The position numbers and the translations under genes were made by a program. From Parapedobacter defluvii (GTDB lineage Bacteria > Bacteroidota > Bacteroidia > Sphingobacteriales > Sphingobacteriaceae), in NCBI RefSeq assembly GCF_014642075.1, contig NZ_BMIK01000011.1, positions 65,550 to 129,549 of the forward strand: a stretch of DNA of 64,000 bases, given 5' to 3'. The notes under the pieces were generated by a model. It ran no database searches. It had not been told where the DNA came from and saw only the letters and a list, made by a program, of their open reading frames with translations. This document shows positions 1 through 64,000 of the stretch, in pieces; positions within the stretch are counted from its first letter, which is position 1, and every line of letters starts with the position of its first letter.

Positions 1-535
1 AGAAATGATAGCCTTTGAAATCTTCGTCAAAATTCTCTTTTATTCTTGATCTATTTACTAACAGAAAGACCCCGTCAACGACTACCGCCGGAGTAATCAG
101 GCTGGCTTTTCCGCTCCACCATAAATCTATGATGCCATCTTTATGATGTGGATGAAATATCAGCCCTAAAGTATTGTCTTGGCCGCTATCAAACCATGCG
201 CCTTTGTCTCGCTTTTCATTAAGCTCAGCAGTTCCGGCAATTCCTAAAATGCCGTATTCGCTTTCTGCCAATACTTTAACTAAACTTGGTCCCCAATCAT
301 TTTCTAAAAACAAAGTATCGTTATGAATGAATAGAATTGTTTCGGAGTCTGAATCAATAAGCGCTTTGTTATATACTTCGCTTAAAGAAAACTGATTGAA
401 ATTCTCGTATTTCTGAATTGTTATATTTTCGTGTGGAAACCCCGACGTTCGCAAAAGCATACGTTCAAAAATTTCGTTTTGTTCGGCGGTATAGTTGCTC
501 GAATAAGCTATGGTTAGAAGAGTTTGTCCTGTCAT
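1..535 (-). CDS. StrF-type glycosyltransferase, partial (3' end outside window)
   Basis: An open frame reads from an ATG at 535-533 down to base 1 (178 codons) with no stop, so the C-terminus lies outside the window. The start MTGQTLLTIAYSSNY, the HNDT acidic motif near residue 80, and VVVDGVFLLVNRSR followed by FDEDFKGYHF near the window edge match the Glyco_tranf_2_5 (StrF-like) family, whose members end this block with a conserved GFHFYD-like segment. These are cytosolic GT-A fold enzymes using nucleotide sugars. It lies 165 bases downstream of the HlyD-type gene on the same strand and is AT-rich like that operon, so it may belong to it, but the gap could hold its own promoter. The substrate cannot be read from sequence. 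Confidence 0.75.
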   Translation of the reverse strand, partial: MTGQTLLTIAYSSNYTAEQNEIFERMLLRTSGFPHENITIQKYENFNQFSLSEVYNKALIDSDSETILFIHNDTLFLENDWGPSLVKVLAESEYGILGIAGTAELNEKRDKGAWFDSGQDNTLGLIFHPHHKDGIIDLWWSGKASLITPAVVVDGVFLLVNRSRIKENFDEDFKGYHF

Positions 536-700
536 CGTTTTTTGATTTATATTCTGTAAGGCAACATTGGTTTCTAAAGGCGTTCTAAAAGATTAAAAAA
601 GGGAAAGCAGGGTTGTTTTTACCTTTGGGTTGCAAAACAGATCCTTTCTTAATGTCAAATATCGACGTATTCAAAAGTGATAGGGATATACTAAGCAGCG

Positions 701-2032
701 TCACCTGCGTTCCATCACTAGTCGCATACTCCGCAGTAATCGCTGCATCAGTGTAGCATCCTCGGTGATTATTTCTGCCGTACCGATCATGCCCGTGGTT
801 AAATAAATCGGGCTGCCAGATTCCATAGGCTTGAAATCCACGCGTGAAAGGAAGATGCTATCCCGGTAGGGTACCTTATTAAGCTTAGCCACTGTTCCCA
901 ATACGACCCCATATTCCTCGAACGGATAGCTTGCGAGTTTGACTAATACCTGCAGCCCGACTTTTACCTTCCCCATATTGAGCTGCGGGATGACCGCTTC
1001 GCCGAAGAAATCTGTACTACCGGCGTTGACAAGGAATACCTCCCTTCCGCTCTCGATATGCTGGTATGGTTGGATAATCCCAGAGAAGATGACGGAGCCC
1101 GGTGTCGGGGCCGTAAGCACATTTAGCATCTTCCATTGCTGCATCTCGCTGACTAAGCTGTTAAGCGCTTGCTGGAACTTCGCTCGCTCCTCCGCGATTT
1201 TATTGTCCAGATCGGCCAGTTCCCTAGTTTTGCCCATGCGTGCAGCCTCGATGGAAAGCAGGCTTGATGCTGTTTGTTGTAGGGGATGCTGCTTAGCGAG
1301 CAGTGCGGCCCGTTCCTTTTGGTATTCGGCAGGTGAGATTACTTTCTTATCCGCAAGTTGCTCATAGCGCATGAATTCGGTTTCAGCGATATTAAATTCC
1401 CGCTGTTGCAGCTCTTGTTGTTTGACTAATTGGGCCCTTTGCTGGCCAATGTTTACCATGTCGCGGAGAAGATAATCCCGTTGTTTCCGGTAGATGCCGT
1501 CTTCTTTGGCAGCCCGGTAGCTTAGGTATGACTGGTAAAAGGCCTGGTATCCCGGCTGTAACTCCCCCAACCGGATCCTCGAGGGTGAGACAAAATCATC
1601 TGATACTGTCCCTTCGGGCGTATACAAGCTGTCTCGAATGCGTTCCAGTCTTTCCAGCATATCCAATACCTGCTGATGATCGGCCGTGCTTTCCATCCAG
1701 GCCAATTCCTGCCCCTGTTTAACAGCTTGGCCGTCTTCAACCAGAATATTGACGAGATTGCCGGCCACCCTGCTGACAACGGGCTTGGGCGCATTGACCG
1801 CATTGACACGGATTGGGGCAATCACCACATCGGGATACTTGATAAATACAGATAACGCTACGATGACTAGTAGCACCACCAACACCCAGGTAATGCCCCA
1901 CCTCATTAGCGCAGCGGGCGGGGCGCTGATGATATCCTGCACATCTTCAGAATGGATTTGCCGCCCATTGTGTGATGCACTCCTACCCACTGTAATATGG
2001 GTGATCGTTGGCTGCGGTGACTGTTGCTCCAT
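701..2032 (-). CDS. HlyD-family membrane fusion protein (adaptor of peptide exporter)
   Basis: A protein of 443 residues. One membrane segment sits at about residues 45-67 (WGITWVLVVLLVIVALSVF), then a biotinyl-lipoyl-like half (VSRVAGNLVNILVEDGQAVKQGQ), a long coiled coil of about 200 residues rich in Gln/Glu/Leu, and a returning beta domain (TAPTPGSVIFSG). This is the classic architecture of the periplasmic adaptor that links an ABC exporter to an outer-membrane channel. It starts 12 bases after the stop of the C39-ABC transporter gene, so the two are almost certainly co-transcribed and work as a pair. No TolC-like outer-membrane gene is visible in the window; the channel must be encoded elsewhere. 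Confidence 0.9.
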   Translation of the reverse strand: MEQQSPQPTITHITVGRSASHNGRQIHSEDVQDIISAPPAALMRWGITWVLVVLLVIVALSVFIKYPDVVIAPIRVNAVNAPKPVVSRVAGNLVNILVEDGQAVKQGQELAWMESTADHQQVLDMLERLERIRDSLYTPEGTVSDDFVSPSRIRLGELQPGYQAFYQSYLSYRAAKEDGIYRKQRDYLLRDMVNIGQQRAQLVKQQELQQREFNIAETEFMRYEQLADKKVISPAEYQKERAALLAKQHPLQQTASSLLSIEAARMGKTRELADLDNKIAEERAKFQQALNSLVSEMQQWKMLNVLTAPTPGSVIFSGIIQPYQHIESGREVFLVNAGSTDFFGEAVIPQLNMGKVKVGLQVLVKLASYPFEEYGVVLGTVAKLNKVPYRDSIFLSRVDFKPMESGSPIYLTTGMIGTAEIITEDATLMQRLLRSMRLVMERR

Positions 2033-2044
2033 GGTAATAGCTTA

Positions 2045-4225
2045 TTAATTGCCTAATTCTAGCTGATTTTTGACCAGTTGGTAATATTCACCCCTTCGTT
2101 CGGTTAGTTCCCAATGTGTTCCCTGTTCAACGATCCTGCCTTTGTCCAGTACTAAGATGTTATCGGCATGGCTTACTGTGCTGAGCCGGTGTGCTACGAT
2201 GATAGCCGTTCGGCCTTCAAGAAAGCCGATGAGGTTGTCGATGATTACTCGCTCATTATTGGCATCCAATGCATTGGTGGCTTCGTCAAATAAGATATAT
2301 CGCGGGTTTTTGTAAACTGCACGAGCAATCAACAGGCGCTGGCGCTGTCCTTGGCTAATGCCTTTACCGGCTACACCGATTTTTGTCTTCAAGCCAAAGG
2401 GTTGTTCCTCAATAAACTCCTGTAGATTGGCGGTTCTTATAGCATGGTTCACCCTTTGTGGGTCAGGGTACTCATCACCGACGGCGATGTTGCGCTCGAT
2501 GGTGTCGGCAAAGATGAACCCGTCTTGCATGACAACCCCACATTGATCCCGCCAAGACGAGAACCCAATCTGTGCAAGTTTTTGCTGACCGACGCGGATC
2601 TCTCCGGATTCTGGCTCGAAAAACCGGAGGATCAGCTTGAGTATGGTTGTTTTTCCACTACCACTCATACCAACAATTGCTGTGGTCTTACCTTCGGGAA
2701 ACCGTATGTCGACGTCTGTGAGTACTGGCTCGTTACCTGCGCCGGGATAGCGGAACGTTACCCCTAGTAAAGTGATACTCTTGTCCTTCGGTAGCTCACG
2801 CATCCATTCATTTTCCATTGGCTCTTCATCCGGTTCGCGGTAAATTTCGTTAATACGCTCCAGGCTGATTTGGGCATCTTGATAGGATTGAATGAACCCG
2901 AGGATCTGTCCAATTGGACTAGAGACCATACCTACGATGTATTGGATCGCCATCATGCCGCCGAGGGTAAGGTCACCATCGATCACCGCTTTAGCACTCA
3001 AGAAAGTGATTAAAATGCTTTTTAGCTGGTTGATGGCCATGGAACCAGCCTGTTGGTATTGTGCAAGAGCAAGGCTCTTTACCTTGAATCTAAACAAGCG
3101 TGCTTGTATGCCCTCCCACAGCCAGCGTTTCTGCCGTTCGGCATTGTTAAGTTTGATCTCCTGCATCGCTTCTACGAGCTCGACGATGGCAGTTTGGTTA
3201 TCAGAGGCGACAGCAAACCTGCGGTGATCCAGTTCGCGCCTACTTTTAAGGAAGAGCAGGATCCAGCCTGTGTAGAGAATCGAAGCACCAAGAAAGATGG
3301 AGAAAATCCCTGCATGGTAAAAGGCCAGCACAAAGCCGAAAACAATTAGATTAATAAAAGAGAACATTGTCCCCAACATGGAACCGGTCAGGAAACTTTC
3401 AATGCGTTGCTGATCCGCCATGCGCTGCATGATGTCGCCCGTAGTCTTCGTCTCATAGAATTTCATCGGCAACTTCATCAGTTTGATGAGCATGTCAGTC
3501 AGGATTGAAATGTTGACACGTGTACTGATGTGCAGTAGTATCCAGGATCGGATAAAATCCACACCCACCTGACCAATAAACAAGGCAATCTGGGCGATCA
3601 GGATAAGATGAATGAAATTTAGGTTGCGCGTATTGATGCCGATGTCGACTACCGACTGGGTGAGGAAGGGCGTAACCAGCTGAAGGATCGTGCCGACAAG
3701 CAATCCGAGGGTAAGCTGGACGAAAAGCCTGCGATAAGTGGCGAAATAGCGTAACACAGCATTCCATTTCAATGTTCTCGTCTCATCTTCCTCCCTTTCA
3801 TAGAAGGTCGGGGTTTGATTCAGCAATAGTGAAATGCCGTTATGGAGTTCTTCGTGAGCGAACCAATTGGCAGCGAATTCCTTTTTATCCAACTTACGTT
3901 TGCAATTGGCGGGATCAGCGATGTGATAATAACCTTTTTTGACTCGATAAAGAACCACGAAATGGTTTTGCCGCCAATGCAGAATGCAGGGAAGGTGTAT
4001 CTCATCGAGTTGTTCCAGAGTTAGTTTGACCCCCTGTGTACGGAAGCCGATTTTCTCTGCAGCCTCACTGATGCCCAAAAGATTTACTCCGCCTTTTGTA
4101 ACTTGGCAAAGTTGACGCAGGCGATAGATATCAATGTTTCGGCCGTAGTGGCGGCATATGATGCGCAGACAGGTAGCTCCGCAATCCATCTGGTCCTGTT
4201 GACGGTGGTGGGGAAAGGGTCTCAC
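2045..4225 (-). CDS. Peptidase C39-containing ABC transporter (PCAT), double-glycine leader processing and export
   Basis: A protein of 726 residues with the full PCAT order. The N-terminal C39 cysteine peptidase has Gln9/Gln10, catalytic Cys15 in DQMDCGATCL, His88 in RQNHFVVLY and Asp104 in YYHIADPA. The six-helix ABC membrane domain covers about 165-440, and the C-terminal ATPase has Walker A GMSGSGKTT near 520, signature ISQGQRQRLLIARA and Walker B YILFDEATNALD. All catalytic residues are present, so it should cut after the Gly-Gly of a leader and pump the core peptide across the inner membrane. The matching substrate is the 100-residue peptide gene at 7410-7712. It lies 25 bases after the second glycosyltransferase gene and 12 before the HlyD gene. 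Confidence 0.94.
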   Translation of the reverse strand: MRPFPHHRQQDQMDCGATCLRIICRHYGRNIDIYRLRQLCQVTKGGVNLLGISEAAEKIGFRTQGVKLTLEQLDEIHLPCILHWRQNHFVVLYRVKKGYYHIADPANCKRKLDKKEFAANWFAHEELHNGISLLLNQTPTFYEREEDETRTLKWNAVLRYFATYRRLFVQLTLGLLVGTILQLVTPFLTQSVVDIGINTRNLNFIHLILIAQIALFIGQVGVDFIRSWILLHISTRVNISILTDMLIKLMKLPMKFYETKTTGDIMQRMADQQRIESFLTGSMLGTMFSFINLIVFGFVLAFYHAGIFSIFLGASILYTGWILLFLKSRRELDHRRFAVASDNQTAIVELVEAMQEIKLNNAERQKRWLWEGIQARLFRFKVKSLALAQYQQAGSMAINQLKSILITFLSAKAVIDGDLTLGGMMAIQYIVGMVSSPIGQILGFIQSYQDAQISLERINEIYREPDEEPMENEWMRELPKDKSITLLGVTFRYPGAGNEPVLTDVDIRFPEGKTTAIVGMSGSGKTTILKLILRFFEPESGEIRVGQQKLAQIGFSSWRDQCGVVMQDGFIFADTIERNIAVGDEYPDPQRVNHAIRTANLQEFIEEQPFGLKTKIGVAGKGISQGQRQRLLIARAVYKNPRYILFDEATNALDANNERVIIDNLIGFLEGRTAIIVAHRLSTVSHADNILVLDKGRIVEQGTHWELTERRGEYYQLVKNQLELGN

Positions 4226-4251
4226 GATTAAATTAAATAGCTAAGGCTTTT

Positions 4252-4926
4252 TTACATTTTGGTTAGCCTGCCGGGACTATGGCGGTCACAAATGTCGATT
4301 AGCATTTCCAACTTCTTATTCGATCTGTAAAAACAATTAGCAAGGCTACCATTGCCTTGGCATTCGCTAGATCGAATATCTGAGTAGCCAAAGTCTTTTT
4401 GGACGGAAATAAATGGATAGATTAACATTTTCAAACTCGTCAACGCTGAGAGCTTGCCGTCAGCGGTATCTTTTTCGCCGAATGGTTCTCTACGTATAAG
4501 AGGAAACATATATTTGTTTAAAACGATTAATTGGGTTCCGTAAAAATTATCAACCCAACTGAGCTGTCTCGTAATCGGAATGGCTTGGTTGAACCAACTT
4601 ACACCGCCCAGTACCATATTGCATCCCAAATCAAAAGCCCGTAATATGCTGTCAAAAAGAAATTGCTTCGAATAGTGTGGCGTAAACTCATGGCCATCCT
4701 CACAGATAATGATCACATCATCATCTTTTACCATCGCTATATCGACAATATTGACAATACTATTCCACAGACTGAAGGAATCTTGCGAATGTCCAGAGGC
4801 CTCCACGATTGTTAAAGCAAATTCACCCCTGCCGTTGAATTGCTCTCTAATATGCTTACGCCGATCCTCCCGTTCAGGCAGGTTGATCACATACATGGGA
4901 ATAGAGATTTCTGAATAATCAATCAT
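4252..4926 (-). CDS. GT25-like glycosyltransferase, downstream paralogue with altered EDD motif
   Basis: A protein of 224 residues clearly paralogous to its upstream neighbour: both share YVINLPEREDRRKHI-type N-termini, a central LWNSI block, IIICED, LLGGVSW/VLGGVSW and SIQKDFGYSDI near the C-terminus. The INL-x-R-x-D-R start and the Cys-Glu-Asp-x-His segment resemble glycosyltransferase family 25 (lipooligosaccharide type). Here the acidic motif reads E76-D77-G78, while the neighbour has E-D-D, so this copy may have changed or lost catalysis. Its start overlaps the neighbour's end by 8 bases, implying translational coupling. The position inside a peptide-export operon suggests a peptide or its outer-membrane partner as acceptor, but that is inference. 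Family call is by motif only. Confidence 0.6.
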   Translation of the reverse strand: MIDYSEISIPMYVINLPEREDRRKHIREQFNGRGEFALTIVEASGHSQDSFSLWNSIVNIVDIAMVKDDDVIIICEDGHEFTPHYSKQFLFDSILRAFDLGCNMVLGGVSWFNQAIPITRQLSWVDNFYGTQLIVLNKYMFPLIRREPFGEKDTADGKLSALTSLKMLIYPFISVQKDFGYSDIRSSECQGNGSLANCFYRSNKKLEMLIDICDRHSPGRLTKM

Positions 4927-5599
4927 TTGGTCTATAATTATTAAATTCTATTTTGTAATAACTGGCTACGGATTTTAGCTGGTTGAGTTTTTCTGTCTGG
5001 GCGCTAAATAAACTCGATACTTTGCCTTTTTTGTCATTGCCTGTGGTAATATCAGAGTAGCCGAATTCTTTCTGGATGGAAATAAATGGATGTAACAAAA
5101 AAACAGCGTCGGAAAGCGTGGAAAATTTCAGATCTGCATCGTCTCCTGGAACGAATTCTGCGCGCAGAATTCGTTCAAAAAATTTTCGGAAGACTACCGT
5201 GAATTGAAGTCCATTAAATCTGTTCACCCAGAATATTTCTTTATCTACTTGCAATGTAGAGTCCAGCCAACTTACTCCACCCAGTAATACATCAGCCTTC
5301 CATTCTCCGGCCATCGATATGGAGTCAAATAATCTTTTCGTATTGTATTCTTTTGTAAAGACATGATCATCTTCGCAAATAATAATGAAATCATCCTTTC
5401 CAGTCAGTGCATTTTGTATGATTTGACATATGGAATTCCATAAGCCGATTGCTCCGATCTTATGTCTTGAAGCAGGCACAATGAAAACCTCGAATTCTTT
5501 CCTTCCTCCGAATTCTGATATTATGCTTTGTTTTCGATCCTTGCGCTTTGATAAGTTAATTACAAAAGTTTTGATCCGTGCCTTTCGATCTATTATCAT
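4919..5599 (-). CDS. GT25-like glycosyltransferase
   Basis: A protein of 226 residues. The N-terminus TFVINLSKRKDRKQSI is the GT25-type nucleotide-sugar binding start, and C75-E76-D77-D78-H79 is the acidic metal/sugar motif expected of the family. There is no signal peptide, so it should act in the cytosol, before export by the C39 transporter. Its first codon overlaps the stop region of the TlpA-like gene by 4 bases and its end overlaps the second glycosyltransferase by 8, so the three are translated as a coupled set. It could modify Ser/Thr or Cys of the precursor peptide, as in glycocins, or act on an unrelated surface sugar. It is AT-rich compared with genes beyond 12.6 kb. Confidence 0.62.
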   Translation of the reverse strand: MIIDRKARIKTFVINLSKRKDRKQSIISEFGGRKEFEVFIVPASRHKIGAIGLWNSICQIIQNALTGKDDFIIICEDDHVFTKEYNTKRLFDSISMAGEWKADVLLGGVSWLDSTLQVDKEIFWVNRFNGLQFTVVFRKFFERILRAEFVPGDDADLKFSTLSDAVFLLHPFISIQKEFGYSDITTGNDKKGKVSSLFSAQTEKLNQLKSVASYYKIEFNNYRPND

Positions 5600-7179
5600 T
5601 GATTTTTATTTTCGTTTCCCTCGAATTCGCTCTTCAGTTTGGACTGAATTCTTATTTCTCTGACCGTTTGTTTCTCCCAAGTGGAAGAGTGGTCACCATT
5701 GGTTAGATAGTCATTTATTAAGTCCCTTATCTCGTTACCATCTGGACCAGGAGCATTTTTATGGACCAACCGGCCTGCAGCGTCGTACAATAGGTAACGA
5801 GGTATCGCCCCAAGTTGAATTTGTTTGGCCCACTCGGATTTACCCGGGTTCAGAAGCAGAAAACTGCCAGGGAATTCCGATACGCCTTCCTGCTTTGCTG
5901 CTTTCTCCCAATCGTCAAACTTACGGTCAAGCGCCAAGTACATGAAACGGATAGGCTTGCCCGCATAATCCTCCCTTAACCGATGCGAGGCTGGCATAAC
6001 CTTACGGCAGGGTTCGCACCAGCTTGCCCAGAGATCCACATAGATGACGTTACCTTTACTTGCTGCAATGATCGCAGATAATGTAGTCGTTGCCTTGCTT
6101 CCATCCATTAAAAACATGGAGTCTGTGGCCAAACGAAGCTCACTGAAATCGAGGAAATACGTATTTCGGATTTCATTCACTAGATTGGTATCTTTAACCG
6201 CCGATGAGAAAGCATGCATTAACATCTTAAAACTGTCTACCGGTAGTAAATCTGCCGCCAAAGTCACCTCGTTATACAGCATAATTTCCTTAATCCGAAC
6301 GGGATAAATAGGTGATTCGGCAAGTTCGCGAAAATGGCGGGTAAATGTTCCCGAACTACGTGTTTTACTTTCGTATGCCTGACAGAGTCCGAGTAAGTGC
6401 GAGTAGGGCAAAAGGTGACCATCTCCATTTTTGGCACCTTCAATGATACGACGTACATCTGCGTCACTGATGATTCCCAGCCTGTATTGAATTAGGTATC
6501 TATCAAACAGTATTTGGTCCTTTTTCAGCGCATAGGCGTTCTCGGATATGAGTGCGTTTATTTTTAAGCTGTCCAGCATATTCATCTCCAACATGGATTC
6601 GGCTAGTGCCTTTTCGCCCCATGTTTTGCTTTCGTCCATATTGAAACTAAACCTATTGGAGGTCGAGTCGGAACTATTTGCATACTTGAGTACAGGTGCA
6701 AAGAACATCAGTTTAGCCGAATAGTACCCGTTACTGTACAACGCACGAACAAAAAGGGAATCGATGCTCAAGTCCATCGGCATAAACGGCCGGTTTGTAA
6801 TCATGAAGATAGGATTCTCGCCCTCATAGCGGACCTCTAGGGTGTCGCCGCTTTGGACGAGAATCTCCGCCTTATAAAATCGGTCGTACCTGTGTTGGAC
6901 AATCGCTTGGCCATTTTTCAGGCTGAAGGTTATCGTATCTGGTCCACGCCCATTAAGTTCTATGGGGTTAGCCCAGAAATTATCCCAAATGGTAAGGGCT
7001 TTGATATTGGTGTTCATATTCGAGTTAACCACGACGGTGTCCGAAATGATCGGCGCGTCTTTCAAGATCAGCGTAAAGGTGGAATCGCTGCTGTCGCTAA
7101 TGTTATTTGATTCGGCATTATTACATCCAAAAAGCAACAGAAATGACGTTAGAAAACCTATAAAACTATCTCCGTACAT
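5596..7179 (-). CDS. TlpA-like thioredoxin-fold lipoprotein (thiol-disulfide oxidoreductase)
   Basis: A protein of 527 residues. A short hydrophobic start ends in LLLFGC at Cys19, a probable lipoprotein anchor although Phe at -2 is not ideal. A long middle part (about 30-370), typical of Bacteroidota TlpA proteins with a DUF4369-like N-terminal beta domain, precedes a C-terminal thioredoxin domain with VIYVDLWASWCEPCRKV, the active-site pair being the Cys of WCEPC, and a later cis-Pro loop (GAIPRYLLYD). It should sit in the periplasm and reduce or reshuffle disulfides. It is placed between the peptide precursor and the glycosyltransferases and overlaps the latter by 4 bases, so its substrate may be the exported four-Cys peptide. 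The start ATG follows an AT-rich, Shine-Dalgarno-free stretch. Confidence 0.85.
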   Translation of the reverse strand: MYGDSFIGFLTSFLLLFGCNNAESNNISDSSDSTFTLILKDAPIISDTVVVNSNMNTNIKALTIWDNFWANPIELNGRGPDTITFSLKNGQAIVQHRYDRFYKAEILVQSGDTLEVRYEGENPIFMITNRPFMPMDLSIDSLFVRALYSNGYYSAKLMFFAPVLKYANSSDSTSNRFSFNMDESKTWGEKALAESMLEMNMLDSLKINALISENAYALKKDQILFDRYLIQYRLGIISDADVRRIIEGAKNGDGHLLPYSHLLGLCQAYESKTRSSGTFTRHFRELAESPIYPVRIKEIMLYNEVTLAADLLPVDSFKMLMHAFSSAVKDTNLVNEIRNTYFLDFSELRLATDSMFLMDGSKATTTLSAIIAASKGNVIYVDLWASWCEPCRKVMPASHRLREDYAGKPIRFMYLALDRKFDDWEKAAKQEGVSEFPGSFLLLNPGKSEWAKQIQLGAIPRYLLYDAAGRLVHKNAPGPDGNEIRDLINDYLTNGDHSSTWEKQTVREIRIQSKLKSEFEGNENKNQ

Positions 7180-7282
7180 TGTTAAAGCGATTGATAAAAA
7201 TGACTACTTGACCAGAATGCAGCTTTTGTTTTATTCAAATGACACTGCGTGGCAGATATTTCTCCTTCATTTGACACAATGG

Positions 7283-7309
7283 GCAAATAGCAGGGAAGCT
7301 GCTATTTGC
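7283..7309 (-). terminator. Perfect 11-bp hairpin between precursor gene and TlpA-like gene
   Basis: GCAAATAGCAG at 7283-7293 and its exact complement at 7299-7309 enclose a five-base loop. No T-tract follows on the minus strand, so it is not a classical intrinsic terminator. A second, 8-bp inverted repeat (TCAAATGA at 7235-7242 and TCATTTGA at 7267-7274) lies just downstream. In peptide operons such hairpins often cause partial termination or stabilise the precursor mRNA so that the peptide is made in excess; that role is inferred here. Confidence 0.45.
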
Positions 7310-7409
7310 TTTGTTAGGAAGGTTTCACAATCTATCATTAATATGCAAGGTGTCTGAATGCTTGTATTAAATGCATAGCAATGATTTGATTGGTTGGAGG
7401 ACCTTTTCT

Positions 7410-7712
7410 TCAGTACCAAGACGCACTAGCGCAGCTATCGCAGCACCATTGTCTGCCATCTCCGGCTGTGTTAGCCATGAGATTGTCCGCGTCGGTTCTA
7501 GATATACCACGTAGAATCCAAGTAGATCCGATATTACCGTCTCCCATATCGGAAGATTGTCCAGAACCTGAAGCGTCCCAGTTCAATTCTCCTGTTGCAG
7601 TCCAGCCACTTGGTAGATAGACAGCACAGGTGCCACCGCCTACAATTTGTTTCAGCTGCTCCCTCGTCAGGATTTCCCCTACATTCTTGAAATCCAATTT
7701 TAACTTTTTCAT
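7410..7712 (-). CDS. Double-glycine leader precursor peptide, four Cys, candidate modified peptide
   Basis: A 100-residue peptide. The leader (1-26) is lysine-rich and ends in L15-TREQLKQIV-G25-G26, which fits the double-glycine leader rule with Leu at -12, Leu at -7, Ile at -4 and Gly-Gly at -2/-1; Gln replaces the usual Glu at -8, as is common in Bacteroidota leaders. The predicted core (27-100, 74 residues) is rich in Gly, Ser, Thr, Asp and Trp, has Cys29 near its start and Cys90, Cys91 and Cys94 in the C-terminal WCCDSC, and ends SASWY. Four Cys allow two disulfides. It sits between a VKOR/thioredoxin fusion and a TlpA-like protein, with a C39 transporter downstream. The core matches no bacteriocin I recognise. 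Confidence 0.85.
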   Translation of the reverse strand: MKKLKLDFKNVGEILTREQLKQIVGGGTCAVYLPSGWTATGELNWDASGSGQSSDMGDGNIGSTWILRGISRTDADNLMANTAGDGRQWCCDSCASASWY

Positions 7713-7852
7713 TTTTCTAAAGTTAGGGCAAGAATTTACCCGATTTTAAATAACAAAAACTGATACGTTCAACACGAGTTCTTTACTTAATTCGTGCATT
7801 CTCATTTTTCTTCTTCTGTTGCTTTTTTTCTTGACTTTTCTACCTCCTTCTT

Positions 7853-9511
7853 TTACTTTGTTAACAAGTACTTTAGATCATTTGCCGTGTATATCTCTGG
7901 TAAGTGGTAGCCGTTAACAAAAATCGTAGGTGTGAAACTGATACCTGTTTTAACACACCATTTCGCCATCGCTTTCAGCTTTAAGCCTTGCTTTTCGAGT
8001 TCACCGTTCATTGGGTATCTAGTTGCAAAAGCGGCGTAATCTTTGTCTATGGAACGATACCAGTCGTCTATGGCCCGTTGGGTCAATTCGTCGTCCCTCT
8101 TTTCGGCAATTGCCATCAGGTGCTTTACCGGAGCAGCTCTCATGTCTTTTTGACTATCAGTAGCCGTAAAGATAATCTGCAACTGTACCTCAGGATTCGT
8201 TGCAAGAATGCTCTCCAACATCACGTGTGCTTTTGAGCACGGTCCGCAATAAGGATTGCATACCTTGACGATTTTGTGTTTGGCATCCGCATTCCCAAGT
8301 GTTATGCCCAACCCGTGTGTGGTTTCCATAATGGTCGGTTGTTGACTGAGTATAGCTTGAAAGATACCGGGATCATGTTTCAGTCGCGTGAACGATAGCC
8401 AATGGCTACGCCCTAGACGGGCGGCTTTTAATGCGGGAATCAGTAGCTGGACGGCGATGAAAACCAAGCTTGCAAATATGGCATAATCAATGATTGCCCC
8501 TTCCAACCCCTGACTAGCACCAAGATAATTGTACGATCCGGTATACAGGGCCAATCCGGCCTGGAGGGCCAAGATGACCAGCGTGGCCAGGCATAGCCGA
8601 CACCATTGTCTGGCCACACGCCATTGGTAATATAGGGAAAATACAATATACGTAGTGGCCAACAGGGAAATTACTGACAGAAGTGGGAGAACCTGCATAT
8701 TAGTTAATCCGGCAGTAGCCAGCATTAGAAAAGCGCCCAGAAAATAGCTGAAGCCTATCTTCGCCCAGCTGGTTCCCGAAATGTTTGCACCTTTGGATTC
8801 CAGCAATGCGGAACAACCGCTTCTATCAGCATCGCCTGAACAAACCTGGCGCAGCGCTAGGTTATTCGTATCGGCTTCGTACCAGACCAATAGTAAGGTA
8901 ATATAGACGCCTATAACAGCGAGCAGCAGATATATTGTGTTAGCCCAGCCGTTATCAAGAGCGGGAAATGGGCCCAGTACGTAATACATTGCGAGGGTAC
9001 AAGCAACCAAGAGCGGCATTGTAAGCGCCGCGACCCGGCCGACAACCTGCTGCCTTTCTTTTTTTCTAAAGCTGGAGTAATCGTGCTCGATGGGTAATTT
9101 CTCATCTACTGCAAGTAATATGACCCCCGAAAAGCAATCTAAAAAGGACGCCCTTGGTTGCTTGGTCCATTCCCCCGTCTCAGTGTCCATGTATTCAACT
9201 TCCATTTCATCCGCTCTTTGGACGACGGTAAATTTCATTTGACCACTAGTATTACGCACCTGTGCGATAAAGGGTGGCTTAACGTCTGATAATTGCTCAG
9301 CGCTTATCCGCAAGCCACTGTTTATGACTCCTACTTGGTGCAGGCCCTCGCTGATCGCCAGCAGACTTGGATAATCGGGATGCGTTTCAATAGCGTCTGC
9401 CACCATTGTTCTAGAAATGGGTACGTCGAGACTTCTTGCCAATACATAAGCAGCATGGATCGGATTTTCCATACGGGGTACTACTAGCGATTTCAAAAGG
9501 TGTTTTATCAT
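7853..9511 (-). CDS. C39-like domain / VKOR / thioredoxin fusion, disulfide-forming membrane protein
   Basis: A protein of 552 residues in three parts. Residues 1-140 look like a C39 peptidase fold (HPDYPSLLAISEGL, PPFIAQV), but there is no Cys before 126 and the catalytic His position is replaced (MKFTVV), so it cannot cut and may only bind. Residues 155-365 form a VKOR membrane domain with loop cysteines C224 and C233 and the quinone-side pair C304-x-x-C307. Residues 385-552 form a DsbA-like thioredoxin domain with C422-G-P-C425 and cis-Pro in TPTIFVNG. Such fusions pass electrons from a substrate thiol to quinone, making disulfides in the periplasm. It is the first full-length gene of the operon, 140 bases upstream of the precursor gene. 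Confidence 0.88.
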   Translation of the reverse strand: MIKHLLKSLVVPRMENPIHAAYVLARSLDVPISRTMVADAIETHPDYPSLLAISEGLHQVGVINSGLRISAEQLSDVKPPFIAQVRNTSGQMKFTVVQRADEMEVEYMDTETGEWTKQPRASFLDCFSGVILLAVDEKLPIEHDYSSFRKKERQQVVGRVAALTMPLLVACTLAMYYVLGPFPALDNGWANTIYLLLAVIGVYITLLLVWYEADTNNLALRQVCSGDADRSGCSALLESKGANISGTSWAKIGFSYFLGAFLMLATAGLTNMQVLPLLSVISLLATTYIVFSLYYQWRVARQWCRLCLATLVILALQAGLALYTGSYNYLGASQGLEGAIIDYAIFASLVFIAVQLLIPALKAARLGRSHWLSFTRLKHDPGIFQAILSQQPTIMETTHGLGITLGNADAKHKIVKVCNPYCGPCSKAHVMLESILATNPEVQLQIIFTATDSQKDMRAAPVKHLMAIAEKRDDELTQRAIDDWYRSIDKDYAAFATRYPMNGELEKQGLKLKAMAKWCVKTGISFTPTIFVNGYHLPEIYTANDLKYLLTK

Positions 9512-9640
9512 AATTCGATTTTAATCGCGTTTTTTTCAGGAGTACGAGGAGGAGCATAATATTGTCCCATCAACAATCCTCATCCGTGCTGAAATCGGCA
9601 GTAGAACTGAATACGTTCATTCAATCCTCTTTTGCCCCAT
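9508..9640 (-). other. Chain of three tiny overlapping ORFs in the operon leader
   Basis: Read on the minus strand: ATG at 9640 gives MGQKRIE and stops at 9617; ATG at 9620 overlaps that stop as ATGA and gives MNVFSSTADFSTDEDC, stopping at 9570; ATG at 9570 overlaps as TGATG and gives MGQYYAPPRTPEKNAIKIEL, whose TGA (9510-9508) overlaps the ATG of the VKOR fusion, again as ATGA. AGAGGA- and GAGG-like purine stretches precede the second and third ATGs; none precedes the VKOR start. The arrangement suggests translational coupling or a leader-peptide control element. It may still be chance, since the ORFs are very short. Confidence 0.35.
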
Positions 9641-9736
9641 TAATATGTTAAAAATATCATGCTTGTTTGGGGAGAATCAGGTTAAAATTCTACTCAATCC
9701 CAATGTATCATAATTTAATTTGCGTCTAAATTACGA

Positions 9737-9766
9737 CAAATATAATTAATAAATATTATTTATCAA
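9737..9766 (-). promoter_or_regulatory. Bacteroidota-type promoter of the peptide operon
   Basis: On the minus strand a -7 box TATATTTG (9744-9737) matches TAnnTTTG exactly, and a -33 TTG (9766-9764) lies 19 bases upstream, the spacing expected for the main Bacteroidota sigma factor. Transcription would begin near 9730, leaving a leader of about 220 bases before the VKOR fusion gene, which carries the tiny ORF chain. The surrounding 9720-9840 stretch is very AT-rich. Confidence 0.6.
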
Positions 9767-9936
9767 GTAAAAAATTAACTAAATTTATCTCAAAAAAAAA
9801 ACCATAAAAATTTAATCTTCTGATCATAATCCAATATCTTATTTTGTAGTTCCCCGGGTCGTTCGGTACTTACTCGAAAATTGCAGCATTTTCACGCGAA
9901 GTTTTCGTCAAATCTGTCATCAGTGGGGAATGGTCA

Positions 9937-10119
9937 GTGCGGGTAAAACGCGTACTGGGAAGTTTGACGAATGTCGAACAGCCCATGGAAGAAGCCCCAT
10001 ATCAAGCCAAGGAGGAACCGGCAAGGCGAAAGGTCGTGCCCATCATCAGAGGGAGACGGCAATCCCGTTTGGTTTATGATCCCAGAATTGGAAAATTTGT
10101 ATCACGTAAGCGTTTTTAG
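9937..10119 (+). CDS. Orphan 60-codon open frame, possible gene remnant
   Basis: A 60-codon frame starting MRVKRVLGSLTNVEQ and ending in a very basic tail (RRQSRLVYDPRIGKFVSRKRF region). The frame is open further upstream without an ATG. I do not recognise it. It lies between the promoter of the peptide operon and a degraded IS3-type transposase, so it may be a fragment left by insertion events or a chance frame. The basic composition would suit a nucleic-acid binding fragment, but nothing more can be said. The rest of 9767-10205 holds no other recognisable gene. Confidence 0.15.
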   Translation: MRVKRVLGSLTNVEQPMEEAPYQAKEEPARRKVVPIIRGRRQSRLVYDPRIGKFVSRKRF

Positions 10120-10205
10120 CTTTTTATTAAATTCGTATTTCATACCAAGTTAACGGGTGCGGAACAAGATTTTTTTGCAAATGAAATTGTTTTGGAGCTT
10201 GAGGT

Positions 10206-10620
10206 AGATTACACCTGGATTTCATGCACGATACGTTGGCCAATGGCAAGACGATCCGGACGCTGAACATCATCGATGATTTCAGCCGTGAGGCACTTTC
10301 CATTTCGGTGGACGCGAGCCTTCCGGCCCACCGCGTGATCCGAGAATTGGAGAAACTGGTCGAATGGCGGGGCAAGCCAGAGAAGATCCGCTCGGACAGC
10401 GGACCGGAATTCATGGCAGCGGCGGTGACCGAATGGTGCGGTAAAAAACAGATAACATGGGAATTCATCCAGCCGGCAAGCCCACACAGAACAGCCTGAT
10501 TGAGCGGTTCAACAGAACCTTCCGCCGGTGAATTCCTGTTGAAATATGGAAAACTCCCAACCCAAAATGGCCAGTGCCAGTTTCCCACATTACAACAGGA
10601 TAACAACAGCAAATCTGGTG
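10206..10620 (+). pseudogene. IS3-family transposase (integrase-core) remnant with two frameshifts
   Basis: From about 10206 the frame reads DFMHDTLANGKTIRTLNI, then IIDDFSREALSISVD, EWRGKPEKIRSDSGPEFM and QITWEFIQP, the DDE integrase core of IS3-type OrfB (family block normally D...NGP-E-F...). After IQP one G is missing compared with the expected IQPGKPTQNSLIERFNRTF; the latter reads on in the next frame from about 10471. A second shift occurs after FRR at about 10530, where the frame meets TGA and EFLLKYGK continues in another frame. The 5' half (OrfA and the start of OrfB) and the true C-terminus are missing. It is a dead fragment. No terminal inverted repeats could be assigned. Confidence 0.8.
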
Positions 10621-11093
10621 CCCTCCTGATTGGAATTTTTTAGTTTTGGATGTAGCTAGTTAGGGTAAGATTACACAGCCATGAGCTCCGCCGCGTGAAA
10701 GAGCTGGCCTCTTCAACTCCTCGAAGACAAGTTTAGATCGTAGCCTTCTGATTGGCGATGAACGTCCAACCAGGGTGCGGATAACTTAATTAATAACAGC
10801 TACCCGCCGAGAAAGTTTAGGTTAATTGAGATTCGTCAACGTAAAGATGAACGCAATGGCCGGCTCAAGCTTTCTTTATAAGAGCAAATCCCAGCCGCAT
10901 GGCTTGCACTTGGCTGTCAGTTGCAGAATGAATATCGAAAGCGTCCAATGTGTTATTTAATCAATACTCCGTTAAAAACTGGGACAAATTTCTGATTTAC
11001 AGTAAAATAAGTGGATAAATAGTGGTTGGAATATTTAAATAAACCATTGATTTTCAGTATCTTAATAGTGTTTTTTGAAGCATTATTTGAGAT
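10621..11093. other. 473-base stretch with no recognisable gene
   Basis: Between the dead IS3 transposase and the IS4-type transposase. Many stops occur in all frames and no conserved protein, RNA gene or clear repeat was seen. The last 150 bases are AT-rich and should include the left end and promoter of the IS4-type element, but I could not match its terminal repeats by eye. Confidence 0.5.
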
Positions 11094-12299
11094 ATGGTCA
11101 CCAAGGGTTATAATCTGTACAAATCACTGATAGTCAACATATTGATTAACATGAAAAATATCAACGCGTGCAGGCAGCGTTTTGTGGTCAAGGCCGTTAC
11201 CCTTTTCCTCTCGATAAAGGGTCGGGTCAATTTCCAGCAACTGGGAAGGTACGGCAAATATAGCGAACAGCGTTATCGCATCCAATTCGAAAAGCCATTC
11301 GATTTCATGGAATTCAACTGCAGCCTGGTCAGGGAACATGCCAGTGGCCATTATATCATCGCCCTTGACCCCAGTTTCATCGCCAAATCGGGCAGGCAAA
11401 CACCCGGCATCGGCTATTTCTGGTCGGGCCAGGCGGCCAGGACCAAACGGGGGCTGGAGATGCTGGGTATGGCGGCAATCGATGTGGACAACCACACCGG
11501 ATTCCACCTGGACGCCTGCCAGACGCTGACCGGTAACCATCCCGACAGGTCACTTGCCGGGATCTATGCGGACTGCTTCACCGGCCACAGTGAAAAACTC
11601 TCGGAACTCTCCCGCGTCGCTGTCGCCGATGCATGGTTCACCAAGAAGTCTTTCATCGATGCGGTTTGCGGTGCCGGTTTCCAGTTCGTGGGCAGGATGC
11701 GCGATGACGCCAACCTGAAGTACCTCTACACCGGCCCACAAAAACCCGGTCGCGGAAGGCCACGGGTGTACGACAGTAAAGTCAACCACCAAGATATCAA
11801 AACCGAACATTTCCCTGAAGTGGTACTGGAAGATGGAACCCTCGCCACCACCGCCGTCGTCTATGCCGTATCACTCAGGCGCAAAGTCCGTGTGGTAAGG
11901 GTACCGTTCGACAAGAAGCACAGACTGTACTTCTCTACCGACACGGAGATGGATGCCGCAACTATCGTCAGATACTACAGGCTACGCTTCCAAATCGAGT
12001 TCATATACCGCGACGCCAAACAGTTCACCGGGCTGGAGAACTGCCAGGCAAGGAGCGAGAACAAACTGGACTCCCACTTCAATATGGCCCTGACGGCAAC
12101 AAACGTAGCCAAAGTTGCGCACTGGATAAGCATCCCGAAAAAAGAACGGGGTGCGTTCTCTATAGCCGATATCAAGACGATGAACCACAACGCCTTACTG
12201 ATGGATAGATTTTTTTCAACCTTTGGCGTGAACCCACACTTGCGAAAAAATCAGAAACATGTCAAAGAACTATTACTATACGGCACTATTGCCGCTTAA
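11094..12299 (+). CDS. IS4-family transposase (apparently intact)
   Basis: A protein of 401 residues. The three parts of an IS4 DDE catalytic core are visible: ALDPSFIAKSG (first Asp, near 95), VAVADAWFTKKSFID (second Asp, near 182) and YYRLRFQIEFIYRDAK near 299-314, which fits the Y-(2)-R-(3)-E-(6)-K signature exactly and supplies the catalytic Glu. No frameshift or internal stop is seen, so the enzyme may be active. An internal ATG at 11151 (MKNINACRQRF) is a possible alternative start. It lies in a gene-poor stretch beside a dead IS3 fragment. Terminal inverted repeats and target duplication were not resolved. Confidence 0.88.
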   Translation: MVTKGYNLYKSLIVNILINMKNINACRQRFVVKAVTLFLSIKGRVNFQQLGRYGKYSEQRYRIQFEKPFDFMEFNCSLVREHASGHYIIALDPSFIAKSGRQTPGIGYFWSGQAARTKRGLEMLGMAAIDVDNHTGFHLDACQTLTGNHPDRSLAGIYADCFTGHSEKLSELSRVAVADAWFTKKSFIDAVCGAGFQFVGRMRDDANLKYLYTGPQKPGRGRPRVYDSKVNHQDIKTEHFPEVVLEDGTLATTAVVYAVSLRRKVRVVRVPFDKKHRLYFSTDTEMDAATIVRYYRLRFQIEFIYRDAKQFTGLENCQARSENKLDSHFNMALTATNVAKVAHWISIPKKERGAFSIADIKTMNHNALLMDRFFSTFGVNPHLRKNQKHVKELLLYGTIAA

Positions 12300-12317
12300 A
12301 AATTAACTAACTATTGA

Positions 12318-12464
12318 TTTGACAGATGGTACAAAAAATCGAAATATCATGAAGTAGTCATCAAATTGGATAACATCATTACCGTATCAATCAGTCCAAC
12401 AGAAGCCCAAACGCTGTTTACCTCTTTTATGTTTCACAAGCAAAACGTAAATTACCAAAACTGA
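12318..12464 (+). pseudogene. Short open fragment downstream of the IS4 transposase
   Basis: An ATG-poor frame of about 48 codons contains YHEVVIKLDNIITVSISPTE and continues to HKQNVNYQN before TGA at 12464. It has no start codon of its own in the expected place, so it could be the tail of a gene cut by the insertion. I do not recognise it, and it may be a chance frame. The remaining sequence up to 12636 shows no gene. Confidence 0.2.
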
Positions 12465-12636
12465 TTATAATTTACAGCCAAATCGAAAAATCGCTCAACG
12501 AAGCAAAGTAAAGAAGTAAAATCTTACCTGACGGCCGACAGCTTGTCATTAAGCATGACTCCCAAGTATACCGGCATTCCGATGACAAGATCGAAAAGCT
12601 TTAAGACCGGCTTTGGCTTGCCGTATATTGTCATTT

Positions 12637-13617
12637 TTATTGGATCAGCAGGTTGCACCCGCGGACGTCGCTTTGGTCAAAGCGACCCAATACTTCGAAA
12701 TGGCCACCTGGGTGCGTTTTGCCAAGATCCTGCGTAGCAATGAATGCGCAGGATTGCACATTGGCAAGGTCAATCACATTGATACCACCCGTTAAACCGG
12801 TGGGGAGAATGGTAAAGGGGTCATTCGTATCCCGGACGATGATCTTCATCCAGGGAGGGCAGCGGAATAAGCCGTTGCCCGCTGAGTAAGCTTGCGACAG
12901 CAATTCAGTCATACCATATTCCGAATGTATTGAATCGACATTAAATCCCGAACGAAGCCGTTCATGTACTTCCTCGCGGATCATTTCCCTCCTTCGGCCT
13001 TTCATTCCACCCGTTTCCATGACAATCAGCTTGGGGAAATCGATCCGGTAATTTTCCACAAAATCCAGCAACGCATAGGTAACGCCGATCAGCAACGTCT
13101 TACCGCCGGTTGCTTTAAGGTGTTGTAAACGATCAAACAGTTCCTGGTGGTTATACAAGAAGTAACCACTTAGCGGGTTTCTGCTTTCGCGGATTAAGTC
13201 GTCCACCATGTAGATAAGCGACGATCCTTCCCGCTCGGCGTAGGAGGGAAGAAGGGCCAGAATGGTCCAGTCTGTTGGAACGCCGTAAAACCGTTCGAAG
13301 GCCGTGCGGAAGCTTCTTTCGTAGATGGCTACATCCGCCACGTAATGTTTGCTTTGTACGCTGCCTGTGGTACCCGAGCTACTGAAAGTCAGCTGCGGTT
13401 CCTGCGTTACGGATACGATGCGGTGCTGCTTGAACAGCTCAATGGGCAGAAAGGGGATATGTTCCGGCTGTTTTACCGCAACCGGATTTATACCCAATAA
13501 GGCAAGGTATTCGGCATATACCGTGCAATGGCGGGATTGGTGCCGGAAGATTTCCAGGCAGCCACCGGTAAACTCCTCGGATGAAGAGATGGAAAATATG
13601 CGGTCTGCCGATACCAT
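12637..13617 (-). CDS. LuxE-like acyl-protein synthetase / acyltransferase
   Basis: A protein of 326 residues of the LuxE (PF04443) ANL-type superfamily, which activates fatty acids as acyl-AMP and passes them to a protein or carrier. Visible blocks are the phosphate loop TFSSSGTTGSVQSKH near 80, ETGGMKGRRREM near 208, SEYGMTELLSQAYS near 240, and the C-terminal DLANVQSCAFIATQDLG and GRFDQSDVRGCNLL. Bacteroidota members stand alone without a lux operon. It begins 12 bases after the stop of the fabG-like gene on the same strand, so both likely act on the same acyl chain. No acyl carrier protein or ketosynthase is present in this window. Its 3' end borders the insertion-sequence region. Confidence 0.8.
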   Translation of the reverse strand: MVSADRIFSISSSEEFTGGCLEIFRHQSRHCTVYAEYLALLGINPVAVKQPEHIPFLPIELFKQHRIVSVTQEPQLTFSSSGTTGSVQSKHYVADVAIYERSFRTAFERFYGVPTDWTILALLPSYAEREGSSLIYMVDDLIRESRNPLSGYFLYNHQELFDRLQHLKATGGKTLLIGVTYALLDFVENYRIDFPKLIVMETGGMKGRRREMIREEVHERLRSGFNVDSIHSEYGMTELLSQAYSAGNGLFRCPPWMKIIVRDTNDPFTILPTGLTGGINVIDLANVQSCAFIATQDLGKTHPGGHFEVLGRFDQSDVRGCNLLIQ

Positions 13618-13629
13618 GTGTCCGAATCG

Positions 13630-14373
13630 CTACAGCATTCCGCCGCACACGGACAGCACCTGTCCGTTGATGTAGGATGCCAGGTCTGACGCCAGAAACA
13701 GACAGGCATTGGCCACATCTTCGGTCTCTCCGGCCCGTTTCAGTGGAATATTTTGCTCCCAACCTTCCACTACTTTCGGATCCAGTACATCGGTCATCTC
13801 CGTCCGGATAAATCCCGGCGCAATGACATTGGTGCGGATGTTGCGCGATCCCAGTTCTTTGGCTACCGATTTGGAAAAACCAATGATACCCGCCTTTGAA
13901 GCGGCATAGTTAGCCTGTCCGGCATTTCCCTGTACGCCTACCACCGAACTCATATTGATGAATACACCCTTGCGGTTTTTCATCATGATTCTGGAAGCAG
14001 CTTTGGTCACGTTGAAAACCGATTTGAGGTTTACATTGAGTACGTCGTCCCATTGGTCTTCGGTCATCCGCAGTAACAGGCCATCTTTGGTAATTCCGGC
14101 ATTATTGACCACCGCATCCAGGGTCCCAAATTCCGAAACGATATCGTTGATTAATTTTTCGGCTTCTTCAAAAATGGACGCATCCGACCGGTACCCCTTT
14201 ATTTTGGTGCCATGAGCCTGAAGTTCCTTTTCAAGGGCTTCTCCTTTCTCTACAGATGACAGGTAGGTAAATGCTACATTCGCTCCGTTTGCGGCAAATG
14301 TTTCCGCTATTTTCCGGCCAATTCCTTTGGACGCACCAGTAATCAGTGCTGTTTTTCCTTCGAGTAGTTTCAT
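13630..14373 (-). CDS. fabG: 3-oxoacyl-ACP reductase
   Basis: A short-chain dehydrogenase of 247 residues, the normal FabG length. The NADP(H)-binding GASKGIGR is at 13-20, NNAG at 90-93, the catalytic triad Ser142/143, Tyr156 and Lys160 (YAASK), and the C-terminal CGGML. It would reduce the beta-keto group of an acyl-ACP in fatty-acid synthesis. It is the first gene of a two-gene unit with the LuxE-like enzyme, which suggests a dedicated acyl pathway rather than the general one. A -7 box lies about 40 bases upstream. Confidence 0.9.
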   Translation of the reverse strand: MKLLEGKTALITGASKGIGRKIAETFAANGANVAFTYLSSVEKGEALEKELQAHGTKIKGYRSDASIFEEAEKLINDIVSEFGTLDAVVNNAGITKDGLLLRMTEDQWDDVLNVNLKSVFNVTKAASRIMMKNRKGVFINMSSVVGVQGNAGQANYAASKAGIIGFSKSVAKELGSRNIRTNVIAPGFIRTEMTDVLDPKVVEGWEQNIPLKRAGETEDVANACLFLASDLASYINGQVLSVCGGML

Positions 14374-14411
14374 TTGATTGCTGTCTATATGCTATTTAAA
14401 AGGTATCGGCG

Positions 14412-14419
14412 CAAACTTA
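14412..14419 (-). promoter_or_regulatory. -7 promoter box upstream of fabG
   Basis: Minus strand TCTAAGTTTGC contains TAAGTTTG, an exact TAnnTTTG match, at 14419-14412. The nearest TTG lies 24 bases upstream, slightly too far. The same TCTAAGTTTGC core recurs before the MATE and LOG-family genes. Confidence 0.4.
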
Positions 14420-14531
14420 GAAAAAAATCACGACCTGTCACTGCAATTTAAATTATTGTAATAATTAAACGATATTGTTGATAAGCTGCAAATTATTTGC
14501 GTCCTTAGCTACACGACAACGACAACAAACA

Positions 14532-15344
14532 ATGAACGACGAGTTTTTTAGTCAACTTTACCGTAAACAACAAGAGATCAACGATGTGCCCCCCAATGGC
14601 ATGATTGCCGGATGGGCATTGGGCTTGCTGGATTTACTTTTTCCGGAACGCCAAACGCATCCCGACCGGACCATTGAACAGCTTAAAACCCAGTTTACCC
14701 AGTCTGAAAAAGAACTGGTGGGCATTTTAAATAGAACCAAAGCCTGTGAAGATTGCAACAACGGTTTAATTGCCACCCAATTTTACGGGTCACTGCCCGA
14801 AATGCGCCGGATGATGTACACCGATGCTGCGGCAATTTACGAGGGAGACCCCGCCGCAACCAGTGAATTTGAAGTAATCCGTACCTATCCGGGCTTTTTG
14901 GCCATCGCGCTCTACCGGCTCGCACATCGGCTTATGACACTGGATGTACCGCTCTTGCCGCGTATCCTTACGGAACACGGACATTCCCAGACCGGTATTG
15001 ATATCCATCCCGCGGCACAGATCGGTGAATATTTCTGCATCGATCACGGCACGGGCGTGGTAATCGGGGAAACGGCGGTCATCGGCAACCAGGTGAAAAT
15101 TTACCAAGGTGTAACGCTGGGTGCGATGAGTGTTGAGAAATTTTTAGCCAATACACGGCGGCACCCCACCATACAGGACCGGGTGGTTATTTACGCCGGC
15201 GCAACCATTTTAGGTGGCGATACGGTCATTGGCCACGACAGTGTAATCGGAGGTAACGTGTGGCTAACATCCAGTATCCCTCCGTATACCACTGTCTATC
15301 ATCAGTCTACCGTAAAAATTGTTGACTCAAAAACAACCCATTAA
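14532..15344 (+). CDS. cysE: Serine O-acetyltransferase
   Basis: A protein of 270 residues from the ATG at 14532 (MNDEFFSQLYRKQQ); an in-frame start 57 bases earlier exists but adds a weak, unconserved stretch. After an alpha-helical N-terminal domain come left-handed beta-helix hexapeptide repeats with the catalytic block IDHGTGVVIGETAVIG and the glycine-rich GGNVWL near the end. It acetylates serine with acetyl-CoA to give O-acetylserine in the cytosol. The stop is followed 3 bases later by the cysteine synthase start, so the two steps of cysteine synthesis are co-expressed; CysE and its partner often form a complex through the CysE C-terminus. Confidence 0.93.
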   Translation: MNDEFFSQLYRKQQEINDVPPNGMIAGWALGLLDLLFPERQTHPDRTIEQLKTQFTQSEKELVGILNRTKACEDCNNGLIATQFYGSLPEMRRMMYTDAAAIYEGDPAATSEFEVIRTYPGFLAIALYRLAHRLMTLDVPLLPRILTEHGHSQTGIDIHPAAQIGEYFCIDHGTGVVIGETAVIGNQVKIYQGVTLGAMSVEKFLANTRRHPTIQDRVVIYAGATILGGDTVIGHDSVIGGNVWLTSSIPPYTTVYHQSTVKIVDSKTTH

Positions 15345-15347
15345 CGA

Positions 15348-16220
15348 ATGCAAACACTGATTGATTGCGTGGGGAACACACCACTGGTAGAGCTTACAAA
15401 ACTGAATCCGAATCCGAGGGTCCGTCTGTATGTGAAGTTAGAGGGGAACAATCCGGGCGGGAGCGTGAAAGACCGGGCGGCACTCAACATGATCCGCAGT
15501 GCGATGGAACGCGGGGATATTAAACCCGGGATGCAGCTGATCGAGGCCACCAGTGGAAATACAGGGATTGCCCTGGCGATGATTGCGCGTATTTATGACT
15601 TGGATATCGAATTGGTGATGCCTTCCAACTCCACCCGTGAACGTACGTTGACGATGGAGGCCTTCGGAGCGAAAGTTACTCTGCTGGAATCCATCGAAGC
15701 GTGCCGCGATTATGCGGAGGAAAAGGGGCAGCAGAGCGGCTATTTCCTCTTAAACCAATTTGCCAACCCCGACAATTACCTTGCTCATTACAAGACAACG
15801 GGGCCTGAAATCTGGCGGGATACCCAGGGGCAGATTACGCATTTTGTGAGTGCAATGGGCACGACCGGAAGTATCATGGGTAACTCCATGTACCTGAAGG
15901 AGCAAAATCCCGATATACAGATTGTGGGATGCCAGCCCACGGAGGAATCGTCGATACCGGGCATCCGGCGTTGGCCCATGGAATACCTTCCTAAGATTTA
16001 CGACCCCCAGCGGGTAGACCGGGTGATGGATGTATCCCAGACGGAAGCCGTCGAAATGACAAGGCAACTGGCACGTACAGAAGGTGTATTTGTAGGCATG
16101 AGTAGCGGGGGAGCGATGGCATGCGCTACCCGGCTGGCAACGGAACTGGACGAAGGGGTCATTGTATTTATCGCCTGCGATCGGGGCGACCGGTATTTAT
16201 CCAGCGATCTGTTTGGATAA
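15348..16220 (+). CDS. cysM: Cysteine synthase (O-acetylserine sulfhydrylase B type)
   Basis: A protein of 290 residues. PLP-binding Lys is in NPGGSVKDRAA near residue 41, the substrate loop is EATSGNTGIALAM near 67, and the phosphate-binding Gly loop is GTTGSIMGN near 174. The length and the lack of a long C-terminal extension fit CysM rather than CysK. It converts O-acetylserine plus sulfide (or thiosulfate) to cysteine. It sits 3 bases after cysE. The convergent Tex gene ends 18 bases further on, with no obvious terminator hairpin between them. Confidence 0.92.
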   Translation: MQTLIDCVGNTPLVELTKLNPNPRVRLYVKLEGNNPGGSVKDRAALNMIRSAMERGDIKPGMQLIEATSGNTGIALAMIARIYDLDIELVMPSNSTRERTLTMEAFGAKVTLLESIEACRDYAEEKGQQSGYFLLNQFANPDNYLAHYKTTGPEIWRDTQGQITHFVSAMGTTGSIMGNSMYLKEQNPDIQIVGCQPTEESSIPGIRRWPMEYLPKIYDPQRVDRVMDVSQTEAVEMTRQLARTEGVFVGMSSGGAMACATRLATELDEGVIVFIACDRGDRYLSSDLFG

Positions 16221-16238
16221 AACTATCTCCGTGTTCTA

Positions 16239-18500
16239 TCACGATCCGAATTTACTCCTTAACGCGGCCAGCTTTGAAGCCATATCGCTTTCTTCCCGCT
16301 TCGGACTTTCGGTTTTCCGATACTTCGGTCTTTCTGTCTTTCGATGTTCCCGCTTTTCGGACTTTTCTGCTTTCTGAGGTTCCGTCTTCATCGAAAGACT
16401 GATCCGGTTCCGTTTTTGGTCGACTTCCGTAACGGTTACCATCACCTTTTGCTGCACTTTCACCACTTCATTGGGATCTTTGATGTAACGGTTGGCCAAT
16501 TGGCTCAGGTGTACCAAGCCGTCTTGATGTACACCGATGTCAACAAAGGCACCGAAGGCGGTAATATTGGTAACAATGCCCGGCAACCTCATCCCAATAC
16601 GCAGGTCGCCAACGCTGTTAACGCCCTCTGTAAAGGAAAATTGCTCAAATTGCTCACGTGGATCCCGGCCGGGCTTGGCCAGTTCGGCCAGGATATCCCG
16701 AAGGGTGGGCAGGCCTACCGTATCGCTTACGTATTTTTTGAGATCAATTTGTTTACGGAGTTTTTCCTCCCGTAAAAGATCTGCAACCCGGCAACCCAGG
16801 TCAGTGGCCATCTGTTCAACCAACGCATAGCGTTCGGGGTGTACGGCACTGCCATCCAGTGGATTTTCAGCATTTCGGATCCGTAGGAATCCGGCTGCTT
16901 GCTCAAAGGCTTTTTCACCCAGGCGCGGTACGTTTTTCAGTGACTCCCGGTTGCGGAACGCCCCGTGTGTGTTACGGAAGTTGACAATCTGCTGCGCCAA
17001 CGAGGGGCCCAGGCCCGAAATATAGGACAGAATTTGCTTGGATGCGGTGTTGAGTTCCACACCCACGGCATTGACACAACTGATCACCGTATCGTCTAAT
17101 GCGCTCTGAAGTTTAGCTTGGTCAACATCGTGTTGGTACTGCCCAACACCGATGGATTTGGGGTCTATTTTAACCAGCTCAGCCAATGGATCGACAAGCC
17201 GACGGCCGATGGATACCGCGCCCCGAACCGTTACGTCGTGGTCGGGAAACTCTTCGCGCGCCACGTGGGAGGCAGAGTAGATGGAAGCGCCGCTTTCATT
17301 GACCATGACAATGGTTACCCCCGGGAGGGCAAGTTTGCGGATAAAATCTTCTGTTTCGCGGCCAGCCGTACCATTGCCAATGGCGATCGCCTGTATTTGA
17401 TGTTTTTCAATCAGAAAGCGGACGGTTTTCGCTGCTTCTTCGGCCTTCGCAGCACCGGTATGGGGAAAGATGGCCGTATGTTCCACCAATGCGCCCTGTT
17501 CGTCCAGGCAAACCGTTTTGCAGCCTGTCCGGAATCCGGGGTCAATTGCCATCACCCGCTTTTGCCCCAAAGGGGCTGCAAGCAGCAATTGCCGGACATT
17601 TTCGGCAAATACCCGGATGGCCTCTTCGTCTGCCCGTTGGCGGGTAAGCATCCGGATTTCCGTTTCCATGGAAGGCTTCAGTAGCCTTTTATACCCGTCG
17701 AGCATGGCCATACGTACCTGCGCACTGGCTTCCCCTGCACCTTTGACATAGGCATTGTCCAACAGTGGGAGCACCTCCGTTTCGGGCACGTCGATGTCGA
17801 GGTAAAGCAATTCTTCTTTCTCACCGCGGCGCATCGCCAGAATCCGGTGCGAAGGGGCGGTCTTCAACGGTTCAGACCACTCGTAATAATCTTTGTACTT
17901 GATAGCATCTTCTTCTTTGCCGGGTACTACACGGGAAACAAAAAGTCCTTTTTCCATGAAAACCTGCCGTACCTGTGCCCGGATGGCGGCATCCTCGGCA
18001 ATAGTTTCGGCAAGGATGTCGCGCGCACCTGCTAACGCTTCTTCCGCGTCCTGTATACCTTTATCGGAGTTTATAAAAGCTTGTGCCACCTCGGTAATGT
18101 TCGTCCCATCCTGCGCCAGAATAAGCTGCGCCAGCGGTTCAAGTCCTTTTTCGCGGGCAATACTTGCCCGGGTTTTGCGCTTTGGCTTATACGGTAAATA
18201 CAGGTCCTCCAGGTTTGCCATCGTTTCGGCGGCGTTCACCTGTTGTTCCAGCTCGGGGGTCAGTTTCCCCTGATCGGTCAATGACTTTAGGATGCTTTCC
18301 CGGCGCTTATCCAATTCCTGCAACTGCTGCGAACGGTCCCGGATTTGGGTTAGCTGCACCTCGTCAAGGCTGCCTGTCATCTCTTTTCGATAGCGCGCAA
18401 TAAAAGGAATCGTGGCGCCTTCTGCCAGCAGTCCTAGGACAACGCTCACCTGCCGTTCTGACAAAGCGAGCTCATTGGAAATACGAATTTCGTGGGTCAC
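16239..18500 (-). CDS. Tex-family RNA-binding protein
   Basis: A protein of 753 residues. The N-terminal Tex helix domain includes GLLAEGATIPFIARYRKEMT; next comes a YqgF/RuvC-like fold (VMAIDPGFRTGCKTVCLD near 330), the helix-hairpin-helix part (SKQILSYISGLGPSLAQQIV), and a C-terminal S1 domain (GMRLPGIVTNITAFGAFVDI). Family members bind nucleic acid and affect transcription or expression of many genes. After the S1 domain there is a low-complexity tail (about 705-753) made of Lys/Glu/Arg/Ser/Thr with repeated K-T-E and R-K words. The start overlaps the TatA stop by 4 bases. Confidence 0.93.
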   Translation of the reverse strand: MTHEIRISNELALSERQVSVVLGLLAEGATIPFIARYRKEMTGSLDEVQLTQIRDRSQQLQELDKRRESILKSLTDQGKLTPELEQQVNAAETMANLEDLYLPYKPKRKTRASIAREKGLEPLAQLILAQDGTNITEVAQAFINSDKGIQDAEEALAGARDILAETIAEDAAIRAQVRQVFMEKGLFVSRVVPGKEEDAIKYKDYYEWSEPLKTAPSHRILAMRRGEKEELLYLDIDVPETEVLPLLDNAYVKGAGEASAQVRMAMLDGYKRLLKPSMETEIRMLTRQRADEEAIRVFAENVRQLLLAAPLGQKRVMAIDPGFRTGCKTVCLDEQGALVEHTAIFPHTGAAKAEEAAKTVRFLIEKHQIQAIAIGNGTAGRETEDFIRKLALPGVTIVMVNESGASIYSASHVAREEFPDHDVTVRGAVSIGRRLVDPLAELVKIDPKSIGVGQYQHDVDQAKLQSALDDTVISCVNAVGVELNTASKQILSYISGLGPSLAQQIVNFRNTHGAFRNRESLKNVPRLGEKAFEQAAGFLRIRNAENPLDGSAVHPERYALVEQMATDLGCRVADLLREEKLRKQIDLKKYVSDTVGLPTLRDILAELAKPGRDPREQFEQFSFTEGVNSVGDLRIGMRLPGIVTNITAFGAFVDIGVHQDGLVHLSQLANRYIKDPNEVVKVQQKVMVTVTEVDQKRNRISLSMKTEPQKAEKSEKREHRKTERPKYRKTESPKREESDMASKLAALRSKFGS

Positions 18501-18958
18501 GCGTTTTTTTCTTCGCTTACCGGTTGTTTCGGGTCTTCGTGAGACGTTTGCGGGTTGTTTATATCGTCGGTATTACCGGAGTCCGAGGTGTTTTCAGCGG
18601 TACCATACTCGTTATCATGATAATAAGGGCCCTGGCTGCCGTAATAGTCCGGTTCGCGTCCGGGATTATGTTCGTATGTGCCGGCAGGGGCCGAAGCATT
18701 GTTTTCATTCAGTTTCTTCGGCTCTTCATCTTTTACGATTACGTCCTTCACTTCTATGTCTTTCTCAAAATTATTGATCTGATCGCTGATATCCCGTTTG
18801 ATACTTTCCGATGCGTCTTTAAACTCACGGATACCCCGGCCCAATCCTCTTGCTAATTCGGGTAATTTTTTGCCTCCAAATAGCAGTAGAGCCACAAATA
18901 CGATCAACATCATTTCGCTCGTTCCGATGTTCAGGAAGGCCAATACTGTACTCAACAT
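18497..18958 (-). CDS. tatA: Sec-independent protein translocase TatA/TatB
   Basis: A protein of 153 residues. The short N-terminal membrane segment (IGTSEMMLIVFVALLLFGGK) is followed by the family hinge and amphipathic helix LPELARGLGRGIREFK. The rest is a long acidic tail rich in Asp, Glu, Asn and Tyr. This is longer than a typical TatA (about 60-90), as in other Bacteroidota homologues. It forms the pore for folded proteins carrying twin-arginine signals; one such candidate, the aldo/keto reductase at 41236-42375, is encoded here. No TatC lies nearby. It sits between the PepSY gene (24 bases upstream) and Tex (4-base overlap). Confidence 0.88.
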   Translation of the reverse strand: MLSTVLAFLNIGTSEMMLIVFVALLLFGGKKLPELARGLGRGIREFKDASESIKRDISDQINNFEKDIEVKDVIVKDEEPKKLNENNASAPAGTYEHNPGREPDYYGSQGPYYHDNEYGTAENTSDSGNTDDINNPQTSHEDPKQPVSEEKNA

Positions 18959-18982
18959 AACACAATCTCTGTTTTATCACAG

Positions 18983-20299
18983 CTAAGGTAGGGGTAAATT
19001 TTGTGATATCCATGAGTTGACCTTTTTTTTCTTCATCTTGTTGAGCCAGATAAGCGTACCGGTAATCGGTAAAGTCGTAGCGATCAAACAGGATAAAAAG
19101 TAAATCAGCTTCGTGAATTGTCCATAAACGTTACCAATGTGCAGCGCTTTGATGGAACCGGCCACCCGTTCGTTGAAAGGCTTATCGCGGAAGATCTGTA
19201 TTTCTTTTATATAGGCGGTGGCTACGTCCAGGCTCAGTTGATCGCCCGCGGCCGGAGCAAAAAAGCCGATTCGGTTTTTGCTGATGGATAGGGGTGTCTC
19301 CGCATCTTTGGGCAGCGTTAATCGGTAATCACCTTTATACGGTAATGCTTCATCGGCAGTGGCTAAGTAAGTCGCGATGGGTAACAACCTAGGTTCGGCT
19401 TCCGGTTCTTTTTCGTTGGAATTACCTTCTTGACCTGCGTTTTGTTTTCCGTCTCTGCCGTTCTTTTCAGCATTCGTTTGGCGTAGGTCTCCGCCGCCAT
19501 GCCCGCTTCCATTGCGTTCACGGGGTTGCTCTTTGTAAGTACCCAATGTTTTTTGCAATCCGGTACGGTACCAGGGGAACGACCACTGAGGGCCGGTAAT
19601 ACCCATAAGCAACAGGAAAATGAGCGAATAAAAGGCGAGCGTATTGTGCAGATCGTGGTTGATCCGCTTCCACCCGGCGCTCCATTTGATTTTCAGGCCC
19701 TGCCGCCATGCTCGTAGTTTCTGGGGGAACCAGATAACCAACCCCGTTAGGACGCCCAGCGTGAATAGGATGGTGGCGGTGCCGGAAATATAACTGCCCA
19801 ATTGCCGGTTGGATAACTCTCCAATCAACGGTTTTTCGATCCTGTCCAGCAACAGCCAGCGGTGCAAGCTGAACATGGTTTGCATGAATTCGCCGGTTTT
19901 GGTTGTTTCCTTTGAAGTCCCGGCGATGTCACCGGTGTACGGATTGACGTAGTAAGTGGTGCCAAATCGGCTTTTGTCTTCCTCGGTTCGTACATTAAAT
20001 TGATACGTGCGGCCGGGATCAGCGGGGATGCCGACGGCCGTAACGTTACCTCCGGATTGTTCGGCAATGTTCGGAATCAACTCATCCACCGGGATCCGCT
20101 TTCCATGGGCGGGAATCTGTACGTGATGTAGGTGGGGCGATGCCCATTCGCGCAATTCGGTATTGTATGTATAAATGGTGCCGCTAAAGCAAACAAGAAT
20201 AACGACGATGCCACTGATGAGGCCAACCCAGAGATGGATGTCATTGAAGAACTTCCGGGTCTTTTGCCATGCGTTTTTTTTAGCCGTTTTTTTTGCCAT
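18983..20299 (-). CDS. PepSY-associated membrane protein (PiuB-like)
   Basis: A protein of 438 residues. A Lys-rich start is followed by IHLWVGLISGIVVILVCFSG (first helix), a PepSY-type periplasmic domain, and further helices at about 175-195 (TATILFTLGVLTGLVIWFP), 220-240 (LAFYSLIFLLLMG) and near the C-terminus (LSCLIATTLPITGTLIWL). Family members are often iron-regulated and may reduce ferric-siderophore iron using membrane-bound haem. A 50-residue Gly/Asn/Glu-rich linker (about 258-310) carries no clear motif. It lies downstream of the DUF4374 and TonB receptor genes, separated from them by a long hairpin, which supports a role in iron acquisition. Confidence 0.85.
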   Translation of the reverse strand: MAKKTAKKNAWQKTRKFFNDIHLWVGLISGIVVILVCFSGTIYTYNTELREWASPHLHHVQIPAHGKRIPVDELIPNIAEQSGGNVTAVGIPADPGRTYQFNVRTEEDKSRFGTTYYVNPYTGDIAGTSKETTKTGEFMQTMFSLHRWLLLDRIEKPLIGELSNRQLGSYISGTATILFTLGVLTGLVIWFPQKLRAWRQGLKIKWSAGWKRINHDLHNTLAFYSLIFLLLMGITGPQWSFPWYRTGLQKTLGTYKEQPRERNGSGHGGGDLRQTNAEKNGRDGKQNAGQEGNSNEKEPEAEPRLLPIATYLATADEALPYKGDYRLTLPKDAETPLSISKNRIGFFAPAAGDQLSLDVATAYIKEIQIFRDKPFNERVAGSIKALHIGNVYGQFTKLIYFLSCLIATTLPITGTLIWLNKMKKKKVNSWISQNLPLP

Positions 20300-20336
20300 G
20301 GTTGTTTAGTTTAGTTTAGTTTAATCGATCTCAACG

Positions 20337-20395
20337 AATACGTTAATAAGAAAATCACCCAAATTTAATTTGGATGATTTTCTTATTAACGTATT
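20337..20395 (-). terminator. 29-bp near-perfect inverted repeat upstream of the PepSY gene
   Basis: Arms at 20337-20365 and 20367-20395 are complementary over 29 positions with one mismatch (C/A on the plus strand, a G-U wobble in minus-strand RNA). The stem is AT-rich and no T-run follows on the minus strand. It lies between the stop of the DUF4374 gene and the start of the PepSY gene, so it may lower expression of the latter or protect the upstream mRNA end. Next to it, 20305-20319 carries three exact TTTAG units and a fourth TTTAA. Confidence 0.55.
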
Positions 20396-20441
20396 AAAAG
20401 CCTGAAGATAGAAAAGACTTACTTCTTTTAAGCTACTGAAA

Positions 20442-21815
20442 TTAATAAGCGCCGATATAGTGGCTACCGGTGCTATTCACCAATTTTGCTCCTTTCGTCA
20501 CTTCCTTGGTTTTCCAGTTGATCACGTATATTGCGCCGTCTTGGCCCGAAGGTGTTACGGGAACGTACGCAAAATCGCCGTCGGCGCCGATGTTCTGGAA
20601 CTGACCGAGTGTGGTGGCAAACGTTTCCTCTCCTTCGTATTCCGTCGTTATTTTGCTCGCGGTCTTGTTGTTGAGGTCAACCAGTGCAATGAAGCCACCT
20701 TCAACCGTACCGCGTGTATAAAGTACCACACCCATTCCGTCTTTGATGTAACGGAATGCCCGGATGCCCGCATCGTCGATGCCCAGGGCAGCATTCAGGT
20801 TGAAATCATATGAATTGTCGTAATCGTTTGTCGATTTGCTGATGCGCAGAATCTGGTGTCCGTTGCCCATGCTCGTAGCAGCTTGGTAAACGTGGCCGTC
20901 CGTACCTACGTATTGGGTCATGGTGCGGTATGCTAGGTTATCGGTTTTTGCAACCGTAGATGAGATGATTTTTGGATTCCGCAGGGAAGGATAATCAACC
21001 ACATAGGTCATCGTGCCCAAGTCGCGCTCGTCTGTTGTAGGCCAGCTCAATGAACCATTCCTGCCAGCAACCGGCGTGGTTTGGGTCAGGTCAAATCGGC
21101 GGATACCCACGCCGATGAACAGCTTGTCTTGCGCTTCATTCAGCACCGGTACGTCTGCCCGCCACACATAATAGCCCTGGCTTTCCAATTCTTCGCCCAG
21201 ATCAATCTCGATGCTACCGGTGTTAGTGATTGCCGTATTATTCAAATCAATGTTGGCAATACGGATGTCACCTTTGGGATGCTGAAATTGGTAATTGGGT
21301 GCCTCTCCGGTGTACGAATCCAGGGCATTGCCATACGATACGCCTACGCCTATGCCTTCAGCGGCTTTGGTCCAACGGGGGGAGGTGCCGAGGATAACGG
21401 CCGTATTCAATTCATTCCCTACTTCGATGTACTCCCCTTCTCCGGATACTTCGTACTTGTTGAATACGCCGCCTTCTGTACCCGTGTATTGGATGTTGTA
21501 GAGGTATTTGCCGTCTGCCGACGCCTGTACGCGGGCCGTGCGTTTGGATTTCAGTGAAAAGCCTTTGCCGGCGTCAAAAATCCGGACTTCATAATTGGGG
21601 TCTGCCGCGTTCTCCGGCGTGATCGCGTAGGCAAGAGTTCCTCCATTGCCGGCTGTGCCGTTTTCATCGGGGAAGGCCGCGGTAAGTGTGATCCAACGGG
21701 TATCGTCTTCCACCGGATCGGTGTCAGGACCCGGCCCATCGGATTTGCTACAGCTACCCAATGTTACTGCCGCCAGTGCGGCGGCATACATCATTTTTGT
21801 CAATTGATTTCTCAT
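20442..21815 (-). CDS. DUF4374 outer-surface lipoprotein
   Basis: A protein of 457 residues. The lipoprotein signal ends LAAVTLGSC at Cys22, followed by a Gly/Asp/Pro-rich spacer. The rest is a beta-rich, repeat-containing domain (propeller-like blocks such as LMYDNSYDFNL-type turns) of the DUF4374 family. These proteins are regularly encoded with a TonB-dependent receptor and a PepSY protein in Bacteroidota, presumably as a surface-exposed partner in siderophore or metal uptake. The gene is 15 bases downstream of the TonB receptor. The ligand is unknown. Confidence 0.82.
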   Translation of the reverse strand: MRNQLTKMMYAAALAAVTLGSCSKSDGPGPDTDPVEDDTRWITLTAAFPDENGTAGNGGTLAYAITPENAADPNYEVRIFDAGKGFSLKSKRTARVQASADGKYLYNIQYTGTEGGVFNKYEVSGEGEYIEVGNELNTAVILGTSPRWTKAAEGIGVGVSYGNALDSYTGEAPNYQFQHPKGDIRIANIDLNNTAITNTGSIEIDLGEELESQGYYVWRADVPVLNEAQDKLFIGVGIRRFDLTQTTPVAGRNGSLSWPTTDERDLGTMTYVVDYPSLRNPKIISSTVAKTDNLAYRTMTQYVGTDGHVYQAATSMGNGHQILRISKSTNDYDNSYDFNLNAALGIDDAGIRAFRYIKDGMGVVLYTRGTVEGGFIALVDLNNKTASKITTEYEGEETFATTLGQFQNIGADGDFAYVPVTPSGQDGAIYVINWKTKEVTKGAKLVNSTGSHYIGAY

Positions 21816-21830
21816 ATTGCTTCGTGTTAC

Positions 21831-24275
21831 TTATAAAAATTTACTAAGGGTATAATTCAACTTAACATAAATCCCTCTGCCGGGCTTCTGTACCATAAAG
21901 TTGTCGTACACTTCGGCATTGAAGATATTTTTAACATCCAAGCTGGCTACTAGCTTGCCGCTGGGAAATCGGTAGCTGGCTCCTATGTCGTGCGTGAATT
22001 GCGTAGGCGTTTTGGACCACTCCGGTTGCCCCCATACGACGTAGAATTCGCCGACATAGCCGGTGTTGTAGTACAGGTTGAGCACAGACTGTTTCTGGAA
22101 GGCATTGTCCAACCTGTATTGGACGTTGGAGTTAATGGTGAAGAAAGGCTCGTTTGGCACCTGCTCGTTATATAGGTCATGGCTTTCGCCCGCAGCATCG
22201 TTTCCGCCTTTGAACAGGTTGTTGAATTTCGAGAAATTCACCATGACATTCAGACGGTTGTTGTAAATGTAAAGTAACTCGGCCTCCACGCCGCGTGCTT
22301 GGGTTTTGCCCAGGTTGATGTACCGGGTGGTCTGGATGTCGGCATCCGACTCGTCTTCGATTTCGTCTTCATCCACCACCTGTTGGGTGATCTTGTCAAA
22401 TCCGTTTCGCCAGAATGCACTGCCGTATAAGGACAGTCGGTGTTTACCTAAGTCGACCGCACCCCACCGTATCCCTGCATTGTAGTTGACGTTTTTCTCA
22501 GGTTTTAAGCGAGGGTTTGGAAGGATGTTGGTTTCCGGGTCGCCGTACAATTGCCGCTCGCCCGGCATCACATAGCCGTTTTCGCCAGAGGCGATCACGA
22601 ACAGATGCGGGATCACGGCATATGATATGGTAGCCCCGTAGCCGAAGTTGTCGGCAAAGGTAGTCGTATCGTGGCGCAAAATCGTGTTTTGGCCATTCTC
22701 GGTGATGAGCTCCGGCCGACTGGTGTTTGTACGGTTGGCGGTGTATTTGCCAAGTAAGTTCGTCCGTAGACGGTCGTTAAATGTCTGGGCCTCGTAATTG
22801 GCCGACAGGATGTTTTTGGCCACTTGGCTCACGGTTACCAGATCTTTGTTGATCGGGTTCAGCAGGTCGTTGTCGTCGCGGTCCGTTGTCTCGAACTTGT
22901 GGTTCAGTGAAACCCGGTGTCCCTTTGCGATGGTGTATCCCAGGTTTGACCGTATGTTTGTAATTATCCGGTCGATCTGGGTCATGGTTTTCTCACCCTG
23001 CTGGCCGCCGCCTGATGTGCGCAATGGCACGCGCTCTCCGAATTCGATAACTTCCCGTACGGTGCCGTCCCAGTTATAGGCCAGACCCACTGTATCCTGT
23101 AAATAGGTGCTTCGGTTGCTTCGGACGGCATTTACTGTGAGCGCCAAACCTTCTATTAATAGGTTCCTTTTAGCATAATTGAGGCTCCATACATGGGCCT
23201 GGAATTCCGAAAAGCGCCCCACATACGGCGTAGCCATCGTAGTGCCGTGGGGTATTTCGTTGTAGGTGTCGGAAATGTTGTAACCCACGAAAAACTGGTC
23301 GGCCCACAACACATCGGTGAATCCCGCTTCGAACCGACCACCGATCGACTTATACGTGTCATTGAATCGCTTGGCCCGGTAGGGCCGGGTAATCTGCTGG
23401 AGGTGGTTTACATAGGTTGTAGAGCGTCCCCACGTGGTGAAACTATTGTCTGTGTAGGTGTAAAACCCCGAAGCCCGCACAGACAGGCCGCTTTTTTTAT
23501 GCCTAAAGGTGGCGCCGATATCCGATTGGGCGGTGTTGAACGACCCATAAGATGTGGCTACGGTGAGGTTGTTGCGCGATGCGTCTTTTTTCAGGACAAC
23601 ATTGATGGCACCGCCCACGTAATCGCCCGTGAGGTGCGACGGCAGCACCCCCTTGTAAATTTCTATCCGCTCAATCATGGAAGGGGGGATGTTATTGAGA
23701 TTGAACGAAGAGCCGTATGTGGAGATTTCGATGCCATCCAGGAAAAGGCCTACGGCATTACCGGATAAGCCGTTGAGGTTGTACTCTACCTGTGAGCCAA
23801 TGCCGCCGTTCTGCCGTACCCGCACCCCCACGGTTCGATCCAGGAGCTCATTGGTGGTAAGGTTCCGCAACGATGCCTCTTTGGTTTCAACCACGGCAAC
23901 GGCAAACCCGCTGGTTTCCATCTCTTTCTTTTCGGTATTGCGCACCACAGCTACTTCTTCCAGTCGGCTACCTCCATGGGCTTCCGCGATGATGTTTTTG
24001 CGCTGTCGGGCTTGGTTTAGTTTGATCCGTGTTGCTACGGTTTGTATTTCCAGTGAAGTGACTACCAATTCATAATCGCCAAAAGGAATGTCCGTTAAAG
24101 TATATCTGCCATTTTCATCCGTTATTGTGGCTCGATTGACGGGTTTCAGTGTCACCGAAGCACCTACCACGGGCTGTCCGGACGAGTTGGTCACGGAACC
24201 TGATAACTCCCCGGTTTGCCCGAAAGCAAGGCTTGCGATAAGAAGGGAGAATGTAACGGATAACAGGTGGTTCAT
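21831..24275 (-). CDS. TonB-dependent outer-membrane receptor
   Basis: A protein of 814 residues. A signal peptide (LLSVTFSLLIASLAFGQ) is followed by a carboxypeptidase-like regulatory beta domain (GELSGSVTNSSGQPVVGASV), then the plug domain (RVRQNGGIGSQVEYNLNGLS and IERIEIYKGVLPSHL near 190), and a 22-strand barrel ending in the aromatic GRGIYVKLNYTLSKFL typical for outer-membrane insertion. The plug with a single GLSGNAVGLFLDG block and the lack of a SusD partner point to siderophore, haem or metal transport rather than glycans. A divergent AraC regulator starts 107 bases upstream, and DUF4374 and PepSY genes follow. Confidence 0.92.
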   Translation of the reverse strand: MNHLLSVTFSLLIASLAFGQTGELSGSVTNSSGQPVVGASVTLKPVNRATITDENGRYTLTDIPFGDYELVVTSLEIQTVATRIKLNQARQRKNIIAEAHGGSRLEEVAVVRNTEKKEMETSGFAVAVVETKEASLRNLTTNELLDRTVGVRVRQNGGIGSQVEYNLNGLSGNAVGLFLDGIEISTYGSSFNLNNIPPSMIERIEIYKGVLPSHLTGDYVGGAINVVLKKDASRNNLTVATSYGSFNTAQSDIGATFRHKKSGLSVRASGFYTYTDNSFTTWGRSTTYVNHLQQITRPYRAKRFNDTYKSIGGRFEAGFTDVLWADQFFVGYNISDTYNEIPHGTTMATPYVGRFSEFQAHVWSLNYAKRNLLIEGLALTVNAVRSNRSTYLQDTVGLAYNWDGTVREVIEFGERVPLRTSGGGQQGEKTMTQIDRIITNIRSNLGYTIAKGHRVSLNHKFETTDRDDNDLLNPINKDLVTVSQVAKNILSANYEAQTFNDRLRTNLLGKYTANRTNTSRPELITENGQNTILRHDTTTFADNFGYGATISYAVIPHLFVIASGENGYVMPGERQLYGDPETNILPNPRLKPEKNVNYNAGIRWGAVDLGKHRLSLYGSAFWRNGFDKITQQVVDEDEIEDESDADIQTTRYINLGKTQARGVEAELLYIYNNRLNVMVNFSKFNNLFKGGNDAAGESHDLYNEQVPNEPFFTINSNVQYRLDNAFQKQSVLNLYYNTGYVGEFYVVWGQPEWSKTPTQFTHDIGASYRFPSGKLVASLDVKNIFNAEVYDNFMVQKPGRGIYVKLNYTLSKFL

Positions 24276-24315
24276 GTTTTTTTGAAACTATTATTTATAT
24301 GTAGTCTAAATAGCT

Positions 24316-24334
24316 TATTTTTGGCGCAAATATA
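24316..24334. promoter_or_regulatory. Two divergent -7 boxes between TonB receptor and AraC regulator
   Basis: TATTTTTG at 24316-24323 (plus strand, towards the AraC gene) and TATATTTG at 24334-24327 (minus strand, towards the TonB receptor) both match TAnnTTTG exactly and lie 3 bases apart. No well-spaced -33 TTG was found for either, as might be expected for promoters needing an activator. Binding of a regulator here could control both genes. Confidence 0.45.
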
Positions 24335-24382
24335 GAGTTACGCACAACCAATAAATTATAAATAAGGGAATACAAATTATAT

Positions 24383-25393
24383 ATGGCGGAATTTTCCTCG
24401 GAGCGTGCCGAGATCACGCATGGTTTATTGGCCGACGGCGGTGTCCACAAACTTGCATGGAAGGAAGGCACCGTTACGATAAGCCGTTTTAGTGTTTTTA
24501 GTTACTATCAAATCAACACCTCGAGTGCGGTTGATAGCTGCCGTGTGTTGGGACAGCGGCGACCGGAAATCCGCGTAATTTTTGTGTCAAAAGGACAAGA
24601 TGTCCACATCGGATGTGGGGGGAAAACGAAGAATTTTTCTGCCGGGGAAAGTAATTGTCTCTTGGTCAAAGAAGACTGTATGCAGGATGTCGTTGTTCAC
24701 GGAGGCGGAGCGGTTGAACTGTTTATGCTTGTTGTCGGCCTTTCGGATATTTCGCTGCCGCTTGCCGATAGTCAGCCACGTCTCGTTGACTTCCTGAAAG
24801 CCGATAGCTGCACTTGGTTGTTGGATGAGTTAAATATGGCAGTAGGAATGAGGAAAATCGGTGTCATCCAACAAATACTCCATGAAAAGAAGCCGGTTTA
24901 TTTACAGGCGGCTTATATCCAGTTAAAGCTGGCCGAATTGTTCGTTCTATTTTTGGAGAAAGCGGATAGGTTTGGCAGCACAAAATTATTGCCGCAACTT
25001 CGTCCCGATGAGTTAGCGCGCATCCGGAAAGTTCGATGCATGCTGCGCGACAACCCGGCCGCTTCTTATTCGCTGGTTGGGTTGGCCCATACGGTCGGTA
25101 CCAATGAAACGACGTTGAAAACTCACTTCAAGGCCGTATATGGGGTTACGGTTTTTCGGTACCTGACGATAAGCCGTATGGAACGGGCAAAAACCTTATT
25201 GGTAAAAGAGAAGCTGAAAGTAGCCATGGTAGCACAGGAAGTAGGTTACAAGTATGCGTCACATTTTTCAGCTGCTTTCCGTAAATATTTCGGTTATCTA
25301 CCCACGAAACTCTTGCGGATGCTTATTTCCGTACCTGCATACTTATCCACGGCAGCATGTCCGGAAGTTTGCACTTGTTTCGCAATTTTGTGA
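24383..25393 (+). CDS. AraC-family transcriptional regulator
   Basis: A protein of 336 residues. The N-terminal 200 residues are a sensor-type domain without a family I can name. The C-terminal AraC double helix-turn-helix covers about 212-310, with LVGLAHTVGTNETTLKTHFK and the diagnostic VAMVAQEVGYKYASHFSAAF RKYFG pattern in the second motif. After the DNA-binding domain the chain continues for about 25 residues and ends with three Cys (C326, C330, C332). The divergent arrangement with the TonB operon resembles PchR-type iron-uptake regulators. The Cys tail is unusual and could bind metal or form disulfides, but this is not shown. Confidence 0.85.
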   Translation: MAEFSSERAEITHGLLADGGVHKLAWKEGTVTISRFSVFSYYQINTSSAVDSCRVLGQRRPEIRVIFVSKGQDVHIGCGGKTKNFSAGESNCLLVKEDCMQDVVVHGGGAVELFMLVVGLSDISLPLADSQPRLVDFLKADSCTWLLDELNMAVGMRKIGVIQQILHEKKPVYLQAAYIQLKLAELFVLFLEKADRFGSTKLLPQLRPDELARIRKVRCMLRDNPAASYSLVGLAHTVGTNETTLKTHFKAVYGVTVFRYLTISRMERAKTLLVKEKLKVAMVAQEVGYKYASHFSAAFRKYFGYLPTKLLRMLISVPAYLSTAACPEVCTCFAIL

Positions 25394-25465
25394 GGATGCA
25401 GCCGTGAAATCGGGGTAGCGTTATCGCAATAATAAAGGTCTTGATGGCAGCGAGAGATCGATAAA

Positions 25466-25480
25466 TTTATCTAAGTTTGC
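25466..25480 (+). promoter_or_regulatory. -7 promoter box of the MATE transporter gene
   Basis: TTTATCTAAGTTTGC includes TAAGTTTG (25472-25479), an exact TAnnTTTG match, only 14 bases before the ATG. Identical 15 bases occur before the LOG-family gene at 50346-50360. No -33 TTG lies at the usual distance. Confidence 0.45.
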
Positions 25481-25493
25481 CGCTCCTAATTAA

Positions 25494-26870
25494 ATGGAGG
25501 GCAACGTGCGTCAAGGATTCAAGTCATATAAACCCTATGCGCTCAGCACACTGGTGCTGGCAGGGCCCGTGGTGATTTCTCAATTGGGCCAGATGCTGGT
25601 GCAGACGGCAGACAGCATTGTGATAGGACATTTCGCAGGTACCATTCCGCTCGCTGCGGTATCGTTGGTGCACAGTGTATTTATGATCGTAATGGTCATC
25701 GGCATCGGTATTTCGTATGGTCTTACACCGCTGATTGCCCAGGAAAACGGTCGTAAAAACCATGCAGAATGCGGTGTGTTGCTTTCGAATAGCTTATTCA
25801 TCAACATCCTGTCCGGATTTTTGCTGTTTTGCTTTGTCTATTTTGGATCCCTGGCAGCGATCGATCACCTTGGGCAGGACCCCGCCGTGGTACGTGTAGC
25901 GAAACCGTACCTCTTCATTCTTAGCCTATCCATCGTTCCGTTAATGATTTTTAATACGTTCAAGCAATTTTCGGAAGGCTTGGGGTATACCAAGCAGGCG
26001 ATGAATATTACCATATGGGGAAACGTGCTGAATGTGTTGTTGGCGATCGTTTTTGTGAAAGGCCTGTTCGGAGTAGCTCCGATGGGGATAAGTGGCGTGG
26101 GGTATGCAACGCTCATTGACCGGTGCCTGATGGCGGTGGTAATGGGAACGTATGTGTTTCGATCTATTAACTTCGCGCGTTACCTGGCAAAATTCAATGT
26201 GTGGCATGTGGGATGGGTACGATGTGTCGCGCTGTTGAAAATCGGCGCCCCGGTAGCAATGCAATATGTCTTTGAAGTGGGAGCCTTCGCCGCCGCAGCG
26301 GTAATCGCGGGGACGATCGGAGCCAATGAACAGGCGGCCCATCAGGTGGCTATTACCCTGGCTGCGACCACGTATATGATGGCGAGCGGTATCGCCTCGG
26401 CTGCTACCATCAAGACCGGCAATAGCTACGGAAACCGGAATGTTTTCCGATTACGAAGGTTTGCTGCTTCGAGCTATCTGATTGTGTTGGTTTTTATGGG
26501 CTTATCGGCCGTGTTGTTTACCGTGTTCAACCAGTATTTACCCTGGATTTTCACCCGTGATACAGTTGTAATTGGCATCGCCGCGCAATTGTTGATTATT
26601 GCCGGATTGTTTCAGCTTTTTGATGGTACACAGGTGGTTGGCCTGGGCATTCTAAGGGGGATGGGCGATGTGAATATTCCTACGTTAATCACTTTTGTAG
26701 CCTATTGGATAGTAGGGCTCCCGGCTGCTTATCTGTTGGGAATCGTACTGGATATCGGCGTGTCCGGGATATGGTACGGGCTGACACTCGGCCTGCTCAC
26801 ATCGTCAGTATTGCTGTATGTAAGGTACAGCAGGGTGGTGGTGAGGTTCGGAACACCCCATCACACTTAG
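25494..26870 (+). CDS. MATE-family efflux transporter
   Basis: A protein of 458 residues with 12 predicted membrane segments, the normal MATE/NorM size. Typical parts are the start ALSTLVLAGPVVISQLGQML, VQTADSIVIGHFAG, and the repeated second half beginning LLKIGAPVAMQYVFEVGAFA, which reflects the internal duplication of the family. It sits in the inner membrane and exports cationic drugs or metabolites against Na+ or H+. It is a single gene. Its TAG stop shares bases with the TAA stop of the convergent E2 gene (TTAG at 26867-26870). Confidence 0.92.
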   Translation: MEGNVRQGFKSYKPYALSTLVLAGPVVISQLGQMLVQTADSIVIGHFAGTIPLAAVSLVHSVFMIVMVIGIGISYGLTPLIAQENGRKNHAECGVLLSNSLFINILSGFLLFCFVYFGSLAAIDHLGQDPAVVRVAKPYLFILSLSIVPLMIFNTFKQFSEGLGYTKQAMNITIWGNVLNVLLAIVFVKGLFGVAPMGISGVGYATLIDRCLMAVVMGTYVFRSINFARYLAKFNVWHVGWVRCVALLKIGAPVAMQYVFEVGAFAAAAVIAGTIGANEQAAHQVAITLAATTYMMASGIASAATIKTGNSYGNRNVFRLRRFAASSYLIVLVFMGLSAVLFTVFNQYLPWIFTRDTVVIGIAAQLLIIAGLFQLFDGTQVVGLGILRGMGDVNIPTLITFVAYWIVGLPAAYLLGIVLDIGVSGIWYGLTLGLLTSSVLLYVRYSRVVVRFGTPHHT

Positions 26871-28195
26871 ACTTCCCGGTTCACATCCCAATTTTCCAGG
26901 TAATCTGCCACGCGCTTGACAAAGCGGCCCCCCAGTGCACCGTCTACGACACGGTGGTCATACGATAACGATAGGTACATCAGGTGCCGGATGCCGATCA
27001 GGTCTCCATGTTCGGTTTCGATGACCGCGGGTTTCTTTGTAATGGTACCGACAGCCAAGATAGCCACCTGGGGTTGGTTGATGATCGGCGTACCCATGAT
27101 GTTGCCGAATGCACCGATGTTGGTCAGCGTAAACGTTCCATCCTGTATATCATCGGGGCGCAATTTGTTTGCCCTGGCCCGGTTTGCCAGATCATTTACA
27201 GCCTTACTAAGCCCCACGAGACTCAGTTGGTCGGCGTTCTTGATGACGGGTACTATGAGGTTGCCGGATGGCAATGCCGCCGCCATTCCGATATTGATGT
27301 TGCGTTTTTTGATAATTTGTGTGCCGTTGACGGAAATATTCACCATGGGGAAGTCCCGCAAAGCTTTGGTTACGGCTTCAATAAAAATAGGGGTGAAGGT
27401 AATTTTCTCACCTTCCCGTTTTTCGTAAGCATCTTTTACTTTATTCCGCCAGTTAACCAGATTTGTAACGTCGGCTTCCACGAACGAACACACATGGGGC
27501 GAAATCTGTTTACTGCGTACCATATGTTCCGCAATCAAACGACGCATACGGTCCATCTCGATGATTTCATCGTGAGGAGATAGTGTTAGGACCGATTCTC
27601 GGGGCTGCCAATCCTGCCTGTCGGCGGGAGGGGGCGCAACCGGGACGGACTCGGTTGAGACGCGGGATACATGGGGTGTTTCATACCTGTCCGGTTCCGT
27701 TTGCCGGGCCGCTTTTCTGGTTTCCAGGTAATTCAGTATATCCTGTTTGGTTACTCTTCCTTCGCTGCCTGTACCGGGGATGCTGTCCAGTTCCGCCGCG
27801 CTGATTCCTTCTTCGTTGGCAATATTTTTGACCAATGGGGAATAGAAACGGGGTAACTGTTCCATACCGGGTATGTCCTGTGTGACGGAATCATCAACCG
27901 GTTCGGTTGCAGCAGGTAGATCAGCTACATCTTTGACAATTTCCTCCTCATTCCCGTCAGTTTCAATGATTGCGATGACATCACCTACCTGAGCGACGGT
28001 GTCTTCGGCAAAAAGTACTTCCTTCAATTTTCCGGATACAGGAGAAGGAACATCTGAGTCTACTTTATCCGTGGCAATTTCCAGCACCGGCTCATCTTCT
28101 TCGATTGAATCACCGGGCTGTTTCAGCCATTTAACTACAGTTGCTTCTGATACGCTTTCACCCATTTTGGGCAATTGTAGATTGTATAGTGCCAT
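26867..28195 (-). CDS. Dihydrolipoyl acyltransferase E2 of a 2-oxo acid dehydrogenase
   Basis: Starting at the ATG at 28195 (MALYNLQLPKMGESVSE) the protein has 442 residues; an in-frame ATG 24 bases earlier adds only MQTKIAGS. The lipoyl domain (lipoylated Lys in EIATDKVDSDVP, near 43) is followed by an acidic linker, the peripheral subunit-binding domain (YSPLVKNIANEEGISAAELD), and the catalytic core ending SYDHRVVDG, which holds the HxxxD active site. The MALYxLxxPKMGES start and linker fit the branched-chain or generic Bacteroidota E2 better than pyruvate E2 of enterobacteria. E1 and E3 genes are not here. Confidence 0.9.
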   Translation of the reverse strand: MALYNLQLPKMGESVSEATVVKWLKQPGDSIEEDEPVLEIATDKVDSDVPSPVSGKLKEVLFAEDTVAQVGDVIAIIETDGNEEEIVKDVADLPAATEPVDDSVTQDIPGMEQLPRFYSPLVKNIANEEGISAAELDSIPGTGSEGRVTKQDILNYLETRKAARQTEPDRYETPHVSRVSTESVPVAPPPADRQDWQPRESVLTLSPHDEIIEMDRMRRLIAEHMVRSKQISPHVCSFVEADVTNLVNWRNKVKDAYEKREGEKITFTPIFIEAVTKALRDFPMVNISVNGTQIIKKRNINIGMAAALPSGNLIVPVIKNADQLSLVGLSKAVNDLANRARANKLRPDDIQDGTFTLTNIGAFGNIMGTPIINQPQVAILAVGTITKKPAVIETEHGDLIGIRHLMYLSLSYDHRVVDGALGGRFVKRVADYLENWDVNREV

Positions 28196-28375
28196 ACTAC
28201 CTGCTATTTTTGTTTGCACGGATCCATGCCGGCTTTCCCATCAAAACCGGCCTAAGTTACATAAATAATTGATTAAAAATCAAACACCAAAATTTAATTT
28301 CGTTTAACTATGCGACTGCAAAATTTAATGGTATATAATCGTGTCAAATTCTAACCAAAACCGGCAGTCATTTGT

Positions 28376-29638
28376 TTAGCCGGCCTGATTGGAATCCGAT
28401 TCCGCCTGCAACAACTGCCAAAGCATCCATAAAGCCGCAGCAGAAGATCGTTCAATATTGATCGCCCGGTCCTGGCCGAACAGGTGCTTACGGGCCACTA
28501 CCTGATCTTTACCTGCAACGGCAATCCATACCAAGCCTACGGGTTTTTCAGGTGTGCCGCCCTCGGGTCCGGCAATTCCGCTTACGGCGATGGCATAATC
28601 GGTGCGGAAGTTTGTTTTTGCTCCCACAGCCATTTCGCGTACCGTTTCCTCGCTCACGGCCCCATGCTGTTCGAGGGTTTCCGGGTTGACGCCGAGCAGT
28701 GCCTGTTTCATGGCGTTTGAATAGGTAACTGCGCCGCCTTCAAACATGGAACTGCTTCCCGGTAGGGAGGTGATCAGCCGGGCAATGTTTCCCCCGGTGC
28801 AACTCTCCGCAGTGGCCAACAGAAGTTCGCGTTCCTGCATAAAGTCCCGGATCAGTTGTTCGAGTGTGGTATCACGATCGGCCAGGAAGTAATTGCCGAT
28901 GCGTTCCTCCAACCGCGCGGCAATGGTCTGCGTCTCTTGTTTCAGTTTTTCAAGGTCTTCTCCAATAGCCGTAAGCCGCAGCCGCACCAAGCCGGGTTTG
29001 GGCAGGTAAGCCAGGTGGATATGAGGAGGCAATGCGGCCTCTATATCTGCAATCTTTTCGGCGAGGAACGACTCACCGATACCCGCGGTCAACAGCGTAT
29101 GGTGCCATACGGGCACACGTCCTTCAAGGTTACGGAGCCGGGGTAGTACACGTTCCTGCATGATGTGTTTCATTTCAAACGGAACGCCCGGCATGATCAC
29201 ATAAGGTTTACCCTTGTGCAGGATCCACATACCCGGTGCGGTGCCCATTTCGTTGAACAACACCTCACTTTTCTCCAGCACGTCGGCCTGCTTCCGGTTC
29301 ATCTCTAGCATGGGCCGGTTGCCACGCTGAAAGATGGCTTCGACATGAGCCAATACTTCAGGGGCACGGCGGAGGCCACAGTCGAAATAGGCGGAAAGCG
29401 TCTGTTTCGTCACGTCGTCTTGAGTGGGGCCCAGTCCGCCGGTAACCAAAATAAGATCCGCTCTGCCCGAAGCCAGCGTGAGTGCGACCAGAATATCTGC
29501 CGGATAATCTGCAACCGAGCTGATCTGCTTGACACGGATACCGATGGCATTCAGTTGCTGGGCAATCCAGGCCGAATTGGTGTCGATGATTTGACCGATG
29601 AGAATCTCATCGCCGATGGTTATGATCTCTGCTTGCAT
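28376..29638 (-). CDS. cinA: CinA-family protein (nicotinamide-nucleotide amidase)
   Basis: A protein of 420 residues with both usual halves. The N-terminal MoaB-like domain (ITIGDEILIGQIIDTNSAWI and VTGGLGPTQDD) is linked to the C-terminal deamidase domain with TAESCTGGNIARLI near 270 and GIAGPEGGTPEKPVGLVWI. It recycles nicotinamide mononucleotide and may hydrolyse ADP-ribose-type compounds in the cytosol. It starts 3 bases after the stop of the LptD gene, so the two are co-transcribed, an arrangement without an obvious functional link. Confidence 0.93.
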   Translation of the reverse strand: MQAEIITIGDEILIGQIIDTNSAWIAQQLNAIGIRVKQISSVADYPADILVALTLASGRADLILVTGGLGPTQDDVTKQTLSAYFDCGLRRAPEVLAHVEAIFQRGNRPMLEMNRKQADVLEKSEVLFNEMGTAPGMWILHKGKPYVIMPGVPFEMKHIMQERVLPRLRNLEGRVPVWHHTLLTAGIGESFLAEKIADIEAALPPHIHLAYLPKPGLVRLRLTAIGEDLEKLKQETQTIAARLEERIGNYFLADRDTTLEQLIRDFMQERELLLATAESCTGGNIARLITSLPGSSSMFEGGAVTYSNAMKQALLGVNPETLEQHGAVSEETVREMAVGAKTNFRTDYAIAVSGIAGPEGGTPEKPVGLVWIAVAGKDQVVARKHLFGQDRAINIERSSAAALWMLWQLLQAESDSNQAG

Positions 29639-29641
29639 ACG

Positions 29642-32305
29642 TTAGAAACCTCCGAAGTTATCGTTTCGTTTGGTCAGTTTTAAATCCTGAAGGATGGAAG
29701 CCTTGGCACGGATGGTCACATTATAGCTTTGGAACCGCCCAAAGGGCACCCATCCGAAAGACATATCCCAACAATGCAAATCGCGGTAAATACTGAATCG
29801 CGTCATGGAAACCTCCTTCTGCCGGAAGTCATAACCCGAGTTGAACTGGACTTTCCACTTGGGCGTCAGGCTGAAATCGCCGTGTATGTTCAAGGTGGCG
29901 GTCACGGTTTCCCGGTTTCCCGGATTCGAATATTGGAAGCTGAAAGAACCGGCTAGGTTCCAGGGGATATTGAAGTCGACGAATGCATTGGGATCCGAAC
30001 TGATGCGGGCCAGTTGCTGTTGCTGTTCCGGCGTCATGCTAGGTTTTTGCTTATCCAGTGAATCCAGTCCCTGCTGCCGGCTTTTGTTGGCATCGGGATT
30101 GAAGCTGTAGTCAAATGACAGGCCGAATTGGGTAAGACGCGCCAGTTGGCCGTCTTTGATGGCATAGCGGTTGACCCGTCGTTCCGCCGTGCGATCGTAG
30201 CTATAGGGGTCGAACGTACCGTTGAAGTTCAGGTTGATTTTCTGATTGAACAGCGCGGTGCGTCCCGAAAAATTGATGTTTGAGAGCTTGAACGAATCGG
30301 CCACGAAATTATAGTTGCCGCTGAAAGTAAGCCCCTGCAAAATATGAACTTTTTTGACCCCACCGTCCGTTGTATCCTGCTTGCTGAGCAGTTTGGCCTC
30401 TAGGTTATTGTCAATGGAAAATCCGATACCCATGGAGCGGCCACTTCCCGGGGAACCGTATTTGCTCCCCTGGAAAATAGAATATAGGTTTTCTTCGCCC
30501 CTTGCATCGATGTAGCGGCGGTAAAATCCATACATGGGGTCGGAGAAATCGGGACGGTAATTGAGGTTAAACGAAGGAGTGATGACGTGCCGCATGGCCT
30601 GTATCTTTCCGATCTTGGGATACATCCCATAGATTTTTGTGGACAGACCCGAGGACACCGAATAATCGTACGACCGGCGGAATCCCCTGACCGTGTCCCG
30701 GAGCTCCTCAAATCCATTGACCGTGTTTTCCAACCTTCTCCGGTAGGTCTGGAAGTGCCATCCCTCGTTGTAGTTTACACTGGTGTTGAACTGGAAAAAT
30801 TTCAGCACATTCAGCGAAAGGCTTACGGGAATACTGTGCTGGAAGCCGTGCTGGAACTGATCCAATGTTTCTTTGCTGAACAAACCGGTTTCCTTTGCGT
30901 TCAGCGTGTTATCCCCGCGCAAGGAATAACTTACGTTGATGCGTTGATACCACTTTTGCTCACCCACGCGGTCTTTGGAGTCAAAGGGATTAAACGAAGC
31001 GACGCTCAGCGAAAATGTAGGCAGATCAAGGCTGAGTGTTTGGTCGGCCATGTTCTGCGAATGCCGCATACTTGCGGTAAAATTCACTTTGCCATCGGCA
31101 AAGGTCCGCCCGTAGCTGATGCTGGAATTCATTGTATTCCGGGTGATTTCTTCGTAATTGTAGGAAGCATTTGCTGCCGTGTTATGCGCGTATCCGCTGG
31201 TACCAAACTGCACACTGGCACTGAAGGTAGTACCCGGGTTGGCTTCCTGCAATTGGGTGTGGTTCCAATTGACACGGAAATCGTGCAATGCCCTGTACTG
31301 GTCGGTTCCCTCCACACCGCTTTTGGTATTGGAGAAATTGATGTTAAAACCACCGTTGTACTTATAGTTGACCCGGTAGCGGGTGAGTATCGCAGTTTCC
31401 CAGGATCCTTTGGAATACAGGGTGCCCCGCAACTCGCTGTCCCAATAGTCGTTAAACGCCAAATACCAACCGATGTCGCGCATATAGAATCCGCGGTTGA
31501 ATTCTTCCCCAAATGTGGGAAACAAGAAGCCGGACGAGCGTTTGTTGGGTTTGGGAAAAAATCCGAAGGGGATGGTAATAAACTTAAGCGGCACTCCTTC
31601 CATCACGAGGTAAGCCGGCCCCGAAATGATCTGGTTTTCGGTGACAATCCCCTTGCTGATCTGGATACCGAAATGGGTGTGTGGCTGTGGCAGGTTACAG
31701 GTACTGTACATACCGTGATACAGCGACATCTCGTTGTATTGGTTCTTGCGTACCCTGCTTGCCTGGATGAACCCACCGTCCACCTCGGTAAAGATGCCAA
31801 ACGTGACACCGTTTCCGGTATCAAAATTATAGCGGAGTGAATCCACGGTTTTGGGCGGTTCGTTGGGGAAGATGACGACGGGCCGGCCGGAATATTTGTT
31901 GTTGTGATCCATGAGCCCGCTGGCAAACACTTCGTTAATTGACTGGTTCACGCGAATGTAATCGGCGGCCAGTTCAAATCCTTCGTATTTGACCTTTGCA
32001 TCGCCGTATAAGTGGATAATATTGGTTTTCAATTCGGTCACCTGTGAGTCGGCCGCCGCAATCGTGACCATCGCTTTCAGTCCATCCGTAGCGTCTTTCT
32101 GCGCGGTGTCGCGTTTGGTGCCGAGTGAATCCAAACTGCTGTTGAGTGAGTCAACCGTCAACGTATCCCTGGGTGCATTACGGGTCGTGTCGGATGGGAG
32201 TGTTGCCGGTGAATTTTCCTGTCCGTATACCGATATACCGGAAAATACCGTTAAGAATAATAAAATGTTAGGAAAAAAGACAACAACAGACCTCAAATTT
32301 GACAA
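29642..32305 (-). CDS. lptD: LPS-assembly protein LptD-like outer-membrane barrel
   Basis: A protein of 887 residues. It begins with a TTG codon; an in-frame stop lies just upstream and no ATG occurs before the signal sequence, so TTG is the likely start. After a signal peptide (FFPNILLFLTVFSGISVYGQ) and a Ser/Asp/Thr-rich spacer comes an OstA-like periplasmic domain (IIHLYGDAKVKYEGFELAAD), then a long beta-barrel with the two conserved Cys-containing segment STCNLPQPHTHF. It inserts lipopolysaccharide into the outer leaflet. It is divergent from the amidase gene, 77 bases away, and co-directional with cinA. Confidence 0.88.
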   Translation of the reverse strand: MSNLRSVVVFFPNILLFLTVFSGISVYGQENSPATLPSDTTRNAPRDTLTVDSLNSSLDSLGTKRDTAQKDATDGLKAMVTIAAADSQVTELKTNIIHLYGDAKVKYEGFELAADYIRVNQSINEVFASGLMDHNNKYSGRPVVIFPNEPPKTVDSLRYNFDTGNGVTFGIFTEVDGGFIQASRVRKNQYNEMSLYHGMYSTCNLPQPHTHFGIQISKGIVTENQIISGPAYLVMEGVPLKFITIPFGFFPKPNKRSSGFLFPTFGEEFNRGFYMRDIGWYLAFNDYWDSELRGTLYSKGSWETAILTRYRVNYKYNGGFNINFSNTKSGVEGTDQYRALHDFRVNWNHTQLQEANPGTTFSASVQFGTSGYAHNTAANASYNYEEITRNTMNSSISYGRTFADGKVNFTASMRHSQNMADQTLSLDLPTFSLSVASFNPFDSKDRVGEQKWYQRINVSYSLRGDNTLNAKETGLFSKETLDQFQHGFQHSIPVSLSLNVLKFFQFNTSVNYNEGWHFQTYRRRLENTVNGFEELRDTVRGFRRSYDYSVSSGLSTKIYGMYPKIGKIQAMRHVITPSFNLNYRPDFSDPMYGFYRRYIDARGEENLYSIFQGSKYGSPGSGRSMGIGFSIDNNLEAKLLSKQDTTDGGVKKVHILQGLTFSGNYNFVADSFKLSNINFSGRTALFNQKINLNFNGTFDPYSYDRTAERRVNRYAIKDGQLARLTQFGLSFDYSFNPDANKSRQQGLDSLDKQKPSMTPEQQQQLARISSDPNAFVDFNIPWNLAGSFSFQYSNPGNRETVTATLNIHGDFSLTPKWKVQFNSGYDFRQKEVSMTRFSIYRDLHCWDMSFGWVPFGRFQSYNVTIRAKASILQDLKLTKRNDNFGGF

Positions 32306-32382
32306 TGAATATTATTTTTGCAGTAATTCAAAATTGGCACAAAATTAATTAAAATAGTTAGGATTTGGTGTATTACATCGAC

Positions 32383-33234
32383 ATGATAAAACATACTGCG
32401 ACATATATTCTTTGTTTCTTTTCCCTCTGCCTATTTATTCCAACGAATTCTTTTGCAAATAAGTATCAGGATACGCTTTACACCGTAAAAACGATCGTGC
32501 TGGACCCGGGACATGGAGGGGATAAACCCGGCGCAAGAGGTGCCATATCACTTGAGAAAGATGTGGTGCTTCAAGTGGTGTTAAAGTTGGGAAAAGCCAT
32601 AGAGGCCGAGATACCGGGCGTAAAAGTGCTTTATACACGCACGACGGACATCGATGTGGAATTGTATAAACGCATCGAATTTGCCAATGCCCACAAGGCG
32701 GATCTGTTTATCTCCGTTCACTGCAATGCGACGCCCATACGAAGAATACGGCAGCGGAATAGCAAGGGAAAGTATTATTATGTATCCCGGCAGGACAAGA
32801 CGGTGAGAGGCACTGAAACCTTTGTGTCGGGCTTTGGCCGGTTGGGAGAACAGGATGCGGCGTTGCGCGAAAATGCAGATATCCTGCTGGAAGAGAATTA
32901 TCAGGAAAATTACCAGGGGTTTGATCCCAATGACCCGGGAAGTTACATCGTGTTTTCATTGATGAAGAATCAATTCCGGGATAAAAGTATTAAGTTAGCA
33001 TCCCTCATCCAGGACGAATATGTGAAGTCCGGAAGGGAAAACCGTGGTGTGCAGGAGCAGAGCCTGGCCGTGTTGGCGCGTGCGGGAATGCCGGCTGTAT
33101 TGACCGAGATCGGGTTTTTAAGCAACCCAAACGAAGAGACATTCATGAATTCCGAAAAAGGGCAGGCGGAAATTATCAATAACCTTGTGCAAGCCATCAA
33201 AGCATACAAGCGGCAGGTAGAACGTCTCCAATAG
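32383..33234 (+). CDS. N-acetylmuramoyl-L-alanine amidase (Amidase_3)
   Basis: A protein of 283 residues from the ATG at 32383. A signal peptide (ILCFFSLCLFIPTNSFA) precedes the zinc amidase domain: IVLDPGHGGDKPGARG with the first Zn His near 46, LFISVHCNATP with the second, and the catalytic Glu in PAVLTEIGFLSNPNEE near the end. It hydrolyses the bond between MurNAc and L-Ala in peptidoglycan, for cell separation, in the periplasm. A -7 box TATTTTTG lies at 32313-32320. An MCE-type gene follows 100 bases downstream. Confidence 0.92.
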   Translation: MIKHTATYILCFFSLCLFIPTNSFANKYQDTLYTVKTIVLDPGHGGDKPGARGAISLEKDVVLQVVLKLGKAIEAEIPGVKVLYTRTTDIDVELYKRIEFANAHKADLFISVHCNATPIRRIRQRNSKGKYYYVSRQDKTVRGTETFVSGFGRLGEQDAALRENADILLEENYQENYQGFDPNDPGSYIVFSLMKNQFRDKSIKLASLIQDEYVKSGRENRGVQEQSLAVLARAGMPAVLTEIGFLSNPNEETFMNSEKGQAEIINNLVQAIKAYKRQVERLQ

Positions 33235-33335
33235 GTGCTAAACAATATGCCGGTTAATGTTGTTTATTGAGGGATCGTCGTTTTGTTTTTTGTCTTTTCT
33301 TGGAAACAAAAACACAAAACCCAAAAACATGAAAC

Positions 33336-34280
33336 GTGAAAATAGCAAATGAAACGAAGGTAGGCATATTGGCAGTGGTAGCCATAGCCATTTTAATCCT
33401 GGGATACAGTTTTCTGAAGGGAAATGATGTCTTCAGTAGTGACAATACGTTCTATGCAACGTACGAGCGTGTAGACGGGCTCACCGAATCCAAACCCATC
33501 CTGGTAAACGGGTACCAGATCGGTCGTGTGTCAAAGATGCAGTTGCTGCCGGATGGACGTATCCGGACCGAGTTCAAGGTGAAGCGTACGTACGCTATTC
33601 CCGCCAATACCGTGGCTCTTCTTGCCAGTACCGATTTGCTAGGGGGAAAAGCGATTGTTTTTGAGTTGGGAGACGGTTCGGCATATGCGAAAAATGGCGA
33701 CGAATTGACTGCCGGAATACAGAAGAATATCATGGAGCAGGTTGAGCCCATCCAAAAGAAAGCCCAAGACATTGCTGCCGTACTGGACTCCGTATTGAGC
33801 TCCATCAACAACACAATTAACAAAGATTTTCAGCGGGATTTTAACCGGAGCATCAATAGCATTGCTAACTCCCTACAAAACCTGGAAGGTATTACCCGGC
33901 AGTTGGATGGGCTGGTGGTTTCGGAACGGAATCGGATCAGCCATATTATGGGTAACGTGGAATCCATCACCAATAACCTTAAAAACAATAACGAACGGAT
34001 CGGAAATGTCTTAGCTAATTTGGATAGCATTACCGATCAGGTAGCCAAAGCTAATTTTGCACAAACCATCCTGAGCGCCAATAAGGCAATGAGCGATTTT
34101 CAATCCATTACGGACCGCATCAATCAGGGAGAAGGATCAATCGGTATGCTGTTGAATGACAATCAATTGTATGATAACCTGAATCAGGCATCGCAAAACC
34201 TGGAAGAATTGATTGCAGACATGAAAGCAAGGCCGGGTAGGTACGTGCATTTCTCTGTGTTTGGGCGCAAACGGGACTGA
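33336..34280 (+). CDS. MCE/MlaD-family protein
   Basis: A protein of 314 residues starting with GTG (ATG alternatives hit stops). One N-terminal membrane anchor (VGILAVVAIAILILGYSFLKG) is followed by the MCE domain (ERVDGLTESKPILVNGYQIGRV, LLASTDLLGGKAIVFELGD) and a long helical, heptad-rich tail with repeated NN/SI words. MlaD-type proteins bind phospholipids in the periplasm and help keep outer-membrane asymmetry. The usual MlaE and MlaF partners are not adjacent. A tRNA gene follows. Confidence 0.88.
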   Translation: MKIANETKVGILAVVAIAILILGYSFLKGNDVFSSDNTFYATYERVDGLTESKPILVNGYQIGRVSKMQLLPDGRIRTEFKVKRTYAIPANTVALLASTDLLGGKAIVFELGDGSAYAKNGDELTAGIQKNIMEQVEPIQKKAQDIAAVLDSVLSSINNTINKDFQRDFNRSINSIANSLQNLEGITRQLDGLVVSERNRISHIMGNVESITNNLKNNNERIGNVLANLDSITDQVAKANFAQTILSANKAMSDFQSITDRINQGEGSIGMLLNDNQLYDNLNQASQNLEELIADMKARPGRYVHFSVFGRKRD

Positions 34281-34351
34281 TTTTTTAAAAGCAAAAAAGT
34301 TTTTCATTTTAAAGAATTAACCTTACTTTTGCAGTCCAAATAAAATCCTAT

Positions 34352-34433
34352 GCGGAAGTGGCGTAATTGGTAGCCGCACCAGACTTAGGATCTGGCGCCG
34401 AAAGGCGTGGGGGTTCGAGTCCCTTCTTCCGCA
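34352..34433 (+). tRNA. tRNA-Leu (anticodon UAG)
   Basis: An 82-base cloverleaf. Acceptor stem GCGGAAG (34352-34358) pairs with CTTCCGC (34426-34432), and A is the discriminator. The anticodon stem CCAGA/TCTGG encloses loop CTTAGGA, giving anticodon TAG for CTA leucine. The long variable arm CGCCGAAAGGCG and the T loop GTTCGAGTC are clear. CCA is not encoded. A -7 box TACTTTTG (34324-34331) lies 20 bases upstream and a strong terminator follows at once. Confidence 0.97.
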
Positions 34434-34438
34434 CTTGG

Positions 34439-34468
34439 ATCCTCCCGACGAAATCGGGAGGATTTTTT
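34439..34468 (+). terminator. Intrinsic terminator after tRNA-Leu
   Basis: ATCCTCCCGA (34439-34448) and TCGGGAGGAT (34454-34463) form a perfect 10-bp GC-rich stem around CGAAA, followed by a run of T to 34468. It separates the tRNA from the trigger factor gene. Confidence 0.92.
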
Positions 34469-34497
34469 ATATATGCGATAAACGCTTAAAATTGAGT

Positions 34498-35847
34498 ATG
34501 AACATTTCACACCAGAACATCGACGAAATCAATGCCGTCATTACAGTAGACCTCGTTCCAGAGGATTACAACCCTCAAGTAGACAAAGCCATCAAAGAAC
34601 AAGCGAAAAAGGCTAAATTGCCGGGATTCCGTCCGGGGATGGTGCCGGTTTCCCACATCCGGCGTACGTATGGGAAAGCCATTCTCTTTGATGAAATCAA
34701 CCGGTTGGTGAGTGATCACATCAATCAATACATCAGTGATAACAAACTGGATATTTTGGGGCAGCCGTTGCCCAAGGAAGATGATAAAAGCGACTATAAT
34801 TGGGATTTTAACGATACCTTCTCTTTCAACTACGAAATCGGATTGGCACCGCAGTTTGAAATTCCGTTCAATGAAAAATCAAAATTTCCGGAATATGTGA
34901 TCAAAGCAGACGAGGAAACGTTGGAATCACGTATGAAAAATCTTCGTCGCAGCTACGGCAAAATGACCAATCCGGAGGTTTCGGAAGACGGTGACGTGCT
35001 CTACGCGGAGCTGAAGCAGTTAGATGCCGAGGGAAATGAACTGGAAGGCGGAATTGTCAACACGGCGTCGGTACGTACGGATTTGGTAGCGGATAAAAAG
35101 ATTAAAAAGACACTGATCGGACTGAAAAAGGATGACGAAGTAACGTTAGACGTAAAGAAAGCTTTCAAGAACGCATCCGATATCGCCCGTATACTGGGAG
35201 TTACGGAGGAGGAAGTTGAATCACTGGACAACCCGGTGTTTAAATTGACCGTGAAAAATATAAACCGTCTGGAAGAAGCGGAATTGACAGAAGATTTTTA
35301 TAATAAGCTGTTCGGTGAAGGCGTTGTGAAAACCGAGGCGGAATTTAAAGAGAAAGTACGGGAGGAGGTTGAAAGCATGTTTGTGCAAAATGCCGCTCAA
35401 CGCTTACAGAATGATCTATACCTGAAAGGCTTGGAAACCGTAGAGGTAGATTTTCCCGAGGCATTTCTAAAACGGTGGCTGAAAGCTACTAATCCCGAAA
35501 TCAAAGAGGATGAACTAGAAGAAGGGTTTGCCGACTTTCTGAAGAACCTGAAATGGACCCTCATCGAAAACCGTATCATCTCGCAAAACAACCTGCAGGT
35601 GAAGTATGAAGAAGTATTGGCGTTGGCTAAAGAACGCATAGCCGCGCAAATCAGAATGTATAGCCCCGGACAGGAACCTACAGACGATCAATTGGCACAA
35701 TATGCGGTACAATTGCTCGGTGATAAGGAACAGGCCAACCGTTTGTTTGACGAGATGAAAGCATTAAAAGTATTTGATTACCTGAAAGGGTTGGTGAAGC
35801 TGGAGAAAAAAGAGATCGAATACAATAAGTTTCTGGAGCTGAAATAA
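34498..35847 (+). CDS. tig: Trigger factor-like peptidyl-prolyl isomerase and chaperone
   Basis: A protein of 449 residues from the ATG at 34498 (MNISHQNIDEINAVITV); an upstream in-frame extension would run into the tRNA and terminator and is rejected. The N-terminal ribosome-binding domain carries KAKLPGFRPGMVPVSHIRR near 40-58, matching the GFRxGxxP signature. The middle isomerase-like part is divergent from the E. coli form, as usual in Bacteroidota, and the C-terminal helical arms fill the rest. It binds nascent chains at the ribosome exit. A terminator hairpin at 35866-35902 ends it. Confidence 0.92.
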   Translation: MNISHQNIDEINAVITVDLVPEDYNPQVDKAIKEQAKKAKLPGFRPGMVPVSHIRRTYGKAILFDEINRLVSDHINQYISDNKLDILGQPLPKEDDKSDYNWDFNDTFSFNYEIGLAPQFEIPFNEKSKFPEYVIKADEETLESRMKNLRRSYGKMTNPEVSEDGDVLYAELKQLDAEGNELEGGIVNTASVRTDLVADKKIKKTLIGLKKDDEVTLDVKKAFKNASDIARILGVTEEEVESLDNPVFKLTVKNINRLEEAELTEDFYNKLFGEGVVKTEAEFKEKVREEVESMFVQNAAQRLQNDLYLKGLETVEVDFPEAFLKRWLKATNPEIKEDELEEGFADFLKNLKWTLIENRIISQNNLQVKYEEVLALAKERIAAQIRMYSPGQEPTDDQLAQYAVQLLGDKEQANRLFDEMKALKVFDYLKGLVKLEKKEIEYNKFLELK

Positions 35848-35865
35848 ACTGACCGGCTAATAACA

Positions 35866-35902
35866 GCCACGGATGATTGGTGTTTACCTGTGCATCCGTG
35901 GC
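35866..35902. terminator. Bidirectional-type terminator between tig and the NlpE/META gene
   Basis: GCCACGGATG (35866-35875) pairs with CATCCGTGGC (35893-35902) across a 17-base loop, followed on the plus strand by GTTTATTTTT. It ends the trigger factor transcript and also lies at the 3' end of the convergent lipoprotein gene. Confidence 0.75.
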
Positions 35903-35924
35903 GTTTATTTTTGGGCAATAGCGT

Positions 35925-36695
35925 TTATTTTTCTACAGCAACAAACCGTGCGAGCGGAGCCATGCGCGCGCGGAATAATTGCAGCGTGTCAGCCGACACA
36001 TGGTAACTATCCGTAGATTTCAAAACCTCCCTCAATCCATTTTCCACTTCCATATTTTCGCAGGCCATCATGGTGCCGATCAGCTGCGAAAACTTAATCC
36101 GATTGGGGTCCGATAATTCATAGGTACCCCCCATGCCGTTACAACCACCGTTTGCTTCGACGCGGTTATCTTCTGCATTTAAACGGATATACGGTTCTTT
36201 TTGGGTGGTTCCATCTGCAACCGGCTTACCCCGTAGCTCTATCAGTTTCCAATACCTCCCGGTGATGTTTTCCGTGGTTTTGCTCAGAATGTAATGTTCG
36301 GCTAAGTCTCCGGTAATCCGATTGCCTTCCATATCGAGATGAAACAGCTGGTTTTCACCCACCTGGAATTTTTCGCCTCGTTCAGCAAGCGTAATCTGAT
36401 TACCGTTTTTATCCCACGTGAATTTGCCGGATTCCGTAAACACGGAATCACCGCGCTCCAGATACTGCGTTTTCAGTTGATAGGAGTTGTCTTCCTTCAA
36501 CGTCAGTACATACCGGATACCGGGACAGTCGGCACAAGGGAGAGTCCCCTGATACGTTCCGCTCCAATCGAGCGAATTTTGGCTATTGTGAGCGGAATCC
36601 GCCCCCTGGTTGGAGGTTGTCCGTTTCATTTGGCATGATCCAGCAGCGACTGTCACAGCTATCATGCAGTAAATCGTTAACTTTAGAGGTTTCAT
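35925..36695 (-). CDS. NlpE-META domain lipoprotein
   Basis: From the ATG at 36695 (MKPLKLTIYCMIAVTV) the protein has 256 residues and a lipoprotein signal ending AAGSC. The first domain, NlpE-like, has YQGTLPCADCPGIRY with a CxxC pair; the second is a META domain (GRYWKLIELRGKPV, EANGGCNGMGGTYEL, TMMACENMEVE). NlpE relates to copper or envelope stress and META to heat-shock HslJ-type proteins; the fusion is common in Bacteroidota, with unknown exact role. An upstream in-frame ATG at 36761 would place the start inside the end of the P-type ATPase gene and destroy the signal peptide, so it is rejected. Confidence 0.85.
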   Translation of the reverse strand: MKPLKLTIYCMIAVTVAAGSCQMKRTTSNQGADSAHNSQNSLDWSGTYQGTLPCADCPGIRYVLTLKEDNSYQLKTQYLERGDSVFTESGKFTWDKNGNQITLAERGEKFQVGENQLFHLDMEGNRITGDLAEHYILSKTTENITGRYWKLIELRGKPVADGTTQKEPYIRLNAEDNRVEANGGCNGMGGTYELSDPNRIKFSQLIGTMMACENMEVENGLREVLKSTDSYHVSADTLQLFRARMAPLARFVAVEK

Positions 36696-36738
36696 CCGTG
36701 TTAAATAACAAAAAAGGTACCACGTTAGTAAAAACAGA

Positions 36739-39303
36739 TCAGTTGTTTGATAGTTTGGCAATCAGCAATTTCAACCCTTCAATACCTGCTACGCAGCAAA
36801 CAGATACCAAAACCGTCAATCCGATGGCCTCGGCAGGCAGTGCTACGGTTTTGAAGACCGGTTGCAGGAACGGCATATACACCAGCAGCAATTGCAATCC
36901 CACCGAAAATAGAATGGTTACGATTAAGAACGGATTCCGGAACAAAGGAAGACGGAACAAAGGGGTGTTTAAACTTCTGATCACCAGTATGTTTCCTAAT
37001 TGTGCGAAACTCAGCATCGAGAACACCATGGTCTGCTGGTATGCGGTGTCATAGCCCTTGTTCATCGCCAGGAGTTGCAGGACAAATGCTCCGGTGGCCA
37101 TTAGTACACCGGTTAATACGATGCGCGGGATAAGGCCGCCTGCAAAGAGGTTTTCGCCGGGTTGGCGTGGTGGCCGTTGCATCGTGTCTTTCTCCGCGGG
37201 CTCGGAGGCCAGTGCCAAGCCCGGTAGACCATCTGTTACGAGGTTAATCCAAAGAATATGAATCGGAAGCAACGGAATAGCCAATCCCAGCATCGGCGCA
37301 AAAAAGATGACGAGAATTTCGCCGAGGTTGCAAGACAGCACATACAGGATGAATTTCCGGATATTGTCGTAGATACGGCGCCCCTCCTTAATGGCTTTGA
37401 CGATAGTGGCGAAATTATCATCGAGTAGAATCATGTGCGCGGTTTCCTTGGCGACATCCGTTCCGGTTATCCCCATGGCCACGCCGATGTTGGCTTGCTT
37501 CAATGAGGGTGCATCGTTGACACCGTCCCCGGTCATGGCCACAAATTCGCCGTTTTGCTGAAGGGCTTTTACAATATTGAGTTTCTGTTCAGGGGAAACC
37601 CGAGCGTAAACAGTGGTGTGCTGAACCTTGGCTTTCAGTTCGTCGTCCGAAAGTTTATTGAGGTCCGATCCGGTAAGGGCTTTTTCTTCATTGCTGGTGA
37701 TGAGGTTCAAGCGCTCGGCAATGGCAATTGCCGTAAGCGGCTGATCGCCGGTGATCATAACGGGCTTAATTCCCGCTGTTTTGCATAATTTAATAGCTTC
37801 CACGACTTCCTCGCGCGGTGGATCTATCATACCCGCCATACCTAGAAAATCCAATTCCGCTTCCAGGGACGCATCCAGTTCTTCCGGTTGCCTATCCAGC
37901 CATCTATAGCCAAAAAAGAGTACCCTTAGACCTTCGCGGGCCCATTCGCGGTTAAGGTCCAGCCACTTTTCTTTCTCGTCGGCGTAATCGGCCGAGAGGG
38001 CTTCGGCAATTTTTCCCGGCGCACCTTTCACCAGCAGCAGGTATTTGTCGCCCTGCTGATGTAAAGAGCTCATGCGCATGCGCTCTGAATCAAAAGGTAG
38101 GGTATCTACCATCGGATATTTCTTTTCTGCTTGTTGCTTATCCATCCCTTTTTTAAGCGCGTAAGTGACCAGGGCGACCTCCGTGGAGTCGCCCATGGGT
38201 TTCCCGCTTTCGTCAAACCGGAGTTCATTGTTCAGCAAGAACGCATGCCACAACAGCACTTCCTGTCCGTCTGCATGCCAGACCTTCTCCACCGTCATTT
38301 TGTTTTTGGTGAGTGTGCCGGTCTTGTCGCTGCAGATATAGGTGACGGACCCGAGTGTTTCGACGGCGGGCAGCCTCCTGATGAGCGCCTGTTGCTTGAC
38401 CATCCGGGCGGCCCCATTGGCAAGGGCAATGGTGATTACCGCAGGAAGAGCTTCGGGCAACGCCGCAACGGCCAGCGATAAGGCGGTAAGAAAGATCGTC
38501 AATGCCTGTTCACCGCGGTACAAGCCATAAGCAAATATGGCCGTACAAATTACCAGCACGATGATGACCAGTTGTTTGCTGAATTTTTGAAGCCTTCGCT
38601 GCAACGGCGTCTGTTGGGATTCGCCTTCAAGCAGGGAGGCAATTTTCCCCATTTCAGTACTCATCCCCGTTTCAGTGACGACCATCCTTGCCGATCCATT
38701 GCTTACCACCGTTCCTTTAAATACCCTATTGAGCTGATCACCCGGCAACAATTTATCCCCTTCAATGGGATCGGTATGTTTTTCCACGGAATGACTTTCG
38801 CCGGTAAGCATGGCTTCTTCCATTTTGAGGGCGCTGATTTCCAGCAGCCGTCCGTCTGCGGGAACGATGTCCCCGGCATCGAGCAGCACCACATCCCCGG
38901 GTACCAGTTGGCTGGCTTCGATTTCCGCAGGGGTGCCGTTCCGTACAACCATGGTGTGCTGGGCGGCCATCTGCTGGAGTTTTTGTATGGATGCCTCCGC
39001 CCGGCTTTCCTGGATGTAACCGATGATAGCATTGCCTAAAATGATGCCCAGGATGACATAGGCATCGGTATGCTCGCCGACAAAAAAGGAAATGGCTGCC
39101 GCCACACCAAGTATGGCAATCATCACGTCTTTGAATTGGGCGACAAAGATGGCCAGCTTGGACTTTCGCCTGCCACCTTCGAGCTTGTTGGGGCCGTGGC
39201 GCTCTTGCCGTGCGGCAATGTCTGCTTTGTTTAATCCGTCGGGGGAAGAATCCAGGTGTTTCAATACCTGTTCAGTGGTTTGCTGGTACCAGGGTGAGGC
39301 CAT
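36739..39303 (-). CDS. Cation-transporting P-type ATPase (Ca2+ type, P2)
   Basis: A protein of 854 residues. The N-terminal domain MASPWYQQTTEQVLKHLDSS fits cation ATPases of the P2 group; then MLTGESHSVEKH (actuator TGES), LPEALPAVITIAL (ion-site PEAL), the phosphorylation site ICSDKTGTLTKNKM near 324, GAPGKI, and TGDGVNDAPSLKQANIGVAM. Ten membrane segments are expected. It pumps Ca2+ (or Mn2+) out of the cytosol. The NlpE/META lipoprotein gene starts 43 bases downstream on the same strand. Confidence 0.93.
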   Translation of the reverse strand: MASPWYQQTTEQVLKHLDSSPDGLNKADIAARQERHGPNKLEGGRRKSKLAIFVAQFKDVMIAILGVAAAISFFVGEHTDAYVILGIILGNAIIGYIQESRAEASIQKLQQMAAQHTMVVRNGTPAEIEASQLVPGDVVLLDAGDIVPADGRLLEISALKMEEAMLTGESHSVEKHTDPIEGDKLLPGDQLNRVFKGTVVSNGSARMVVTETGMSTEMGKIASLLEGESQQTPLQRRLQKFSKQLVIIVLVICTAIFAYGLYRGEQALTIFLTALSLAVAALPEALPAVITIALANGAARMVKQQALIRRLPAVETLGSVTYICSDKTGTLTKNKMTVEKVWHADGQEVLLWHAFLLNNELRFDESGKPMGDSTEVALVTYALKKGMDKQQAEKKYPMVDTLPFDSERMRMSSLHQQGDKYLLLVKGAPGKIAEALSADYADEKEKWLDLNREWAREGLRVLFFGYRWLDRQPEELDASLEAELDFLGMAGMIDPPREEVVEAIKLCKTAGIKPVMITGDQPLTAIAIAERLNLITSNEEKALTGSDLNKLSDDELKAKVQHTTVYARVSPEQKLNIVKALQQNGEFVAMTGDGVNDAPSLKQANIGVAMGITGTDVAKETAHMILLDDNFATIVKAIKEGRRIYDNIRKFILYVLSCNLGEILVIFFAPMLGLAIPLLPIHILWINLVTDGLPGLALASEPAEKDTMQRPPRQPGENLFAGGLIPRIVLTGVLMATGAFVLQLLAMNKGYDTAYQQTMVFSMLSFAQLGNILVIRSLNTPLFRLPLFRNPFLIVTILFSVGLQLLLVYMPFLQPVFKTVALPAEAIGLTVLVSVCCVAGIEGLKLLIAKLSNN

Positions 39304-39414
39304 ACATCGAGCGAGCTATGTGTTTCAAATATAGTGATTATTAAAGCGTAACGGTATCCCGGTGATTATGTTTGTTCGCAGGATAATTGGTATCTTGTTT
39401 GCCGAAGTGATGTT

Positions 39415-40095
39415 ATGGAGAATTACGATACACTAAGCATCCCCCAAGCAACCCTTTTGCAACAGGAGTTGCGCAAGCGCACCGACACCACGGAGCGGGA
39501 GGTATCCCTGCGGCTCATCGGCGGTGCCGATATTTCATTGAATTTATACAGTACGACAATTTATGCCGGTATTATCCTGCTCTCGTTTCCGGCACTGCGG
39601 CCCGTTGGCTGGTCGTTGGTCCAGGCTGAAACACACTTTCCTTATGTGCCGGGATACCTGGCTTTTCGCGAAGTGCCTGCGTTAAAAGAGGCATGGGAAC
39701 GATTGACGGTAAAGCCTGATGTATTGGTTGTGGATGGGCATGGTATTGCGCACCCGCGCCGGTTGGGCATTGCCGCGCATTTCGGTGTCGAGACCGGGCA
39801 ACCGAGTATGGGATGCGCCAAAAAGTTGCTGACAGGTAAATATAATGAACCAGGCCCATGGGTGGGCGATCATAGCCCCATTATGACCGGGGCCGAGCAG
39901 ATCGGCTACGCATTTCGCAGCAAAAATAAAACCGCACCGGTATTTGTGTCACCCGGGCATTTACTGGGTATGGAAAATAGCCTGCAAATCATCCGGCAAT
40001 GCATTGGAAAATACCGGATTCCCGAACCCACACGCTTGGCACATGAACTCGTAAACCGCTTTCGGCGGGGAGAATTGCCGGAGGGCGTCGGGTAG
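39415..40095 (+). CDS. nfi: Endonuclease V
   Basis: A protein of 226 residues, the usual size. The metal-binding and catalytic parts are visible: GGADISLNLYSTTIYAGI near 42 (first Asp), FPYVPGYLAFREVPALKEAW near 80-95 (Glu), VLVVDGHGIAHPRRLGIAAH FG near 105 (second Asp), and GCAKKLLTGKY. It cuts DNA or RNA one base 3' to deoxyinosine, repairing deaminated adenine. It stands alone. The convergent royal-jelly-like gene ends one base beyond its stop. Confidence 0.92.
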   Translation: MENYDTLSIPQATLLQQELRKRTDTTEREVSLRLIGGADISLNLYSTTIYAGIILLSFPALRPVGWSLVQAETHFPYVPGYLAFREVPALKEAWERLTVKPDVLVVDGHGIAHPRRLGIAAHFGVETGQPSMGCAKKLLTGKYNEPGPWVGDHSPIMTGAEQIGYAFRSKNKTAPVFVSPGHLLGMENSLQIIRQCIGKYRIPEPTRLAHELVNRFRRGELPEGVG

Positions 40096-40096
40096 T

Positions 40097-41224
40097 CTAA
40101 GGCAGCTTCACTTTATAAATCTGATACGGGTATTCCACCCGGTTTTCTCCGTTGTTCCACTGCGGGTCGCGCTGCAACTGGGCACAGGAGAAATACAGGT
40201 ATCCATCTGATCCGATCCCAAATGAATCCGGCCAAAGCAGGCGCGAGTCCTGGACGAGGGTATGCAGTTTACCATCGGGCGAAAGATACTTGATGCTGTA
40301 ATCCATGGACGAGGTCAGGTAAATGTTGCCTTTTTTATCGGCAATGAGGCCGTGGGTCACGGTGGTCTTGCCCATGTCTTCCACATGCGACGCCAGTTCG
40401 TCATCGGTAAGTGACGCATCCGCCAGGTACCGGGTTTCGATGCGATAGAGGTTCAGTTTATTGATCGGCTTGAAGTAAAAGTACCGGTTGTCTTTGGTCA
40501 GTGCAATGCCATTGACATTCGAACGGAACGGATTACCGTTTCCATCCCGCATTTCCTTGCCGTCATAGGTAAGGATAACATCCGGATCCGCCGTGGTAAA
40601 AGGTTGATCTTTAAGTACGGTCCGGGTTGTGCCGGATGTAAGGTTAAGCACAACAATCGCTGCGCGGCCCGGGTCGGAGAGGTAAGCCAAGCCCTTATCG
40701 GTGTCTACGCGCACATCATTGAGCCCCGAAGTGCTTTTGTCGAGATCGTCAAAGGTGTATACGCGTTCCACACGATTTGACGCGAGGTTAATTTTCAATA
40801 ACTTGAAAGCACCCGCTGCAGAACTACCTTTCGGACCACCAAATATTGATCCCTTGGGGGCAGGTTTTGAGTCCAGTACCCAGAGGTTATCTTCGGTATC
40901 TACGTACAGGTCCTGCACGTTGACGAAACGGGTTGCTGTGTCGCCGTCGTGAGCATTCCAGCCTTCGTCCGGAAAGGGCAGGGGCTGGCCATTAACGATT
41001 TCAGTGAGGCCATACAGGTAGTCCGTTCCCTGCCGGGGAAAGGAAACAAACAGCCGATTGTCGGAGGACACACTGACACCGATCGCCCGGCGTTTACCCA
41101 GATCGGCAACTGGAATGAGTTTGTCACTATGGTATCGTTGTTGCCCGCGGCTATCTAAGCTTGCCGTTGTAACCAGTGCCATCAATATCAGCATGACCTT
41201 ACTGTAATTCTTTCGGATTGCCAT
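40097..41224 (-). CDS. Major royal jelly / yellow-like beta-propeller secreted protein
   Basis: A protein of 375 residues with a signal peptide (KVMLILMALVTTASLDSRG) and a six-bladed propeller of the MRJP/yellow family (SVSSDNRLFVSFPRQG, NLWVLDSKPAPKGS, GLAYLSDPGRAAIVVLNL). Bacterial members are related to L-dopachrome tautomerase-like or gluconolactonase-like enzymes; the substrate is not clear. It is the last gene of a three-gene unit after two aldo/keto reductases (11 bases from the second), which suggests oxidation of a sugar or lactone outside the cytosol. Confidence 0.8.
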   Translation of the reverse strand: MAIRKNYSKVMLILMALVTTASLDSRGQQRYHSDKLIPVADLGKRRAIGVSVSSDNRLFVSFPRQGTDYLYGLTEIVNGQPLPFPDEGWNAHDGDTATRFVNVQDLYVDTEDNLWVLDSKPAPKGSIFGGPKGSSAAGAFKLLKINLASNRVERVYTFDDLDKSTSGLNDVRVDTDKGLAYLSDPGRAAIVVLNLTSGTTRTVLKDQPFTTADPDVILTYDGKEMRDGNGNPFRSNVNGIALTKDNRYFYFKPINKLNLYRIETRYLADASLTDDELASHVEDMGKTTVTHGLIADKKGNIYLTSSMDYSIKYLSPDGKLHTLVQDSRLLWPDSFGIGSDGYLYFSCAQLQRDPQWNNGENRVEYPYQIYKVKLP

Positions 41225-41235
41225 CGCCTGTTTTT

Positions 41236-42375
41236 TTAGGTACCCACGGGGCTGTCTGGATGAATAAGCTTCTCATCTTTCAGTGTCTTCCACAGCGCTG
41301 CGGGTATAGTAGTATGAAACGACTGTACATTTTCTTTCACCTGTTCCGGGCGGCTGGCTCCGGGGATCACCGCCGCCACGACCGGATGCTGGGCAGCAAA
41401 CTGCAGGGCAACGGTAGATAGGCTCACCTTATATTGGTCGGCTATGGCCTTAATCCGATCGCGTTTTTCCACCCTATCCTTGGGGAGGCCGGGCCCGTAG
41501 TTCCACCGGTCCAGGCCGGCGGCAAACCCACCGTTCAATGGCCCGCCGATAACGGCCCTCACTTTTTTTGCAGCCATGGCGGGAAAAAGGTTGTTGAGGG
41601 CATCTTCGTGTTCGAACAGGGTATATTGGATGGCAACCAGCATGACATCCGGATCGGCCACTTCCAGTGCTTTCAGGATGGGCTGCGGCCGGTTTACGCC
41701 AAGTCCCCAGCCTTTGATAATTCCTTCTTCACGCATTTTTGTCAACGCAGGGAAGGCTCCCTTGGCCGCAACGTCAAATTGTTCCGTCCATTGGTCGCCC
41801 AGATCCCCGTTATCGGGTGACAGGTCGTGCACGAATACGATATCGATGGATGACAAGCCCAGGCGTTGCAGGCTGTCCTCGATGGAACGCTTCACGCCGT
41901 CGGCAGTGTAGTCGTAGCGGAATTTGAAATTGAGCCGGCCCTTCCACAGTCCGGCCGATCCGGGTTCGAACGCCGGATCCGCCTCGAATATCCGGCCGAT
42001 TTTGGTAGACAGCAGGTATTCCGACCGGTCTTTCTCAAAAAGGAAATGACCGAACCGGCGTTCGCTCAGTCCGTATCCGTAGAACGGCGACGTGTCGTAG
42101 TACCGGACGCCGGCTTCCCATGCTGCCTGCAGCGTTTGATGGATCTGCTCGCTGGTATTGGTGTGCCAGCCGTTGCCGGGGCCGACACCGCCCAGCCCGT
42201 AGTTCTGCGGGAATGTTAAGTTCTTAGACAAGATATTCATGGGTTGGTGTTCTTTTGGTGTTGTTTGACGGGAATCACGGCTTGAAACAGCCGATGCCTG
42301 ACCCGGGACAATCGCCGTACCGGCTGCAGCAATGACCGCTGCCTGTTGGATGAATGCCCTTCGTGTTGTCATCAC
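41236..42375 (-). CDS. Tat-exported aldo/keto reductase
   Basis: A protein of 379 residues. The N-terminus TTRRAFIQQAAVIAAAGTAI is a clear twin-arginine signal ending near ASA, so the folded enzyme should be exported to the periplasm. The reductase domain has the aldo/keto barrel with the catalytic Tyr in YDTSPFYGYGLSERRFG and the Lys in LSTKIGRIFE. NAD(P)H would be unavailable outside, so the cofactor must be bound before export, as known for Tat substrates. Its start overlaps the stop of the next upstream reductase by 4 bases (ATGA). Confidence 0.85.
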   Translation of the reverse strand: MMTTRRAFIQQAAVIAAAGTAIVPGQASAVSSRDSRQTTPKEHQPMNILSKNLTFPQNYGLGGVGPGNGWHTNTSEQIHQTLQAAWEAGVRYYDTSPFYGYGLSERRFGHFLFEKDRSEYLLSTKIGRIFEADPAFEPGSAGLWKGRLNFKFRYDYTADGVKRSIEDSLQRLGLSSIDIVFVHDLSPDNGDLGDQWTEQFDVAAKGAFPALTKMREEGIIKGWGLGVNRPQPILKALEVADPDVMLVAIQYTLFEHEDALNNLFPAMAAKKVRAVIGGPLNGGFAAGLDRWNYGPGLPKDRVEKRDRIKAIADQYKVSLSTVALQFAAQHPVVAAVIPGASRPEQVKENVQSFHTTIPAALWKTLKDEKLIHPDSPVGT

Positions 42376-43316
42376 TTGCTTGCTTTGTCCAGTTGTTCAA
42401 GGTCTTCGCTGTCCAATTTTAAGGAGGGTGCGGCGAAGATGGTTTCCAGTTGTTGCCGGCTGGTAGCACTGACAATGGGCGCACCGATGTACGGCTGAGC
42501 CAGCAGCCAGGCGAGCGATACAGTAGCAGGTGTCGATTGATGTTTGGCGGCTACGTTATCCAAGGCATCCAAAACCGCCAGTCCTTTGGGGTTGAGGTAT
42601 TTTTTTACACCACCGCCACGTACACTTTTGCCGAGGTCGGCCTCACTGCGGTATTTTCCGGTGAGGAAGCCTGCCGCCAGCGCCCAGTAGGGGAATACCG
42701 TCAGGCAGTATTTCTCAGCCAGGGGAGCGTAGTCTGTTTCGTAGCCCGCTCGTTCCACCAGGTTGTAGTGGGGTTGCAGGGCCACATAGCGGGGGAGACC
42801 TTTCTTTTCCGCCAAATCGAAGGACTCTTCCAGCCGTGCCGGTGACACGTTGGAAGCAGCGATGTAACGTACTTTTCCAGCCTTGATGACTTCATCATAC
42901 GCGGAAAGCGTTTCTTCCACGGGCGTCTTATTGTCGTCGTAATGTGTGTAATATAAATCAATGTAGTCGGTTTGCAACCGCTGTAACGATTCATCCACCG
43001 ACCGGAGAATATGCGTTCTGCTGATATCAAAAGAGTGCTCCTTGGTCTCAGACCCTACTTTGGTGGCGATTACCACCCGGTCACGGTTGCCACGGCTTTT
43101 CAGCCAGTTGCCGATGATGGTTTCCGATTGACCTCCTGTACCATTCACCCACCACGCATAGGTGTCAGCCGTGTCAATAAAGTTGAATCCGCCTTCCAGA
43201 AATTCATCCAATAGGGTAAAAGACTGCTTTTCATCCAATGTCCAGCCAAATACATTCCCACCCAGGTTAATCGGTGCTACTTCCAGGTCTGATAAGCCTA
43301 TTTTTATTTTTTCCAT
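42372..43316 (-). CDS. Aldo/keto reductase (cytosolic)
   Basis: A protein of 314 residues without a signal peptide. Core blocks are NFIDTADTYAWW (catalytic Asp/Tyr), VVIATKVGSETK (Lys), YIDLYYTHYDD (His) and the NADP site near the C-terminus (STPATVSLAWLLAQ). It reduces carbonyl groups of sugars or related compounds with NADPH. It is the first gene of the operon with the Tat-exported reductase and the MRJP-like protein; two paralogous reductases on either side of the inner membrane are unusual. Confidence 0.9.
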   Translation of the reverse strand: MEKIKIGLSDLEVAPINLGGNVFGWTLDEKQSFTLLDEFLEGGFNFIDTADTYAWWVNGTGGQSETIIGNWLKSRGNRDRVVIATKVGSETKEHSFDISRTHILRSVDESLQRLQTDYIDLYYTHYDDNKTPVEETLSAYDEVIKAGKVRYIAASNVSPARLEESFDLAEKKGLPRYVALQPHYNLVERAGYETDYAPLAEKYCLTVFPYWALAAGFLTGKYRSEADLGKSVRGGGVKKYLNPKGLAVLDALDNVAAKHQSTPATVSLAWLLAQPYIGAPIVSATSRQQLETIFAAPSLKLDSEDLEQLDKASK

Positions 43317-43437
43317 ACAATTTTTCCCTTGTGTTAGTTAACAATGGCAAGTTAATAAGGTTTTGGGCATGTATGGGAAGGATAAATGCCATGCTTTTGT
43401 CAAAAGGATCTTATCGCTGAGATTGTATTGCTGATGT

Positions 43438-43755
43438 TTATTTTGGCGTAATGCTCCGGATTTTGATTTTTGGATGCCCCGGCGTGCCGGGCGGAACAAA
43501 GCCACAACGATATTCGTCGTTCAGCGCTTCGAAGATAACCGTGACGGTGATCCCATTTTTCTGGAATTGCTCGCTTAAATTCACGGGGTGGTAAAACGTA
43601 TCACCCACTTGGAACAGCCAACCGCAACCGTCCAAAGCCGGCGAACCGGTATCAACGATGGTCCCCGTCAGCGTTTGTAAGTTGTCGTTCTTTTTACACC
43701 CGGGGATGAATGCGGTGAAGATGAGAAACGCGATAACAAATGGATGGTGTTTCAT
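43438..43755 (-). CDS. Small lipoprotein of unknown function
   Basis: A protein of 105 residues. The signal peptide HPFVIAFLIFTAFIPGC ends in a lipobox with Cys20. The short domain that follows (LTGTIVDTGSPALDGCGWLF, VIFEALNDEYRCGF) has two further Cys. I do not recognise the family. It is a single gene in a 430-base region between the aldo/keto reductase operon and the secreted-protein block. Confidence 0.7.
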   Translation of the reverse strand: MKHHPFVIAFLIFTAFIPGCKKNDNLQTLTGTIVDTGSPALDGCGWLFQVGDTFYHPVNLSEQFQKNGITVTVIFEALNDEYRCGFVPPGTPGHPKIKIRSITPK

Positions 43756-43883
43756 AATAAGGGTTTATCAATGCGTACTGTTACGTTAAAAACGTAGTTA
43801 ATATCGCTAACGCTACAGGCTTGTCCACTGAATCCCTGAAAATAGCTATTGCCGGCAATACCCGCTTCGTGTATCTTTGGACG

Positions 43884-44924
43884 ATGGAAATCAGGCACGT
43901 TTGCCGGTTGATCGGTCTAATTGGTGTGATGATTGCCCTGATTGCATGCGACCGGCGACATCACGGGGCCACGGCATCGTTTTACTATTGGAAAACCGCT
44001 TACGAACCCAACCGTATCGAAAAACATGCGCTGGCGCAAATCGGAGCAAAGCGATTGTTTGTCCGCATCATGGACATCGATACCCAGGGGCCGCAGGGCG
44101 AGGCCGTCCCGGTTTCGGCAATTACCTTCCGGGAACCGCTTCCCGATTCCCTCGCCCTCGTTCCGGTGGTATATATCATTAACAACGTGTTGAAAGACTT
44201 ATCCGCCGGGCAGCAAGAGGAACTGGCCGGCCGGATCATCGATTTCGTGACCGCGAAGGTGAAGCAGGCGGGGAAAACGGGATTTGATGAACTCCAGATC
44301 GATTGCGACTGGACGGCATCCACAAGGGACGCATATTTCGGATTTCTGAAAGCGATTCGCGCTCGGATGGCGGATTCCGTGCGGCTCTCTGCTACCTTGC
44401 GCCTCCATCAGGTACGCAACCGGCGGAGCAGCGGTGTCCCACCGGTAGACCGCACACTGCTGATGTGCTACAATATGGGTAATCTGAGAAAACCCGGCGA
44501 ACACAACTCCATCATCGATCTGCGGGAGATGGATACCTATCTGAAAGATTTCCTGTCTGAATACCCGCTGCCCATGGATATGGCGTTACCTTTGTTCAGT
44601 TGGTCGGTGGTGTTCCGTAAGGGCCAATATACAGGGATCAGCAAACGCCTCGATCCGCGTATGCTCTCGGATACCTCCGTTTTTGCCCGGGATGCGGAAT
44701 CGTCGTTATACCGACTGAAGGTAGCGCTGCCCGCTGCCGGATTACAACAGGGCGACGTGGTGCGGAGGGAGCAGACCCGATGGGAAGATCTTTCTGCTGC
44801 CGCAGATTTTCTGGCCAGGTATAAGCGGAAGGAAAGGTTTACTTTATTGTTTTATCACTTGGATAACCAAGTATTTAAATCGTTTTCTGATGAACAGCTT
44901 CAAGAGATTGTGCATCGTTTTTAG
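43884..44924 (+). CDS. Lipoprotein with a TIM-barrel glycosidase-like domain, family unknown
   Basis: From the ATG at 43884 (MEIRHVCRLIGLIG) the protein has 346 residues, and a lipoprotein signal ends MIALIAC. An upstream start at 43821 would mask the signal peptide. Strand-like blocks (RLFVRIMDIDTQG, ALVPVVYIINNVL, FDELQIDCDWTAST, LSATLRLHQ, TLLMCYNMGN, PMDMALPLFSWSV) follow each other as in a TIM barrel, with acidic residues at strand ends as in glycoside hydrolases. I cannot assign a family or confirm catalytic residues. It overlaps the start of the next gene by 35 bases, so the two are co-translated. Confidence 0.6.
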   Translation: MEIRHVCRLIGLIGVMIALIACDRRHHGATASFYYWKTAYEPNRIEKHALAQIGAKRLFVRIMDIDTQGPQGEAVPVSAITFREPLPDSLALVPVVYIINNVLKDLSAGQQEELAGRIIDFVTAKVKQAGKTGFDELQIDCDWTASTRDAYFGFLKAIRARMADSVRLSATLRLHQVRNRRSSGVPPVDRTLLMCYNMGNLRKPGEHNSIIDLREMDTYLKDFLSEYPLPMDMALPLFSWSVVFRKGQYTGISKRLDPRMLSDTSVFARDAESSLYRLKVALPAAGLQQGDVVRREQTRWEDLSAAADFLARYKRKERFTLLFYHLDNQVFKSFSDEQLQEIVHRF

Positions 44925-47358
44925 CGTATTCCTATTGAGTTATTTCGGTGAGATAGCCATCAATGTCTCTTGTGGTCCGGAGCCGGATCCGTACGATTAT
45001 TACGTGTCGTTTTTTCACAACAATGTGCCCGATGAAGGCTATGTGCCCTTCTCATTTACAAACATGCGTTTCCTTTATGATGAAGCCGAGCCCGAATCTG
45101 AAGTACGGATCAACAGCCGGGAATGGGCGGATTATCTGGGGAAAGGAGTGCGGGCAGTGGATGTGGGACAGCTGATGTATCATACCGATAGCGCAACCGA
45201 TTCGGTTATCCTGCGTTACCTGACCGGCGGTGAGGTGGCGCTTCCCGACAGCCTGGCAGCCAATACGTACCTCAAAGGGCTGGCGGCAAACGAACCGGCC
45301 CGCATTTATTTCCTGTTTGCTAAGGAGCTGGAGCCTTATGCGACAGTGACTTACAACCATTATTGGGATCCGGATCCGAGGGATACCATGGATCTTGGCC
45401 GGATGGAAGCGCTTGCAGATAGCGCACTCCGACGGGCCGACGAACATCCACGGAACCGGTTCCTCCGTCTGCGGTATGCCTACCAGGCGGCTCGGATGTA
45501 CCATTACTCCGGCTTGTTTGAGGATTGTGTCGAAACCTACGAGGAATACATCCAGCCCTCGCGTGAGAAGTCTGCCGTAAAAGGGTGGGCACTTGCGCTC
45601 AAGGCCGGCGCAACCCGCCGTCTTAATGAACCCGCTGAGGCTGCATACCTATTTTCAAAGGTGTTTACCGCCAGCCCCGAACGGCGGGTGCAGGCTTACA
45701 AGAACTTCCATTACATCGATGTCCCGTTTGAAGATGTACTCGCCCTCGCCCAATCCAACGAAGAACGGGCAGCCATTTGGGCCATCCGGGGATTCAATAA
45801 TGGTGGTTTTGACCGGGAGACCCTATCATCTGTCTACGACCTAGCACCGAAAAGTCCGCTGGTGGGCGTGTTGCTTACCCGGGAAATCAATAAATTGGAA
45901 ACCCAGCTTACCGAAGCCTCGCAATATTACCAGGAAGGGTGGTGGTCGGATTATTACCGGCCGGATTCCACCCAGGCAAAAGCCCGCAATCATGCGGCAT
46001 GGATTGCCGATTTTTCGCGAAAGCTGGCATCTGAAAAGCAGTACACCGAGCCTGGATTGGGCATGGTAAGCGAAGCGTATGTACACTGGTTATTGGGCAA
46101 CGCCGACCAAGCGGAGGCACTGCTGGCAGGGGTAAAAGTGGGGCGGCTTTCCGAGCGGCTGGCCGACCAGTACCGGATTGTTGAACTGTTGATCAACGTA
46201 AACCGGCTGAAGGCAACAGACAACGTAGACGAAAAGGCAATGTTACCTGCACTGCAGTGGCTGGACCAAAAACGGCAGGATGAAATCAATCAGGCAATCA
46301 CACGCTATGGCAACGAACGGTATTCCTGGATGGCAGCCGCCGATCTCCGGTTCAACCGCACGGCGACCAACTTGTACCAATCCGTTCTGGCTCCGCATTA
46401 CATGCAGCAAAAGGACACCGCGATGGCTGCTTTATTAATGTGGAAGGGAGCATCTCCGGGAGGAACCGAAATCGAACCCGCAGGCGAACTGTACGACCGC
46501 CTGGGATGGCCCACGCAGGCCTTTTGGCAGGAACAACTGCAGCCCGCTGCGCTTGAACGCTTAGCTACCTGGGGAAGAGAGGGGGTAAATAGGCCCTGGG
46601 CGCCACTTTTCGAGCAGCAATTGGGTGCATTGGAATCCGACCCATTCTGGGATTTACTCGGAACGGCTTACCTCCGCATGCACGATTATGCCGCTGCATC
46701 GAAAGCCTTTGCACACCTGTCGACTGATTTTGCACCCCCAGCACCCGTGAATTGGTACAGTGCGGAAGAAGATACGCTATGGCCCGATCCGTTTTTGGAA
46801 ACACTTAGCGACTACCCGAAGCAATTTGGTAACGAAGCGCTATCAAAGGCGGAATTTGCAAACACCATGGCCGACTTGCAGCGACGGATTGCGGACGATC
46901 CGGACCACGCCGCTGCATATTATTTCCAGCTGGCCAATGGGGTCTATCAAACCGGCGCTTTTGGCAATTCCTGGCAACTGATCAGCTACAGCTGGACGAG
47001 TTCCGATAATTACCTGAAAGGTGCTTACTATTATTCCGGCGATTTCCACGAAGCCCGCCAGGCGGCGGTGTGGTATAGAAAAGCCCGGGAGTTGAGCGGT
47101 GACCGGGAGTTTCAGGCCAAATGCACGTTTATGCTGGCAAAGTGCGAGCAGAAATCGTATCTGTTTGACAATATCCGCGACTATTACGATACAACTTATG
47201 CGTCCGCACAGGGCCAGCCCGATCCATTCTGGGTGTTCAGTCAGCGCAATAGGTATTTCAAGGAATTGCGCGAGAACTATCTCGATACGGATTTCATCCG
47301 TGCTGCGGCCTCGGAGTGTACCTATCTTGCGGATTTTATTGCACCAAACTTTCCATAG
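44890..47358 (+). CDS. Large secreted protein with TPR-like helical repeats, unknown function
   Basis: A protein of 822 residues with a signal peptide (KRLCIVFSVFLLSYFGE) followed by Cys28. The remainder has many aromatic/Ala-rich helical blocks of about 34 residues (RNRFLRLRYAYQAARMYHYS, GWALALKAGATRRLN, YDYAAASKAFAHLS-like), which look like tetratricopeptide repeats, suggesting protein binding in the periplasm or at the cell surface. I recognise no enzyme motif. It starts inside the 3' end of the preceding barrel-type gene and ends 3 bases before the next gene, so the three form one operon. Confidence 0.6.
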   Translation: MNSFKRLCIVFSVFLLSYFGEIAINVSCGPEPDPYDYYVSFFHNNVPDEGYVPFSFTNMRFLYDEAEPESEVRINSREWADYLGKGVRAVDVGQLMYHTDSATDSVILRYLTGGEVALPDSLAANTYLKGLAANEPARIYFLFAKELEPYATVTYNHYWDPDPRDTMDLGRMEALADSALRRADEHPRNRFLRLRYAYQAARMYHYSGLFEDCVETYEEYIQPSREKSAVKGWALALKAGATRRLNEPAEAAYLFSKVFTASPERRVQAYKNFHYIDVPFEDVLALAQSNEERAAIWAIRGFNNGGFDRETLSSVYDLAPKSPLVGVLLTREINKLETQLTEASQYYQEGWWSDYYRPDSTQAKARNHAAWIADFSRKLASEKQYTEPGLGMVSEAYVHWLLGNADQAEALLAGVKVGRLSERLADQYRIVELLINVNRLKATDNVDEKAMLPALQWLDQKRQDEINQAITRYGNERYSWMAAADLRFNRTATNLYQSVLAPHYMQQKDTAMAALLMWKGASPGGTEIEPAGELYDRLGWPTQAFWQEQLQPAALERLATWGREGVNRPWAPLFEQQLGALESDPFWDLLGTAYLRMHDYAAASKAFAHLSTDFAPPAPVNWYSAEEDTLWPDPFLETLSDYPKQFGNEALSKAEFANTMADLQRRIADDPDHAAAYYFQLANGVYQTGAFGNSWQLISYSWTSSDNYLKGAYYYSGDFHEARQAAVWYRKARELSGDREFQAKCTFMLAKCEQKSYLFDNIRDYYDTTYASAQGQPDPFWVFSQRNRYFKELRENYLDTDFIRAAASECTYLADFIAPNFP

Positions 47359-47361
47359 GTA

Positions 47362-48750
47362 ATGGCGTGTCTGAATAATTGGATTAGTTTTTTGGGAGTC
47401 TGGATGGTGGGCGTGATGGGATTGCCGGAAACAGTCTCGGCACAATCGCAATGGACCGGAACCTGGTCGATGTCGTATAAACCCTGGCCCCATATCCCAG
47501 CCATTGACATGACGCTGCGCATCGCCGAGCCAACGGCCGGAATGCTGTATCCTGCCAAGCTGGAGTTGACCCACGCCCACTTGTTCAAGGGCGAATACGA
47601 GTTGCTGTTCGTCAAGAAAAACGATGGACAACTGGGGATAGGCCGCAATAAATATCCATTGATCGAGGAACCGTTTGGGCTTGGGCCCTGGATGATGTAC
47701 CTGAATGGGGTGCTGGAACATCAACAGGCTGGCGCCGATGGTGAAAAGCTGGTGCTGAAACGACTTTGGCTGGATAATTTCGGGATTTTCATGTGGGGGC
47801 TTTACGATAATGAGTTCTACACCAATACCAAAGTCTTTCTGCGCGATTTCCTTTACCGGACGGACGTCGTACTCCAGCGGACGGACAGCAAGCCATGGGT
47901 ACATCCGCATACGCAGCGTATCGTAAATACAGACACCATCTATTACGGGGTGTACGATCCGATAAAGAGCGAACGGGACATTTTGAGCCTGGCTATCCAG
48001 GATGAGGAGCGGTACGACCGGGATACGGTCACCATTGTACACAACGGCAGGATGCTGGCGGATAGACTGCCCCTGGAACAGGCAATGTCTTTAGACAGCA
48101 TCGTGTTGGACTCGGGTGAAAATTACCTGGCTTTCTTTGCAGACAACTATGGCGACCTGCCACCCAATACTGCTGATTTTTTGATCGGGACCGGAGGCGA
48201 CAGCGGTCAGCTATACGGGTTTGATTTCAGTGATCGCAGCAATGCCTATTCAACGGTCATGGTGGCCCGTTTTCAGTATGAGCCAGCGCCTCCGGTAATG
48301 CCAGAACCATCTGAACCATCGGTGCCACTTCCCAGCCGCGATCCGGACGAACCAACGGATACCGCTGGCTATGCCGAGCCAACATCGCCCCGGGAAACAC
48401 CCGTATATACCAAAGGCAGGCGCAATCAGCGCATCGGACAGCTGAAAGTCGGTACGGAGCAGGTAATACTGGAATTGAGCGACGAACAGGTGGAAGATGG
48501 TGATGTCATTTCTTTGGAGGTTAATGGTGCCGTTATCGCCGATGGAATGGAGGTAACCAGGCAGGGAAAGCGATTTGGTGTGACGTTGAAGCGTGGCCGC
48601 AACCGCATCGTCTTCCGGGCGGAAAACCTCGGACGGATTCCGCCGAATACAGCGGTACTACTGGTATATACGGATGGCGAACAGCGGAAATTCCACCTCA
48701 GCACGGATTTCGAACGTAACAATGTTCTTGATATCGTCTTTCATCCGTGA
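47362..48750 (+). CDS. Secreted protein with a duplicated 95-residue domain, unknown function
   Basis: A protein of 462 residues. A signal peptide (MACLNNWISFLGVWMVG, cleavage near SAQ) precedes a first domain of about 165 residues. Then a pattern D-x-V-x-I-x-x-N-G ... A-D ... G-x-N-x-x-x-F-x-A-x-N-x-G-x-x-PPNTA occurs twice, at about 210-300 and 370-455, separated by a Pro/Ser/Glu-rich linker of about 50 residues. The C-terminal copy is the cleaner one. The duplication points to a repeated beta domain. The function is unknown; it is the third gene of the operon with the barrel and TPR proteins. Confidence 0.6.
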   Translation: MACLNNWISFLGVWMVGVMGLPETVSAQSQWTGTWSMSYKPWPHIPAIDMTLRIAEPTAGMLYPAKLELTHAHLFKGEYELLFVKKNDGQLGIGRNKYPLIEEPFGLGPWMMYLNGVLEHQQAGADGEKLVLKRLWLDNFGIFMWGLYDNEFYTNTKVFLRDFLYRTDVVLQRTDSKPWVHPHTQRIVNTDTIYYGVYDPIKSERDILSLAIQDEERYDRDTVTIVHNGRMLADRLPLEQAMSLDSIVLDSGENYLAFFADNYGDLPPNTADFLIGTGGDSGQLYGFDFSDRSNAYSTVMVARFQYEPAPPVMPEPSEPSVPLPSRDPDEPTDTAGYAEPTSPRETPVYTKGRRNQRIGQLKVGTEQVILELSDEQVEDGDVISLEVNGAVIADGMEVTRQGKRFGVTLKRGRNRIVFRAENLGRIPPNTAVLLVYTDGEQRKFHLSTDFERNNVLDIVFHP

Positions 48751-48853
48751 GTATTTATCTCCCGTCGGCATATCCGGCTGATGCAAACCGAATATTTTCA
48801 TTGCAAAGCCCGATTGGATTAGCGACTTTTGCGGTAAACAAAATCATCCATTC

Positions 48854-49438
48854 ATGAGGAAGGAAACGTTACTCGGGTTAGCAGCTTTGATGTTATTTTC
48901 CTGCGAAAAAACGGTGTATTCGCCCGATCCTGCGAAAGACACACATGAGCTGAAAACGATCACCTATACCCTGGAAGCGGGAGATAAAGTTGAGACATTC
49001 GTGCGTCCTCTGCATTCATTGAGTTATTCAAACCATACGAGCATCGCACAGAAGATTATCATAGACCCGTTGGCAGATGTGCTGGAGACATCGCAGTTTT
49101 TCAGCGATAATGCCAGGGCGTTCCAATTGGTTGACCCCGCGGAGACCCGCATAGCGGTGCCCGTTCAATTCAACGAGGGGGTGGCGATGCTCGGCGAGCC
49201 GAAATGGTCGTATGGTAACGAATTAATGCAACTGCCTCCCGTGGTTAACTTCCGTGACACACTCAATGTACCTGCGAACACCAGTGTTACGGTGACTATG
49301 AGTGTTTACCTGAATGAATATAACGTTTCCTATACCGCCACATTCGAAGGCAAACCATCGGGAACACTCACCGAAATAAAAGGGAAGTGGAAAGGGGTTA
49401 CGATAGCTAATGTGGATAAACAAATTCAGTATCAGTAA
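48854..49438 (+). CDS. Lipoprotein of unknown function
   Basis: A protein of 194 residues. The signal peptide LLGLAALMLFSC ends in Cys17 with a good lipobox. The rest is beta-rich, ending in a segment (VNFRDTLNVPANTSVTVTMS VYLN) like a small immunoglobulin-like fold. I do not recognise a family. It lies 103 bases after the three-gene secreted block on the same strand and may be part of it. Confidence 0.65.
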   Translation: MRKETLLGLAALMLFSCEKTVYSPDPAKDTHELKTITYTLEAGDKVETFVRPLHSLSYSNHTSIAQKIIIDPLADVLETSQFFSDNARAFQLVDPAETRIAVPVQFNEGVAMLGEPKWSYGNELMQLPPVVNFRDTLNVPANTSVTVTMSVYLNEYNVSYTATFEGKPSGTLTEIKGKWKGVTIANVDKQIQYQ

Positions 49439-49501
49439 GTTAAATAAGAGTCTGTCTGGGAAGTGGTGGAATGCTTCTGAGCGGAACGCAGACATACAGA
49501 A

Positions 49502-50038
49502 ATGAATAATTGGAAAACCATCCGCATCGATCAGGTATACGATAACCCATGGATACAGGTAGAACACCGGGAAGTCACGACCCCTGCTAATAAACCCGGT
49601 ATTTATGGAGTCGTGAAATTTAAAAACAAGGCCATCGGTATCCTTCCCTTGGATGACGAGGGATATATTTACCTGGTGGGACAATTCCGTTATCCACTCG
49701 GAGAATATTCGTGGGAAATTCCGGAAGGAGGAGGACCACTGGATGAGGATCCGCTGGAGACAGCCAAGCGCGAGCTCAGGGAGGAAACAGGCCTGGTAGC
49801 GGAAAGATGGGAGCGTATCGGACGTATCCACACATCAAATTCAGTTACGGATGAAGAAGGATTTATCTATTTGGCGACGGGACTGCAACCCGGCGAGGCC
49901 GAGCCGGAGGAAACCGAGGAGCTCCAATTGAAGCGGGTACCGCTGACTGAGGCGGCCGAAATGGTAATGCGCGGTGAAATCACTGATTCCATTTCCATGT
50001 GTGGCATTCTGATGGCGGCGCGGATTGTGGGCATATAA
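49502..50038 (+). CDS. NUDIX hydrolase (ADP-ribose pyrophosphatase type)
   Basis: A protein of 178 residues. The NUDIX box GGGPLDEDPLETAKRELREE TGL near 78-100 fits G-x5-E-x7-R-E-x-x-E-E. The preceding WEIPEGG and YLVGQFRYPLG blocks and the length are typical for ADP-ribose or similar nucleoside-diphosphate-sugar hydrolases. It acts in the cytosol. It is a single gene about 60 bases downstream of the small lipoprotein gene. Confidence 0.88.
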   Translation: MNNWKTIRIDQVYDNPWIQVEHREVTTPANKPGIYGVVKFKNKAIGILPLDDEGYIYLVGQFRYPLGEYSWEIPEGGGPLDEDPLETAKRELREETGLVAERWERIGRIHTSNSVTDEEGFIYLATGLQPGEAEPEETEELQLKRVPLTEAAEMVMRGEITDSISMCGILMAARIVGI

Positions 50039-50133
50039 TTGCTGTATTCTACTGCTCATGCAGGTTTCATAAAACGATAATTTATTGTGCGGGCTTACCC
50101 TTGCCAGCACCTAAGTTTACACCAAACTTACTA

Positions 50134-50202
50134 TTTACTCGGTTTAAATTCGTATTTTATTCGGAGTTTATTCGGGTCTTATTCGGTAGTTAACCGAATA
50201 AA
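50134..50202 (+). repeat. 11-bp phased direct repeats with an inverted copy upstream of the LOG-family gene
   Basis: TTTATTCGG occurs at 50156-50164 and 50167-50175, and as CTTATTCGG at 50178-50186, exactly 11 bases apart (one helical turn). Degenerate copies lie at 50134 (TTTACTCGG) and 50143 (TTTAAATTCGT). The exact complement CCGAATAAA is at 50194-50202, making a 9-bp stem (50179-50187 with 50193-50201). A separate TAAGTTT/AAACTTA hairpin is at 50112-50130. No gene is present in 50039-50365. This could be a regulator binding array. Confidence 0.6.
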
Positions 50203-50328
50203 CTAAAAGTAAAACAAGAAGAAAAAATAAATTTTCTAAAAGGTATAAGTGAGGTTGGTGTAGGGAAAAAGTATGGGAGGTTTAGGCAAAGCAAATAACA
50301 TTGCGGTTTTTTTATTTAACGATTATCA

Positions 50329-50359
50329 TTGCATAAAAAAGCAACTTTATCTAAGTTTG
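50329..50359 (+). promoter_or_regulatory. Bacteroidota promoter of the LOG-family gene
   Basis: A -33 TTG (50329-50331), 20-base spacer, and -7 TAAGTTTG (50352-50359) fit the consensus closely. The ATG of the gene follows only 6 bases after the -7 box, so the expected transcription start falls at or just before the ATG, suggesting a leaderless or near-leaderless mRNA. The same TTTATCTAAGTTTGC occurs before the MATE gene. Confidence 0.65.
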
Positions 50360-50365
50360 CTTCAC

Positions 50366-50947
50366 ATGAATAACATCGTTGTGTTTTGCGGTTCGAGCAT
50401 AGGCGCCGATCGCATTTATGAGGAACAGGCTTACCTGTTGGGTAAAACGCTGGCCGAGTTGGGCATCGGGTTGGTATATGGCGGGGCGAAAGTGGGGCTT
50501 ATGGGGGCTGTAGCCAACGGTGCGGTTCAGCACGGCGGAAGGGTAGTGGGCGTGCTGCCCTATTTTCTGCAAACCAAGGAGATCGCCCATGAAGGGCTCA
50601 CGGAACTGTTCATTGTCGATACGATGCACGAACGGAAGACGAAAATGAATCAACTTTGCGATGGTGTCATCGCATTGCCGGGCGGTTTCGGCACCATGGA
50701 AGAGTTTTTCGAGATGCTTACCTGGGGGCAATTGGGGCTCCATCGTAAGCCTATGGGACTGCTCAACACCGAAGGTTTTTACGACGAACTGATCGCGCTC
50801 GCGCAGCACATGGTCGATAAGGGATTTCTGAAAGAAGTGAATCATCAGATGCTGTTGTGGAGCGCGGATATTCCGGATTTACTCCATAAGATGCAGAATT
50901 ACCAAGCTCCTACGGTCGGCAAATGGATCAGTAAAGAAACCACTTGA
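50366..50947 (+). CDS. LOG-family protein (nucleoside 5'-monophosphate phosphoribohydrolase)
   Basis: A protein of 193 residues from the ATG at 50366 (MNNIVVFCGSSIGADR). The Rossmann-type start, VYGGAKVGLMGAVANGAVQH, and the PGGFGTMEEFFEMLTW motif (family PGGxGTxxE) identify the TIGR00730/LOG family, which releases ribose 5-phosphate from nucleotides; plant-like members make cytokinins. It acts in the cytosol. The stop TGA overlaps the next gene's ATG (TGATG), so the permease-type protein is translationally coupled. Confidence 0.88.
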   Translation: MNNIVVFCGSSIGADRIYEEQAYLLGKTLAELGIGLVYGGAKVGLMGAVANGAVQHGGRVVGVLPYFLQTKEIAHEGLTELFIVDTMHERKTKMNQLCDGVIALPGGFGTMEEFFEMLTWGQLGLHRKPMGLLNTEGFYDELIALAQHMVDKGFLKEVNHQMLLWSADIPDLLHKMQNYQAPTVGKWISKETT

Positions 50948-51870
50948 TGGCTGTCCTGCCTTATTTTTTCTACTTACAAGCCAAAAGAATACACCGCGCC
51001 ATTGATGAATGGGGTATAAATCCCTGGCTTGTATACGTCGGTGCACCCGTATTGTTTGTCGGAGGTTCCATCGCGTTGTTTTCCCGTATGGTGTACGCCA
51101 GTTGGGTGTATGTAGGCGTTGCCGCCGTAGCCCTCCTTCAATTGTGCAATTCAACGCGCCTGCGTTTTCTTCGACAGGCATTCGACCGGCGGACGTACCG
51201 GCGTGTCCGTATGCTGGAGCATACGCTGCTAGTCACACCTTTCCTTGCGTTCCTCCTTTGCAGGGGTGAAATCTGGTTTGCATTGGGCTTGTTGGTGTTG
51301 GCAGCAGCCACAATACCGCTCCGCATCGGTACTGCCCGATCGGCTACACTGCCTACACCGTTTTCGGGTCGTCCTTTTGAGTTTGCTGTGGGCTTCAGAA
51401 CCTCTGTCGGCCCGCTATTCATCGCCTATGGGCTGATGCTTATGGGGATGTATGTAGGCAACGGGTACCTCAGTATCGCTACGCTGTTGCTGGTTGTGTT
51501 AATATGTTTCAATTACTATGCGTGGAGCGAACCCCTGTTGTATGTTTGGATTTACCGTCTGCCACCCCGGTCCTTTCTTTTGCTGAAAGTACGTACAGCT
51601 TTTCGGTACCTGACGGTGATGCTACTCCCCATGGTGCTGGTTGTTACCTGTGTTTTTCCGGATTATTGGCCTGCTGTACTAGCCGTTGCGGCGATGGGGT
51701 ATGGTTATCTTGTCCTGGCCGTGCTGAGTAAGTACGCCGCTTTTCCGCAGCGTGTAGGTATTCTGCAGGGTATCTTTATAACTTTGTCATTGGTATTTCC
51801 CCCTTTGTTGGTGATTTCCATACCTTATTTTTACCAACAGGCAAAAAATAATATAGCGCTGATTTTATGA
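50947..51870 (+). CDS. Membrane protein, probable ABC exporter permease
   Basis: A protein of 307 residues with about eight hydrophobic segments, including LVYVGAPVLFVGGSIALF, VGVAAVALLQLC, LLVLAAATIPL, IATLLLVVLICF, VMLLPMVLVVTCVF and IFITLSLVFPPLLVI. It has no recognised family motif, but it precedes an ABC ATPase with a 4-base overlap (ATGA), so it most likely is its membrane partner, perhaps of an ABC-2-like type. The arrangement with the LOG-family gene upstream is a three-gene operon. Substrate unknown. Confidence 0.65.
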   Translation: MAVLPYFFYLQAKRIHRAIDEWGINPWLVYVGAPVLFVGGSIALFSRMVYASWVYVGVAAVALLQLCNSTRLRFLRQAFDRRTYRRVRMLEHTLLVTPFLAFLLCRGEIWFALGLLVLAAATIPLRIGTARSATLPTPFSGRPFEFAVGFRTSVGPLFIAYGLMLMGMYVGNGYLSIATLLLVVLICFNYYAWSEPLLYVWIYRLPPRSFLLLKVRTAFRYLTVMLLPMVLVVTCVFPDYWPAVLAVAAMGYGYLVLAVLSKYAAFPQRVGILQGIFITLSLVFPPLLVISIPYFYQQAKNNIALIL

Positions 51871-52547
51871 ATGTTGAAGTATTCCAATTAACGAAATCAT
51901 TTGGTACGGATGAGGTGCTCAAGGGGATTGATCTGAACTTCCAAACGGGGCAGGTATATGGCTTGGTGGGGCAGAATGGGGCCGGGAAGACCACCCTTTT
52001 CAATTGCTTAGCAGGGCTGGAAACCCACGGTGGTAATGTGATTGCCGAAGGCGGGCGACTGAAAGACCGCCTTGGATTTTTGCAAACCGAACCTTATTTT
52101 CCATCAAGGCTTACCGGACGTGAATATCTGCGGTTATTCTGTAAGGCGCGTGGGGTGCCGGATGAGGGCTTGGATACGCAGAACGTATTTGACCTTCCGC
52201 TTGATCGGTACGCGCAACAATATTCTACCGGCATGAAGAAAAAGCTGGGCCTGCTGGCGGTCCTCTTGCAACGGAACGAATTTTTTATCCTGGATGAACC
52301 GTTTAATGGGGTGGATATCCATAGTGCGTTGTTGATTACCGAGATCATCCAACGATTGAAAAATGAGAAAAAGACCGTCCTGATTTCTTCACATATCTTT
52401 TCAACCCTTAAAGACACCTGCGACATTATCCACGTGTTGGACGGCGGTAACATAACGGAAATCATCGGTAAAGATGATTTTGAGCGGTTGGAGCGTGATA
52501 TGGCTGCTTTTGCCATCGGGAATCGGCTTGATGCAATTCGTTTTTAG
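51867..52547 (+). CDS. ABC transporter ATP-binding protein
   Basis: A protein of 226 residues. Walker A is GLVGQNGAGKTTLFNCLAG, the Q-loop is LQTEPYFPSRLTG, the signature YSTGMKKKLGLLAVLL, and Walker B EFFILDEPFNGVD with switch His in VLISSHIFSTL. The STGMKKKL signature is typical of ABC-2 type exporters. Its start overlaps the end of the membrane gene by 4 bases. It hydrolyses ATP for the upstream membrane partner. Confidence 0.92.
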   Translation: MNVEVFQLTKSFGTDEVLKGIDLNFQTGQVYGLVGQNGAGKTTLFNCLAGLETHGGNVIAEGGRLKDRLGFLQTEPYFPSRLTGREYLRLFCKARGVPDEGLDTQNVFDLPLDRYAQQYSTGMKKKLGLLAVLLQRNEFFILDEPFNGVDIHSALLITEIIQRLKNEKKTVLISSHIFSTLKDTCDIIHVLDGGNITEIIGKDDFERLERDMAAFAIGNRLDAIRF

Positions 52548-52860
52548 CTGAATTGGGGATCCATTTTACGGTACTTAGATTTAGCGATGGCCACTTCTTT
52601 TTCAAATTCCACTATCAATACTGCCTTATGCTAACCAATTCGATTTGAGGCTTCTCGCGACTCTTCTTTGTTAGTGTAGCATCTAAATTAACCGAGTATA
52701 AAAATCTACAGAAAGGGGAACTGTCAACCACCAAGGAGGCATTGAATTAAATTTTTGGCTTATTTATCAGTAAGTTATAACTTGGTATAAATTTTGATGA
52801 TAAATATTTGCTTTGAAGAACATTACTATTTACCTGTGATTAACAAGATTTTAATAATCT
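52548..52860. other. Intergenic stretch of 313 bases without a recognised feature
   Basis: AT-rich sequence, with stops in all frames and no clear hairpin. The last 120 bases probably contain the promoter of the glycosidase-like gene, but no TAnnTTTG box with a good -33 element was found. Confidence 0.5.
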
Positions 52861-54405
52861 ATGTCTCGTACAATCTACCCCCTATTTTTGGCGCTATTCC
52901 TGTCTTTTTTTGGTTCGTGCTCAAAGGATAAATATGCAATCCAAGCGGATGATGACCCTGATGTGGATTTAAATCCAAAGCCCGATCTGGGAACACCTTT
53001 GGGGTTAGGGGGGCTATTCTTGTATGGTTCCAACATGGGATATTATTCTGGTTGGTCCGATGAACAATTGGCGGAAATGTTGATGGGCAATGCAGCAAAG
53101 GATATCGCAGGAGCAGGGGTGAACAGCCTGCGTCCAGCTATGTATGATCATTTTGTAGAACGGTGGGGTTATGACATCCGGGTACATACTTTTGAAACTT
53201 ACCGGACACTGGGTGGTAAAAATCACACCATCTTTCTTAATGGGCCTGCGGATGCACATAGGGATCAAAGCCGATACTGCGATGGCGTCCAGTCGCAGAC
53301 CTTTGCCAACTTGTATGAACCCATATGGTCATCAGATGGAGAAGTGAATCCGAATAACTATTATGCCAGCTATGTATACAATGTGGTAAAAACGTACAGT
53401 CCTTATGTGAAGTATTGGGAGGTCTGGAACGAACCGGATTACACCAACAACTGGTCGGCTACCCAAACGTGGTCCAAATCAGATCCCAACCCCTGCGACC
53501 TTACTAATTTTGCTGCACCTATACAGTCCTATGTGCGGATGCTTAGAGTCACCTACGAAATTGTCAAACACCTAGATAGCGAAGGAGTGGTCTGTGTCGG
53601 TGGATTGGGCTACTCCGGTTTTTTGGAAGCCATATTACGTAACACCGATAACCCAAGTGGAGGAAGTGTAAGTGCCGATTATCCAAAAAAAGGTGGTGAG
53701 TGGTTCGATGGGTTAAGTTACCACGTGTATCCGATGTATTACTTGGGCAGTGATCAACATTCCGATGCAGCGGCTGCAGCGGTAGTTAGCCATAAAAATG
53801 GGTTTCAGGATGTGCTGGATAAATATGGCTATGATGGAACGGCTAATCCAGCAAAAGAATTTATTGTCACAGAGGTCAATATTCCTCGCAAAGCCATTAA
53901 TGGCTATGTTGGCGGAGATGAAGTGCAGCGAAACTTTTTGATCAAAGCGGCTGTTGTTGCGCAGAAGGCAGGCGTTCGTGGACTGTATATTTATGGCCCT
54001 GCTGAAAGTAAGTCCTTGGCTCAAGCTACTGACCCTTATCAAGCGATGGGACTTTATCAGCAGATCACGTCCGGTCCTTACCATGCAACCATTACGCCGG
54101 GAGGGGTTGCATGGCGCACAGTTAGCCACTTGCTAAGCAGCCGCCAATACGATCCGGCTGCAACAACCCGCCTGCAATTGCCCTCTCATATCGACGGCGG
54201 AGCGTTTTATTCTGTTAATGACAAAGATTATATCTATGTATTGTGGGCAAAAACCAGCGGCACATCGGAAACCACAACGGCCGAATACAGTTTCCCTGCA
54301 TCGTTCAATATAAAGAATGCTACGCAGTTCAATTGGGAAAATAAGCAGACCGGTGTATCCAGTCCCCTTAAATTGACTGGTTCACCGGTGTTTATCAAAC
54401 CCTAA
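52861..54405 (+). CDS. Secreted glycoside hydrolase-like lipoprotein (clan GH-A type)
   Basis: A protein of 514 residues. The lipoprotein signal is LFLALFLSFFGSC with Cys20, then an Asp/Pro-rich spacer. The barrel has the acid/base motif YWEVWNEPDYTNNW with Glu191 and a second Glu in EFIVTEVNIPR at Glu338, which fits clan GH-A (GH39/GH5-like). The C-terminal part (about 430-514) is a small beta domain. It should hydrolyse a polysaccharide or glycoside outside the cell. It is a single gene without SusC/D or sugar-transport neighbours, so the substrate is open. Confidence 0.75.
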   Translation: MSRTIYPLFLALFLSFFGSCSKDKYAIQADDDPDVDLNPKPDLGTPLGLGGLFLYGSNMGYYSGWSDEQLAEMLMGNAAKDIAGAGVNSLRPAMYDHFVERWGYDIRVHTFETYRTLGGKNHTIFLNGPADAHRDQSRYCDGVQSQTFANLYEPIWSSDGEVNPNNYYASYVYNVVKTYSPYVKYWEVWNEPDYTNNWSATQTWSKSDPNPCDLTNFAAPIQSYVRMLRVTYEIVKHLDSEGVVCVGGLGYSGFLEAILRNTDNPSGGSVSADYPKKGGEWFDGLSYHVYPMYYLGSDQHSDAAAAAVVSHKNGFQDVLDKYGYDGTANPAKEFIVTEVNIPRKAINGYVGGDEVQRNFLIKAAVVAQKAGVRGLYIYGPAESKSLAQATDPYQAMGLYQQITSGPYHATITPGGVAWRTVSHLLSSRQYDPAATTRLQLPSHIDGGAFYSVNDKDYIYVLWAKTSGTSETTTAEYSFPASFNIKNATQFNWENKQTGVSSPLKLTGSPVFIKP

Positions 54406-54423
54406 TACCGACGATAATGTTAA

Positions 54424-55686
54424 CTACTTATCCATTTCCTGTGCTACAGGTACCGGTGGTTTTCCTTCTTTAATGCCCAGTTTCATTAGGACAGGCACAA
54501 AGAAGGAGACAATGCCGATGATACCGATTACACTGCCGAGGATCACAAACGTCAATGTGATGCCGATGTTATCGGCAATAAATCCAGTGCCCAGTAAACC
54601 GAGCATAGAGGGCAGGAGTGCAATGCTGAAATACATCGAAAATACCCTTCCGAGCATGGAGGCATCTATCTTTTCCTGAAGTACGGTGGTAAAGCTAGCA
54701 TTATAAATGGATGCAGCGATCCCTCCGAGGACGGTAAGTGCCACGAAAAGAATGAATCCCGAAGCTGGTAGCAAACCTGAAGCGGCCAGACTGACCCCCA
54801 ATAGGATGTGCATACCGTTGATGATGGTAATTTTATTCAGCGAAGGCTTAAAGATGCCCAGTAATCCACCACCTACTAACATACCGACACCCCAGACCAC
54901 TTCGATGAGGCTCATTTCAAATTTGCCGCCACCAAAGTGCTGCAAGGTAAGCAACGGGAACAAAACGGCTACCGGCATAATGCAGAAGGTGGCCAACACG
55001 GAAAACCCGAAGAGCCACGAAATCCCTTTGTTTGACGTTACAGCGCTGATACCCAGTCGGAGATCGCGCATGACCTGCTTTATCCCCGCGCGCTGTGCTG
55101 TCTCGGCCTTTTCCGGATTCGGGATATGGACAAAAAGCAAGGAGGCAATGGCGAATAGGGCACCGCCGATGTCGAGCAGTAGGACATAGCCAATATCCAT
55201 CAAGCCAATGGCCAACGCACCCAATGCCGGTCCGGCAATACTGGAAACCGATTGGATGACCTGGTTGATCCCGCTGATGCGTAGCAGCTCCGATTCCGGG
55301 GCTAATAGCGGCACAGAAGCCTGCATCGCTGGCATGTGAAAGGCCGATCCTACCGAGCGAAGGGCCAACAGGATGTAGATGAATAGCAACTCGGAATAAC
55401 CGAGGTAAAAAAGCATGGACATAATACCTGTACAGGCGGCTATAAAACCATCTGCCAATATCATGGTACGCTTGCGGTCCCAGCGGTCGATATAAACACC
55501 TGCAAAAGGCCCGATAAGTGTTTGTGGCAGGAAACCTGCGATCGCGGCAAATGCCAATACTTCGGCCGATCCCGTTTCCAGGCTCAACCAGATGATGATG
55601 GCGAAGTTGACCGCGGAACTGCTTAACAGTGATATAAATTGGCCACTCCAGATGATGGCAAACGTTCGTTTCCACGTAGGTGTCAT
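54424..55686 (-). CDS. MFS transporter
   Basis: A protein of 420 residues with 12 membrane helices. The start WKRTFAIIWSGQFISLLSSS, the cytosolic loop motif GVYIDRWDRKRTMILADGF (family motif D-R-x-x-R) and the repeated C-terminal half identify the major facilitator superfamily, MFS_3-like. Members often export drugs or siderophores. It is a single gene whose stop faces the end of the glycosidase gene 18 bases away. Confidence 0.88.
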   Translation of the reverse strand: MTPTWKRTFAIIWSGQFISLLSSSAVNFAIIIWLSLETGSAEVLAFAAIAGFLPQTLIGPFAGVYIDRWDRKRTMILADGFIAACTGIMSMLFYLGYSELLFIYILLALRSVGSAFHMPAMQASVPLLAPESELLRISGINQVIQSVSSIAGPALGALAIGLMDIGYVLLLDIGGALFAIASLLFVHIPNPEKAETAQRAGIKQVMRDLRLGISAVTSNKGISWLFGFSVLATFCIMPVAVLFPLLTLQHFGGGKFEMSLIEVVWGVGMLVGGGLLGIFKPSLNKITIINGMHILLGVSLAASGLLPASGFILFVALTVLGGIAASIYNASFTTVLQEKIDASMLGRVFSMYFSIALLPSMLGLLGTGFIADNIGITLTFVILGSVIGIIGIVSFFVPVLMKLGIKEGKPPVPVAQEMDK

Positions 55687-55960
55687 GGTATCAAGAATTC
55701 GTTATCGCCTTCTGAAAATGCAACGTCGCAAATCCGGGAAAGGCAAGGGTTAAAACTAAAACATAAAAAAACAGATTGTTTCAGGAGAAAACCTGAAAAA
55801 AGGGAACACCGAAGGCTACGCTGTCGGTGGCCTCAAGCCCTGTCCCGATAATGTGGGGCTACTTGAATGCTTTGTGCCAATTTCATTGGGATCAATTTTG
55901 TGCGTGCGAAGATACGGCAATTATTCTTAAATTTGCTTTTTTTTATAAAAATAGTGCCAC

Positions 55961-57964
55961 ATGAAGAAGTATGTAATCCTGGTAGCTTTTACGCTCGCTA
56001 CCGCAGCAGCCTCTGCCCAACAGCCTCACGCCATTAACCTGGAGTTTATGGACACTTCGGTGCGCCCCCAGGACGATTTCTATAATTACGTGAACGGAAA
56101 TTGGATGAAAACGGTGGAGATACCCTCAGACCAATCGCGTTGGGGGAGCTTCAATGAACTCATTGAGAAGACCAATGAAGCTACCCTGAAAATCTTACAG
56201 GAATCGTTGGAACAAACCAATCCAAAAGGATCGGACAGGCAAAAAATTGCAGATCTGTACCGGAGTTATACCGATTTCGATGCGCGGGATAAGGTAGGTA
56301 TCGGGCCGATTAGGCCTTTCCTTCAAAAAGTAGATGCCATTCGGGACTTCGACGACCTGTATCGGTACCTCGTAGAAATGGCACCCATCGGGGGGAATCC
56401 GTTTTTCAGTGCAAGTGTATCGGCGCACATGAAAAACAGCAACGTTAATGCAATTTACCTGGGTGCCGCCAGCCTTGGATTGGGAAGAGCCTATTACCAA
56501 AAAGAAGACGAAGCCAACGCCAAGACCTTGGTAAATTATCAAAATTACATCAATACACTGTTTCCCAAGGTTGGGCAACTGACGCGCGACTTAAAAGGGC
56601 CAAAGATTGTTGCGTTTGAAAAAGAACTGGCAAGCCACATGCTCACCGTAGAGCAGGTCCGCAATGCATCGCTTCGCTACAATCCGGTGGCGGTGTCCGA
56701 TCTGAAAAAGATGGTAAAAAATATTGATCTCGCGCAATATCTTTCGGATTTGGGATTCAGAGCGGATACGGTCATCATCGGTGAATTGGCTTATTACAAG
56801 GCGCTTGACAAGGTGCTGAAACCTGAAAACCTAGAAGTGATTAAAGATCTTCTGCGTTTTGAGATTGCAAATGGTGCGGCCACAAGCCTTACCCGAGAGC
56901 TGGATCAAATCAGTTTCGATTTTTGGGGAAAGACATTGAATGGGCAAAAAGAACAGCGTTCTTTGGATAAGCGGGGACTGCAATTCGTAAATGGAACGGC
57001 AGGGGAGCTGCTGGGAAAATTGTATGTGGACCGTCATTTTCCGGCAGAGGCGAAAAGTGCTGCAGAAGAATTGGTTACCTACCTTAGAAAGTCTTTCGCA
57101 CACCGGATCGGCCAACTGCAATGGATGTCTGCCGAGACCAAGGAAAAGGCATTGGAGAAGTTGGATAAGTTTAATGTGAAAATCGGATACCCCGATAAGT
57201 GGAAAGATTATTCTAAACTTGAAGTCGGTACTTCCCTGTTTGAAAACGTGCTGAATGCCCGCCGCTGGCGGTTTGAGGAAAACCGGGCCAAGCAGGATAA
57301 GCCGGTAGATAAAACCGAATGGGGGATGACGCCGCAGACGGTTAATGCATATTACAGTCCCCTTTACAACGAGATTGTCTTCCCTGCCGCAATTTTGCAG
57401 CCACCGTTTTACGACTATAAAGCGGATCCCGCAGTCAATTTTGGAGGTATCGGCGCCGTGATCGGCCACGAGCTATCGCACGGATTTGACGACAGCGGTT
57501 CGCAGTATGATGGAGACGGAAATCTTAACAACTGGTGGACCGAGGAGGATAAAACCAAATTCGAAGCTGCAACAGCTGCGCTGGCAGCCCAGTTTGAAGC
57601 CTACGAACCGATACCGGGTGTTTTTGTGAACGGACGGTTTACGCTGGGCGAGAACATTGGTGACCTGGGAGGTGTATCTGTTGCTTATGAAGCCTTGCAG
57701 ATGTACCTGAAAGACAAGGGCGAGCCCGGGAAGATTGATGGTTTTACGCAGCAACAGCGTTTCTTCCTTTCGTGGGCAACTATCTGGCGTACCAAAACCA
57801 CGGAGGCATTTGTGGTCAATCAGGTAAAAACAGACCCGCATTCCCCTGCCCAATACCGGGCTGTTGGTCCGCTCGTAAATGTTGATGCGTTTTATGAAGC
57901 ATTTGATATCCGGGAGGGTGACAAATTGTTTGTTCCGAAAGAAAAGCGCATCGTGATCTGGTGA
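55961..57964 (+). CDS. M13-family zinc metallopeptidase (neprilysin/PepO-like)
   Basis: A protein of 667 residues. A signal peptide ends near ASA (VILVAFTLATAAASAQQ). The zinc site HELSH is in IGAVIGHELSHGFDDSG near 503-507, the third ligand Glu is in GENIGDLGGV near 566, and the substrate Asn-Ala-Tyr motif is in VNAYYSPLYNEIVFPA. The length is normal for the family. It cleaves short peptides, in the periplasm or at the cell surface. A -7 box TAAATTTG (55928-55935) lies 25 bases before the start. A strong terminator follows. Confidence 0.93.
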   Translation: MKKYVILVAFTLATAAASAQQPHAINLEFMDTSVRPQDDFYNYVNGNWMKTVEIPSDQSRWGSFNELIEKTNEATLKILQESLEQTNPKGSDRQKIADLYRSYTDFDARDKVGIGPIRPFLQKVDAIRDFDDLYRYLVEMAPIGGNPFFSASVSAHMKNSNVNAIYLGAASLGLGRAYYQKEDEANAKTLVNYQNYINTLFPKVGQLTRDLKGPKIVAFEKELASHMLTVEQVRNASLRYNPVAVSDLKKMVKNIDLAQYLSDLGFRADTVIIGELAYYKALDKVLKPENLEVIKDLLRFEIANGAATSLTRELDQISFDFWGKTLNGQKEQRSLDKRGLQFVNGTAGELLGKLYVDRHFPAEAKSAAEELVTYLRKSFAHRIGQLQWMSAETKEKALEKLDKFNVKIGYPDKWKDYSKLEVGTSLFENVLNARRWRFEENRAKQDKPVDKTEWGMTPQTVNAYYSPLYNEIVFPAAILQPPFYDYKADPAVNFGGIGAVIGHELSHGFDDSGSQYDGDGNLNNWWTEEDKTKFEAATAALAAQFEAYEPIPGVFVNGRFTLGENIGDLGGVSVAYEALQMYLKDKGEPGKIDGFTQQQRFFLSWATIWRTKTTEAFVVNQVKTDPHSPAQYRAVGPLVNVDAFYEAFDIREGDKLFVPKEKRIVIW

Positions 57965-57989
57965 TGATTCGCTGCTGATACACAAAATG

Positions 57990-58018
57990 GCCGATCCATT
58001 CCGGGATCGGCTTTTTTT
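57990..58018 (+). terminator. Intrinsic terminator after the M13 peptidase gene
   Basis: GCCGATCC (57990-57997) and GGATCGGC (58004-58011) form a stem around a six-base loop, followed by seven T (58012-58018). Confidence 0.92.
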
Positions 58019-58104
58019 GCAGGGATCAGAGCCTACGGATTGTCGTAGATATTTTTGATTCGTGTCCGGAATTCGCCGTATCTTCGTGCGTCGTTTTTCA
58101 AAAT

Positions 58105-58479
58105 ATGTTAAAAAAGGCCATCCTGACCGTGGGGCTGCTGGTGCTGTCCAACGCGTTTATGACGCTTGCCTGGTACGGGCACCTGAAGTTCAAGGAAATG
58201 AACTGGTTCAATAACTTAGGGTTGGTTGGCGTAATTTTCATCAGTTGGGGTATTGCGCTTTTTGAGTACTCGCTCCAGGTGCCTGCCAACCGGATCGGCT
58301 TCAGTGAAAACGGCGGACCGTTCAACCTGTGGCAGCTGAAAGTCATTCAGGAAGTTATCACGCTGACGGTCTTCTCCGTATTCGCCATCGTTTTCTTCAA
58401 AAACGAACCCCTCCGCATCAATCACCTCATTGGTTTCGTATTTCTGGTATTGGCTGTGTACTTTATCTTTAAGAAGTAA
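58105..58479 (+). CDS. DUF486 (DMT-type) small membrane protein
   Basis: A protein of 124 residues with four helices, starting KAILTVGLLVLSNAFMTLAW and ending VFLVLAVYFIFKK. The YGHLKF, SWGIALFEYSLQVPANRIG and QLKVIQEVITLTVF blocks are the DUF486 signature. Function unknown; related to drug/metabolite transporters. It is a single gene. Confidence 0.88.
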   Translation: MLKKAILTVGLLVLSNAFMTLAWYGHLKFKEMNWFNNLGLVGVIFISWGIALFEYSLQVPANRIGFSENGGPFNLWQLKVIQEVITLTVFSVFAIVFFKNEPLRINHLIGFVFLVLAVYFIFKK

Positions 58480-58795
58480 GACCATTTCAACCTGGGGAGA
58501 TAAGGCACATCCGGATACGTTGCGGAACGGATAAAAAGCAAAAAAACCTTGTTAGTTTAAATCATTTCCGTCATTTTTGTAGTGGAGATAGCGAATGCAA
58601 ATGGCATTGCGTACTTTATTTCGTGAAACCGATTCCCTGATTTATTGCCCGCTATATGAAGTGGGAACGCTCCGCACGATAGGGAATTGAAGCAATTTTT
58701 TCAGGTAACGATTGCTCGTTTGTATCCATGCCCTTGTTTAAAGGGTGTTCCCTTTTATTTTTTTGCGTAGCCATCGATGCCCAAAGCGATTTCGG
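58480..58795. other. Intergenic stretch of 316 bases without a recognised feature
   Basis: No open frame of note and no RNA gene was seen. A TTG-rich part near 58550 and ATTTTTG at 58573-58579 are only poor promoter matches. An in-frame ATG-like extension of the sulfotransferase begins at 58745 but has a basic, unconserved stretch and was not used. Confidence 0.45.
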
Positions 58796-59584
58796 ATGAA
58801 GTTATTTTGGAAACATAAATCACCAAAGCATTTGGTATTCATTGCAGGTTGTCCCCGTTCGGGTACGTCGTGGACCTGGGGTTTGTTGTCGTCCTTCAAA
58901 CAGGTGGAGCCGCTCCTTATCGAGGATTTTCCCACCCTGGCAAAACGACACAGCGTCAAACAGATGAAAACAGGTGCGGGGTTTGTCACCACGGAAACGG
59001 GCATTTTTCATTGGAACCTCACAGACCGCGAAATCCGTCAAGGTATCGCCGAAAAGGCGCGCCGGTATCCCGGTGCGGTATTGCTGGAGAAAACACCGGC
59101 TAACGCGTTGCAGCTCGATCGTATCACGACCTTGTTTCCGAAAGCGAAAATCATTCATGTCATCCGCGATCCGCGCGCCGTCGTCAACAGCATGTTGCGG
59201 AGTACATTCAGCAGCGGACTGCGGTTAGCCCATACGGTTTCAGAAGCCATTGCGTTATACCGGCGGTATGCGGAGGCCGCTGAACCTTATAAGAGCTATG
59301 AACATCTGATGCGTATACACTACGAGTCGCTTTGGCGCGATCCGTTTAAGGAACTGGGAAGGATCTGCCGTTTTATTGGGGTCGATGCGAGCAGGGAAGA
59401 CCTGGAACAGGTGGTTAAAGCCAATACTGCAAAAGCACAGACGCTAGCAAGCAATGATTTCAGAAAAGGAAAAATCAATTCGTATTGCGAGGAATTAGAT
59501 AAACGGGGCTTGCTGCAGATTGAGCAAGAGCTGGCGGATGTGTTTGACACATATGGCTACCCATTCGAGGTGAAACAGATTTGA
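58796..59584 (+). CDS. Sulfotransferase (PAPS-dependent)
   Basis: From the ATG at 58796 (MKLFWKHKSPKHLVFI) the protein has 262 residues. The 5'-phosphosulfate loop is FIAGCPRSGTSWTW and the 3'-phosphate block is KIIHVIRDPRAVVNSML, both standard for PAPS-dependent enzymes. The C-terminal part has GRICRFIGVDASRED. It moves sulfate from PAPS to a hydroxyl or amino group of a sugar, lipid or other small molecule. The APS kinase gene follows after 4 bases, so donor and transferase are made together. The substrate is unknown; surface glycans or capnine-type lipids are possible. Confidence 0.85.
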   Translation: MKLFWKHKSPKHLVFIAGCPRSGTSWTWGLLSSFKQVEPLLIEDFPTLAKRHSVKQMKTGAGFVTTETGIFHWNLTDREIRQGIAEKARRYPGAVLLEKTPANALQLDRITTLFPKAKIIHVIRDPRAVVNSMLRSTFSSGLRLAHTVSEAIALYRRYAEAAEPYKSYEHLMRIHYESLWRDPFKELGRICRFIGVDASREDLEQVVKANTAKAQTLASNDFRKGKINSYCEELDKRGLLQIEQELADVFDTYGYPFEVKQI

Positions 59585-59588
59585 AAAT

Positions 59589-60128
59589 ATGATTATCCAA
59601 CTGACAGGGCTTTCCGGCGCCGGTAAATCGACCATTGCACAGCATGTAGCAGGGAAGCTGGTCTCATCGGGTATACCCGCGGAGGTGATTGATGGCGACC
59701 GCTACCGAAAAACCGTATGCAAAGACCTGGGGTTCTCCAAGAAAGACCGGTGCGAGAATATCCGCCGTTTGGGTAAAATTGCAGCGGAGAAAGCCCGGGC
59801 GGGCAATGTGGTCATCTTAGCTGCCATTAATCCCTACGAGGAAGTCCGCCGTGAACTCGCACAGCAGTATCAGGCGAAGACGGTATTCATTGACTGCAAC
59901 CTGCCAACGTTGATCAACCGCGACACCAAGGGGTTGTACTACCGGGCCATGCTGCCCCCGTCTCATCCTGACAAACTTCTGAATTTGACGGGCGTAAACG
60001 ACACGTATGAAGCCCCCAACTGCCCCGACCTGGTACTTAGGACCGATCAGGAGCAATTGGAGGAATCCGCAGGTAAATTATACCGGTACATCGTGTCCCG
60101 GCTTCCTGCTGCGTTTATTTCGCGGTAG
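59589..60128 (+). CDS. cysC: Adenylylsulfate kinase
   Basis: A protein of 179 residues. The P-loop is QLTGLSGAGKSTIAQ and the APS-binding region is DGDRYRKTVCKDLGFSKKDR, with the characteristic C-terminal RDTKGLYYRAML. It phosphorylates APS to PAPS. Usual members have about 170-200 residues. No ATP sulfurylase or PAPS reductase lies nearby, and cysteine synthesis genes are far away, so with the adjacent sulfotransferase this looks like a sulfonation module rather than assimilation. Its stop lies just inside the convergent tag gene. Confidence 0.92.
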   Translation: MIIQLTGLSGAGKSTIAQHVAGKLVSSGIPAEVIDGDRYRKTVCKDLGFSKKDRCENIRRLGKIAAEKARAGNVVILAAINPYEEVRRELAQQYQAKTVFIDCNLPTLINRDTKGLYYRAMLPPSHPDKLLNLTGVNDTYEAPNCPDLVLRTDQEQLEESAGKLYRYIVSRLPAAFISR

Positions 60129-60669
60129 CCCACATAGGTTTCAACTTCAGTATTTGTGAATGCACGGGGCAATGGGTGGCGTGCGCACCTGGCAGGTAGC
60201 CCGTACTCATCAGAAACTCGTTGACGATTTCCCCTCCGGTGAATTTAAAGGTCTTCTTGAACAGCTTCATCCACTCGGGCAGTGTTTTGGGATGATGATG
60301 TTCCAGCCATTTTTCAAAGGATCCATATTCTTCTTGCAGTTGAAGTATCGCTTTCGCATTTTCAATCGCTGCGTTGATTTTAAGACCATTGCGGATAATT
60401 CCTGCATCGGCCAATAGCCGCTGCCGGTCCGTTTCGGTATATGCTGCTACTTTTCCGATATCAAAGTTATCATAGGCTTTGCGGAAGGCTTCTTCCTTAC
60501 GCAGAATGGTTTCCCAGCTCAGTCCGGCTTGGTTGATTTCCATAATGAGTCTTCCGAACAGTTCGTTGTCATCGTGGAGGGGGAACCCGTAGTGGTTGTC
60601 GTGGTAATTTTTGTGCAGCGCCTGGCGTGTTTCGGGCTGCATGGTGGGTATGTAATCGCAGTAGGACAT
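60115..60669 (-). CDS. tag: DNA-3-methyladenine glycosylase I
   Basis: A protein of 184 residues from the ATG at 60669 (MSYCDYIPTMQPETR). Zinc ligands are seen in C4 and in the C-terminal HATHCPVH; the catalytic part contains NYHDNHYGFPLHDD-type contact and LIMEINQAGLSWETIL. It removes 3-methyladenine from DNA. An in-frame upstream start at 60708 adds 13 poorly conserved residues. Its 3' end overlaps the convergent cysC gene by 14 bases (60115-60128). Confidence 0.92.
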   Translation of the reverse strand: MSYCDYIPTMQPETRQALHKNYHDNHYGFPLHDDNELFGRLIMEINQAGLSWETILRKEEAFRKAYDNFDIGKVAAYTETDRQRLLADAGIIRNGLKINAAIENAKAILQLQEEYGSFEKWLEHHHPKTLPEWMKLFKKTFKFTGGEIVNEFLMSTGYLPGAHATHCPVHSQILKLKPMWATAK

Positions 60670-60768
60670 CGTTGTAGCGTGTTGGAATATGGATGCGAAT
60701 TTAAGCAAAAAAAATTAGCATAATCCGACAGACTTACGTTTTATGTCATTTTTTATATAAGTTTAAGC

Positions 60769-61281
60769 ATGGATAAATGGTCGTCATTGATACAGGATGC
60801 TTTTTCTGACTTCTCGGTTCCCCAGCGTTGGGCCGATTTGGGATGCGGGGAAGGTACTTTTACCTACGCACTCGGCAGCCTGTTGCCTGATGGCAGCATG
60901 CTATATGCGATCGATGCCGAACCACAGAAATTGAACAAACGGGAAGGAGGGACGGATATTACTTTCCGGCAAATGGACTTCGAACGGGAACCTTTACCGT
61001 TGCAGGATCTGGACGGTATTATGCTCGCAAATGCCCTCCATTACGTGCACGATAAAAAAACCTTAATTGGCAGGCTGTCACATAGCTGTAAACCGCAACA
61101 TGCATTCCTCATTGTGGAATACGACACCCTGACCGCTAATCCGTGGGTACCATATCCCATTGATTTCCCGACATTGGTAACACTGTTCCAGCGGGTAGGC
61201 TATCGGAAGGTGGTACGACTGGGTGAACGCAAATCGCGGTATGGCGGAAAGATGTATGCTGCATGGATTGAAAATGACTAA
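60769..61281 (+). CDS. Class I SAM-dependent methyltransferase
   Basis: A protein of 170 residues. The SAM-binding block is WADLGCGEGTFTYALGSLLP, followed by YAIDAEP (acidic after strand 2) and DGIMLANALHYV (motif IV region). It is a small, complete methyltransferase fold; the substrate is unknown. Its TAA overlaps the TAG stop of the convergent ABC-F gene by the bases CTAA (61278-61281). Confidence 0.85.
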   Translation: MDKWSSLIQDAFSDFSVPQRWADLGCGEGTFTYALGSLLPDGSMLYAIDAEPQKLNKREGGTDITFRQMDFEREPLPLQDLDGIMLANALHYVHDKKTLIGRLSHSCKPQHAFLIVEYDTLTANPWVPYPIDFPTLVTLFQRVGYRKVVRLGERKSRYGGKMYAAWIEND

Positions 61282-62870
61282 ATCAGCGTAAGAGTCCGTT
61301 CGGTATGGACTTGCTTTAAAAAATAGTCATCGTGGGATACCACAATCAATGTGCCCTGGTATTCGTTGATGGCTGCCGTCAGTATTTCAACGTTTTGTAT
61401 ATCCAGGTTATTCGTCGGTTCATCCAGCACAATAACATCGGGCGATTGGTTGCCGATCGTCAGGCAGCAAAGCATCAGCCGCATCCGTTCGCCGCCGCTC
61501 AGAGCACTGCAGGGTTTGTTCCAGTCGTTTTTCGTAAATAAAAAGCGATTGAGCCGGATTTTGATTTCATGCTCCTGCAATGCGGACGCATTGAATGTTT
61601 GGGCCTGTTCGTAAACGTTGAGCCTGTTGTCAATCAGTGAATAATCCTGGTCTATGTAGACTGAACGGGTAATTGACCGGTGTATTGTTCCCGTTTGCGG
61701 TTCCAGTGCGCCCAGCACGATCTTGATAAGTGTTGTTTTGCCGGAACCATTCAATCCGCGGAGTGCAATCCGTTCGCCACTGGCAATTTGGAACGTCAAT
61801 TTTTCTTTCCAAAGCAGCTGGTTATGGTACGAAAAATTGATAGCATCTGCTGAAAACAGTAGCTTTCCGCGATGTAAAGCGGAATTGTCAAAACCGAATT
61901 TCATTTGGTCAATGCCGGGTAGTTCTTTCCGTAAATCTTGTAGTTCTCTCGAAATACCACTGATTTTTTCGGTATGTACACCTTTTAGTTTTGCGGTGCT
62001 TTTTTCGGCACTGTTGCGCAGCGTGTTCATCATAATTCGCGCGACACCGGCTTTCTCTTGCTTCTTTTTTCCGCGTACATCCTGCCGCTGTTGCCTTTCC
62101 TGGGTTTGCCGCTCTTTTTCCCGGGCTTTCCGAAGTGCTTTTTCCCTGGTAAGGATATCATGCTGCCGTGCATGGTCTGCCAGTTGTTTTTGTTCCCTAT
62201 AAAAGTCGTAATTGCCCCCGTAGGTAGTGATCCCTTGTTTATCCAATTCGGAGACCGTATCCAACAGGTTCAGCAGGACCCGATCGTGACTCACAACGAT
62301 CAATGTGCTGGATGTGGATTCAACCAAATTATAGAGCAGATTCCGGCCAGCCGTATCCAGGTGGTTGCTGGGCTCATCCAGTAAGATGAGCTTCGGCTGA
62401 TGGATGGAAATTCCCGCCAGGAAGACCTTAGTCTTTTGCCCACCGCTCAGGAATGCCAGTTGCTGGGATAAATCCAGGTCGGCCAACTCCCATTTGCTAA
62501 GCGCTTCGGTGCAACGGTCTTCAATGGTCCAGTCATCGTCCAATACAGTAAGATTGTGTTCGGTCACATGTCCATTCAGGATTTCATGGAGTGCATTGAT
62601 CTTTTCAGCCACCTGCAATGCCTGTGCAATGGTCAGGTGATTCGATTGCCCGAACAACTGTGGCACATAGTAGGGCGAGGCATCGACGTGCAAAAGGCCG
62701 TCAGCAGGGGGAAGTTCGCCCGCAATGATTTTCAGCAATGTGGATTTTCCGGCACCGTTGGGGCCGATCAGGGCAACTTTATCGGTTTTGTTGACCGATA
62801 AATGGATATTGCTGAATAGTAAGTCTTTATTGGGGAGTAAATAAGTTATATTTTCTAACGTAATCATCAT
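61278..62870 (-). CDS. ABC-F family ATPase
   Basis: A protein of 530 residues with two ABC domains and no membrane segment. Walker A motifs are GPNGAGKSTLLKI and GLNGSGKTTLIKI; signatures LSGGQKTKV and LSGGERMRL; Walker B ILLDEPSNHLD and VLDEPTNNLD. The linker between them (about 240-310) is a basic coiled coil (REKERQTQERQQRQDV). ABC-F proteins act on ribosomes in translation or antibiotic protection; which of these applies cannot be told from motifs. It is a single gene. Confidence 0.9.
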   Translation of the reverse strand: MMITLENITYLLPNKDLLFSNIHLSVNKTDKVALIGPNGAGKSTLLKIIAGELPPADGLLHVDASPYYVPQLFGQSNHLTIAQALQVAEKINALHEILNGHVTEHNLTVLDDDWTIEDRCTEALSKWELADLDLSQQLAFLSGGQKTKVFLAGISIHQPKLILLDEPSNHLDTAGRNLLYNLVESTSSTLIVVSHDRVLLNLLDTVSELDKQGITTYGGNYDFYREQKQLADHARQHDILTREKALRKAREKERQTQERQQRQDVRGKKKQEKAGVARIMMNTLRNSAEKSTAKLKGVHTEKISGISRELQDLRKELPGIDQMKFGFDNSALHRGKLLFSADAINFSYHNQLLWKEKLTFQIASGERIALRGLNGSGKTTLIKIVLGALEPQTGTIHRSITRSVYIDQDYSLIDNRLNVYEQAQTFNASALQEHEIKIRLNRFLFTKNDWNKPCSALSGGERMRLMLCCLTIGNQSPDVIVLDEPTNNLDIQNVEILTAAINEYQGTLIVVSHDDYFLKQVHTERTLTLI

Positions 62871-63269
62871 TTCTTTCTTTAGCGTGTGGGTATGGTAGCA
62901 ACCGTGTTTTTGGAACGATCGGGGCTGTTACTGCGCGAAAGAAATGACTATTACATAAATATGTTGTCTGTTATAGGGGCAAAGATAAGAGAATCTTCAC
63001 TATTTCTGTGCTTGGCGTTAATAATAAACGCAAGTTATAACGATTCTGCAGGGAGTCATCATTTCAATCCAGATCAAAAGACATGGATACCGGTCGCTGC
63101 TTTGAGAAGAGCGACCGGTACCGTGGCCTTTATTTGTGAACAGCCTTCGCGTATTCCACAAAAATAAGATTGTATTCGGGGAGAAAAATGGCGGAAATCA
63201 GGGGTTTTTAAGCTGTGCTGCCTCGATTTGGGAAAATATGGCGAATTTTGTGGTCAGAATTTGCAGACT
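62871..63269. other. Intergenic stretch of 399 bases with a perfect 11-bp hairpin
   Basis: TACCGGTCGCT (63088-63098) and AGCGACCGGTA (63110-63120) form a perfect stem with an 11-base loop. No T-run follows, so it is a weak terminator candidate or a regulator site. A frame of 93 codons (62886-63167) starts MGMVATVFLERSG but has no known similarity and runs through the hairpin; I do not call it a gene. Divergent genes lie on both sides, so this region should hold both promoters. Confidence 0.55.
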
Positions 63270-63899
63270 ATGACATCCATTTTCATCACCGATGACCACC
63301 CACTTGTATTGGAGGGACTGAAAAATATACTGGCGGAGGCAAATACACTACAGGTTGCAGGATGTTTTGCCAATGCCGCAACCACCTTGGAAGCGATCAA
63401 AGAAACCTTTCCCGATGTACTGTTGCTGGATATCAACCTGCCTGACGCCAACGGGATTGAGCTGGTGCAAAAAGTGAAATCTTTGTCGCCCAATACTCGT
63501 ATCATTGCGCTTAGCGTGCATAATGAATATGCCGTAATTAATAGCATGTTCAACGAAGGGGCCGACGGCTATATCCAAAAAAATGCGTTGGGCGATGAGA
63601 TCATCGAGGGTATTAAGACGGTGCTGGAAGGCAGGCGTTTCCTCTGTTCACAGTCGGCCGCAATTATGTGCCAGAAAGACAAAGATGGCCTGCAAAATGT
63701 GCCGAAAGTGACCCGGCGGGAGAAAGAAATTCTGCAACAGGCTGCCAAAGGGTTAACCACGCAGCAGATTGCTGATGTACTGTTTATCAGCCCACATACG
63801 GTAGAGAGCCATCGTAAAAATCTGATGGAGAAATTCGAGGTAAAAAACCTGGCCTCGGCCATCAAACTGGCCACGGAATACGGCCTTATCCGCGAATGA
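63270..63899 (+). CDS. NarL/FixJ-type response regulator
   Basis: A protein of 209 residues from the ATG at 63270 (MTSIFITDDHPLVLEG). The receiver domain has acidic D8/D9, phosphorylated Asp54 in VLLLDINLP, Thr/Ser in IALSVHNE and Lys near 105. After a linker comes a LuxR-type helix-turn-helix (TRREKEILQQAAKGLTTQQI, ISPHTVESHRKNLMEKF) near 145-205. It should be phosphorylated by a sensor kinase, most likely the one encoded on the opposite strand just downstream, then bind DNA. Confidence 0.93.
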   Translation: MTSIFITDDHPLVLEGLKNILAEANTLQVAGCFANAATTLEAIKETFPDVLLLDINLPDANGIELVQKVKSLSPNTRIIALSVHNEYAVINSMFNEGADGYIQKNALGDEIIEGIKTVLEGRRFLCSQSAAIMCQKDKDGLQNVPKVTRREKEILQQAAKGLTTQQIADVLFISPHTVESHRKNLMEKFEVKNLASAIKLATEYGLIRE

Positions 63900-63910
63900 T
63901 CGGATACAGA

Positions 63911-64000
63911 TCAGCCCACTTTTCTCAGCGTATCGTTGGTTGCGGTGATGGGGCATTCGACCGTGAAAGTGGTGCCTACACCTATATCCGACCGGATTTC
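63911..64000 (-). CDS. Histidine kinase, C-terminal end only
   Basis: Thirty codons on the minus strand end with TGA at 63911. The residues SDIGVGTTFTVECPI are the last part of a HATPase domain (G2-type box followed by FTV). The gene continues beyond the window. It faces the response regulator and is likely its partner. The stop is 11 bases from the regulator's stop. Confidence 0.8.
   Translation of the reverse strand, partial: EIRSDIGVGTTFTVECPITATNDTLRKVG

What the first reader, a model, noticed from the sequence alone, without database searches (positions are those of the whole stretch)
1..9766. Candidate glycosylated, disulfide-bonded secreted peptide system in a Bacteroidota genome
Seen: one strand carries a double-glycine leader peptide with four Cys, a complete C39-ABC transporter (C15/H88/D104) and HlyD adaptor, a VKOR-thioredoxin fusion, a TlpA-like lipoprotein, two GT25-like enzymes and a StrF-like glycosyltransferase at the edge. 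Known: glycocins combine C39 export, thioredoxin-fold oxidases and a glycosyltransferase, but the described ones come from Firmicutes with GT2-type enzymes. Inferred: here GT25-like enzymes may decorate the Ser/Thr/Cys-rich 74-residue core. The order and overlaps support one operon. I do not recognise this gene combination as a named system.
Basis: partly seen in the sequence, partly recalled or inferred. Interest (0 to 1): 0.75.

Follow-up and report, generated by a model that had tools for sequence, protein, structure and literature searches.

The report
Likely sugar-coated secreted disulfide peptides
This Bacteroidota genome carries an operon that makes, oxidises, probably glycosylates and exports a small disulfide-bonded peptide, and comparison of about 150 related loci shows that the peptides' linker segment changes in step with which glycosyltransferase module sits in the operon, which suggests an exchangeable peptide-glycosylation system not described in the papers I could search.

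Summary
The VKOR protein also has an N-terminal C39 domain without its catalytic cysteine, probably a leader-binding module. The GT25-like enzyme b is modelled at pLDDT 92; its best structural match is human collagen galactosyltransferase COLGALT1 (Z 18). GT25 pairs or fusions sit beside the same export/oxidation genes or a precursor in 43 of 47 named Bacteroidota loci. Of 166 precursors, 163 have an even cysteine count. In loci found by leader alone, the linker between Gly-Gly and the first Cys tracks the enzyme module: Gly/Ser with GT25 (21/25), Thr-rich with an alternative GT7C-like/LanC-like module (14/19), short and poor in Ser/Thr with neither. This held in a held-out set; on the VKOR tree it held for GT25 (p about 0.016), more weakly for the Thr module (0.07). 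Peptide glycosylation is likely but unproven: no mass data exist, and the window's own precursor lacks a Gly/Ser linker, so its site is unknown. The LanC-like proteins lack zinc ligands; no lanthionine is expected.

The parts
7853..9511 (-). 552-aa fusion: N-terminal C39-like domain without catalytic Cys (about residues 11-139), VKOR membrane domain, C-terminal DsbA/thioredoxin domain; proposed leader-guided disulfide catalyst
   Evidence: Pfam C39, VKOR and Thioredoxin_4; VKOR Cys 224/233/304/307 and CxxC 422/425 invariant in 60 of 60 homologues, catalytic C39 Cys position is Asn in 48 of 60; N-terminal model pLDDT 88.6, PCAT1 peptidase Z 17.0 and leader-bound LahT150 (6mpz) Z 16.6
7410..7712 (-). 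precursor peptide, 100 aa: 26-aa double-glycine leader, 74-aa core with 4 Cys (CCDSC...SASWY subfamily)
   Evidence: leader profile match 5.5e-13; homologue in Hoylesella oralis with near-identical C-terminus (L057)
5596..7179 (-). 527-aa TlpA-like thiol-disulfide lipoprotein (lipobox-like LLLFGC, WCEPC)
   Evidence: Pfam Thioredoxin_8 and Thioredoxin; related gene in 16 of 47 GT25 loci
4919..5599 (-). GT25-like glycosyltransferase b, 226 aa, intact EDDH motif
   Evidence: PF01755 20.0 bits, below cut-off; AlphaFold pLDDT 92.3; COLGALT1 9evj_B Z 18.2, rmsd 2.4, 174 residues; motif
4252..4926 (-). GT25-like glycosyltransferase a, 224 aa, EDGH in place of EDDH; proposed partner subunit of b
   Evidence: PF01755 20.6 bits, below cut-off; about 40% identical to b; pair or fusion conserved, one member often degenerate
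2045..4225 (-). C39 peptidase/ABC exporter (PCAT), 726 aa
   Evidence: PF03412 128.9 bits, ABC_membrane, ABC_tran; C15/H88/D104; DCG motif in 57 of 58 homologues
701..2032 (-). HlyD-type periplasmic adaptor, 443 aa
   Evidence: HlyD_3 30.3 bits, above cut-off
1..535 (-). N-terminal 178 aa of a 564-aa GT2-type enzyme (PF13712); the gene continues outside the window to L003:14391. Downstream in L003: LanC-like 13164-14375, LanC-like 11882-13132, DUF5672 11156-11827, all - strand
   Evidence: the LanC-like proteins lack the zinc ligands of LanB-associated LanC

Best explanation
The operon makes a small exported peptide with paired disulfides that is probably glycosylated before export. Inferred order of events: (1) the GG leader is bound by the dead C39 domain of the VKOR fusion and by the live C39 domain of the exporter; (2) the GT25 pair (b catalytic, a partner), with help from the GT2-type and DUF5672 enzymes, adds sugar in the cytoplasm to Ser/Thr in a flexible Gly/Ser-rich segment; (3) the C39-ABC/HlyD exporter cuts after GG and secretes the core; (4) the VKOR-DsbA fusion, with TlpA for reshuffling, forms the disulfides in the periplasm. 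Across Bacteroidota the glycosyltransferase module is exchangeable and the peptide linker changes with it: GT25 with Gly/Ser linkers, GT7C-like plus LanC-like with Thr-rich linkers, no module with short linkers poor in Ser/Thr. Shown: gene content, folds, motifs, co-occurrence and covariation. Inferred: that sugar is attached, which sugar, where, the timing, the leader binding, and the peptide's role (antagonism of other Bacteroidota is most likely, by analogy with bacteroidetocins).
For: GT25 sits with C39-ABC/HlyD/VKOR/TlpA/precursor in 43 of 47 named loci; the 4 exceptions are on loci cut short by contig ends. Genome-level co-occurrence with the leader family in 400 genomes: 43 both, 11 GT25 only, 92 leader only; odds ratio 10.8, p 1e-13. 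Leader-found loci: Gly-Ser/Ser-Gly in 21 of 25 GT25 linkers against 9 of 34 for GTX plus chassis-only (p 1.6e-5); Thr>=2 in 14 of 19 GTX linkers against 0 of 25 GT25 and 1 of 15 chassis-only. Held-out set C repeats it (4/5; 6/7; S+T mean 0.38 in chassis-only). Genus-stratified permutation p 0.012. On a VKOR tree of 70 rows the module state changes at least 24 times; independent pairs: GT25 with GS 6.8 same / 0.1 opposite, p 0.016; GTX with Thr 6.8 / 1.0, p 0.07. Homologous cores carry different linkers according to module. GT25 and GTX nearly exclude each other: 22, 15, both 0 of 60 loci, then one locus with both, L181. 163 of 166 precursors have even Cys. GT25b fold matches a protein-modifying galactosyltransferase. 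Other loci add further sugar genes: Branch, GT10, GT6, GT11, UDP-galactopyranose mutase.
Against: No mass or biochemical data. The window's precursor has a 2-residue linker; its Ser/Gly stretch is inside the core (ASGSGQSS from residue 47). Same-genus G007 (L132) has a homologous precursor with VKOR/TlpA/C39/HlyD and no GT25; G341 and G217 (L109, L115) have homologues with neither. Genomes without detected GT25 (G129, G341, G328) hold orphan precursors with Gly/Ser linkers. The GT25 loci L172, L149 and L157 have linkers without GS/SG. The GTX-Thr contrast on the tree is not significant (p 0.07). The COLGALT1 match gives a fold, not an acceptor.
Confidence: 0.72

Rival explanations
1. The GT25 and GT2-type enzymes build a surface glycan or modify another protein (for example the TlpA lipoprotein) and are next to the peptide genes by history only.
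For: PF01755 is named after LPS biosynthesis enzymes; the tailoring genes are AT-rich (34-41% GC against 47-52% for HlyD, ABC and VKOR), as acquired glycan genes often are; some loci also hold UDP-galactopyranose mutase.
Against: GT25 is rare and follows the peptide export genes over many genera; the linker composition of the peptide covaries with the module, also in a held-out set; GT25 overlaps its operon neighbours by 4 and 8 bases.
Confidence: 0.1
2. The peptide is a plain disulfide bacteriocin of the bacteroidetocin kind; the GT25 pair does not act on it in this strain.
For: GT25a has EDGH instead of EDDH; the window precursor has no Gly/Ser linker; L132, a same-genus homologue, lacks GT25; bacteroidetocins are active as unglycosylated synthetic peptides (PMC6671954).
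Against: GT25b keeps EDDH and both frames are open with an 8-base overlap; a degenerate partner is common in other loci; four more tailoring-type genes follow.
Confidence: 0.14
3. The LanC-like proteins make lanthionines, so the product is a lanthipeptide.
For: Two PF05147 proteins in the operon; in two Chitinophaga loci (L048, L053) and a Sphingobacterium locus (L071) GT25 fusions sit beside LanB and LanC.
Against: No LanB or LanM in the operon; the genome's only LanB match is on another contig (C13); zinc ligands absent in LanC1 and mostly lost in LanC2, kept in LanB-associated LanC.
Confidence: 0.03

Closest known systems
Bacteroidetocins (class IIf bacteriocins; PMC6671954, PMC8546649)
   Same: Bacteroidota GG-leader peptides with Cys pairs, a C39-ABC exporter and a thiol oxidoreductase
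   Different: Leaders of 15-16 aa against 26-29 aa here; no glycosyltransferase in the four-gene region that suffices for activity; one studied bacteroidetocin has an odd Cys count
Glycocins (sublancin, glycocin F, thg cluster; PMC12457901)
   Same: Works alike: C39 exporter, thioredoxin-fold oxidoreductases, disulfides and a peptide glycosyltransferase in one cluster
   Different: No SunS-type enzyme over cut-off in this genome; GT25-like pair or GT7C-like/LanC-like module instead; variable linker between GG and first Cys as the probable acceptor; VKOR-C39 fusion
Bacteroidales RiPP clusters with GG precursors and PCATs (PMC10352776)
   Same: Same phylum; PCAT with GG precursors, some with glycosyltransferases
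   Different: Those clusters were found through radical SAM, LanC, GlyS and YcaO enzymes; VKOR and thioredoxin are not mentioned in that paper
COLGALT1 (GT25 protein galactosyltransferase, PDB 9evj)
   Same: Best structural match of GT25b, Z 18.2, 18% identity; two GT-A-type domains in one chain (own knowledge), recalling the GT25a/b fusions
   Different: Eukaryotic enzyme acting on collagen hydroxylysine; acceptor here unknown

Membership tests
Glycocin | C39 peptidase exporter and GG-leader precursor in the cluster | tested here: met
Glycocin | Thioredoxin-fold oxidoreductase and Cys pairs | tested here: met
   VKOR-DsbA fusion and TlpA; even Cys
Glycocin | SunS-family GT2 peptide glycosyltransferase (TIGR04195) | tested here: not met
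   No match over the 350-bit cut-off in the genome (best 24.9 bits, on another contig) and none for the cluster proteins
Glycocin | Sugar on the mature peptide | not testable with these tools
   needs mass spectrometry
Bacteroidetocin (class IIf) | Leader of 15-16 aa | tested here: not met
   leaders 26-29 aa against the definition in PMC6671954
Bacteroidetocin (class IIf) | Thiol oxidoreductase plus C39-ABC plus small Cys peptide | tested here: met
   PMC6671954
Bacteroidetocin (class IIf) | Protein with five transmembrane segments | tested here: inconclusive
   The VKOR fusion is a membrane protein, but homology to the five-TM protein of the paper was not tested
Lanthipeptide | Dehydratase (LanB or LanM) in the cluster | tested here: not met
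   None in the operon; only LanB match is on contig C13
Lanthipeptide | LanC zinc ligands (Cys, Cys-His) | tested here: not met
GT25 (PF01755) | Pfam score over cut-off | tested here: not met
   20.0 and 20.6 bits against 24; hence called GT25-like
GT25 (PF01755) | GT-A fold like COLGALT1 and acidic EDD motif | tested here: met
   Z 18.2 to 9evj_B for GT25b; EDDH in b, EDGH in a
PCAT (C39-ABC exporter) | Live C39 catalytic residues and ABC domains | tested here: met

The most novel reading that the evidence does not exclude
Bacteroidota own a modular system for glycosylating secreted disulfide miniproteins: an export/oxidation chassis with a leader-reading VKOR-C39 fusion, onto which alternative peptide glycosyltransferase modules (a GT25 pair with one catalytic and one often dead half, or a GT7C-like enzyme with a zinc-less LanC-like partner) are swapped, each writing on its own kind of linker. 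It would be a new use of GT25-like enzymes and of LanC-like proteins in peptide natural products.
Probability: 0.55. Interest if true: 0.85.

Novelty: new variant of a known kind. Interest (0 to 1): 0.74.

Why it matters
If true, it gives a large, sequence-recognisable set of glycosylated disulfide peptides in a phylum with few characterised peptide products, two new candidate classes of peptide glycosyltransferase whose acceptor preference can be read from the linker, and a candidate role for LanC-like proteins without zinc sites. It makes glycosylated-peptide discovery in Pedobacter, Chitinophaga, Mucilaginibacter, Sphingobacterium and oral Prevotellaceae directly testable.

Tried and rejected
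Rejected: lanthipeptide (no dehydratase in the operon, zinc ligands lost); LPS gene block (distribution and linkage); SunS-type glycocin; anti-phage defence (no PADLOC match). Led nowhere: PDB sequence search with the precursor and the GT25 profile; tblastn of the precursor in phages and of GT25b in plasmids, no match; sigma-70 promoter scan, no excess over shuffles. Literature searches for VKOR with C39 in RiPPs, GT25 in RiPPs and glycocins in Bacteroidota found no description of this system, but the library lacks most subscription journals. The first phylogenetic contrast with 53 rows was not significant (p 0.125); it became p 0.016 for GT25 after 40 more loci. The GC contrast was considered as proof of module transfer, but GT25 is AT-richer than C39-ABC in 49 of 57 loci, so it is weak.

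Full report
WHAT IS THERE. The window is G000:C11:65550-129549. TlpA/GT25b overlap by 4 bases, GT25b/GT25a by 8; ABC and HlyD are 12 bases apart. Reading outside the window (L003) shows that the same-strand run goes on with the full 564-aa GT2-type enzyme (PF13712), two LanC-like proteins (PF05147) and a DUF5672 protein.

THE PARTS. Pfam confirms C39, ABC, HlyD, VKOR, thioredoxin and TlpA-type domains. The GT25 matches are below the Pfam cut-off (20.6 and 20.0 against 24 bits). A model of GT25b built from 39 homologues has pLDDT 92.3; its best solved matches are human COLGALT1 (Z 18.2, rmsd 2.4 over 174 residues), then other glycosyltransferases including beta-1,4-galactosyltransferases. Nearly all GT25 pairs or fusions I could read keep at least one EDDH motif, while the other half is often degenerate; in the window b is EDDH and a is EDGH. 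Its model matches the peptidase domain of PCAT1 (Z 17.0) and the leader-bound LahT150 (Z 16.6), but the catalytic Cys is gone (Asn in 48 of 60), while the four VKOR Cys and the CxxC are invariant in 60 of 60. I infer a leader-binding module that brings the precursor to the oxidase.

THE FAMILY. GT25b relatives were found in 47 named loci, all Bacteroidota: Pedobacter, Chitinophaga, Mucilaginibacter, Sphingobacterium, Olivibacter, Niastella, Flavobacterium, Prevotellaceae, Tannerella and others. 43 of 47 have chassis genes or a precursor in the same stretch; the four others are shortened by contig ends. The precursors share the leader MKKLxLxxxxxxxxExLTRxQLKxVxGG. A profile of the leader alone, without any information about the core, found members in 135 of 400 genomes of the order. 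GT25 is in 54 of the same 400 and co-occurs with the leader (43 genomes, p 1e-13). I fetched 60 and later 40 leader-found loci.

THE KEY RESULT. Of 166 distinct precursors, 163 have an even number of Cys, mostly 6: disulfide miniproteins. Leader-found chassis loci carry either GT25, or another module of a 490-570-aa enzyme (PF02709 Glyco_transf_7C in some members) followed at once by a ~320-aa LanC-like protein ('GTX'), or neither. GT25 and GTX excluded each other in the first 60 loci (22 and 15, none with both, p 4e-4); the next 40 gave one locus with both (L181). The linker between GG and the first Cys follows the module: Gly/Ser with GT25, Thr-rich with GTX, short and poor in Ser/Thr with neither. 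In leader-found loci: GS or SG in 21 of 25, 5 of 19 and 4 of 15; Thr>=2 in 0, 14 and 1. The 40 later loci served as a held-out set and gave the same picture (4/5 GS for GT25; 6/7 Thr for GTX; mean S+T 0.38 in chassis-only). Peptides with homologous cores carry different linkers depending on the module: for instance the ...DCRPGTC... cores have STGSGGSGGSGS, FRDNGGSGG or ASGSG with GT25, and FMSTSDSITIPG with GTX.

CONTROLS FOR KINSHIP. Genus-stratified permutation for GT25 and GS: p 0.012. On the VKOR tree of 70 rows the module changes at least 24 times; in independent pairs GS follows GT25 in 6.8 and opposes in 0.1 (median p 0.016), Thr follows GTX in 6.8 and opposes in 1.0 (median p 0.07). 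A smaller tree had not reached significance. I therefore take the GT25/Gly-Ser link as supported and the GTX/Thr link as strong by counts but not yet significant with the tree.

WHAT IT MEANS FOR THIS WINDOW. The window precursor belongs to the CCDSC subfamily. It has no Gly/Ser linker after GG; its Ser/Thr/Gly-rich stretch (ASGSGQSS, from residue 47) is between Cys1 and Cys2. A homologue in Hoylesella oralis (L057) has GT25 and short GGSG stretches; a same-genus homologue (L132) has the chassis without GT25, and L109/L115 have neither. So the enzymes, the chassis and the family pattern argue for glycosylation here, but the site cannot be named and an unmodified peptide remains possible. The LanC-like proteins of the window lack zinc ligands that LanB-associated LanC keep; I do not expect lanthionine. 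LanC-like partners beside glycosyltransferases are a recurring pattern whose role I cannot explain.

PLACE AMONG KNOWN SYSTEMS. It works like a glycocin (exporter, oxidoreductases, disulfides, peptide GT; PMC12457901) but the SunS-type enzyme is absent, so I do not file it there. The chassis resembles bacteroidetocins (PMC6671954), which have shorter leaders and no GT. Bacteroidales PCAT/GG clusters have been mined (PMC10352776), on other enzymes. I found no description of VKOR-C39 fusions or GT25-like pairs in peptide clusters in the library, which is incomplete.

Noticed in passing
L119:11840-14484, L122:11741-14305, L130:12400-15102, L124:5645-8361, L165:10371-12879 and others: Two-gene module of a GT7C-like enzyme and a LanC-like protein, nearly always adjacent, that replaces GT25 in otherwise similar peptide loci with Thr-rich linkers.
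   Followed up: partly
L003:11882-14375; L119:13528-14484; L122:13328-14305: LanC-like proteins without zinc ligands beside glycosyltransferases; role unknown.
   Followed up: partly
L048, L053, L071: GT25-like fusions inside class I lanthipeptide-type clusters (LanB, LanC, C39-ABC), suggesting GT25 tailoring of lanthipeptides too.
   Followed up: partly
L128 (G158:C11:163500-183327): Apparently decaying locus: GT25 fragments on both strands and a truncated precursor (linker DFGSGSGSGSPKNSCM) beside VKOR, TlpA and split C39-ABC.
   Followed up: no
L160:9452-11239: Five tandem related precursors (CYCPGQG-type cores), each with a short GSG linker, beside a GT25 pair.
   Followed up: no
L045:12722-13339, L050, L070, L035: 205-aa protein without a significant Pfam match, found in four of the peptide loci, in three of them right after a GT25 gene.
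   Followed up: no
window 10224-10499 and 11094-12299: Remnant of an integrase core (rve) and a DDE transposase directly upstream of the operon.
   Followed up: partly
window 9736-9746, - strand: TATATTTG, like the -7 box of Bacteroidota promoters (own knowledge), about 230 bases upstream of the VKOR start; not tested.
   Followed up: no
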